A stretch of DNA of 30,608 nucleotides, taken from positions 1-30,608 of IMG/VR virus record IMGVR_UViG_3300047408_000179. One strand, written 5' to 3'. Below are positions 1-30,608 of this stretch, piece after piece; position 1 is the stretch's first letter, and the number at the start of each line of letters is the position of its first letter. A program made the translations under genes and the position numbers. The notes under the pieces were generated by a model. The model was not told the origin of the DNA. It searched no databases and was given only the letters and a program-made list of their open reading frames with translations. The stretch comes from a virus.

Positions 1-64
1 GACGAGGGACGGGGGTCGAGCGTGGTGCCACCAAAAAAACCACCCCGCCCACGGCGTCCACCGC
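1..64. other. Left window end; possible ORF running across the end junction
   Basis: There is no complete gene here. On the minus strand a GTG at 61-59 opens a frame that stays open to base 1. If base 1 is joined directly to base 30608, the frame continues without a stop for about 20 more codons and ends at a TGA that overlaps the GTG start of the terminase gene in the same GTGA pattern used elsewhere in this genome. The roughly 41-residue product is Arg/Pro-rich and unconvincing as a protein. The stretch may instead be the packaging (cos) region. Confidence 0.3.
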
Positions 65-151
65 TCAGCCCCAACCGTGAAAGTAAGCGAGGACGATGAA
101 GATGGTGATGATGACCATGCACGCTTCGCCGATGGTGGGCCGCCAGGTCAT
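65..151 (-). CDS. Tiny single-pass membrane protein (28 aa)
   Basis: This is a 28-residue ORF. It starts at an ATG that overlaps the TGA of the upstream gene (ATGA) and ends at TGA in 67-65. Residues about 11-23 are an uninterrupted hydrophobic stretch (MVIITIFIVLAY), so it is a single transmembrane segment with a short N-terminal tail. It is the last minus-strand gene before the window edge, downstream of the endolysin and the tail-fibre-like gene. A lysis accessory role is possible but is not shown by the sequence. Support comes from the overlap and the clean hydrophobic pattern. Confidence 0.5.
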   Translation of the reverse strand: MTWRPTIGEACMVIITIFIVLAYFHGWG

Positions 152-339
152 GAGTCTTCGGCTTCGACGGTGACGCGGATGGCGTGTGGCTCGCCGAGCT
201 GCTGCCACGTTTCGGGTGCGAGCAGGAACGGGTCGGCTGGTGGTGACCCCTTGGCGCGGAACCGTACTGGGCCGAAGTAGGTGCGGTCGGCGTCGGCGTG
301 TAGTGGTGGGTCGAGGTGGTAGGTGCGGGTGGCGGTCAT
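148..339 (-). CDS. Small phage protein of unknown function (63 aa)
   Basis: This is a 63-residue acidic/polar protein whose ATG overlaps the stop of the upstream gene by four bases. It has no transmembrane segment, Cys pair or recognisable motif. The composition (TYHLDPPLHAD near the start, a C-terminal VTVEAEDS) suggests a small beta-rich fold. It lies between the tail-fibre-like protein and a tiny membrane protein and is translationally coupled to both, so it probably belongs to the late lysis/adsorption operon. I do not recognise the family. Confidence 0.6.
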   Translation of the reverse strand: MTATRTYHLDPPLHADADRTYFGPVRFRAKGSPPADPFLLAPETWQQLGEPHAIRVTVEAEDS

Positions 340-878
340 GCTGTTCCGACGCTGAACGTGATGGGCGTCAAGGTGAACCAGTCGATCTGTCCGCCTCCGA
401 TGAGGAGCCCGTTGAAGACGATCTGCCCGTCGGCGGTGACGTCGAAGCGGGCGTTGTTGCCGGGGTTGCCGGAGCAGCCGAAGAGGAGTGTTGCTCCTGG
501 TGTGCTGTCACTGTCGAGGGTGGCGAGGCGTACGCCGACGTCGTCTTCGGTGAGCGGTGGGCTGCAGGCGACGAGGCCTTCGCAATGGACGACGTTGTTT
601 AGGGTGAGCCTGTACCTGGGGTCGGCGTACCCTTGGCCGAAGGGTGTGAACCTGGGGTCGGCGAGGTTGAGGGTGCGCCAGTTGACTTCGGCGACCTGGG
701 CGAGGATCGCGTCGAGGTCGGTTTGGGTGACGACGGGGACGAGTGGCGCGTTGCCGGTGTTGTCGTAGACGGGGCCGGTGCCGGGGCTTGGTTGGCCGGT
801 GACGTCGGTGAGGCCTGAGAGGGTGCCGCTGCTGCCGGTTTGGCCGGGGATGCGACCGGACCATTTCGGCTCTGGCAC
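336..878 (-). CDS. Tail-fibre / receptor-binding-like beta protein
   Basis: A protein of about 180 residues. The N-terminal third is Gly/Pro/Ser/Thr-rich linker. The remainder has the pattern of a phage fibre tip beta-sandwich: WRTLNLADPRFTPFGQGYAD, then YRLTLNNVVHCEGLV, a mid-domain LLFGCSGN, ARFDVTADGQI, and a closing IDWFTLTPITFSV. This order (short strand, YRxxxNxVxxxG, ARxxVxxxG, WxxLxxIxF) is typical of trimeric receptor-binding tips. That assignment is from pattern only. The start is uncertain. I chose a GTG with AAGG upstream; the GTGA overlapping the endolysin stop opens only an 11-codon frame that would need a -1 shift to enter this one. It sits after the endolysin, away from the main tail module. 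Confidence 0.6.
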   Translation of the reverse strand: MPEPKWSGRIPGQTGSSGTLSGLTDVTGQPSPGTGPVYDNTGNAPLVPVVTQTDLDAILAQVAEVNWRTLNLADPRFTPFGQGYADPRYRLTLNNVVHCEGLVACSPPLTEDDVGVRLATLDSDSTPGATLLFGCSGNPGNNARFDVTADGQIVFNGLLIGGGQIDWFTLTPITFSVGTA

Positions 879-924
879 GTCGGGCTTGAACCTTACCCAA
901 CCAAACGGTCGTAAGCCAAGAATG

Positions 925-1854
925 TCACGGCTCGGCGACCCTGACGAACGCGACCCTGGCTGTCTGCGATCGTGTCCTCGAGCGGCGCATGACTTCGCCG
1001 CCGTTCGACTGGTTGTCGACACTGGTGTTGCCCTCGATCGCCTGCCACGAATTGGTGTCGCCGTCCTCGAACAGGCCGACGTGGTCGTACACCTGGTCGC
1101 CGTCCTGCCACGCATAGACGACGACGTCGCCGGGGATCGGGTCTGACGTCAAGGACAGCCCGTGCCGGTTGTTCTGGGCGTCGTCGACGATCGTCGGGCA
1201 GTAGTGGTAGCGGCTGCCTTTCACGAAGGACGGGGAGCCGCCGTCGTGGCCGAGCTCGTACCAGTAGGTGACGGCCATCGCGCACCACGGCTGGTAGTTC
1301 ATGCCGTACCAGGCGCCGAACATGTTGCAGTTCGTGCCGGCCGGCGACTCGGTGTACCCGAGGTACGTTTTTGCTTCGGCGAGCGCGGCGTCGCGGACGG
1401 TGCCCGACGGCCCCTTGAACAGCTCGACGGCGGTCCACAGCAGGGCGCGGGCGTAGTCGTCGAGGAGGTGCTCGCCGGCGTGCGGCAGCCCTGCTGGGAT
1501 GAGCGCGTACTGGATGGACTTTGCTGATTCAGTGCCCCACCAGCCGGTGTCGTCGATCTTCATCTGGCGTTGGTAGCCGGCGGCCCCGGATTCGCCGACG
1601 TTGCCGCCCGGGGATCCGTGGGCGAGGGTGTTCGACCACTTCCGCTTGTTCTTGCCTGTCGCCCAGTCCGCCGGGATGCGGCCGCCGCGCCATAGCCCGC
1701 GCCGCCAGCCCTCAGAGTCGGGCCCGTCGCTCGATGGTTTCTTGCCGCGTGAGGCGGCGTCGGGTGGGTAGAGGGGGCGGGCGAGAGGGATGATCCCGCC
1801 GGGCGGCGTGGCACCCGGGTAGCCGTGCTGGTAGTCCCAGGTTGGCGGGGTCAT
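925..1854 (-). CDS. Endolysin with CHAP amidase/peptidase domain
   Basis: A 309-residue lysin. The C-terminal half (about 165-309) is a CHAP (NlpC/P60-like Cys-His) domain. NCNMFGAWYG is near 175-184, the likely catalytic Cys191 is in PWCAMAVTYWY, and His258 is in YDHVGLFE, followed by an acidic/polar QAIEGNTS. Residues about 85-125 (GYQRQMKIDDTGWWGTES) resemble a degenerate PG-binding-1 repeat. There is no signal peptide, so it should need a holin. The ATG overlaps the stop of the holin-like gene (ATGA), the classical lysis order. CHAP enzymes cut peptidoglycan peptides or the amide to muramic acid; which bond is cut here cannot be read from sequence. Confidence 0.85.
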   Translation of the reverse strand: MTPPTWDYQHGYPGATPPGGIIPLARPLYPPDAASRGKKPSSDGPDSEGWRRGLWRGGRIPADWATGKNKRKWSNTLAHGSPGGNVGESGAAGYQRQMKIDDTGWWGTESAKSIQYALIPAGLPHAGEHLLDDYARALLWTAVELFKGPSGTVRDAALAEAKTYLGYTESPAGTNCNMFGAWYGMNYQPWCAMAVTYWYELGHDGGSPSFVKGSRYHYCPTIVDDAQNNRHGLSLTSDPIPGDVVVYAWQDGDQVYDHVGLFEDGDTNSWQAIEGNTSVDNQSNGGEVMRRSRTRSQTARVAFVRVAEP

Positions 1855-2030
1855 GGGATTTGTTCCACGGCGATGGTGGCGAGGGCGAGGGCTGCGAGGA
1901 GCTGCTCGAGTTGGGCTGCGAGGTCGGCGAAGACGCCGGCTGGCGGGTCGCCCGCGCTCGACCACGGCGGCTCGAACGCCGCCAACAAGCCGAGCACGCC
2001 TACGGTGGTGAGCGCAGCGGCCTTAGCCAC
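1851..2030 (-). CDS. Holin-like small membrane protein
   Basis: A 59-residue protein from GTG. A hydrophobic segment lies at about 4-18 (AAALTTVGVLGLLAAF), followed by a polar PWSSAGDPP turn and a second amphipathic/hydrophobic stretch, LEQLLAALALATIAV. The short two-segment form and the ATGA coupling to the endolysin make holin the best guess. The N-terminal 30 residues and their DNA are near-duplicates of the start of the transglycosylase at 3040-3549, so the anchor module has been copied between two genes. It overlaps the upstream zinc protein by 8 bases. An alternative role is a membrane anchor or spanin-like partner. Confidence 0.6.
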   Translation of the reverse strand: MAKAAALTTVGVLGLLAAFEPPWSSAGDPPAGVFADLAAQLEQLLAALALATIAVEQIP

Positions 2031-2301
2031 CGTCTTCGTCCTCCGACGGGCACGTCGCCCGGTGCTCCTCCTGCGCCTCCCGAAGCGACTCTTCCGTGTT
2101 GCCCGAGACACCTTTCCCGCAGTAGCCGCAGAACACCGCGGCGATGATTCTGCGCGAGTGCCAGCCTGCTTCGACGTTCACGCTACGCCTCCTAAGTTCG
2201 GGATATGTGCCGACCGGCTGGTCCCATTCTTCGTATGAACAGTGGTCGCAAACCAGCTTCTCGTTTTCCCCGTCGCAAAAGACGACCGCACGCGCGGACA
2301 A
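2023..2301 (-). CDS. Small zinc-binding protein (start uncertain)
   Basis: This frame is open from 2301 to the TAA at 2023 and encodes up to 92 residues. It has two Cys-x2-Cys pairs (CDHC and CGYC) and a later H-x3-C (HRATC), suggesting zinc ribbons. The C-terminal part is acidic. The only start giving the long form is a TTG without a clear Shine-Dalgarno sequence. An internal GTG at 2181 has AGGAGG six bases upstream and overlaps a TGA in another frame, giving a 52-residue version with CGYC...H...C. Codon third positions are more GC-rich in this frame than in the competing one, so I favour the longer reading, weakly. Confidence 0.5.
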   Translation of the reverse strand: MSARAVVFCDGENEKLVCDHCSYEEWDQPVGTYPELRRRSVNVEAGWHSRRIIAAVFCGYCGKGVSGNTEESLREAQEEHRATCPSEDEDGG

Positions 2302-2395
2302 ACAGGATCGCCGCGTAGACCGCGTTCTGAACTACGATACGGCGCGTGGAGACCTTCGCGCCAGAACCACATCTCAGGCGGACGACAACCCCAAT

Positions 2396-2461
2396 CTACG
2401 GGTGGCTTTCCCGGCCATCGGCCTTTTCGGGCGCCGCGAGCGTGTTCGATCTCCTCGCCAT
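2396..2461 (-). CDS. Possible 21-residue peptide
   Basis: An ATG shares one base with the preceding TGA (TGATG) and opens a 21-residue polar frame ending in TAG. It has no motif. The overlap style matches genuine junctions in this genome, but the length is too short to judge. The following 94 bases up to 2301 have no convincing gene. Confidence 0.25.
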   Translation of the reverse strand: MARRSNTLAAPEKADGRESHP

Positions 2462-2658
2462 CAGAAAGTGGTGTAAGCCACGTAGGTTCGAGAGCGACCA
2501 GGACCAGCGTTACCTGATGCTGGACTACCAGACCGTGGTCCGCGGTCCGGGCACCGCTTAATCTTCCGCACGCCGAGCCGCGCCCACCCCAACCGTTGCG
2601 CCAACTCGTCGCACGCGGACTGCAACTGCTCATGCGAAATCGGGACCGTGGCGCTCAC
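2461..2658 (-). CDS. Small hypothetical protein (65 aa)
   Basis: The GTG start overlaps the TGA of the upstream membrane protein gene (GTGA). Residues 1-30 form a plausible helix (SHEQLQSACDELAQRLGW). The second half is a basic Gly/Pro/Ser/Arg run of low complexity, unlike a folded domain. The gene may therefore be decayed or frameshifted in its 3' half. No family is recognised. It sits in a run of very small genes between the transglycosylase and the lysis cassette. Confidence 0.45.
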   Translation of the reverse strand: MSATVPISHEQLQSACDELAQRLGWARLGVRKIKRCPDRGPRSGSPASGNAGPGRSRTYVAYTTF

Positions 2659-2780
2659 GGCTTCAACCTCCGGAGCCGTCGGAACCCGACGATGGCAAAC
2701 CGTGCCCCGATGACTACCTCGGTGACGCCGACCACCATGCCCAGCCACCACCACCACGGCTGCGTGAACATCAGCGTCAC
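2655..2780 (-). CDS. Small membrane protein (41 aa)
   Basis: The GTG start overlaps the upstream TGA. A four-Trp cluster at residues 8-12 is followed by a hydrophobic segment, LGMVVGVTEVVIGARFAIVG, and then a strongly basic tail (FRRLRRLKP). By the positive-inside rule this is a single-pass protein with a cytoplasmic C-terminus. Position and topology would fit a lysis accessory or pinholin-type protein, but nothing shows this directly. Confidence 0.55.
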   Translation of the reverse strand: MTLMFTQPWWWWLGMVVGVTEVVIGARFAIVGFRRLRRLKP

Positions 2781-3043
2781 CGCACCTTCAGCCCCTCGCG
2801 CACCCTCGCCAACCGGTCCACGCTGATCCTCGCCCGCTGCAACCGCGTCAACGGCTTCGCAGGGTCCGCCGGCATCATCATGCGGCTGTGGCAGCCGTAC
2901 CCTGACTGGTCGGTCGGGTCGCGGCGTGCGGGCGGCCTGTGCTCCGTGCCGTAGTTGGCGCAGGCGCACGCACGCGAACAGAACAGGTCGGCGTCGCGGA
3001 TCGCGGCGTCGGGCAGCCGCTTCTTGCACATCACGCACGTCAC
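2777..3043 (-). CDS. Small zinc-finger protein (88 aa)
   Basis: The start is the GTG overlapping the TGA of the transglycosylase gene. The N-terminus reads TCVMCKK followed by FCSRACACANYG, giving Cys-x2-Cys and Cys-x3-Cys-x-Cys, enough ligands for one zinc site of the MYM/FCS or TRASH-like kind. A C-terminal basic helix (TRLQRARISVDRLARVREG) follows. Function is unknown; small zinc proteins of this type are common in actinophage accessory regions. Confidence 0.6.
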   Translation of the reverse strand: MTCVMCKKRLPDAAIRDADLFCSRACACANYGTEHRPPARRDPTDQSGYGCHSRMMMPADPAKPLTRLQRARISVDRLARVREGLKVR

Positions 3044-3549
3044 CCGCACGTCCACTGCCTCCACGACCCATCCCGCGCGACCGTCTGCGCCGCGCTCAAC
3101 GCATTCGCGACAGGATCAAACGGCGACAGCCCAAACGGCGACCAGCCCAACTGGAAAAGGCCGCGGTACCGGCCGTTCGCAGCCCACGGCTCGAACGTGC
3201 TCTCGCAGTACGCGACCTGGCGCATCTTGCTCTCGTCGACGCCGAACACGCGTGACGCCAACCGGATCGCGTACGCCACGGTCGGCGCCCACCGTTCGTG
3301 CAACCCGTGCCTGAGCTCGTCGAGCCGGCGGCCCATCACGTTCAACGCCCGCCGGTTACGCACCGCGTGCCTCGCCCACGTGCGCACCGACCAGCCCTGG
3401 TACCGCTCGCGCACCGTCCGCGTCACCGTCACCGTCCGCGTCACCACGCTGGACGTCACCGGCGGGTCGCCCGCGCTCGACCACGGAGCCTCCCACGCCG
3501 CCAACAGGCCGAGCACACCCACCGTCGTCAACGCCGCAGCCTTCGCCAC
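3040..3549 (-). CDS. Membrane-anchored lytic transglycosylase (SLT-like)
   Basis: A 169-residue protein. Residues 3-19 are a hydrophobic anchor, followed by a Thr/Val/Arg stalk (TRTVTVTRTVRERY) and a basic helix. A goose-lysozyme/SLT-type domain occupies about 90-169. The catalytic Glu is probably E116 in VAYCESTFEPWA, followed by the family GLFQ signature (about 130-133) and C-terminal SWRQWTCG. Such enzymes cleave the MurNAc-GlcNAc bond. GAGGAGG lies eight bases before the GTG, which directly abuts the methyltransferase stop. The anchor sequence is shared with the holin-like protein, and the stalk resembles that of the protein at 7245-7763. It could act in lysis, in DNA entry or on the prophage-bearing cell. 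Confidence 0.75.
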   Translation of the reverse strand: MAKAAALTTVGVLGLLAAWEAPWSSAGDPPVTSSVVTRTVTVTRTVRERYQGWSVRTWARHAVRNRRALNVMGRRLDELRHGLHERWAPTVAYAIRLASRVFGVDESKMRQVAYCESTFEPWAANGRYRGLFQLGWSPFGLSPFDPVANALSAAQTVARDGSWRQWTCG

Positions 3550-4533
3550 CTACAACGCCTCCTCCGCGAGCAGACTGAGCTGCGCCGTCCTCCGCGCCGC
3601 CAGCTCGAGGTATTCCGCGTTCAGGTCGATGCCGACGCAGGCGCGGCCGTGTTTGCGGGCAACCAATGCGGTTGTGCCTGAGCCGACGAACGGGTCTAGG
3701 ACGACGCCGGGCCGGTAACTTCCTTCGCGGTTATCTTCGCGGTATCGCTTCGCGTGGCCGCAATCAGACCAACCGATGAACCGGTCGGGATGTTCTGCTT
3801 TCCAAGCGTTGTGACGAGGACCGCCCATCTTCGTGTTCGCTGATGTGCGACCGCCATCGACATCTCCAGCCCGCATTGGTTCTCCCTCGGCCTTGCGCGT
3901 CTCCCACATGGATTCCCCGCGCTCCACGATCCGTTCGCGTGGTTTCCCGCACGTCCGGCACACGAACTCCGGGCATCCGGCGAGCAAACAGCGGCGGACG
4001 AGCTCTTCGGGGAACGTCGCGAAGTGGGCGTCTTTCGTGGGCTGCGTGGCGATCTCCCACACGCTGCGGACGTTGCGGCCACCGTTCGGCCACCGTTCGC
4101 CGTCGCGATGCTGGATCGAACCGTCTCGCGCCTCAACGCGGGACTGCCGCCGCCCATCCGGTCCGCGCGGCTTCTCCGGCGGCAGCGACGGATCAAGAGT
4201 CTCCGGTGAGGGCGCATCTTCCAAGGCGTTGCAGTCAGGGCATCCATCTCGACCATTTGTGGCCCGCATATGTGTGTCGCACCGCCTGAGGTCATGGTTG
4301 ATCCGCCGGTCTTGATACTCACGAACCTGAGCGGGCGTCCGATGGTTTAGTGCCGCACCTATCTGGTCGACATATGCTGACCCTGTTCGGAGCCCCTTGG
4401 ATCGCATGTCGTCGCGGCTACTTGCCCACTGATCCCGTACCGCCTCCTGGTCGAAGAAGTACCTAGGCCGTTTCGTCAACAGGAACACGTACTCGTGCGC
4501 CTTCGTCGGCCTGTCCGTCACACTCTCGGGCAT
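3550..4533 (-). CDS. DNA methyltransferase, C-terminal part (frame-disrupted)
   Basis: This is the downstream frame of a beta-class (N4-cytosine or N6-adenine) DNA methyltransferase. It begins in the conserved stretch NPMPESVTDRPTKAHEYV, continues through a large variable region with Cys-pair patterns (CDTH...CPDC, CPEFVCRTC) that is probably target recognition, and ends with the AdoMet-binding motif LDPFVGSGTTALVA and VGIDLNAEYLELA. The motif order IV then I defines the beta class. The N-terminal catalytic part lies in another frame at 4518-4901. Restoring one base near 4548-4550 fuses the halves. The first ATG in this frame after the break is used as a nominal start; independent translation is doubtful. 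Confidence 0.7.
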   Translation of the reverse strand: MPESVTDRPTKAHEYVFLLTKRPRYFFDQEAVRDQWASSRDDMRSKGLRTGSAYVDQIGAALNHRTPAQVREYQDRRINHDLRRCDTHMRATNGRDGCPDCNALEDAPSPETLDPSLPPEKPRGPDGRRQSRVEARDGSIQHRDGERWPNGGRNVRSVWEIATQPTKDAHFATFPEELVRRCLLAGCPEFVCRTCGKPRERIVERGESMWETRKAEGEPMRAGDVDGGRTSANTKMGGPRHNAWKAEHPDRFIGWSDCGHAKRYREDNREGSYRPGVVLDPFVGSGTTALVARKHGRACVGIDLNAEYLELAARRTAQLSLLAEEAL

Positions 4534-4901
4534 CGGGTTGGGAATAATTTCGCCCAGATAATGTCTGAGCGAAGAAACCACCCCCAATCCTGCAACGCGA
4601 ACGCCAATTTCCATGGCACTCCGAGCAGTTGTTTCTCGGCGAACGAATCGCCCATGTTTACGAAACACGTGCCGTGGTCGGCCAGCACCCGGTGCACTTC
4701 GCGGAACACGGCGACCATCTGGGTGATGTAGGCGTCGAGGGTGGGTTCCAGGCCGATCTGCCCCGGCGTGGCGTAGTCGCGGAGCCCGTAGTACGGCGGT
4801 GACGTGATGACGCAATCCACCGACCCGGCCGGCAGCGAGGCGAGGACCTCGCGCACGTCGCCGTGGTGCAGGGTGAGGTCGGCGTCCTGGACGTAGATCA
4901 C
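4518..4901 (-). CDS. DNA methyltransferase, N-terminal catalytic part (frame-disrupted)
   Basis: The first 127 residues of the same methyltransferase. The catalytic motif IV TSPPYYGLRDY is at 33-43, preceded by the LHHGDVREVLASLP strand/helix. The frame runs normally to SDIIWAK and then reads out of frame to a TGA. The DNA has GCGAAATTATTCCC; one extra A would read straight into the conserved NPMPES segment. The break is a homopolymer-length change, either sequencing error or an inactivating mutation, and there is no good slippery heptamer. The GTG start overlaps the stop of the small gene at 4898-5155. In an intact state it would methylate phage or host DNA, probably against restriction. Confidence 0.75.
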   Translation of the reverse strand: MIYVQDADLTLHHGDVREVLASLPAGSVDCVITSPPYYGLRDYATPGQIGLEPTLDAYITQMVAVFREVHRVLADHGTCFVNMGDSFAEKQLLGVPWKLAFALQDWGWFLRSDIIWAKLFPTRCPRV

Positions 4902-5155
4902 GCTGGCTCCCGGTTCAGGGCGGCGAGAGCGGGGCGCAGCGCGTGAAGCGCGGCCACGAGATCGTCCTCCGACCAGAGCGAGAACTCGCCGTCGGTCGCG
5001 TCGGTGCGTAACCCCTCGTAGATCTCGTCCACTTTCTGCGCTGCATCTACGCAGTCGAGCAGCGGGTCGAGTTCGCCCCATTCGATCCACAATCCGTTGT
5101 AGACCTGCTTCTTGTGGTAGGCCCTGCGCTCCTTGAGGTCATCAATCCTGGTCAT
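4898..5155 (-). CDS. Small protein, paralogous ends with 6437-6706
   Basis: An 85-residue protein with MTRIDDL at the start and ALAALNREPA at the end. Both are shared almost exactly, at protein and DNA level, with the gene at 6437-6706, while the middles differ. The middle is acidic and helical with Trp (YNGLWIEWGELDPLLDC). The ATG shares a base with the transporter stop (TGATG), and its TGA overlaps the methyltransferase GTG. Its twin lies in the same position in front of the DpdA-like gene. Family not recognised; an accessory role in DNA modification is inferred from position only. Confidence 0.7.
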   Translation of the reverse strand: MTRIDDLKERRAYHKKQVYNGLWIEWGELDPLLDCVDAAQKVDEIYEGLRTDATDGEFSLWSEDDLVAALHALRPALAALNREPA

Positions 5156-5682
5156 CACACGCGCACCGGGACGAAGTACCTGCGGCCAGCCGTCAACACT
5201 GTTCCGACGGCGACCATCATCGTTTTCGCCCAGAACTGGCCGGGCCAATACGCCAGGCTCCCGAACGCCAGGGTCAGGAACAGCCAACTGTCGAGCGCGG
5301 ATCCCGCGACGCCGGACAGCGCGACACCAGCCGTCAGCGACCGTCGGCGGATCGGCGTGAACACCGCCGCCTCTACCGTCTCGGACACGACGAACGCGAC
5401 GAACGACGCGACCGCGATCTTCCGCAGCGACGTCCACCCGAACACGTCCGCTGTCACGTACGACGCGACCGACGCGACGGCCACGAGGGCGAGCGAGAAC
5501 CAGAGGCCGGCGAGCTGCTGCAACCAGTCGCGGATCACCAGGATCGCTCCGATGCAGAACACACCACCGGGCGCGAGGTACGGCGTGAAAGGAACGTGGA
5601 CGATGTACGTCGCGGCAAGCCAGTTCGCGAGGATCGCGAGCCCGACATAGGCGACGGCGAGCGTGACGGTCAGGCGGCGCAC
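5155..5682 (-). CDS. VUT/YhhQ-family transporter (probable 7-deazaguanine precursor uptake)
   Basis: A 175-residue membrane protein with about five hydrophobic segments. The C-terminal signature of the VUT (PF02592, YhhQ/QueT-like) family is visible: ASFVAFVVSETVEAAVF near 92-108 and GSALDSWLFLTLAFG near 127-141. E. coli YhhQ imports preQ0/preQ1. The gene overlaps the 3' end of the DpdA-like gene by 13 bases, so the two are translationally coupled, which supports delivery of a 7-deazaguanine base to that enzyme. The start is GTG. It is slightly shorter than the typical bacterial protein of about 220 residues. Substrate is inferred, not shown. Confidence 0.8.
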   Translation of the reverse strand: MRRLTVTLAVAYVGLAILANWLAATYIVHVPFTPYLAPGGVFCIGAILVIRDWLQQLAGLWFSLALVAVASVASYVTADVFGWTSLRKIAVASFVAFVVSETVEAAVFTPIRRRSLTAGVALSGVAGSALDSWLFLTLAFGSLAYWPGQFWAKTMMVAVGTVLTAGRRYFVPVRV

Positions 5683-6440
5683 GATTCCCCCAGACGTAGT
5701 TGGTTGAGACGCGACACCACACGGTCGCGCCACCGCAGCGCGTACCGCAGGCAGTTCGCGCACGACTTGTGGGTGCAACCTGGCAGCGGGTGGTCGCGGC
5801 GGGCGCGGTAACTCCACGCCATCGAGTCCGCCGAGCCGAGCTCGTCACCGAACGACTCCAGGCCGGTGAGTTTCACGCCGAACCCGTGCAACTGGCGGCC
5901 TAGGAGTTGCTTCGCGAGCTCGCGTACGATAAGCCCGGCTTCGGCGGTGTTCTGCCTGCGGCACACGGTGCCCAGGCCGATCGTCGGCTCCCACTCCAGG
6001 TCGACGCCGGCACGGTGGTACATCTCCCAATGGCGCAGGTACTCGTCGCGCTCCCATCCCTGGAGAACGGGCACGACAAGCAGGCCGAGCACGACGCGGA
6101 GTCGCAAGAAGTTCGCGATAGTCAACTCCTGATGCGCCTTTACCGTAAGCCCGGTTTTAGCGAGGACGAACGGCTCACACATCCAGTCCATCGGAGCTAC
6201 CCATTCCAGGTTCCCAACACCGTCCTGGAACCGCCACACGTCCGCGATGTAGTCCGCCTCGCTAGTTCTCCATTCGCCGTACATGTTCAACTCCGTGAAG
6301 CCACCGGAGTCGAGCGCCCACCCGGCACACGCACGCGGCAGCGTCTTCCGCCCGGTCAGGATGCGGCGGCTCACGAACAGCGCCACCGTGGCGTCCCACC
6401 ACGGCTGCGACACCCTGTGTGTTCCGAGGTAGAACTTCAC
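5670..6440 (-). CDS. dpdA: DpdA-like 7-deazaguanine DNA transglycosylase
   Basis: A 256-residue protein of the phage DpdA type, related to tRNA-guanine transglycosylase. Visible hallmarks are WALDSGGFTELNMYG (the TGT DSGGF region, D44), EADYIADVWRFQD, VAPMDWMCEP, FGVKLTGLE and LGSADSMAWSYRAR (D205, a candidate nucleophile). A C-terminal CTHKSCANC cluster probably binds zinc as in TGTs. Phage DpdA enzymes exchange guanine in DNA for preQ0 or derivatives and so protect DNA from restriction. The GTG start overlaps the stop of the small gene at 6437-6706, and the VUT transporter follows with overlap. No preQ0 synthesis genes (folE, queD/E/C) are in the window, so host or imported precursor must be used. 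Confidence 0.8.
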   Translation of the reverse strand: MKFYLGTHRVSQPWWDATVALFVSRRILTGRKTLPRACAGWALDSGGFTELNMYGEWRTSEADYIADVWRFQDGVGNLEWVAPMDWMCEPFVLAKTGLTVKAHQELTIANFLRLRVVLGLLVVPVLQGWERDEYLRHWEMYHRAGVDLEWEPTIGLGTVCRRQNTAEAGLIVRELAKQLLGRQLHGFGVKLTGLESFGDELGSADSMAWSYRARRDHPLPGCTHKSCANCLRYALRWRDRVVSRLNQLRLGESCAA

Positions 6441-6706
6441 GCTGGCTCCCGGTTCAGGGCGGCGAGCGCGGCAAGGAGCGTGGCGAGGCGCCGTTGTTCC
6501 TCATCCCACGAGACGGGTACTTTCCGCGCCCGCTCGAAATGGTCGGACACAGACTGCGCCGCTCGCGCGACTGCGAGCAGATCAGGGAACGCACGGATGA
6601 GTTCTTCAGCAGCGACGGGTGCGCGGCGCAAGGCGAGCCCGCCGTCAGGGCGAGTCTGCGCCACGGCGGCGTTGAACGCGGCTTGCAGGTCGTCAATCCT
6701 GGTCAT
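6437..6706 (-). CDS. Small helical protein, twin of 4898-5155
   Basis: An 89-residue Ala-rich helical protein. The ATG was chosen over the adjacent GTG because AGGAGG lies six bases upstream. MTRIDDLQ at the start and AALAALNREPA at the end match the gene at 4898-5155; the centre (LIRAFPDLLAVARAAQSVSDHF) does not. Its TGA overlaps the GTG of dpdA. This is a duplicated gene or boundary cassette, each copy placed directly before a DNA-modification gene. Function unknown. Confidence 0.7.
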   Translation of the reverse strand: MTRIDDLQAAFNAAVAQTRPDGGLALRRAPVAAEELIRAFPDLLAVARAAQSVSDHFERARKVPVSWDEEQRRLATLLAALAALNREPA

Positions 6707-6721
6707 CACACGCCTCCTGGT

Positions 6722-7174
6722 TCACGCCGTCTTCTCCCACAACTGGCGAGCGACACCCAGATACGCGGCGTTATCGCGTGGCCGTGACGGCGCAGACCAG
6801 CCCGCACGCGGCGGGAGGCTCGCCACCACGCGGTATCCGGCCGCACGCAACGAGCCACCGAGCTCCGTGGCCTGCGTGTACGTGACGACGCGGCGGTATC
6901 CCTGCGCGAACGCCGCGCGTGAGCACGCGCCGTACAGCATCGAGCAGGCGTTGTGCGTCCCGTCGGACGCGACCCGCAGAACCTCGACCGTCAGCCCGTC
7001 GTCGAAGTGACGAGCGACGGGACGGCCGACGATCGCGACCGCGCGGAGCACGTCTTGGTCGTCAGCTGCGCCGACCGACCACTTGTGGCCCACGACGGGC
7101 CGGTTGTGGCGGTGCCACGCGGCGATGTGCTCGTTCGCCTGCGCCAGCGTCACAGGAACGAGGCGAAGGCTCAC
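6722..7174 (-). CDS. XF1762-family (GNAT-fold-like) protein
   Basis: A 150-residue protein with the pattern of the XF1762 family frequently carried by phages and integrative elements: AAWHRHNRPVVGHKWSVG, AIVGRPVARHFDDGLTVEV, DGTHNACSMLYGACSRAA, GYRRVVTYTQATELGGSLRA. The fold is thought to be acetyltransferase-like, with a possible cofactor loop near GACSRAAFAQGYRR, but no substrate is established. The GTG start overlaps the stop of a 25-codon gene (GTGA). It opens the accessory island that continues with the DNA-modification genes. Confidence 0.75.
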   Translation of the reverse strand: MSLRLVPVTLAQANEHIAAWHRHNRPVVGHKWSVGAADDQDVLRAVAIVGRPVARHFDDGLTVEVLRVASDGTHNACSMLYGACSRAAFAQGYRRVVTYTQATELGGSLRAAGYRVVASLPPRAGWSAPSRPRDNAAYLGVARQLWEKTA

Positions 7175-7248
7175 GGGCTAACCTGGGCAGATTGTCGGAA
7201 ATCCCGTTTCTGACGAGAAAACGCCTTAAGTGCCCACGTAGCGGTCAT
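7171..7248 (-). CDS. Tiny basic protein (25 aa)
   Basis: A 25-residue frame whose ATG overlaps the TGA of the transglycosylase gene (ATGA) and whose TGA overlaps the GTG of the next gene (GTGA). Precise coupling on both sides is strong evidence that it is translated. The product is basic and polar (LKAFSRQKRDFRQSAQ), possibly one amphipathic helix. It may mainly keep ribosomes coupled along the operon. Confidence 0.5.
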   Translation of the reverse strand: MTATWALKAFSRQKRDFRQSAQVSP

Positions 7249-7763
7249 CGGAGGCCGCACATCCGTGCCGTGTTGGGCCACGGTTCGAAGCCGCGGCCTT
7301 CCAAATAGGCGCGTTCGGCGGTGACCACTTGCATCGCCGCCGTCCAGTGGTCGGCGGTGCCGTAGGCGCGGAGGAAGGGTGCGGCGTAGGCGGCCATGAA
7401 GTCGAGGTCCATTTGCATGCCGCCGTAGTAGGGGGCGTCCGGGTCTGACCAGCGGCCCTCGAATCGGTGGATGCACAGGAACGCCCGTTCGAGCCCGGAG
7501 GCGCCGAGGCGGACGGTGGCTTTGAGGGAGCGGCGTATGCGGTGGAGCGTTATGCCCCTGGCACGCATGAGGTGGCCGTTGCGGCGGGCGCGGTGCGCCC
7601 ACCAGTGGACGTTGCGACCGTCGACCCTCGCCTGCTGGGTGCGGGTGACGGTTTGGGTGGTGGTGTGGACCGAGGGTAGTGGTGGGAGCTTGTGGTGTTC
7701 GGGGAGGGTGCTGGCGGCGGCGCCGGCGAGGGCGAGGACGGGAACAGCGAGCAGGCGGCTCAC
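7245..7763 (-). CDS. Membrane-anchored transglycosylase, Rpf-like
   Basis: 172 residues from a GTG overlapping the nuclease stop. An N-terminal hydrophobic segment (3-19) is followed by a Pro/Thr stalk (HTTTQTVTRT), a basic helical region (WWAHRARRNGHLMRARG) and a resuscitation-promoting-factor/transglycosylase-like domain at about 88-172. The putative catalytic Glu102 is in CIHRFEGRW, with C97 and C169 possibly disulfide-bonded. The domain continues with YYGGMQMDLDFM and ends PWPNTARMCG, a typical Rpf-like closing motif. It should act outside the membrane on peptidoglycan glycan strands. Its place in the replication operon rather than the lysis cassette is odd. Stalk and helix resemble the protein at 3040-3549. 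Confidence 0.7.
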   Translation of the reverse strand: MSRLLAVPVLALAGAAASTLPEHHKLPPLPSVHTTTQTVTRTQQARVDGRNVHWWAHRARRNGHLMRARGITLHRIRRSLKATVRLGASGLERAFLCIHRFEGRWSDPDAPYYGGMQMDLDFMAAYAAPFLRAYGTADHWTAAMQVVTAERAYLEGRGFEPWPNTARMCGLR

Positions 7764-8095
7764 AGGGCCTCGCCGCTTTCGTCGATGACGACGGGTCGTG
7801 GGATCCGGCCCGCCTGTTGGGCGAGGTCGACGAGCTCCCAGAAGTCGAGGACGGCGATGGGCCGGCGGTCGTTGTGACCGGCGACGACGAGCAGCCAGGG
7901 GCGGCATTCCCTTGTGCCTTGGGCTCTGGCCTGGATCACCCACTTCGACAGGACGGGTGGTCCTGGGCGGCTCGAGCGTTTGACTTCGACGCTGAAGGGG
8001 ACGCCGGTGCAGTCTGAGGTCGGGCCGGTGGGGCCGGCGCGTTGTCCGCCGAGGGCGCGGCAGATTCGGCGTTCGAGGTCTTTCCAGGCGGTCAT
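7760..8095 (-). CDS. PD-(D/E)xK nuclease, possible Holliday-junction resolvase
   Basis: A 111-residue protein with a minimal restriction-endonuclease-like core. An N-terminal helix (WKDLERRICRALGG) is followed by D28 and the E37-V-K39 motif in VPFSVEVKRS, then helices and WLLVVAGH. This size and order resemble small phage Hjc/VRR-like nucleases or recombination nucleases rather than large restriction enzymes. ATGA couples it to the replication initiator, and it overlaps the transglycosylase downstream. It is likely to process branched replication or recombination DNA; substrate specificity is inferred. Confidence 0.6.
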   Translation of the reverse strand: MTAWKDLERRICRALGGQRAGPTGPTSDCTGVPFSVEVKRSSRPGPPVLSKWVIQARAQGTRECRPWLLVVAGHNDRRPIAVLDFWELVDLAQQAGRIPRPVVIDESGEAL

Positions 8096-8700
8096 CGGGC
8101 CGCCTGGGCGAGCAGCTCTTCGCGCTGGTCGGGGGTGAGCGGTTGGCCGCCTTTCGGGAGGAGGCGGCGTTCGATGCGGCCGAACTCCTCGTCGGCCTGC
8201 TCGACACCCATCGTGTCGGGGTCGAAGGCCGGCGACGTGACCCAGTTGCGGCACGCGGTGTAGACGTTGGGGGGTTGGGGGGATGTCTCTTTAGAGACAT
8301 AAGGACGGGACGGGCCGCGCCCGCTGGCGCCCGCGCGAGAGCCGTCTACATGTAGACGATTTCCACCGTCTACATCGTCGTCTACACGACCGTTACGGTT
8401 GGCACGCCATCTGGCTTGTCTAGCGGCCTTCGTCGAATCCTTCGGGTTGTATTTCTCCCAGTTGTGGACCCACAAAGAGCCGTCCTCGTGGCGGTCGCAA
8501 AGCCGCGAAAACTCCGCCTTTTTCAACAAATTTCGGGTTACGGATCGCGGCAAAAGCCTCAGGTCGCTGGGGATCCGACCCTCGGTTTCGTAACGGGCGC
8601 AGTAGTTCATCACCCGGAACCACTGCCAACATTCCGCCTCCGACCAACCCTCGAACTTCGGGTGCTCGGTGAACTGATCGTCGGTCCGCAGCCAGCTCAC
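8092..8700 (-). CDS. Replication initiator / replisome organiser
   Basis: A 202-residue protein from a GTG overlapping the upstream TGA. The N-terminal 100 residues look like a winged-helix DNA-binding domain of phage replication proteins: SWLRTDDQFTEHPKFEGW, then LLPRSVTRNLLKKAEFSRL, GSLWVHNWEKYNP and a basic KAARQARWRANR. A low-complexity linker (103-143) and an acidic helical C-terminus (ADEEFGRIERRLL) follow, the latter probably recruiting host helicase. The linker DNA contains palindromes and repeated GTCTACA units (8283-8399), as in lambda O, where the origin lies within the initiator gene. No phage helicase or primase is visible nearby. Confidence 0.65.
   Translation of the reverse strand: MSWLRTDDQFTEHPKFEGWSEAECWQWFRVMNYCARYETEGRIPSDLRLLPRSVTRNLLKKAEFSRLCDRHEDGSLWVHNWEKYNPKDSTKAARQARWRANRNGRVDDDVDGGNRLHVDGSRAGASGRGPSRPYVSKETSPQPPNVYTACRNWVTSPAFDPDTMGVEQADEEFGRIERRLLPKGGQPLTPDQREELLAQAAR
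8283..8399. repeat. Iteron/palindrome cluster, candidate replication origin
   Basis: Within about 117 bases are four dyad or repeat elements. 8283-8300 is an 8-bp-arm inverted repeat (ATGTCTCT-TT-AGAGACAT). 8344-8357 is a perfect 14-bp palindrome, GTCTACATGTAGAC. GTCTACA recurs in direct orientation at 8368-8374 and 8380-8386. 8389-8399 is a 5-bp-arm palindrome, ACCGT-T-ACGGT. All lie in the region coding for the flexible linker of the replication initiator, where protein constraint is low. This matches origins embedded in initiator genes (lambda O). Binding by the initiator is inferred. Confidence 0.55.
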
Positions 8701-8882
8701 CGCACCGCCCGCTTCCGCCACATCTCACGGGACCGGCGAACATCACTCAACTCGTTCGTCTTACGCCTCAGCCGCAGCCGGGTCTCGGCCAACTGCTCCT
8801 GGTTGGACCAGAGCCGGTCGAGGAGCTCGTCGATCCGCAACCGGAGCCGGTAGTTCAGATCTTCCTGCGGCAACGGAGACAC
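8697..8882 (-). CDS. Small coiled-coil protein (61 aa)
   Basis: A highly charged helical protein: IDELLDRLWSNQEQLAETRL followed by a basic KTNELSDVRRSREMWRKR, a continuous amphipathic heptad pattern. The frame stays open upstream, so the start is uncertain. I chose the GTG at 8882-8880, which overlaps the 3' end of the zinc protein by 28 bases; a TTG slightly downstream is an alternative. It ends in TGA overlapping the initiator GTG. Function unknown. Confidence 0.55.
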   Translation of the reverse strand: MSPLPQEDLNYRLRLRIDELLDRLWSNQEQLAETRLRLRRKTNELSDVRRSREMWRKRAVR

Positions 8883-8998
8883 ATCAGGTCGGGGATCAGG
8901 TACCGGTTGCCACCGACGTAGACGGGGTGCGGGCTGCCGCAGCCGCACCCTTCGTCGGGACGCCATCCGTCGCGTTTCGCGTGTTCCTGCCACGTCAT
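8855..8998 (-). CDS. Small zinc-ribbon protein (47 aa)
   Basis: 47 residues from an ATG overlapping the upstream TGA (ATGA). It begins TWQEHAKRDGWRP and contains CGCG (19-22 region) and CLRC near the C-terminus, four Cys that can form one zinc ribbon, with a basic tail CRRKI. It lies between the candidate annealing protein and the replication initiator, so a nucleic-acid-binding role is plausible but unproven. Confidence 0.6.
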   Translation of the reverse strand: MTWQEHAKRDGWRPDEGCGCGSPHPVYVGGNRYLIPDLMCLRCRRKI

Positions 8999-9693
8999 TT
9001 TTCCGCTTCCTCCGCTTCCTTCTCCTTCGCCTCGAGGCGTTCGATCAGCTCGGACGCGTCGTTCTTGGTGAGCTCGGACACCTTGGCGGTGCTGTAGTGG
9101 TGCCACATCCCCTGCTCCAGCTCCTCGGCGGTCACGATCTCGGCTTTCTCAAGGCGGCCGGCGATCGCGTAGATCGCTTTCCGCTGCTGGTCGGTGATCG
9201 GCTGAGGCTTCGCCGGCGGCGGCATTTCCTCGGCGGGTGTGGCGTCGAACCCGGCCAGGGTGATCACGAACCCCAACGGCTGCCTGAGAGCTTTCGACGT
9301 GGCGCGGGTCTGGGCCATCGACCGCAAGGCGTAGTCGGCTCGGTCAGCCCACGTTTTCTCGGTTCGGAGGCATTCCGCCTCGGCCGCTCCGACGACGTTG
9401 CCGGCGAGGGTGCGGGCTTCGACCCGTGCTTCCCACCCGTCGTCGAGCTTCCGTGTCCAGACGAGGACGGGGAAGACGCCGAGCATGGTTCCGAGCAGCG
9501 TCCAGCCTTCGACGTGGACGTGCTTGCGGCCGTTGATCGTTGTCGTGAGCCCTTGCTTCAGGATCACGTCGGCGAGGGCGGTGGCGGTCCTCGACGCCTG
9601 AGCGACGACGTCTTCGGGTTCGTCGCTTTTCCACAGGCTGCCAGGGGGGTGAACGGGGACGGGGTCGCGGACCAGCTCGAGTTCGCTTGTCAT
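8995..9693 (-). CDS. Candidate single-strand annealing / recombination protein
   Basis: A 232-residue protein. Conserved-looking core: INGRKHVHVEGWTLLGTMLG, WEARVEARTL, then DYALRSMAQTRATSKALRQP and LGFVITLAGF. A C-terminal helical module (ITDQQRKAIYAIAGRLEKA...SELTKNDASELIERLEA) is of the kind found at the C-terminus of phage Erf/Rad52-like annealing proteins. The YALRSMAQTRAxSKALR element recalls the YAR-type motifs of such proteins. I do not recognise an exact family. The position directly upstream of replication genes supports a recombination role. The ATG was chosen because it overlaps the preceding stop (ATGA). Confidence 0.5.
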   Translation of the reverse strand: MTSELELVRDPVPVHPPGSLWKSDEPEDVVAQASRTATALADVILKQGLTTTINGRKHVHVEGWTLLGTMLGVFPVLVWTRKLDDGWEARVEARTLAGNVVGAAEAECLRTEKTWADRADYALRSMAQTRATSKALRQPLGFVITLAGFDATPAEEMPPPAKPQPITDQQRKAIYAIAGRLEKAEIVTAEELEQGMWHHYSTAKVSELTKNDASELIERLEAKEKEAEEAEK

Positions 9694-10130
9694 TGCACGC
9701 TCGCTTTCCACGGCTTCTCGACCTCAACGGACGCGAGCTCGATCGCCATCTTGTAGTCCTCATTCGCCGCAGCCAGTTGCCGCACAACGGCCCGGTCGAC
9801 CTTGTAGATCACGGTCGTCTTCACGGCGGCGTTGATGCGGTCCTCCGGGCAGTTCACCGACCGCAGGTTCTCCTGCAGCTCGACAGGGTCGATGTCGACG
9901 GTCTTGCCGCCGGTGAGGACGACCTTGTGCCCGTCGAGGTGGAGTGTTTTGGTGCCGAGCCGGCGTGCTTCCTCGCCGAGCACCTCGTCGCACAGGGCTT
10001 GGACGGCTCGCATCTGGTTGATGATTTCGGCGGCTGCGAGCCGGACGCGGGCGGCGTTGTCGGGCGTGGCCGGCAACGCCTCGCCGGTCCGCAGGTCGGG
10101 CAGCTCGTTGACGACCTGGAGCTCGCTCAT
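9690..10130 (-). CDS. Conserved-looking phage protein, unknown (146 aa)
   Basis: An alpha-helical protein coupled by ATGA overlaps on both sides. A long amphipathic helix (AARVRLAAAEIINQMRAVQALCDEVLGEEA) precedes a beta-hairpin-like segment (TLHLDGHKVVLTGGKTVDID) and another helix. It resembles small partner proteins often found next to phage recombinases, such as nuclease-inhibitor-like or SSB-interacting factors, but no diagnostic motif is present. Inferred role: recombination/replication accessory. Confidence 0.55.
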   Translation of the reverse strand: MSELQVVNELPDLRTGEALPATPDNAARVRLAAAEIINQMRAVQALCDEVLGEEARRLGTKTLHLDGHKVVLTGGKTVDIDPVELQENLRSVNCPEDRINAAVKTTVIYKVDRAVVRQLAAANEDYKMAIELASVEVEKPWKASVQ

Positions 10131-10663
10131 ACGAGGCTCGTCTGCCCCGGCGCGATCCCGTCAGCGGCCAAAGAGACGCAGTGGGGGTGAGCCCATTCGT
10201 CGAGTTGTTCGCGGAGGACGGCGTCGCTGCCGCCGCGTCGTGACGAGTGGGTTGGTGCTTTCCGTTCCCACGCGACGATCCGCCGGTACGTGAACCGGTT
10301 GAGCGGGTTGACGGGTTCCCCACAGTACGAGCAGCGTGGGTAGCAGCGTGGATCGAGCGTGGTCATTGGTTCACCTGCTCGGCCACGGCCATGAGGAAGC
10401 CCGATGATGAAGGCCACGGCGTCGCCGTCGTAGACCTCCCAGATCGGCTCGACCTCGGCCAGCGCACAGGCCGCGACACGATTGCGCCCATCGAGGCCAA
10501 GACCGTCCGATGACATGCGACACGGGACGTACTGGCCCCGCTCGGCGATGCTCGCAGCCATCTCGCGGAGCTCGTCCTCGGTGAGCATCGGGAACCGCTC
10601 GGCGAGCGGATGCCATTCGCCACTCCAGTCGGGGGTGGGCCGGCGGTGCTCGATGGCTGTCAC
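10127..10663 (-). CDS. ParB/Srx-fold protein with C-terminal zinc-binding part
   Basis: Residues 15-95 match the ParB N-terminal (sulfiredoxin-like) fold: HPLAERFPMLTEDELREMAA, IAERGQYVPCRM, then GLDGRNRVAACALAEVEPIW and DGDAVAFIIG. Small phage ParB-like proteins include nucleases and DNA-binding regulators. The second part has CYPRCSYCGEPV and HPHC, a likely zinc site. The two parts may be separate genes. An internal ATG at 10366 has AGGTG upstream and overlaps a TGA in the neighbouring frame, which would be reached if the GGG at 10400-10402 were GG. It is the first gene of the leftward operon after attP. GTG start. Confidence 0.6.
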   Translation of the reverse strand: MTAIEHRRPTPDWSGEWHPLAERFPMLTEDELREMAASIAERGQYVPCRMSSDGLGLDGRNRVAACALAEVEPIWEVYDGDAVAFIIGLPHGRGRAGEPMTTLDPRCYPRCSYCGEPVNPLNRFTYRRIVAWERKAPTHSSRRGGSDAVLREQLDEWAHPHCVSLAADGIAPGQTSLV

Positions 10664-10795
10664 CAGAACACCGCCGGCCCGTGTGCTCGAGGCGGGGCGC
10701 TGCCGATTGCGGTATCGGAGGCGTCTGCGCCGGTATGGGCCTCGAGCTGCTCGCTACCGCGCCTCGGTCGCGAGTGTGGTGTTATCTCACAGGCA

Positions 10796-10861
10796 GAGCG
10801 GACTGTTTCGCCCGCAAACGTGCTCAGTACTGAAACAGCGGTTCGAGTCCGCTCGGCGCCT
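10796..10861 (+). other. attP: tRNA 3'-end core with flanking dyad
   Basis: 10837-10861 reads as the 3' end of a tRNA. The T-arm is AGCGG-TTCGAGT-CCGCT with a perfect 5-bp stem and canonical loop, followed by seven acceptor bases, CGGCGCC, and a discriminator T. No matching 5' half (GGCGCCG, D-arm) is present, so this is a fragment, as expected when attP carries the part of the tRNA needed to rebuild the host gene. It lies 36 bases beyond the integrase stop. An inverted copy of the flank, GAGCGGACTGTTTC at 10796-10809, faces GAAACAG (10832-10838) and GTCCGCTC (10847-10854), possibly integrase core or arm sites. Confidence 0.7.
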
Positions 10862-10896
10862 TGGGTCTCCCGTTTTCCCTGCATAACCCGCACTTT

Positions 10897-12009
10897 CTAG
10901 AAGACCCCGTCCGGACTCTTTTGTGACAGTGCAGTTTGCTCTAGTCCAATCAGGCCCATGTCGCGGGCGACATCGCGCATGTCGAGGTGCCCGTACTCGT
11001 CCGCGGTCGTCTTGATCGATGCGTGGCCGAGCACGAGCTGCAGCGTCTCCAGGCGGCCGCCGCCGCGGAGGTATCCGGTCGCGAACGTGTGCCGGGTCAT
11101 GTGCGGGTTCCGGTAGCGGACTCCGGCCTCGGCGAGACTCCTCGTCCACCAGCGCTGGAAGCTGGTGGTCGTCATCGGCGTGGCGCGCTTGATCATCGAC
11201 CCGCCGCCCGGGCGCGTGTACCACAGGTGGTCGTTGCGGTTGAGCCCCTCGAGGAGGCTGAGTTCTGCGACAGCCCTGGCAGCAGCCTCGGATGCGGGGA
11301 CGATTCTGTTTTTGTCGCCCTTCGCGCCGAGAAACGCGAACCCGCCGTACGGCATGTCCGGTGTCGGGTCGGACCGCCAACTTCCGAACTGGAACGGGAT
11401 GCAGTCGCCCTTACGGGGGCCGGCCTCGAACATCAACGTGAACAGGGCACCGTCCCGGATCGGCAGGCCGCACAGAGCGTGCTGCTCGGCCTGGGTGAAG
11501 AGGTCGTACACCTGCTTCGACCTGCGTTTCATGTCTGGCAGCGCGTCGCAGGGATTGAGCGTGACCAGCCGCTTCTTCAACGCCCACTTGTAGAACGACC
11601 GCCATGCCGCCACACGCTCCCGGCGCGAGGCGGGCTTGAACGACTTGGCTACCTCGGCCATCTCGTCGTCGCCGAACCGGTCGATGCCGTGAGTGGGATA
11701 CATGAGGCAGCCGCGGGCGAGGTCGCGTTCGTACTGGTCGAGCGTAGAAGCGGCTTTGCCGCCGAGCTCGAGGTAGGTGAGCCACGCGACGACGTGGGGG
11801 CCGAGGGCTGTTTCCCGGTACCGGTGGTCAAGCACCGGGTTGTCCAGGATCCGCCTGGCGTCCGCGAGCGTGTACAGCCGCCCGGTGAGCGGTGTTAGGG
11901 TTGGCGCGCATTCGGGACTCAACCTCCCGTTGCCGGGCCCGGGCTGTTTCGGCGGCGCCGGGCCGTTTGCTAGAGCGCCTGATGGTACAAGGTCGTCGAG
12001 GAGGTTCAT
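10897..12009 (-). CDS. int: Tyrosine-family integrase
   Basis: A 370-residue tyrosine recombinase. An N-terminal SAM-like core-binding domain at about 70-150 (AWLTYLELGGKAASTLDQYE...AWRSFYKWALKKRLV) is followed by the catalytic domain. Active-site residues visible are R199 in EAGPRKGD, K230/K233 in GAKGDKNRIV, H303-x2-R306 in HMTRHTFATGY, H329 in LGHASIKTT and Y339 in DEYGH. All are present, so it should be active. The ATG overlaps the stop of the XRE regulator (ATGA), so both are made from one leftward transcript. The tRNA-end attP follows directly downstream. Confidence 0.95.
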   Translation of the reverse strand: MNLLDDLVPSGALANGPAPPKQPGPGNGRLSPECAPTLTPLTGRLYTLADARRILDNPVLDHRYRETALGPHVVAWLTYLELGGKAASTLDQYERDLARGCLMYPTHGIDRFGDDEMAEVAKSFKPASRRERVAAWRSFYKWALKKRLVTLNPCDALPDMKRRSKQVYDLFTQAEQHALCGLPIRDGALFTLMFEAGPRKGDCIPFQFGSWRSDPTPDMPYGGFAFLGAKGDKNRIVPASEAAARAVAELSLLEGLNRNDHLWYTRPGGGSMIKRATPMTTTSFQRWWTRSLAEAGVRYRNPHMTRHTFATGYLRGGGRLETLQLVLGHASIKTTADEYGHLDMRDVARDMGLIGLEQTALSQKSPDGVF

Positions 12010-12290
12010 GCGACGGCCCCCGCGGCGTCCTCCTTGCGGGCGCGGCGTTCGCGGGCGCGTCTGCGCCGTTCGCGCTCGTCCCACCGTTCCGCCTTCAGCT
12101 CGTCGTAGTCGAGGCCGAGCTCCCTGGCGATCGCTTTGAGGGCGACGGGGTTGGGGACGTGCAGGCCGCGCTCCCACATCTCGACGGATCGGGTGGAGAC
12201 GCCGATCAGCTGCGCGAGCTCGGGCTGGCTGAGCTTTTTGCGGCGGCGGCCGGCGGTGAGGAGCTTCGGTACTCGGTTGTGACCTGGCAT
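12006..12290 (-). CDS. XRE-family regulator (Cro- or integration-control-like)
   Basis: A 94-residue protein with an N-terminal helix-turn-helix: LLTAGRRRKKLSQPELAQLI, GVSTRSVEMWERGLHVPNPV, ALKAIARELGLD. It ends in a very basic/acidic helix (ERWDERERRRRARERRARKE). It is divergent from the repressor at 12432-12926 and cotranscribed with integrase (ATGA overlap). It may act as Cro, as an excisionase-like control factor, or as a repressor of integrase. A leftward promoter ends only about ten bases before its ATG, so translation would be nearly leaderless. Confidence 0.8.
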   Translation of the reverse strand: MPGHNRVPKLLTAGRRRKKLSQPELAQLIGVSTRSVEMWERGLHVPNPVALKAIARELGLDYDELKAERWDERERRRRARERRARKEDAAGAVA

Positions 12291-12295
12291 GACCC

Positions 12296-12373
12296 GGGTA
12301 GCCTACGACCGCGCCTACTGCAAGGTCAACCGAAATCTACGCCGCAACTTCCGGTGGTACAACTAAGGTAGCC
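12296..12373. promoter_or_regulatory. Candidate operator region between divergent regulators
   Basis: The intergenic region between the two XRE genes carries GGTAGCC at 12297-12303 (over the leftward -10) and at 12367-12373 (about 60 bases before the repressor start). The same motif in inverse orientation (GGCTACC) occurs twice before the membrane-protein gene at 13220. Binding by either regulator is inference; the 7-mer also occurs in coding DNA elsewhere in the window. Confidence 0.35.
12300..12329 (-). promoter_or_regulatory. Leftward promoter of the XRE-integrase operon
   Basis: On the minus strand TTGACC (12329-12324) is followed after 18 bases by TAGGCT (12305-12300), good matches to sigma-70/SigA-type -35 and -10 boxes. 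The expected start falls just before the ATG at 12290, implying a very short or absent leader. The -10 box is covered by GGGTAGCCTA, one of four GGTAGCC motifs in the immunity region. Confidence 0.55.
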
Positions 12374-12431
12374 GCATCCGCCTGAACACGGGGGCGGGTC
12401 CGAGTCAGCGAGAGAGAAAAGGTGTCACATC

Positions 12432-12926
12432 TTGAGCAAAAAAGGGTTCGTCGAGCGCCTCGTCGGCGCACGTCACATCGCGGGCCTGTCGCAGGCCGAA
12501 TTGGCGCAGGCGGTCGGCGTGTCGAAGCGGACAATCGAGGGCTACGAACAAGGGGCGACCATGCCCCGCACTGGCATCACGGCGCTCGCCCAGGCACTCA
12601 ACATCGACCCGCACTGGCTGCTGTTCGGAACGTTCCCCGAAGTGGAACAGCTCGCCGAGTTCGCTCGCGACCTGCAGCATCAGACGGAGGCGTTCCATGA
12701 CGCGATGCGGTTCGCGGACGCGCAGTGGAAGGCGTTTCGGCAGCGTCAGATCGCGGTCGAGCAGCGGCTGCAGGCGTTGGAGGATCTGAACGAGCGGATC
12801 TACTCTGTGCTGGCAGAGCTGCTCAGGCGGGAAGACGAAGCGCGGGGTACGGCTCGAGGAGGCTTGCGGGGGTTGCTGGGGCCAGCGTTGCCGCTCGACG
12901 AGCCGCCGCCCGAGCTCGAGCCGTAG
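12432..12926 (+). CDS. Prophage repressor, XRE-family
   Basis: A 164-residue protein beginning at TTG, with AAAGGTG seven bases upstream. The N-terminal helix-turn-helix spans about 8-60 (RLVGARHIAGLSQAELAQAV, GVSKRTIEGYEQGATMP, ALAQALNIDPHWLLFG). A long charged coiled coil at about 70-140 (DLQHQTEAFHDAMRFADAQW...QRLQALEDLNERIYSVLAEL) probably oligomerises, with a Pro/Glu tail. There is no LexA/CI-type peptidase domain, so SOS self-cleavage is not expected. Divergence from the integrase operon and its place among plus-strand genes mark it as the likely lysogeny repressor. The 3' 104 bases overlap an antisense gene. Confidence 0.8.
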   Translation: MSKKGFVERLVGARHIAGLSQAELAQAVGVSKRTIEGYEQGATMPRTGITALAQALNIDPHWLLFGTFPEVEQLAEFARDLQHQTEAFHDAMRFADAQWKAFRQRQIAVEQRLQALEDLNERIYSVLAELLRREDEARGTARGGLRGLLGPALPLDEPPPELEP

Positions 12927-13026
12927 CCTGCTCTGCTTCAGCCTGGTTCTCGCGGACGTTCTGTTCCAGGGCGGCGAGTAGGGCCGTCGTGTGAGGCCAC
13001 AGATCGGGCGCGCAGTGCCGGGGCAC
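12823..13026 (-). CDS. Small helical protein, antisense to the repressor 3' end
   Basis: 67 residues from GTG with a strong GGAGGAGGA Shine-Dalgarno run (spacer six). The product has a long Ala/Glu/Arg helix (LLAALEQNVRENQAEAEQAT...ARARAAARRAATLA) and a Pro-containing tail. The last 104 bases run antisense to the repressor gene. Transcription continuing leftward would pass through the repressor into the XRE-integrase operon, so it could oppose repressor expression. The high-GC antisense frame could be chance, but the ribosome-binding site argues for it. Confidence 0.45.
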   Translation of the reverse strand: MPRHCAPDLWPHTTALLAALEQNVRENQAEAEQATARARAAARRAATLAPATPASLLEPYPALRLPA

Positions 13027-13194
13027 TCCGTTCCTCCTCCTCCCTGATCTGGGCGCGTTCATATCGGATCGTGGCCGCGGGGGGCAAGGGATGGCTTGAC
13101 AGGATTGGTGCATTTTGCGGTCGTTTTGGAAACACCCCCCGAACGGGGGATGCCAACCGGCCCGGTGGCGGCTGACAGTGAGCCCGTACGTATC

Positions 13195-13218
13195 GGGCTA
13201 CCACGAAAGGGCTACCAC
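13195..13218 (+). repeat. 10-bp direct repeat before the membrane-protein start
   Basis: GGGCTACCAC occurs at 13195-13204 and again at 13209-13218, directly before the ATG at 13220, with GAAAGG between them acting as ribosome-binding site. The core GGCTACC is the reverse complement of the GGTAGCC motif in the repressor/integrase intergenic region, so these may be regulator-binding sites. 13027-13194 holds no other gene I can support. Confidence 0.45.
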
Positions 13219-13219
13219 C

Positions 13220-13483
13220 ATGATCCGCCTGTTCTTTCTACTCATCCTGTTCGTCACGATGATCTCGCTGGTCTTGCACGTTTCGGCTGGCTGGGCGTGG
13301 ATCATCGGACTTGCCATCCTCGCCGCCGTCATCGTCTACAGACTCCAGTCGGGCACGGCGACGCAGTATGTGAAGCCGTCGGCGATGTGGAAGTGCCCGT
13401 ACTGCTTGAAGCGGGCGAAGTTGGGCGCGTCCGCGTGCCATCACTGCGGCCGCAGCCTCGTCCGCTCGACTGAGGCTAGCTAG
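13220..13483 (+). CDS. Membrane protein with C-terminal zinc ribbon
   Basis: 87 residues. Two adjacent hydrophobic segments at about 2-21 and 24-42 (LFFLLILFVTMISLVLHV, WAWIIGLAILAAVIVY) are followed by a cytoplasmic zinc ribbon with CPYC and CHHC near 59-76. The ATG follows GAAAGG at a nine-base spacing; the frame is open upstream, but this is the only good start. It is on the repressor strand and so likely expressed from the prophage. A superinfection-exclusion or membrane role is possible; no family assigned. Confidence 0.7.
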   Translation: MIRLFFLLILFVTMISLVLHVSAGWAWIIGLAILAAVIVYRLQSGTATQYVKPSAMWKCPYCLKRAKLGASACHHCGRSLVRSTEAS

Positions 13484-13485
13484 AG

Positions 13486-13974
13486 ATGGGCGAGAAGCAC
13501 ACCCTCAACTCGAAGCAGTGGGCGCTGGTCGCGGCTGTGGCCTTCGTCTTCGTCGTGGTCTTGATCGCCGAGTTGGCCGGGCATGGCAGTAAGACGGCGG
13601 CGTCGGCAGCCGCTAACCCGTCGGCAGCTGCAACCAGCCCCGCGCACATCGTGATGCTGCACGGGCCCAAGAGCGACAACGCCTGCACCGAAGAGGACGG
13701 CGAAGCGCGGATCTACGTCATGTTTACGCTCCGCAACACCGGTGACGAGGCTGGCACGGTCAACCCGTGGGCGACGTTCGACTACTCCGACGGTGGCAAC
13801 TCGACCGAGAGCTACAACACCAACCACGGGCAGTACCTCACCGTGCCAGCCCACACAGAAGTGGACGCGACCTTCTACCACACCTTCAATCCGCAGCAGC
13901 ACGCCATGATCCGCTGCGCGGGATATCCCGACCTCGGCGCCGACACCGGCGGCTACTACTTGCCGATGAACTAA
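13486..13974 (+). CDS. Membrane-anchored extracytoplasmic beta-domain protein
   Basis: 162 residues. A short polar N-terminus, one transmembrane helix at about 12-31 (WALVAAVAFVFVVVLIAELA), an Ala/Ser/Pro-rich linker, and an extracytoplasmic domain from about 52. The domain reads like an Ig-type beta-sandwich (ARIYVMFTLRNTGDEAGTVN, HGQYLTVPAHTEVDATFYHT) with two Cys (in NACTEE and IRCAGY) that could form a disulfide. It begins two bases after the stop of the zinc-ribbon membrane protein. Expression from the prophage suggests a lysogenic-conversion or superinfection-exclusion function; this is inference. Confidence 0.7.
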   Translation: MGEKHTLNSKQWALVAAVAFVFVVVLIAELAGHGSKTAASAAANPSAAATSPAHIVMLHGPKSDNACTEEDGEARIYVMFTLRNTGDEAGTVNPWATFDYSDGGNSTESYNTNHGQYLTVPAHTEVDATFYHTFNPQQHAMIRCAGYPDLGADTGGYYLPMN

Positions 13975-13978
13975 GTTT

Positions 13979-14043
13979 CCAACGCCTGCGGGCGTTGGGA
14001 GGGGCGGCGGGCGGCCAGCGGGGTAGCCCGCCGCCCGCCGCCC
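13979..14043. terminator. Two back-to-back hairpins between convergent operons
   Basis: 13979-13998 is a perfect hairpin, CCAACGCC-TGCG-GGCGTTGG, four bases after the plus-strand stop. 14002-14014 pairs perfectly with 14031-14043 (13-bp GC stem, 16-base loop) and touches the stop of the minus-strand gene. Neither has a long T-run, which is usual in high-GC actinobacterial DNA. Together they would separate lysogenic plus-strand from late minus-strand transcription. Confidence 0.65.
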
Positions 14044-14210
14044 TACCGGCCGACGTCTTCGTCGCGTTCGCGCTGCGTCGCCCTGCCCTCGAGGTGCGCG
14101 ATCCGTTCACGCAGCTTGGAGACCGCGATCGCGAGATAGATGATGCCGAGGATCTCGAGGCTGTTGAGCGTGATGAGGACCTGGTCTTTGCTGACGAGGA
14201 GGATGATCAC
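14043..14210 (-). CDS. Small membrane protein with coiled-coil tail (55 aa)
   Basis: The GTG start overlaps the preceding TGA. A hydrophobic segment at about 18-30 (LEILGIIYLAIAV) is followed by a charged helix (SKLRERIAHLEGRATQRERDED). One TM plus coiled coil resembles small holin/antiholin or spanin-like proteins at the end of tail modules, but no family is recognised. It is the last gene of the late operon before the terminators. Confidence 0.6.
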   Translation of the reverse strand: MIILLVSKDQVLITLNSLEILGIIYLAIAVSKLRERIAHLEGRATQRERDEDVGR

Positions 14211-14323
14211 GGGTCACGCTTGATGATCCTGTAGCGGCATTTGAGGATCGAGCCGACGAGGAGGCCGACGAGGAACGACACGGGGGAGGCGACCGCGACG
14301 TCGCTGATGCTGGCGACGAGCAT
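14207..14323 (-). CDS. Small membrane protein (38 aa)
   Basis: The ATG shares one base with the stop of the PKD-domain tail gene (TGATG). A hydrophobic segment at about 8-27 (DVAVASPVSFLVGLLVGSIL) is followed by a basic tail, KCRYRIIKRDP, giving a single-pass protein with a cytoplasmic C-terminus. It is coupled to the next membrane gene by GTGA. The pair may be a second holin-like set; there is no direct evidence. Confidence 0.55.
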   Translation of the reverse strand: MLVASISDVAVASPVSFLVGLLVGSILKCRYRIIKRDP

Positions 14324-15261
14324 CAGTAGACGGTGATGCCGCCGCCGGTGACGTAGGCGATGGTTTCGCCGACGGTGATGTAGGCGGTGCGGGTTTTGGT
14401 GTTCGACCCGGCGGTGTTGGTGGCGGTGAGGGCGACGGTGTAGGTGCCGCCGGTCGTGTAGTTGTGGGTGGGGTTCTGGGATGTTGAGGTGCCGCCGTCG
14501 CCGAAGTCCCACGCCCAGCTGGTGGGTGTGTTCGTGGAGGCGTCGGTGAACGTGACGGCGAGGGTGGCGGTGCCGCTGGTGGGGGTGCCGGTGAAGTCCG
14601 CGACCGGGGGTGTCGACACGGCGACCGGGGCCAATGCGATCGTGGCAGCGAGGCCGCCGCTCATGCCGGTGCTGAACGTGACGGTGGACGTGCCCGACGC
14701 CCCCGCGGCAGCCTGGGGCGTGTCGGCGAGCTCGGTGATGTAGTTCTGGTTGGTGTCGAACGTGTCGTACCGTTCGGTGTCCGCCGCGTTGGGGGTGGTT
14801 GTGCCGCTGCCGGACCAGTCCCAGTACATGTGCAGGATCAGCGTGCTCGCCTTCGTCGTAGTGACCGAGGGGGCGGTGCCGGTCGTGCCTGAGGTGGCGA
14901 GGCTCGCGGTGGCGAACACGTCGACAGGCGTTGTCGTGTCGCACCCCGTGTAGGCGGCCATGATCCCCGACAGTTGGTTGTTCGCGGTGGCGACGAGGCT
15001 TAGGTTGCCGGTTTCGCTGCCGGACGCGACCTTGGTGAAGACGTACTGCGCCTGGCCGGACGCACCGGACCCGGTGACGGGCCCGAACAGTTTCGTCCAC
15101 CCTGACGGCGTGTTGATCGTGGCGGAGCTCGAGGTGCCGACCGACGCCTGCAGGACCAGGAGGTCGTTGGCGGCGAGCCCTGCCGGGTAGGGGACGTTCA
15201 GGCCGGCCGCGCCGGTGTTGGTCTTGGTGAGCGTGCCGGCGCTGCGGAACGCGACCGCCAT
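14323..15261 (-). CDS. Minor tail protein with PKD domain
   Basis: 312 residues, Thr/Ser/Ala-rich. The N-terminal 215 residues look like a beta-rich virion domain (LLVLQASVGTSSSATI, WTKLFGPVTGSG, LILHMYWDWSGSGTT). Residues about 220-300 are a clear PKD domain: VADFTGTPTSGTATLAVTFT, SWAWDFGDGG, NPTHNYTTGGTYTVALTA. PKD domains on phage tails usually mediate weak carbohydrate or surface contacts, so this is a candidate adsorption protein at the distal end of the tail operon. It directly abuts the upstream fibre gene. Confidence 0.75.
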   Translation of the reverse strand: MAVAFRSAGTLTKTNTGAAGLNVPYPAGLAANDLLVLQASVGTSSSATINTPSGWTKLFGPVTGSGASGQAQYVFTKVASGSETGNLSLVATANNQLSGIMAAYTGCDTTTPVDVFATASLATSGTTGTAPSVTTTKASTLILHMYWDWSGSGTTTPNAADTERYDTFDTNQNYITELADTPQAAAGASGTSTVTFSTGMSGGLAATIALAPVAVSTPPVADFTGTPTSGTATLAVTFTDASTNTPTSWAWDFGDGGTSTSQNPTHNYTTGGTYTVALTATNTAGSNTKTRTAYITVGETIAYVTGGGITVY

Positions 15262-15975
15262 CTACTCGTTCCCCTCGAGCTGCACATGGAACGACTGCGC
15301 GCCTGTGCCGAGCGCCGTCCAGCGGAAGCGGAGGAGGTTGCCGGACGCGATCGTGCCGAGACTCGACGTGACGTCGACCTGCGTCGCCGACGCGGCGAGC
15401 GTGAGCGTCGCGACGGTGACGGGCGTGAACACGCCGCTGGTCGACGACTTCTCGATGATCAGGGTGGATGTGGTGGAGCCGGCGGTCTCGAGGTGGAGCG
15501 CGGCGCGGGTGAGGGTGAACGTGACAGAGGAGCCGGCGAAGAACGGGATCCGGTACATGCCGCGGGCGCCGACGGACCCGGGCATGGGTCCGAACTCCTG
15601 CGCGAGGAACTGGCGGGTGGTGGCGCCGATCCCGAGGGTGGCGCGGGCGGTGGCGGCGTCGGGGTCGTCGAGAAGGGTGCGGATGAACGCGGTGAGGTCC
15701 GTCAGGGCGGCTGTGCCGGACCCGGTGAAGTAGGGGAGCTTGTTGGCGGCGCTGGTGAGGGCGGCGAGGGCGGCGAGCTCGGCGTCGCCAATGTTCGACG
15801 CCAGTACCTTCCCCGCTCCGATCGTCGGGTTCGGGTAGGTGCCGGTGAGGTCGCCGCCGGCCGCGCCGGTCGGGGCGCCGCCGCCGGTCGCGTCGATCTG
15901 GATGACCCCCGACCCGAGGTCGGTGCCGGCCAGGCCGGTTCCGAGCTTGAATTTCTGGAAGAACCCGGTTGGCAT
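15262..15975 (-). CDS. Tail fibre-type minor tail protein
   Basis: 237 residues from an ATG sharing a base with the upstream stop. It contains the phage fibre motif [17 protein letters not shown] near 37-53 and a helical [21 protein letters not shown] segment with [12 protein letters not shown], typical of fibre shafts. The C-terminal beta domain ([35 protein letters not shown]) is jelly-roll-like. Role: distal tail/adsorption apparatus. The frame is open much further upstream, but the ATG is set by coupling. Confidence 0.7.
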
Positions 15976-16676
15976 CAGTACTCCACCTGGAAGGTGGTTT
16001 GGGTCCAGGTGCCGTCGCCGCGGAGGAACAGTGTGGTTGTGCCGGGGTGGCTGATCTTCGTCGGTTGGATGTTCGCCAGGGGGTCGACGTCGCTGTCGAC
16101 GAGGGGGTAGGAGCCCGTCCATTTGGTGCCGGGCGTGGCGTCCGGTGGTGTGCCGGACGCGAGGACCCAGGTGAGGGCGGCGATGCCGCCGCTGCAGTAC
16201 ATGGATCCGGATCCGGTCGGGTGTTGCCGCAAGGAGGCGGTCAGCTCGTCGGGGCCGGTGTACCCGGGGTCGTTGGGTTGGATGACGCCGGAGAAGTCGA
16301 CGTGCGTCCAGAACGGCCATGAGCCGCTGGGGATGCTGCCGCTGTTGATGCTGCCGCCGCCGGCCCATTCGATCTCGAGGCCGACCTGTTGGACGTTCTG
16401 GACGTTGCATGTGACGTGCGCCCACAGGTCCCAGCCGTTGGTCGTGTGCTCGATGACGTCGGTGATAGTGATGTCGGGCCAGTTCTCGATGCCGGCGGTC
16501 ACGGAGCCGGCGCCCGACATGACCGACATCGCGGTCTGCACCGACACGAAGTCGCCGCCCATCATCTGCTGCTGCAGCGCGGTGACGTCGCGGAGGAGGA
16601 TGCAGTACCCGGGCAGCGGGTCGGCGCCGCCGCATCCGTGGTCTCGGCCGTGCAGGATCGGCTTCTGCTGCTTCAC
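15975..16676 (-). CDS. Minor tail protein
   Basis: 233 residues from GTG, four bases after the upstream gene. The N-terminus ([18 protein letters not shown]) is a common opening of actinophage minor tail proteins. The centre is a beta domain ([38 protein letters not shown]). The end, [13 protein letters not shown], is the frequent fibre motif that links to a following shaft or tip protein. Probably part of the tail tip. Confidence 0.7.
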
Positions 16677-16680
16677 GCCA

Positions 16681-18855
16681 TCAGGAGTAGGTCGGCCAGT
16701 CGGACCACGGTTTTCCCCACGCCCGGTCGGCGAACGTGTCGAACACGAAGTGCGGCCGGTACGGCGCCACCCCGGAGCAGTCGAACGTCAAGGGGACCGA
16801 AGCGTCGTGCCACACCTGGGGGACGAGCCGCATCCCTTTCTTCAGGATCGCCCGTTCGAGGGAGTCTTTGGGCAGCCAGTCGCCGCACCACAACCAGCCG
16901 ACGTTGGCGTCGGGCATGACCATCATCCCGTCGTGCAGCCCGGACTCGAGGCCGGCGGTGTCGCCGCTCGCGAACACCTCGTCGGTCGAGCCGTCGCCGA
17001 TGTACACGTTGACGCCGCCGACGCCGCCGCCGGCGTCGGCGCGGAACACGAACGCCTGGATGATCGGCTTCTGGTGGGTCGTCTCGAACACCCGCAGCCC
17101 CCGGTACGAGTCGGGTTCGACCATCGGGTGCTCGAGCCGGAGGTAGATCTGCAACCAGTTGACGCCGTCGTGGACTCGCATGTCGTGAGGGATCGTGAGC
17201 ACCCTCGGGGTGGACGGGTCGATCCACCCGGCGGAGTCCGGGTCGTCCCACGGAATGTTCGTCCACACGGTGCCGACCCCGGTCACGTTCGAGTCACGCG
17301 AGAACACGGGGTTCGTGAACGGGATCGTGACCCAGGTGTGGCGTGGCACGGTGAACTCGGGGCCGTTCCACGTGAACGGCTGGTCCTCGATCCAGTCGTC
17401 ACCCGGGTCGCCTGGGGCGGAGCCTGGTGGCGGCGGGGTGGCGGTGCCGGTGGTGCTGCCGTCCGACCCGTCGCCGGCGTCGGTCGCGGCGTCGGGGGCG
17501 GTGCCGACGAACGGGTTCGACTGGTACGCGGCGACAGGCGACAGGTCGAGGGTGAGCGTGACGTCGTCCATGTCCGGGTTCAGCGGGTTGACTTGTTCGT
17601 GGATGCCCTCGACGAAGAACCCTTCGTTGAAGCCGCCGCCGCCGGGGCTGTCGACGGTAATCGCGATCGCGTCGCCGATGTCGATCTTCGACATCAACTC
17701 CCACGTCTTCGTGGCACCCTGCTGCGCCGTGTGAATTGACCGGAACCCGCACAAGGTGGCGCGGTTGACCGGCGTCGCGTAGTTGTCGACGTAGTACGTC
17801 GCGAACTTCTTCGTCTCCACCAGGTCGTTGCTCGAGTCGATCAGCCCCTCCTTCGTGAGCAAAGCCTGCGCGGACCAGGAACGGATGCCCCTGAGGCCGC
17901 TCGAGGTGGTGTCCTGCACGAGTTGGCCGGCGATCTGGGTGGCGGTCAAATCCCGGTCGGGAGTCGCGGTCGCGTTGTTGATGACGTGCGCGAGGCCGCG
18001 GTTGAAGCCGAACTGGCGTAGTTGGGCGGTGCCGACGGGGTCGGCGTTCACGGCTGCTTTGTCGCCGGCTTTCCACCGGATGAAGTCCCAGCGGCCGCCG
18101 TCGTCGCCTTCGCTTGCCTGGGTGCCTTCCGGGTCGAACTTCGCGAACCTGCCGTGGAACTCCAGCCGGCCGAACCGGTCGGTGTACACATTCGACGCCG
18201 ACCCGGGGAACTCACCGTCGGCGGACTCCTGGATGACGGTCATCACCGACTCGCCGGGGCTGTATGACTGCTCGTAGAGCAGGACGTTGCCGCTGAAGAT
18301 CACGTAGAAGTCTTCGGGGATCCCGGCGTTGCCGAGCACCTGCCAGATCCGGCCTTGCGGGATCGCGTTGTCGAAGAACACCATCCCCGCCGACTCCGCG
18401 TCCGCCGGCGGCACGTCGCCAAACTGGCCAGGTTGCATCTCGATCGCCGCCAAAATCTCGAAGATGTCCACCAAGCTGATCGTCAGCCGGTTCACCCGCT
18501 GCGACGGGTCGAACGAGTAGTCGAGCTCCTCGACCCAGCCGCGAAACCTGGTGTACCAGGTGCCGTTGATGGGGTTGCGGCGGCCGATCATCGCCTGAAT
18601 CAACGGTTCGATCTGCCCGAAGTACGGGCCGTCAGGGTTGGTGGGGTCGAGGATCCCGTCGGTGTCGGCGATCTGGACGGTGGCGCGGCCGGTGTCGGTG
18701 CGGTCCATCTCCAATTGGCGGCCGCGGTCGATCGTGTACGACGTGACTAAAGAGGGGTGGGAGTCGATCCGCGTCCACGTCGGTGTGAAGTCCAGCGTCT
18801 GGTCGGGGCGGAAGGCCAGCAGCAGCCGGCCGTCGGGCGGGTCGGGGAGAGTCAC
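16681..18855 (-). CDS. Large minor tail protein (tail-tip/hub-like)
   Basis: 724 residues. The first 400 resemble actinophage minor tail proteins that follow the tape measure: RLLLAFRPDQTLDFTPTWTR, TIDRGRQLEMDRTDTGRATV, FRGWVEELDYSFDPSQ, LTISLVDIFEIL. It continues with DRFGRLEFHGRFAKF and DIGDAIAITVDSPGGGGF. A Gly/Pro/Thr linker near 440-470 leads to a C-terminal beta domain (about 480-724) that may bind a ligand or neighbouring fibres. The GTG overlaps the tape-measure stop. It is likely the hub or distal-tail component organising the tip. Confidence 0.75.
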   Translation of the reverse strand: MTLPDPPDGRLLLAFRPDQTLDFTPTWTRIDSHPSLVTSYTIDRGRQLEMDRTDTGRATVQIADTDGILDPTNPDGPYFGQIEPLIQAMIGRRNPINGTWYTRFRGWVEELDYSFDPSQRVNRLTISLVDIFEILAAIEMQPGQFGDVPPADAESAGMVFFDNAIPQGRIWQVLGNAGIPEDFYVIFSGNVLLYEQSYSPGESVMTVIQESADGEFPGSASNVYTDRFGRLEFHGRFAKFDPEGTQASEGDDGGRWDFIRWKAGDKAAVNADPVGTAQLRQFGFNRGLAHVINNATATPDRDLTATQIAGQLVQDTTSSGLRGIRSWSAQALLTKEGLIDSSNDLVETKKFATYYVDNYATPVNRATLCGFRSIHTAQQGATKTWELMSKIDIGDAIAITVDSPGGGGFNEGFFVEGIHEQVNPLNPDMDDVTLTLDLSPVAAYQSNPFVGTAPDAATDAGDGSDGSTTGTATPPPPGSAPGDPGDDWIEDQPFTWNGPEFTVPRHTWVTIPFTNPVFSRDSNVTGVGTVWTNIPWDDPDSAGWIDPSTPRVLTIPHDMRVHDGVNWLQIYLRLEHPMVEPDSYRGLRVFETTHQKPIIQAFVFRADAGGGVGGVNVYIGDGSTDEVFASGDTAGLESGLHDGMMVMPDANVGWLWCGDWLPKDSLERAILKKGMRLVPQVWHDASVPLTFDCSGVAPYRPHFVFDTFADRAWGKPWSDWPTYS

Positions 18856-20954
18856 TGTGCGCCCCGGCGCGTGCTCGCCCTCGCTTTCGCGCGGCGGTGC
18901 AGCTCCCGCTCGATGCCCTTGGTGTCCTGGACGCCGTGGACGTGGACGTCGCCGTTGACGGTGACGCCGGCGAACGCGGGTGTGCGGCCGCCGGGGACGG
19001 TCCCGCCGGCGCCGACCTGCGAGATGCGGACTTGCAGCCGGCGGGCCTGTTCGGGGGTGAGGTTGAGGCCGAGGCTGGCGACGAAGTTGGCGGCGTTGAT
19101 GTGCGAGAACCGTGTCCGGTCACGCGAGGCGTGGTCGCCGAGCTGCTGGTCGATGTTGTCGAGCATCTCTTTGATCTTCTGCTTGACCGTGTCGGTGAGT
19201 TTCCCGAAGTGGCCGGCGAGCTCGGACGTGATGTTCGCGAACATGCCGCGGTTCGCCCTGGTGTCGAGGATCGTCCCCTTGACGGCGTCCCGGACTTTGG
19301 TGAGTTGTTTCTTGAGGGCGGCGAGCGTCGGCGGGAGGTCTTCGCCTCCGGGGCCGAGGCCGAGGCCGCGGAACTGGCGGGCCTCGAGCGCGGCCTGCGC
19401 GGCTTCCCTGGCGGCCTTCGCCTGCTCGGCTTGCGCCTGCAGTTGGTCGACCATCTGCTGGTGCAGCTGCGCCCTGATCCCGGCCCGGTCCGAGTTCACC
19501 TGGAGGAGCTGGTCTTCGAGGTTCAGCTTCCGGGTGATGTCCTTCGTGATCGCAATCCGCTTTGTCAGCAGCATGGACACCTGATCCAGGGCCGCGAGTT
19601 GTTGCTTCAAGGGTTCGAGGCCGGCGCGGAGTTCGCGGCGGCCGATCATCGCGTCGAACCACGCGTTCCGCTGCTCCGCAGTCCGCTTCGCCGCTTTCAC
19701 CGCGTCGGCTGTGATCGGCCCTTCCAGGCCGGGTGGTGTGAACCCTGCAGGACCCGCGGGTGTGCCGACCGGGCCACCCAGCCCAGCCGGGGGCCGAACG
19801 AGATGGGACGTGGCGTGGCTGACGAGCCCGAGCTTGTCGACGAGGTCGTAGACTTTGCCGCCGAGGCTGTGCAGGACACCGTCGAGGCCGGTTGCTTGCA
19901 GCCCGAACGTGGTGAGCGCGTACGAGGCGGCGCCGGCGGCGGCGACGAGGCCGGCAGGGCCGGTCATCGACGTCGACAGGATCCCCATCTCGACGGCCAT
20001 CCCGGAGATCGCCGACACCAGTTGGAGTCCTTTGAACGCGAGGAACGCGCCGATCAGCAGCTCGAGCGAGTGTTTCGTCGACCCGGTGATCTTGTTGAGG
20101 AGCTCGAACGCGCCCCGGACGACGTCGATGACAGCTTTGATGGCGCCGAGGGCGGACTTCAGCAGGTTGACGGCGCTGGTGACGTTCTTCTGCAGCTGCC
20201 CTGACTGGTTCATCTTCTCCAGCCACTTGCTCAAAGAGGTCAGGTACTTGTTGAGGATCGGCAGCAGCGCGGTGCCGATGATCTCCTCCGTGTCGTGGAG
20301 GGTGGCCGCGAACCGTTCCGACACGGTCGTGTTGGCGGCGGCCTGGCCGGCCATCTTCCGTTGCGCCAACCGGATGAGATCCCACCCGTGCGCGTTCTTC
20401 TCCAACCCGGGAACGGCACGCCTGAGCGCGGTCTCCTGGCCGCCGAAGACTTTCGCGACGACGCTCGCCGCGGAAGCAAGATCGATGTTCTTCGCGCGGG
20501 CGATGTCGGCGGTCAGGCCTTGCAGCTTGATCGCCGTGTTGATCCTCCCCGTGCCGCGCTCGAGGATCGTCAGCGACTGGATCACCTCGTCGTTCTGGAA
20601 CCCGAACTTGCCGTACGACAGGGCGACCTTCTCGACCTCTTCGCGGTTCGCCCGGAAGGATTCGCCTGACGTTTTCATCTGGGCGGCGAGCGAGCGTTGG
20701 GCGACGCCGGCTTCGCGGGCGGCCTTGATCGAATCGGTCAGGAAGCTGGACACGCCGGCGAACGCGAGGAAGCCGCCGGACGCGAACGCCAATGACCGGC
20801 CGAGGCCGCGGACTGCTCCGGTGCCGCTGAGGGTGCCGCGGGTCGCGTGCTCGATCTCGCGGCCGAACACCTTCGTCGACCTGGCTGCGGTCGCATAGGA
20901 CTTCTGCAGCGAGGAGGCGTCCCCGACGATCTCGACGACGAGCTTGTGGGCCAC
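18852..20954 (-). CDS. Tail tape measure protein
   Basis: 700 residues, mostly helical and Ala-rich. The start is typical: VEIVGDASSLQKSYATAARS, then GGFLAFAGVSSFLTDSIKAA. A hydrophobic region at about 290-350 (LELLIGAFLAFKGLQLVSAI, GPAGLVAAAGAASYAL) is of the kind expelled into the host membrane during DNA entry. The C-terminus carries coiled coils. At roughly 1.5 angstrom per residue the tail would be about 100 nm long. GTG start, three bases after the chaperone T stop. No peptidoglycan hydrolase domain is seen inside it. Confidence 0.9.
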   Translation of the reverse strand: MAHKLVVEIVGDASSLQKSYATAARSTKVFGREIEHATRGTLSGTGAVRGLGRSLAFASGGFLAFAGVSSFLTDSIKAAREAGVAQRSLAAQMKTSGESFRANREEVEKVALSYGKFGFQNDEVIQSLTILERGTGRINTAIKLQGLTADIARAKNIDLASAASVVAKVFGGQETALRRAVPGLEKNAHGWDLIRLAQRKMAGQAAANTTVSERFAATLHDTEEIIGTALLPILNKYLTSLSKWLEKMNQSGQLQKNVTSAVNLLKSALGAIKAVIDVVRGAFELLNKITGSTKHSLELLIGAFLAFKGLQLVSAISGMAVEMGILSTSMTGPAGLVAAAGAASYALTTFGLQATGLDGVLHSLGGKVYDLVDKLGLVSHATSHLVRPPAGLGGPVGTPAGPAGFTPPGLEGPITADAVKAAKRTAEQRNAWFDAMIGRRELRAGLEPLKQQLAALDQVSMLLTKRIAITKDITRKLNLEDQLLQVNSDRAGIRAQLHQQMVDQLQAQAEQAKAAREAAQAALEARQFRGLGLGPGGEDLPPTLAALKKQLTKVRDAVKGTILDTRANRGMFANITSELAGHFGKLTDTVKQKIKEMLDNIDQQLGDHASRDRTRFSHINAANFVASLGLNLTPEQARRLQVRISQVGAGGTVPGGRTPAFAGVTVNGDVHVHGVQDTKGIERELHRRAKARASTRRGAQ

Positions 20955-20957
20955 GGG

Positions 20958-21224
20958 TTACCCCGCCCGGTCGCGGGCGAACTCGGCCATCCCCACATAG
21001 GACCCGAGCGTCCAGTACCCGCCGGCCAACTGCTCGAGCGTGAGGCCGGGGAACAGGTGGGCGAGCCAGGGCTGGTACATCACAGTGGGGTCACGGACGA
21101 TGTCGGCAAGGTCGAGGGCTCCGGTGGGGTCGACGGCGGCGAGGAACCGTTGCTCGGTGATCTGCCACCCTCGGACGTTGGCGGCGTGGCCGCCTCCACG
21201 GGAGGAGGGTGTTCGTCGTCCCCC
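20958..21224 (-). CDS. Tail assembly chaperone, frameshifted T extension
   Basis: This frame lacks its own start and is expected to be expressed by -1 frameshifting from the chaperone at 21080-21505. Its convincing part begins near VRGWQITEQRFLAAVDPTGA and ends LGSYVGMAEFARDRAG, just before the tape measure. The overlap of the two frames is 21080-21224. GGGGGAC at 21224-21218 is the most likely slip site. In siphophages the G and GT products are made in fixed ratio and coat the tape measure during tail assembly. Confidence 0.65.
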   Translation of the reverse strand, partial: GGRRTPSSRGGGHAANVRGWQITEQRFLAAVDPTGALDLADIVRDPTVMYQPWLAHLFPGLTLEQLAGGYWTLGSYVGMAEFARDRAG

Positions 21225-21505
21225 TCGCTGAGGAACGTGATGTCCTGGGTGAGGCTGAGGTTCATCACGATCCGGTAGATCCGGTCGACGGACCAGTCGG
21301 GGTGGCCGGCTCGCAGACTTGTCGCGACCAGCGCGAGGAGGACGGGGGCTCGTTCGTTCTGGTCGGCGTCGGAGACGAGCTCGATGAAGTCGCTGGGCGG
21401 GATCTGCGCGATCCGGTCGATCAGCATCAGGTCTTTGCCGATGTCCGACACGGACCACGGGTACACCCGGTTCCGCCACTCGAACCCGTTCTGCTCGTCG
21501 GCCAT
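21080..21505 (-). CDS. Tail assembly chaperone G
   Basis: A 141-residue protein immediately before the tape measure. Residues 1-95 are the folded part (FEWRNRVYPWSVSDIGKDLM, IPPSDFIELVSDADQNE, LRAGHPDWSVDRIYRIVMNL). The last 45 residues are a Pro/Ser/Thr run, typical of a frame read past the shift point. The ATG shares a base with the gp10-like stop. It corresponds to lambda gpG, with gpGT made by frameshifting. Confidence 0.8.
   Translation of the reverse strand: MADEQNGFEWRNRVYPWSVSDIGKDLMLIDRIAQIPPSDFIELVSDADQNERAPVLLALVATSLRAGHPDWSVDRIYRIVMNLSLTQDITFLSEGDDEHPPPVEAATPPTSEGGRSPSNGSSPPSTPPEPSTLPTSSVTPL
21218..21224 (-). promoter_or_regulatory. Putative -1 ribosomal slippery site GGGGGAC
   Basis: On the minus strand GAG GGG GAC precedes the region where the T frame becomes protein-like. 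The P-site Gly codon can re-pair after a -1 slip; A-site re-pairing (GAC to GGA) is imperfect, so the site is weaker than GGGAAAN. No better heptamer lies in the overlap. Confidence 0.45.
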
Positions 21506-21897
21506 CAGACGGTCCCGTGGTTGAAGTCGTCGGCGATCCGGTCGAGCATCCGTTCGAGGTCGCGTTCGACCCTGGGTTCGTTGTGGTGGAGGGCGGGTTC
21601 CATCGCGCGGTCCATGAGGAGGTCGGCGAGGTTCGGCCTGGTGCCGCGGCGGCGGCCGCGGGTGCCTTTCTGCCGGGGTGCGACGTACACGAGTTTCTGG
21701 GTGACGCCGGTCCGCATCCGCCCCCATTTCGGGGACTGGGGCATATTCCGAATCTGGGTAAGCGCGAGCGCCTGAGCTTCGCTGCGGACAGGCTCCGCAA
21801 CGCCACGGAGCTCGCGGCGGACACCAAGACGGGTTTCCCGGTCCGCGTGGGCGAGGGCTCGCATCAGCTCGCGTTCGCCGCGGAGCGCGATCGCCAT
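21505..21897 (-). CDS. HK97 gp10-like tail completion protein
   Basis: 130 residues, basic and helical. It opens with IALRGERELMRALAHADRET, continues RSEAQALALTQIRNMPQSPK, TGVTQKLVYVAPRQKGTRG and ends in an acidic helix. Helix, then beta-hairpin with a basic GTRGRRRGTRPN loop, matches the HK97 gp10/tail-component family that finishes the head-tail joint. In most relatives this gene precedes the major tail protein; here it follows it, one base downstream. Late operon. Confidence 0.75.
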   Translation of the reverse strand: MAIALRGERELMRALAHADRETRLGVRRELRGVAEPVRSEAQALALTQIRNMPQSPKWGRMRTGVTQKLVYVAPRQKGTRGRRRGTRPNLADLLMDRAMEPALHHNEPRVERDLERMLDRIADDFNHGTV

Positions 21898-21898
21898 G

Positions 21899-22324
21899 TC
21901 AGGCGGTGCCCCACTGGAACCCGGCGCCGGTGGAGGGGCGGAACACGGCGGTGATCTCGCCGCGGGCGTTCAGCTGGCCGGCGAGGCCGTTGTATTCGTA
22001 CAGCGTCGCCGTCCCACCGAACGTCGGGTTGCCCGGGCCGACCACCGCGGTGGCGTCGGGCTGGATCGTGATCGGGAACGACGTCCCGGACTCGTAGAGC
22101 GGCTCGAGGACACGGTGGGGCTCACCTGTGCCGAACCCCTGCAGGAAGTTGACGGTGATCGTCTGGTCGCGGAGGCCGGGGAGGTATTCGCGGGTGCCGG
22201 CGGGGTTGAAGCCGGACACGTCGACCTGTTCCTTGGTGTCGGGGGTGTCGAGGCCGAACGCGAAATGCGACAGGTCGGTGCCTCCGACCACCACCTTCGC
22301 GTTGGTCAGCAGGTACTTGCTCAT
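21899..22324 (-). CDS. Major tail protein
   Basis: 141 residues from an ATG overlapping the glycosyltransferase stop (ATGA). Beta-rich with typical tail-tube features: KYLLTNAKVVVGGTDLSHFA, a loop TPDTKEQVDVSGFNPAGT, then DQTITVNFLQGF, SFPITIQPDATAVVGPGNPT and TLYEYNGLAGQLNARGEITA. It forms the tube around the tape measure. It is somewhat short for the family. Because two glycosyltransferases are cotranscribed just upstream, it is one candidate for being glycosylated. Confidence 0.8.
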   Translation of the reverse strand: MSKYLLTNAKVVVGGTDLSHFAFGLDTPDTKEQVDVSGFNPAGTREYLPGLRDQTITVNFLQGFGTGEPHRVLEPLYESGTSFPITIQPDATAVVGPGNPTFGGTATLYEYNGLAGQLNARGEITAVFRPSTGAGFQWGTA

Positions 22325-22962
22325 GCCGGTGCTCCTTCCTGCGCGGGCTGCCGCGCGATGTGGTGGCGCATCACGGCGGTGCGCCAGTCGAGGTTCCCCG
22401 CGGTCGCGTGCGCGAACGCCGGCCGCGGGTGCCGGTCGTTCTGCTCGTGGCTGTTCCACTCCAACCCCAGCCAGTGCGTGTGCTGGTACAGCTCGCTCGG
22501 CTCGACGAGCCGGGCGGGATGGTGCTGGTAGCCGAGGAGGTCGAGCAACGCGGCTTGTTCCCACCACCCGTGGTTGAGGTAGCTGTCGTGCGCCCAGATC
22601 GCCCTGAGCGTGGGCTTGATCGCGGGGCGGACGTACCAGACGCCGCCGTTGGGGACTTCGCCGTCGGGGGTGTGGTGGCGGACGAGGGCCTGCCAGGCGG
22701 TCGGGGGCACCTCGTCCGCCAGGTCGCGGCTCAGGTCGCAGATGACGATGTCGGCGTCCAGCCAGAGCGCCTCGTCGTAGCGGTCGAGGGCCGCTAGGAG
22801 CGCCGGCACCTTGTACCACGACGCCGGCCGGATCAGGACCGGAGGGGGGTCGACGATCAGGTCGTACCCATGCTCGTCCGCGTACCTGCGGAACCTCGGC
22901 GCGGACAAGTCGAGGAGCTTGCGGTGCTCACCGACGGCGAACGTGACGAGCGCCCGGCTCAC
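22321..22962 (-). CDS. GT-A fold glycosyltransferase (GT34/galactosyltransferase-like)
   Basis: 213 residues. It begins RALVTFAVGEHRKLLDLSAP and has SWYKVPALLAALDRYDEALW followed by LDADIVI (D69/D71), the DxD metal and nucleotide-sugar site. PNGGVWYVR and HGWWEQAALLDLL follow, as in GMA12/MNN10-type transferases. The GTG overlaps the stop of the GT4 gene, and its own stop overlaps the major tail protein. It would transfer a hexose from a nucleotide sugar. Acceptor inferred to be a virion protein because of location inside the head-tail module; host surface glycans are an alternative. Confidence 0.8.
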   Translation of the reverse strand: MSRALVTFAVGEHRKLLDLSAPRFRRYADEHGYDLIVDPPPVLIRPASWYKVPALLAALDRYDEALWLDADIVICDLSRDLADEVPPTAWQALVRHHTPDGEVPNGGVWYVRPAIKPTLRAIWAHDSYLNHGWWEQAALLDLLGYQHHPARLVEPSELYQHTHWLGLEWNSHEQNDRHPRPAFAHATAGNLDWRTAVMRHHIARQPAQEGAPA

Positions 22963-24113
22963 GCTGCCACCAGCACCCGGTCACGCAGGTCGGCGAGCGC
23001 CGGCTTCCAGTACGCCTGTGCGACGTTCTGGGCGTCGTAGACGGCCGCGAAGCCCACCGCCCTATCCCGGAACCGTTCATCCTCCCGCACGTCGTAGACG
23101 GCTTCCAGGGACGCCACGATGCTGTTGACGTGGGGGACGGTGAACCACGCCTCCTGCGTCGCGTCCCACCACGGGTCACCGTCGACCAGCCACCAGTCGG
23201 CGAGCTCCGTCATCGCGGAATGATCCGACGTGATGACCGGCACCCCGCACGCCTGAGCCTCGAGGAGGGGGATGCCGAACCCTTCGCCCATCGACGGCAT
23301 CAACAGCACGTCGAACGCCTGGTACAGGTAGGCCATCGCCTGCGGCGGCATCGGGTCATGGAACGACTTCTCGTTCGGGAACCACACCCGGCCCGGAGGG
23401 GCGCCGCAAGCGTCGGCGAGCACGTCCAACGGCATGCCGCCGGCGGTCGGCTTCGCCTGTGTGTGGGCGTACAGCCAGGCGTCGTCGTGCGCCTCGGCGA
23501 AGCGGGTGAACGCGAGCAGCGCCTGCGGGAACGCCTTGCGTGACACGGAGGGGTTGCCGGTGTTGGCGGCGACCATGCCGACGACGAACGCCTGCCGGTC
23601 GAGGCCGAGCTCGTCCCGCACCTCGCCCCGCAGCTCCGGCTGCGGGCGGAACAACCGGGTGTCCACGCCGTGGGGGACGTACAACGGGTCGAGGCCCGCA
23701 GATCGCATCTCATCCAGCCCGAAGGTGGACATCGCGATCGGCGTCACCCGCGGATGGGCGAGCACCTCGAGCGTCATCCGCGGGCACGGGGTGTGGTCGA
23801 CCGGCGCCCACACCGCGACCGGCGGGACGTCGTCGGGCCACATGTCGGGTTTGAGCACCCAGGCGTCGCAGAGGGCGATGACGAGGTCGGCGTCGTGCTT
23901 CTCACAGAAGGTGCCGAGGTTGGTGTTGCCCCATTGCCCGTCCGTCGGGTAGCAGGGGACGCCGTTCCAGGTGATCTCGCGGCCGTGCAACCCCCAGTTG
24001 CAGAGGACGGCCATCTGGTGGCCCATCGCGGCCAACCGGGGGATGGCGAGGGCTGCTTGTTCGCCGTACCCGGACGGCAGCCAAGGCGGGTTCCCGACCC
24101 ACAGAATCCTCAC
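22959..24113 (-). CDS. GT4-family (GT-B) glycosyltransferase
   Basis: 384 residues from a GTG overlapping the preceding small gene (GTGA); the longer in-frame ATG upstream lies inside that gene and was rejected. N-terminal nucleotide-free domain with RILWVGNPPWLPSGYGEQAA. The hinge is near YVPHGVDTRLFRP, and the C-terminal donor domain has GEGFGIPLLEAQACGVPVIT near 285-305, the GT4 E-x7-E signature. Retaining transferase using a nucleotide sugar. Placed between head connector and major tail genes and coupled to a second glycosyltransferase, it probably glycosylates capsid or tail protein, as described for actinophages with GTs in the virion module. Confidence 0.85.
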   Translation of the reverse strand: MRILWVGNPPWLPSGYGEQAALAIPRLAAMGHQMAVLCNWGLHGREITWNGVPCYPTDGQWGNTNLGTFCEKHDADLVIALCDAWVLKPDMWPDDVPPVAVWAPVDHTPCPRMTLEVLAHPRVTPIAMSTFGLDEMRSAGLDPLYVPHGVDTRLFRPQPELRGEVRDELGLDRQAFVVGMVAANTGNPSVSRKAFPQALLAFTRFAEAHDDAWLYAHTQAKPTAGGMPLDVLADACGAPPGRVWFPNEKSFHDPMPPQAMAYLYQAFDVLLMPSMGEGFGIPLLEAQACGVPVITSDHSAMTELADWWLVDGDPWWDATQEAWFTVPHVNSIVASLEAVYDVREDERFRDRAVGFAAVYDAQNVAQAYWKPALADLRDRVLVAA

Positions 24114-24214
24114 TGTTTCTCCCAGGGCCACACTCGCCATCCCTTGCGGCGATAGACGAACGTGACGGCGAAGCAGAGCGCGAAGTTGACGACGCCGATG
24201 AGCCAGACGCTCAC
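24110..24214 (-). CDS. Tiny membrane protein (34 aa) before the glycosyltransferases
   Basis: GTG overlaps the stop of the head-tail gene, and TGA overlaps the GTG of the GT4 gene (GTGA at both ends). The product has a hydrophobic segment at 3-20 (VWLIGVVNFALCFAVTFV) followed by YRRKGWRVWPWEK, a single-pass protein with a basic cytoplasmic end. It is too short to be found by length filters. It might place the glycosyltransferases at the membrane, where lipid-linked donors are available; this is speculation from position. Confidence 0.55.
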   Translation of the reverse strand: MSVWLIGVVNFALCFAVTFVYRRKGWRVWPWEKQ

Positions 24215-24615
24215 TGGATCGTCCTCACCCGCCACTCACACCCGAGGTAGTCGCCCGGGTACGTCTGGTACCCGGACCGTTCGTCCACCACGGAGCCGCC
24301 GACAATGCCGCCCAATGTGGGGTCGGCTTTCAACGCCACCAACACGGAGGCGGGGCCGTCGACGTCCATCATCGACAGCAGCACATCCTGCGCCGCAACA
24401 TCATCCGGGGTTGAGACGCGGGCGCGGACGATGATCATCTCCTCCCAGCCGCTCATCGACACCGGCAACGCCGACGTGTCGGCCGGGTACACGTCCAACG
24501 ACGGCGGCGACGGGGTCGGGTTCATGAACCCCGTGACCTGCAGCCCGTCGATCTCATTGGTGAGGGGGTCGAGGCTGGCGGCGACCGCGTCCATGATCAT
24601 CGCCAGCCCCGACAC
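24211..24615 (-). CDS. Putative tail terminator / head-tail joining protein
   Basis: 134 residues from GTG directly after the previous stop. It opens LAMIMDAVAASLDPLTNEID, a pattern seen in neck/tail terminator proteins (N-terminal helix, then a beta sheet). It continues with MIIVRARVSTPDDVAAQDVL, VLVALKADPTLGGIVGGSV and YLGCEWRVRTI at the end, the typical closing strand. Position after the connector supports a head-tail role; sequence alone is moderate evidence. Confidence 0.65.
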   Translation of the reverse strand: MSGLAMIMDAVAASLDPLTNEIDGLQVTGFMNPTPSPPSLDVYPADTSALPVSMSGWEEMIIVRARVSTPDDVAAQDVLLSMMDVDGPASVLVALKADPTLGGIVGGSVVDERSGYQTYPGDYLGCEWRVRTIQ

Positions 24616-24945
24616 CTAGGCGATCCCCTCGTGAACCCTCAGGGGGTCGAGCATCCGGTGCCACCGCATCCACGAGTCGTTCCCCGCATACGCCAACAGG
24701 TCGGACGCCAACAGCGCGGCGCCGAAGGTGGCGTACCCGAGGTTCCACAACTCCCGGGCACGCCCGTAGTTCACGTTCACCAACAACGCCGGCACCGGCG
24801 GCGGGACATCAGCGTCGTAACTGAGGTCCCAGTTGATCTCCGACGCCGCCGCGTCCAACGTGGACTGCAGCTGCTCCACCTGTTCCGGTGTGGCCGCCCG
24901 GATGTTGAGCCGGCGGGCGAGCTCGGTGGTGGTGCCGTACGCCAT
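24616..24945 (-). CDS. Head-tail connector (adaptor) protein
   Basis: 109 residues, helical: TTELARRLNIRAATPEQVEQ, LQSTLDAAASEINWDLSY, then VNVNYGRARELWNLGYATFG. This is the usual pattern of gp6/gp15-like adaptors that sit below the portal. The ATG shares a base with the stop of the Rho-N-domain gene. Virion component, late operon. Confidence 0.75.
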   Translation of the reverse strand: MAYGTTTELARRLNIRAATPEQVEQLQSTLDAAASEINWDLSYDADVPPPVPALLVNVNYGRARELWNLGYATFGAALLASDLLAYAGNDSWMRWHRMLDPLRVHEGIA

Positions 24946-25169
24946 CAGCCGATGGCCTCCCGGATCTCGGCTTTCGTCATGGCCTCGTCAACCTCGACGC
25001 CCCTTTCGGCGGCGACGTCGAGGAGCTGCGCCTTCGTCATCGAGTCCAGGTCATCCGTCGCCCCGTCCTTCGGTCCGACGGTGGCACCGCCGTTGCCTTC
25101 CTCCCACGGCGCCGACCCGTCAGCCCTCACGACCTGCTGGTTCGGGGCGTCGAGCAGCTCGTCGGCCAT
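24945..25169 (-). CDS. Small Rho-N/SAP-like domain protein
   Basis: 74 residues. An acidic, Gly/Pro-rich first half is followed by a C-terminal helix-extended-helix: SMTKAQLLDVAAERGVEVDE then MTKAEIREAIG, the Rho N-terminal-like or LEM/SAP-like fold. Such proteins are common directly after the capsid gene in actinophages, but their function is not established. ATG immediately follows the capsid TAA. Confidence 0.7.
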   Translation of the reverse strand: MADELLDAPNQQVVRADGSAPWEEGNGGATVGPKDGATDDLDSMTKAQLLDVAAERGVEVDEAMTKAEIREAIG

Positions 25170-26387
25170 TTAGGTCACCGTGACCTTGATGATCCCCGAC
25201 GCCTGCGTGATCAGCGTCGCGAACAGGCCCGCGTAGGCGACCTGGATCCCGAGCACCGAAGGCTCGATCACCTGAAGGGAACCGATGCGGTCCTCGTACA
25301 CCTCCGCGGCCGCGGAGGAGAGCACCATGAGCGACTTGGCTGCGGCGAACCCGCTGGTCACGACGATCGGGATGCCAGCGACGGCACCCATGATCCCCTG
25401 GCCGAACGTCGCCGCGTTGAAGCCCTCCGACTGCGCGTCGATCGGGTTGATCGGCGCGAACAGCGGCCCGATGATCCCCAGCACGTCCGGGGAAGCGACC
25501 GCGAGGAGCCGCCCCTGCCCCTTCGTGGCGGTGTACACCGACGCCGCCGCCGACCACAGCGCCGCCGCAACGTTGTCCGACGTCGGAGTGGCGGGAACCG
25601 TCACGGACCCGGCGGTGCCACCAGCGTAGAAAGCCTGCACCGCTGTCTGCTCGGTCAGGATCGCGTACTGCGCGGCCAGGTCGTTGACGACGAGGTCCAT
25701 CACGCTCGGCTGCGACCAGTCCACGTCCTGCCTGGACAGGTTGACGTAGCCGCCGTAGGTGCTGGGGCTGACCGTCATCTTCGTGACCGTCATCTTCTGC
25801 GACGTGAGTTCCGCTTTCTCCGATGTCTGGGCGGCGACGGCGGTGTGCTGCGTCACCTTCGGCCGGCTGAAGCTGAACGCCGGCAGCTGCTGCGCCCCCA
25901 GCGCGTTCACACACGGCCGGGCGGCGTCGATGTAGTTGATGACCGGGCCGAGGATCGGCGTCGGCAGCAGCCCCGGGTTGTCCGCCGTCGTCTGGTGCGC
26001 GGCGGCACGGTGCTCCTGCCCCCACCGCGTCAGGCGGCCGCGGGCGTCCTCCGACCCGACGTGCGCCTGCCACATGTCGCACATGTACTCGCCGGCCGAC
26101 CGGTACTCGACCTGTTGCGGCGTCTCTCGCACGTTCGCGGTCCGCTGCGCGATCTCCCGCCACCGGTCGACGTTGTCGGCGTTCACGCGGGCCATCTCCT
26201 CGAGCGGCCCCATCATCGTGGTGATCTTCTGGACCCGGTCGCGGGACCGGGTGACGAGCTCGAGCTGCTCGTCCGACAGGTCGCCGTTCTCGCCCTTGGG
26301 CTCCGCGACGAGACCGTCGATGAATGCTTGGCGTTCCTCGATCTCCTTGACGTAGGAGGCGAGCATCGCGTCCGTCTGGTTCGGCAC
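25170..26387 (-). CDS. Major capsid protein, HK97 fold
   Basis: 405 residues from the GTG preceded by AAGGAG at eight bases; a TTG seven codons upstream overlaps that site and was rejected. The N-terminal 100 residues are a charged helical delta/scaffold domain (ASYVKEIEERQAFIDGLVAE). The mature shell domain follows: LLPTPILGPVINYIDAARP, FSFSRPKVTQHTAVA, QKMTVTKMTVSPSTYGGYV, the spine-like SVMDLVVNDLAAQYAILTEQ and ASPDVLGIIGPLFAPINP. The prohead protease upstream should remove the delta domain. A terminator-like hairpin precedes its ribosome-binding site. Confidence 0.9.
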   Translation of the reverse strand: MPNQTDAMLASYVKEIEERQAFIDGLVAEPKGENGDLSDEQLELVTRSRDRVQKITTMMGPLEEMARVNADNVDRWREIAQRTANVRETPQQVEYRSAGEYMCDMWQAHVGSEDARGRLTRWGQEHRAAAHQTTADNPGLLPTPILGPVINYIDAARPCVNALGAQQLPAFSFSRPKVTQHTAVAAQTSEKAELTSQKMTVTKMTVSPSTYGGYVNLSRQDVDWSQPSVMDLVVNDLAAQYAILTEQTAVQAFYAGGTAGSVTVPATPTSDNVAAALWSAAASVYTATKGQGRLLAVASPDVLGIIGPLFAPINPIDAQSEGFNAATFGQGIMGAVAGIPIVVTSGFAAAKSLMVLSSAAAEVYEDRIGSLQVIEPSVLGIQVAYAGLFATLITQASGIIKVTVT

Positions 26388-26408
26388 TTCGGGGACTCCT
26401 TCCAACAC

Positions 26409-26430
26409 AAAAAGCAGAACGGGGTCTGCT
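26409..26430 (-). terminator. Terminator-like hairpin between protease and capsid genes
   Basis: On the minus strand AGCAGA-CCCCGT-TCTGCT forms a 6-bp stem with a 6-base loop, followed by TTTTGTGTT. It lies just upstream of the capsid ribosome-binding site in the only sizeable gap (26388-26506) of the head operon. It could terminate part of the transcription or protect the 5' end of a processed capsid mRNA. Confidence 0.5.
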
Positions 26431-26506
26431 AGCTAGCGTTGGCACGTCCCCCACCAGGCTTCCGGCCCGCTCAAGCGGTCAGCAACGGAAGGTAGTTCAG
26501 TGCTGG

Positions 26507-27103
26507 TTAAACGTTATACCGGGCGTCAAGGACGGCAGCCTGCCGCCGCCACTCGTCGATCTGCACCCGGTCACGGTTCGGCGTCGCACCCACCGCCACA
26601 GGCTCGGGGTCGCGGACCGTGCGGACCGCCAGCACATTCGCGGTCTCGTAGGCCGGCTCGGGCGTCAACGCGATATGCGCCAGCCAGAGGCTGTTCAACC
26701 GCCGCTTCGTCCGGGTCTCCCACACCTCGGCGTGCGGCTTGTTGTTGACCCTGAACCCCGCCGAGGCGTCCAACACCCCGTCGGCGGCGAGCTCCAACGT
26801 CTCGTCACCCAACGGGACCCGCGGCGTGATCTTGATCTGCGCGATCAGCCCTTCTGACCGGGTCGGGTAGAACGCCACGGCCTTCCCGATCGTCCGCCGA
26901 ACGTCATGGTCGCGGTTCACCTTGATCCGGTTCGGCCGCTGCTCGATCCCGTCGAACGCACCCCGGCTGACGACCTCACTGATCATCTTGCCCCTGTGCG
27001 CCACCTCGGTTTCGATCTCGTATGGCACCACGATGAGGTCGATCAGCCGTTTCGGGAACGACACGTCAGCGACCTGCGACACCCTGATCTCGATCTCGTT
27101 CAT
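26507..27103 (-). CDS. HK97-type prohead protease
   Basis: 198 residues of the U35/S78-like phage maturation protease family. LIVVPYEIETEVAHRGKMIS near the start is followed by the catalytic His66 in NRIKVNRDHDVRR. Ser114 is in DASAGFRVNN, preceded by ELAADGVL. LWLAHIALTPEPAYETANVL closes the fold. It cleaves the capsid delta domain and itself during prohead maturation. The ATG overlaps the portal stop (ATGA). Confidence 0.9.
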   Translation of the reverse strand: MNEIEIRVSQVADVSFPKRLIDLIVVPYEIETEVAHRGKMISEVVSRGAFDGIEQRPNRIKVNRDHDVRRTIGKAVAFYPTRSEGLIAQIKITPRVPLGDETLELAADGVLDASAGFRVNNKPHAEVWETRTKRRLNSLWLAHIALTPEPAYETANVLAVRTVRDPEPVAVGATPNRDRVQIDEWRRQAAVLDARYNV

Positions 27104-28356
27104 TTCAGCACCCCGCTGCTGATATCGGACGGTGAGGTGTTGTCCAACCGCTCGGACTCGCGGATCTCGTCAACCCCGAGGGCTCGTGCCCCGGTGACGG
27201 GGTCCTGGATGCCGAACAGGATCTGAGCCGTCTGCGCCCTTTCAAGCGGCTCGGCGGCGACGTACTCGTCACGGTTCAACTCGACCGACGTGCCGCGTGG
27301 GAGCGCCCACCCGGAGAGCGCACTCATGATCGCCTGCGCCTTCGGCCGCAACCCGGACCGCCAGTGAAGGTCGAACCACATCGTCACGTTCTTGTACGTC
27401 ATGGGATCCGTGCTGGTGGGGATCCCGACGAGCTCCGACGGCACCCCGAGCAGGTGCGCAATACGCCCCTCTTCACGGTCGAGGAGGGCGGTGAGGCCGA
27501 TGTCTTTCGGGTTCACCTGCGTCGGCTCCCACTTGATCCCACCGCTGAGGACCGCGGGCTCGCCCACCGCGGACAGCCGGGCTTGCACCCAGTCCGCTTT
27601 CAATTGCGCCGCCTGGGCGGGTGACAACTCCGCAGGGTGCTCGAGGACACCGGAGGGGATGCCGCCGCCGCCGATCAGCTTCGCCGCGTACTGGATCAGC
27701 ATCTGCGCCGCCAACATCCGGTACCTCCCGGCGTCCAACGGCCCCTCACCGTGGGCGTACCCGGCCTGCGATCGGTATCTGACGTGGAGGATGTCGTCGG
27801 TGACGTCGAGGCCGCCGATCGCGTACTCCCGCAACCCGTCCCGGATGTCGATCGAGACCATCCACGGCGGCACCACATGAAACCGCGCCGGCCACCCCGT
27901 CGAATACCGGGCGGTCGCGAGGACGAACGCTTCGCCCATCTGGTAGTCCCAGGCGAGCTGTTTCATGAACTCGCCCCAGTCGGTGTAGACGTCCGGGTCG
28001 GGGTTGTTCAACCAGTCCGCCTGCAACGACGGCGCCGCGTCCTTCAAATACGGTGGCATCGCCGACAACTGGGCGGCGTTGAAGTCGATGCACATCCACG
28101 CCGTATCCGTCAGCTGGTTCGGCATCGCCCCACCCGACCAGTACGGCGTGAACCACTCGCCAGGCCACCCCGACCAAGCGGACGGCACGATGTTCGGCGG
28201 AACCCAGGCCGGCGGGTCCGCGCCCTCGAGCGAGAACCCGTGCGGATCCCCGGGCACGGCGCTGGGCGGACCGACGGTCGCGGGCGGGACGTCGGCGGGG
28301 TCGTTGTCGTTCGGCGTCATATCCGGCGGCCGAATCGACCTCGTGAACAAGCCCAT
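27100..28356 (-). CDS. Portal protein
   Basis: 418 residues of the HK97-type portal family. A Pro-rich, probably disordered start is followed by CIDFNAAQLSAMPPYL, DPDVYTDWGEFMKQLAWDYQ and MGEAFVLATARYSTGWPARF. The stem/crown part includes VLEHPAELSPAQAAQLKADW, GGIKWEPTQVNPKDIGLTA, LLDREEGRIAHLLGVPSELV and MWFDLHWRSGLRP. Forms the dodecameric DNA gate at the capsid vertex. The ATG has AAGG six bases upstream. Separated from the terminase by the plus-strand moron pair. Confidence 0.9.
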   Translation of the reverse strand: MGLFTRSIRPPDMTPNDNDPADVPPATVGPPSAVPGDPHGFSLEGADPPAWVPPNIVPSAWSGWPGEWFTPYWSGGAMPNQLTDTAWMCIDFNAAQLSAMPPYLKDAAPSLQADWLNNPDPDVYTDWGEFMKQLAWDYQMGEAFVLATARYSTGWPARFHVVPPWMVSIDIRDGLREYAIGGLDVTDDILHVRYRSQAGYAHGEGPLDAGRYRMLAAQMLIQYAAKLIGGGGIPSGVLEHPAELSPAQAAQLKADWVQARLSAVGEPAVLSGGIKWEPTQVNPKDIGLTALLDREEGRIAHLLGVPSELVGIPTSTDPMTYKNVTMWFDLHWRSGLRPKAQAIMSALSGWALPRGTSVELNRDEYVAAEPLERAQTAQILFGIQDPVTGARALGVDEIRESERLDNTSPSDISSGVLK

Positions 28357-28377
28357 CAGACGCCTTGCAACTTTCTT

Positions 28378-28423
28378 TGTCTAGAAGGCTTGACAGTCTC
28401 CCCGCCGTCAAGTATTCTAGACA
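28378..28423. repeat. 17-bp-arm inverted repeat spanning the moron promoter
   Basis: TGTCTAGAAGGCTTGAC (28378-28394) and GTCAAGTATTCTAGACA (28407-28423) are reverse complements at 15 of 17 positions, separated by 12 bases. The arms contain the -35 and -10 boxes of the plus-strand promoter. The two mismatches fall exactly on the TA of the -10 box, so the mirror-image promoter on the minus strand (TTGACG, 17 bases, CCTTCT) lacks a functional -10. A likely operator for a dimeric or tetrameric repressor. Confidence 0.75.
28390..28418 (+). promoter_or_regulatory. Strong sigma-70-type promoter for the moron pair
   Basis: TTGACA (28390-28395), a 17-base spacer and TATTCT (28413-28418): a perfect -35 box at ideal spacing with a one-mismatch -10. 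Predicted start near 28425. It is the clearest promoter in the window and reads rightward against the late operon, so the pair can be expressed from a silent prophage. Both boxes lie inside an inverted repeat. Confidence 0.8.
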
Positions 28424-28454
28424 TATGGAGATCAACACCAAAGGAGCCGACACC

Positions 28455-28607
28455 ATGTGGAGCAAGATCGCGAACAAGACCTACCAGCACACCAGCGGCG
28501 TCCAGGTCATCTACCGCCACAACACCTGGAACTGGGAGATCGTCGGAGGCCGCGAGGACGGCAACACCTACAAGACCCTCCGCGTCGCCCAGCACTACGC
28601 AGCCTGA
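28455..28607 (+). CDS. Moron protein, small beta-rich (50 aa)
   Basis: The start is the ATG with AAAGGAG eight bases upstream; an earlier in-frame ATG at 28425 coincides with the predicted transcription start and was rejected. The product (SKIANKTYQHTSGVQVIYRH, WNWEIVGGREDGNTYKTLR) alternates polar and hydrophobic residues like a small beta-sheet protein. No Cys or TM. It resembles short proteins often found in actinobacterial genomes and prophages, function unknown. Independent promoter and opposite strand mark it as a moron. Confidence 0.75.
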   Translation: MWSKIANKTYQHTSGVQVIYRHNTWNWEIVGGREDGNTYKTLRVAQHYAA

Positions 28608-28778
28608 ATGACGGCCATCCAGAAGATCCCGGGAGCCGCGGCGAAAGCCGCCGCGGCTTCCAAACGCCGAGACGAACTGATCCGCCAGGCCCACACCGAA
28701 GGCTCGACAATCCGAGCCATCGCCGTCGCCTGCGGCCTCAGCCCCGCCCGCGTTCACCAGATCCTCCACCACCGCTAA
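28608..28778 (+). CDS. Small helix-turn-helix protein (56 aa)
   Basis: The ATG follows the previous stop by zero bases. The first 20 residues are Ala/Lys-rich, then a clear helix-turn-helix: RRDELIRQAHTEGSTIRAIA followed by VACGLSPARVHQILHH. It is comparable with sigma-region-4/resolvase-type HTHs. Its 3' end overlaps the terminase stop tail to tail by four bases. A natural hypothesis is that it binds the palindrome over its own promoter (autoregulation); it might also be a lone DNA-recognition subunit for packaging, since no separate small terminase is seen. Confidence 0.75.
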   Translation: MTAIQKIPGAAAKAAAASKRRDELIRQAHTEGSTIRAIAVACGLSPARVHQILHHR

Positions 28779-30547
28779 AACACCGCCGCCACCGGAGCAG
28801 GCCGATGCGCCGCACCAACAGCCCACACCATCGCCTTGATCAGATGCGTCGGCCCCCGAGAGACCAACTGCAACCCCGTGCTCGTCTCCCGCACCTGCGC
28901 CGCCGTTAGCGCACCGTCCAGGTCGGCGGTGAGCTCGTCGTGGGCGAGCATCCGCCCTTGCGCCAGATCCCGGAACAACGCCAACCCCACCCTGGTTTCC
29001 GCCTGCCCCGCCGGCTGCGGCCCGGGGATCATCCCCGCCGGCACACGGTCCAACAGGCTCGCACCAACCTGCAGCTGCTTGATCTGCCGGTGCAACCCCA
29101 ACACCTGCACGTCACGGATCGCGGTGTCCCAGTCCGGGCACAACCACCCGTCCACCTCCAACCGGCCGTCCTCCAACCGGCCGACCGCGCTGACGGCGGC
29201 GCCCAACCCGAAGAAGTCCTCGACCGCAACGAACACCGGCCCCACCACCTGCAACCCCGTGTCAGCGAGGTCAGCCCATAGCCCGATCGGCAACAGGTCC
29301 TCCGCAACCCCGGGCGGCGGCGCGTGCCTCGGCCACTGGTTCAGCCACTGCGCCCGGAACGCCTCGACGGGGTCCGGCTCCTCCGGGTCGTCCTCCAGTT
29401 CGCCAGCTTGCGCCGCGTCCAACTGTCGGCGAATCAGCTTCTCCCTCGCCGGCGACCAATGCGGCGACGCCAGCCGCCACACCGCAACATCATCCAACCG
29501 GCCGTCCCGGGGCGCCGACCACTCGATCAACAGGTCACTCTCACCCGTCTCAAGGGCGTCGAGGGCGACCTGGCGGCGGGTCAGCATCAACGACGTCGCC
29601 GCCCGATGCGCCGTGCTAACGAGCAGGAGTTGCGGCTGCTCACGCTCCACCATCGTCGGCGCCAACCCCTCATCCACCGTCTTCGGCCGCACCTTCCACG
29701 CCTCATCAACCGCGCCCAAACTCACCGAATACCCGTACACCGCGTCTTTGGCCCGAAGCATCCACCGGGACCCATCCGCGAGCCGTTCGATCTCCTCCTG
29801 GCCGTTCACCTCCCGCACCCGGTACATCCCCGCCGGCTGCTGCTTCGCCCACAACCTCCCCGGCCTTTGCACTTCGCGGCAGACAGCCAGATCCTTCCCC
29901 GTATGCAACACGTCCTGCGGCTCCCCGAAACGCGCCGACTGGTGAACCCGCCACAACAGGAGCTCCCGCAGCAGCCAGCTCTTGCCGAGCTGCCGGGACG
30001 TCGACAGCACGAGCGTGTCCCACACCAACCGCCCCTGGTCGTCGACCTCGAGCAGCCTGGTCGCGACCAGCTTCTGCCACCACCTCAGCGGCCTCCCCGA
30101 CCTCGCTTCGGCGTACCGGATGAACTGACGGCCCAACGACCCCACCGCTCGAGGGTGTGGAACCGTCATCAGCCGCGGCCACACCGCGTTCGCCGGCGGC
30201 CGACGCAACCCCCGCAACCACGGAACCCGCCACACCGCATCCGACGGGTCCAACCCCTCACGCTCCGGCGAGAGCTCGGCCACCGGCGACACCCACGGCT
30301 GCGGAACCGTCCGCCCCGCCGCCGACCGGTTACACCACGAATGCTCCGGACCCGACCACCGGCTCCTATCCCCGTCAACGTGACCGAGGTCCCACGGCTC
30401 GCCCGGCAGGATCGGGTCGCCGCACCGCCCACACCTGGCTTTCCCGAGCGCCACACCCTCCGCGAGCTTCGCCCGCAACGCTTGATGGTTCGGCCCGTAG
30501 CCGCGGCCCGGAGTCGTCTGAATCCGCCGAGCCAACGCCGGACTCAC
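28775..30547 (-). CDS. terL: HNH endonuclease-large terminase fusion
   Basis: 590 residues. Residues about 36-80 are an HNH nuclease: C39-x2-C42, DLGH with H56, then GPEHSWCNRSAAG with H69, C72 and N73. After a Pro-rich linker the packaging ATPase begins: Walker A STSRQLGKSWL (K189), Walker B GAVDEAW (D281-E282), coupling motif LLVSTAHRA. The C-terminal nuclease domain has VFVAVEDFFGLG and acidic residues in a beta-rich core. HNH proteins next to terminase are known to be needed for cos cleavage in HK97-like phages; here they are one polypeptide, implying cos packaging. GTG start near the window end. No small terminase gene was recognised. Confidence 0.85.
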   Translation of the reverse strand: MSPALARRIQTTPGRGYGPNHQALRAKLAEGVALGKARCGRCGDPILPGEPWDLGHVDGDRSRWSGPEHSWCNRSAAGRTVPQPWVSPVAELSPEREGLDPSDAVWRVPWLRGLRRPPANAVWPRLMTVPHPRAVGSLGRQFIRYAEARSGRPLRWWQKLVATRLLEVDDQGRLVWDTLVLSTSRQLGKSWLLRELLLWRVHQSARFGEPQDVLHTGKDLAVCREVQRPGRLWAKQQPAGMYRVREVNGQEEIERLADGSRWMLRAKDAVYGYSVSLGAVDEAWKVRPKTVDEGLAPTMVEREQPQLLLVSTAHRAATSLMLTRRQVALDALETGESDLLIEWSAPRDGRLDDVAVWRLASPHWSPAREKLIRRQLDAAQAGELEDDPEEPDPVEAFRAQWLNQWPRHAPPPGVAEDLLPIGLWADLADTGLQVVGPVFVAVEDFFGLGAAVSAVGRLEDGRLEVDGWLCPDWDTAIRDVQVLGLHRQIKQLQVGASLLDRVPAGMIPGPQPAGQAETRVGLALFRDLAQGRMLAHDELTADLDGALTAAQVRETSTGLQLVSRGPTHLIKAMVWAVGAAHRPAPVAAVF

Positions 30548-30608
30548 CTAGGCTCGCCCACCCTCGCGTTGCCTCTCGTGGCATCGGCCAAGGGGGTACA
30601 TTCTGGAC
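30548..30608. other. Right window end upstream of terminase
   Basis: 61 bases without an own gene. Read on the minus strand they continue the open frame that enters from the left window end if the ends are joined, and stop with TGA overlapping the terminase GTG. Together with bases 1-64 this is the expected location of a cos site. Confidence 0.35.

Follow-up and report, generated by a model that had tools for sequence, protein, structure and literature searches.

A moron cassette with a putatively self-limiting promoter, built on paired operator dyads, between the terminase and portal genes of a GC-rich phage

In acr-aca operons, the operon's own Aca protein represses a promoter that contains one or two inverted repeats (PMC9410906, PMC9410881, PMC9638941). 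The same aca gene recombines with different acr genes, and aca genes, which are known mostly from Proteobacteria and Firmicutes, are a main handle for anti-CRISPR discovery (PMC9765179). Here we analysed a two-gene cassette in an IMG/VR virus record of 30,608 bases from an uncultured soil phage, hereafter the window. The cassette resembles these operons in having a small first gene (ORF1), a small helix-turn-helix (HTH) gene in last position (ORF2), and a near-consensus promoter bearing one or two inverted repeats (PMC9410906, PMC9410881). As in acr-aca operons, the inverted repeats, here the candidate operators O1 and O2, lie within the core promoter, the cassette sits in a moron position, and the same HTH gene is found with unrelated first genes (PMC9765179). 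It differs in that the ORF2 protein has only 56 aa and is tri-helical, with no Aca listed among its profile matches to solved structures (PDB chains), in that no Acr homologue was found for ORF1, and in that the operator pattern GTSWAG-N3/4-CTWSAC was not found in the acr-aca literature searched. By analogy, the cassette would work like an acr-aca operon.

The window has a GC content of 67% and encodes an integrase and two XRE-type regulators (12006-12290 and 12432-12926), indicating a temperate phage. Among cultured phages, its terminase finds only distant relatives (∼27% identity), mainly in phages infecting Arthrobacter, Mycobacterium, and Gordonia, which makes an actinobacterial host probable. 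The plus-strand cassette, composed of promoter, ORF1, and ORF2, lies between two minus-strand genes, those of the portal protein (27100-28356) and of the terminase large subunit (28775-30547), the stop codon of which overlaps that of ORF2 convergently. Residues 8-80 of the terminase form an N-terminal HNH endonuclease domain (PHROG 1808), and several relatives of the protein align only from residue 66-95 onward, so this fusion may be variable.

We retrieved 80 relatives by terminase, and the terminase-portal junction could be measured in 78 of them, giving 79 loci with the window. The two genes were separated by less than 100 nt, often by 2 nt, in 53 loci, while the remaining 26 had inserts of 104-1716 nt whose genes vary from locus to locus and in many cases lie on the opposite strand; the junction is thus an insertion hotspot. 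The closest relatives (75-79%) had at this place an ORF for a 62-aa membrane-type protein instead, and none of the other junction inserts had the palindrome of the window or a similar promoter pointing away from the portal gene. One two-gene cassette recurred among the inserts (L005, L007, L020, and L034); of its small genes, one has a coiled-coil-like start and the other begins near LYDFRDLDLML. The hotspot counts and the promoter match agree with a sequence-only reading of the locus as a two-gene moron with a promoter of its own. Like phage morons, the cassette has its own promoter, as judged from the sequence match, lies on the opposite strand to the late genes, and occurs sporadically at a hotspot. 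It differs from them in that no intrinsic terminator was located after ORF2: a simple scan of the plus strand found no terminator-like site after 28778, where ORF2 ends convergently against the terminase gene.

The promoter consists of a -35 hexamer TTGACA (28390-28395) and a -10 hexamer TATTCT (28413-28418) with a 17-nt spacer; no other site in the window matches at 10/12 positions or counts as a strong sigma-70 site. As had been described from the letters, it lies within a 46-bp imperfect palindrome (28378-28423) of two 17-bp arms (28378-28394 and 28407-28423) separated by 12 nt, in which 15 of 17 pairs match. The two mismatched pairs set GG at 28387-28388 against the TA (28413-28414) that opens the -10 box, also as read earlier. 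The palindrome alone is unremarkable across the window, given that 59 of 300 dinucleotide-shuffled versions of it contained an inverted repeat with 17-bp arms, at most two mismatches, and a loop of at most 30 nt, and that the real sequence has a second comparable repeat near 14000, in GC-rich sequence. The promoter is rarer, as TTGACA-N17-TANNNT occurred on the plus strand in 1 of 300 such shuffles. Used as a search pattern in viral contigs, the whole 17-bp arm gave 28 matches; nearly all were in coding sequence of AT-rich phages, which argues against the arm itself being a conserved operator elsewhere.

Transcribed with the late (portal) genes (minus strand, 28376-28424), the palindrome would form an RNA hairpin shortly before the portal start (-25 kcal/mol, z -3.2). 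A role as a terminator in the antisense direction was considered and rejected because the hairpin, although it folds well, is not followed by a U run. The minus-strand sequence GGAGACTGTCAAG at the -35 region prompted a comparison with the stoperators of Cluster A mycobacteriophages, GGTGGMTGTCAAG, but this reading was dropped, as there were no further copies in the window.

Each arm of the palindrome is an imperfect dyad of its own: O1 (28379-28394, GTCTAG-AAGG-CTTGAC) overlaps the -35 hexamer, O2 (28407-28422, GTCAAG-TATT-CTAGAC) overlaps the -10 hexamer, and each matches GTSWAG-N4-CTWSAC at 12 of 12 positions. They are the only sites in the window with at least 11 of 12 matches, so the ORF2 protein looks dedicated to its own promoter, and two such dyads arose in none of 300 dinucleotide shuffles of the window. 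On this basis, the long palindrome appears to consist of two imperfect dyads placed face to face, with the mirrored -35 as an operator half-site.

ORF2 (28608-28778, plus strand) begins directly after the ORF1 stop (28607). Its AlphaFold model has three helices (mean pLDDT 84) and gave only generic HTH matches in the PDB; weak profile matches include Sigma70_r4 and WhiG, and fold matches include sigma region 4, KorA, and HigA. The plasmid regulator KorA and sigma region 4 likewise have a tri-helical HTH fold and recognize dyads or -35 elements, but the likeness is one of generic fold, at Foldseek E values of 0.4 and above, with no sequence relationship shown. NCBIfam and PADLOC gave no curated Aca or anti-defence family match, and no Aca appeared among the listed matches of a VIA-align fold search, an absence that proves nothing. 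Single-sequence searches of phages and of viral and genome contigs listed no relatives among their matches; family members were found with the recognition-helix motif GLSxARxHQI and then by profile. A relative in the related phage L110 shares 55% identity over 56 aa and likewise follows an unrelated small ORF as second gene, beside an integrase. The HTH gene is last in a short operon in the window, L110, and L136, follows unrelated first genes in the latter two, and stands alone in L129 and L137. In other phages, four members (L119, L120, L129, and L137) are embedded antisense in head gene modules. The L137 gene lies antisense exactly between terminase and portal genes, in an unrelated phage whose terminase and portal have best PHROG matches different from those of the window.

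The operator motif accompanies this family. GTNTAG was present in the promoters of all nine members having a promoter of their own, and mostly missing where members had no own promoter or were of a more distant type; no operator was found in the more distant relatives L111-L116. It occurred in 5.5% of random 85-nt windows. In an unbiased count, it was the top shared word, reached in 0 of 500 shuffles for the nine promoters, 3 of 500 for seven lineages, and, more weakly, 64 of 500 for seven lineages with the -10 masked, values that are weakened because the motif was first noticed in part of the promoters later tested. The full element in the relatives is the dyad GTSWAG-Nk-CTWSAC, of which the spacer k is 4 for one clade and 3 for the other, and the HTH protein tree separates these same clades (97/94 support). 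Summed best scores of the k = 4 clade peaked at 100 for k = 4 vs. at most 83 for other spacers (88 vs. at most 74 when the window was excluded), and those of the k = 3 clade at 55 for k = 3 vs. at most 46; these peaks were reached in 0 of 1000 shuffles. The pattern GTSTAG-N3/4-CTWSAC was found in 8 of 13 whole records, while a reversed-pattern control gave 0. The spacer result and this control are the parts least exposed to bias from the choice of motif.

An O1-type element lies at the same promoter place in L110 (N4) and in L119, L120b, and L129 (N3). The L110 cassette promoter, TTGACA-N16-TATACT, carries two N4 dyads, GTGTAG-TCCC-CTTGAC and GTGTAG-TTCG-CTATAC, 22 bp apart vs. 28 bp between O1 and O2. 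The best or an additional dyad lies downstream of the -10 in L123, L126, and L132, and L137 is an exception, with GTGTAG present and no N3 or N4 dyad. The expectation that the same palindrome would precede homologous HTH genes thus holds for its component dyads and fails for the whole structure; the proposed tie between the HTH gene and the palindrome is strengthened in that the gene family co-occurs with the motif of which the palindrome is composed. Some phages have an additional copy of the dyad before another small-gene operon. Such copies, GTCTAG-TTCC-CTA..., immediately precede the ribosome site in additional small-gene operons of G051-G053 (L205, L206, L219, and L220), which suggests a small regulon.

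ORF1 (28425-28607, plus strand) encodes the passenger protein, of 60 aa from ATG 28425 or 50 aa from the in-frame ATG 28455, which has a ribosome site, AAAGGAG, at 28440-28446. Given that the predicted transcript start, 6 nt after the -10, coincides with ATG 28425, the transcript would be leaderless for that start. ATGs 1237 and 1267 of L110 parallel this arrangement, the first at or near the predicted start and the second in frame, with a ribosome site, 30 nt on. The cassette had no DNA similarity to phage records. No ORF1 relatives were found by tblastn or peptide patterns, nor any family match, including toxin families, in Pfam, PHROGs, NCBIfam, and PADLOC; one weak match in G036 (E 9e-4, 34% over 39 aa) was discarded as a low-complexity frame. 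Structure prediction gave a three-strand beta model of low confidence (pLDDT 55), too poor for a fold search.

We consider it rather likely that this is a moron cassette with a self-limiting promoter, on which the ORF2 protein acts as autorepressor via O1 and O2, following acr-aca logic. That the ORF2 protein probably represses its own promoter is indicated by the promoters of its relatives, which carry the same dyad with a spacer following the protein clade. On entry, the cassette promoter would fire strongly, and a leaderless or nearly leaderless mRNA would give a burst of ORF1 protein. The HTH protein, translated from the end of the same mRNA, would accumulate and bind O1 and O2 as dimers; because O1 covers the -35 and O2 the -10, its binding should exclude RNA polymerase and hold the operon at a low level, also in the lysogen. 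The passenger would probably be early-acting, and we guess that it most plausibly counters host defence.

A toxin-antitoxin module of HigBA order, in which ORF1 would be the toxin and ORF2 an HTH antitoxin autoregulated at the operators, would share with the cassette its gene order, the HTH autoregulator proposed here, and two operators over the promoter, and both HigA and HigBA-operator chains are among the loose fold matches of ORF2. We regard it as unlikely, however, given that ORF1, at 50-60 aa, has no relatives and no match to toxin families (Pfam, PHROG, NCBIfam), that the first gene is not conserved (L110 and L136), and that solo HTH genes occur (L129 and L137). Control by another regulator, such as the XRE repressors of the phage, would place the cassette under lysogeny control, in line with the integrase and two XRE proteins that mark the phage as temperate. 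This seems unlikely as well: the dyads are confined within the window to the cassette promoter and recur in unrelated phages beside the ORF2 HTH family, with a spacer that tracks the HTH clade.

The resemblance of the ORF2 HTH to a -35 reading helix, the TTGAC contained in the half-site CTTGAC, and the profile and fold matches to sigma proteins raise the reading of the protein as a sigma region 4-like activator rather than a repressor. That is very unlikely, since the promoter is already near consensus, and a site over the -10 fits occlusion. The sequence-only reading had proposed a self-regulated toggle with a mirror promoter, facing the portal gene, that was crippled at its -10 box. Self-regulation is supported by the dyads shared with HTH family promoters, whereas the toggle, with a mirror promoter that drives the portal side now or did so in the past, appears highly improbable. 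The arms do contain a correctly spaced mirrored -35 (TTGACG), and the mirrored minus-strand site, TTGACG-N17-CCTTCT (28411 to 28383), lacks the TA of the -10 box as was noted. However, only one direction has a -10, nothing points to two states, and no promoter is needed toward the portal gene, given that terminase and portal genes abut in insert-free relatives. The mirrored TTGAC is accounted for by O2, which argues against crippling as a design purpose.

The cassette with its predicted autorepressor appears to be real and ordinary in principle, one of a new family of putatively autorepressed moron operons. We hold only as a tentative idea, and a rather doubtful one, that the HTH family, with its spacer-tuned GTSWAG-N3/4-CTWSAC operator, comprises undescribed Aca-like repressors of actinobacterial and similar GC-rich phages, and that the genes they control, including ORF1, are new anti-CRISPR or anti-defence genes. 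If true, the operator pattern would be a search tag for new anti-CRISPR or other anti-defence genes; in phages of actinobacteria from soil, a repressor family whose operator can be read would help to locate cargo genes lacking homologues. The spacer shift from 4 to 3, which follows a supported division in the protein tree, would be a tidy case of joint change in protein and site.

Two further repeat arrays were noted. An AT-rich viral contig without the ORF2 HTH family (L096, 11954-12017) has three tandem GTCAAG-TTTT-CTWGAC copies, 23-24 bp apart. Within the window, a replication initiator gene (8092-8721, minus strand, PHROG 3926) contains, at 8343-8386, three copies of CGTCTACA together with inverted copies (CGTCTACATGTAGACG), an arrangement resembling an iteron-bearing origin that lies within the initiator gene.
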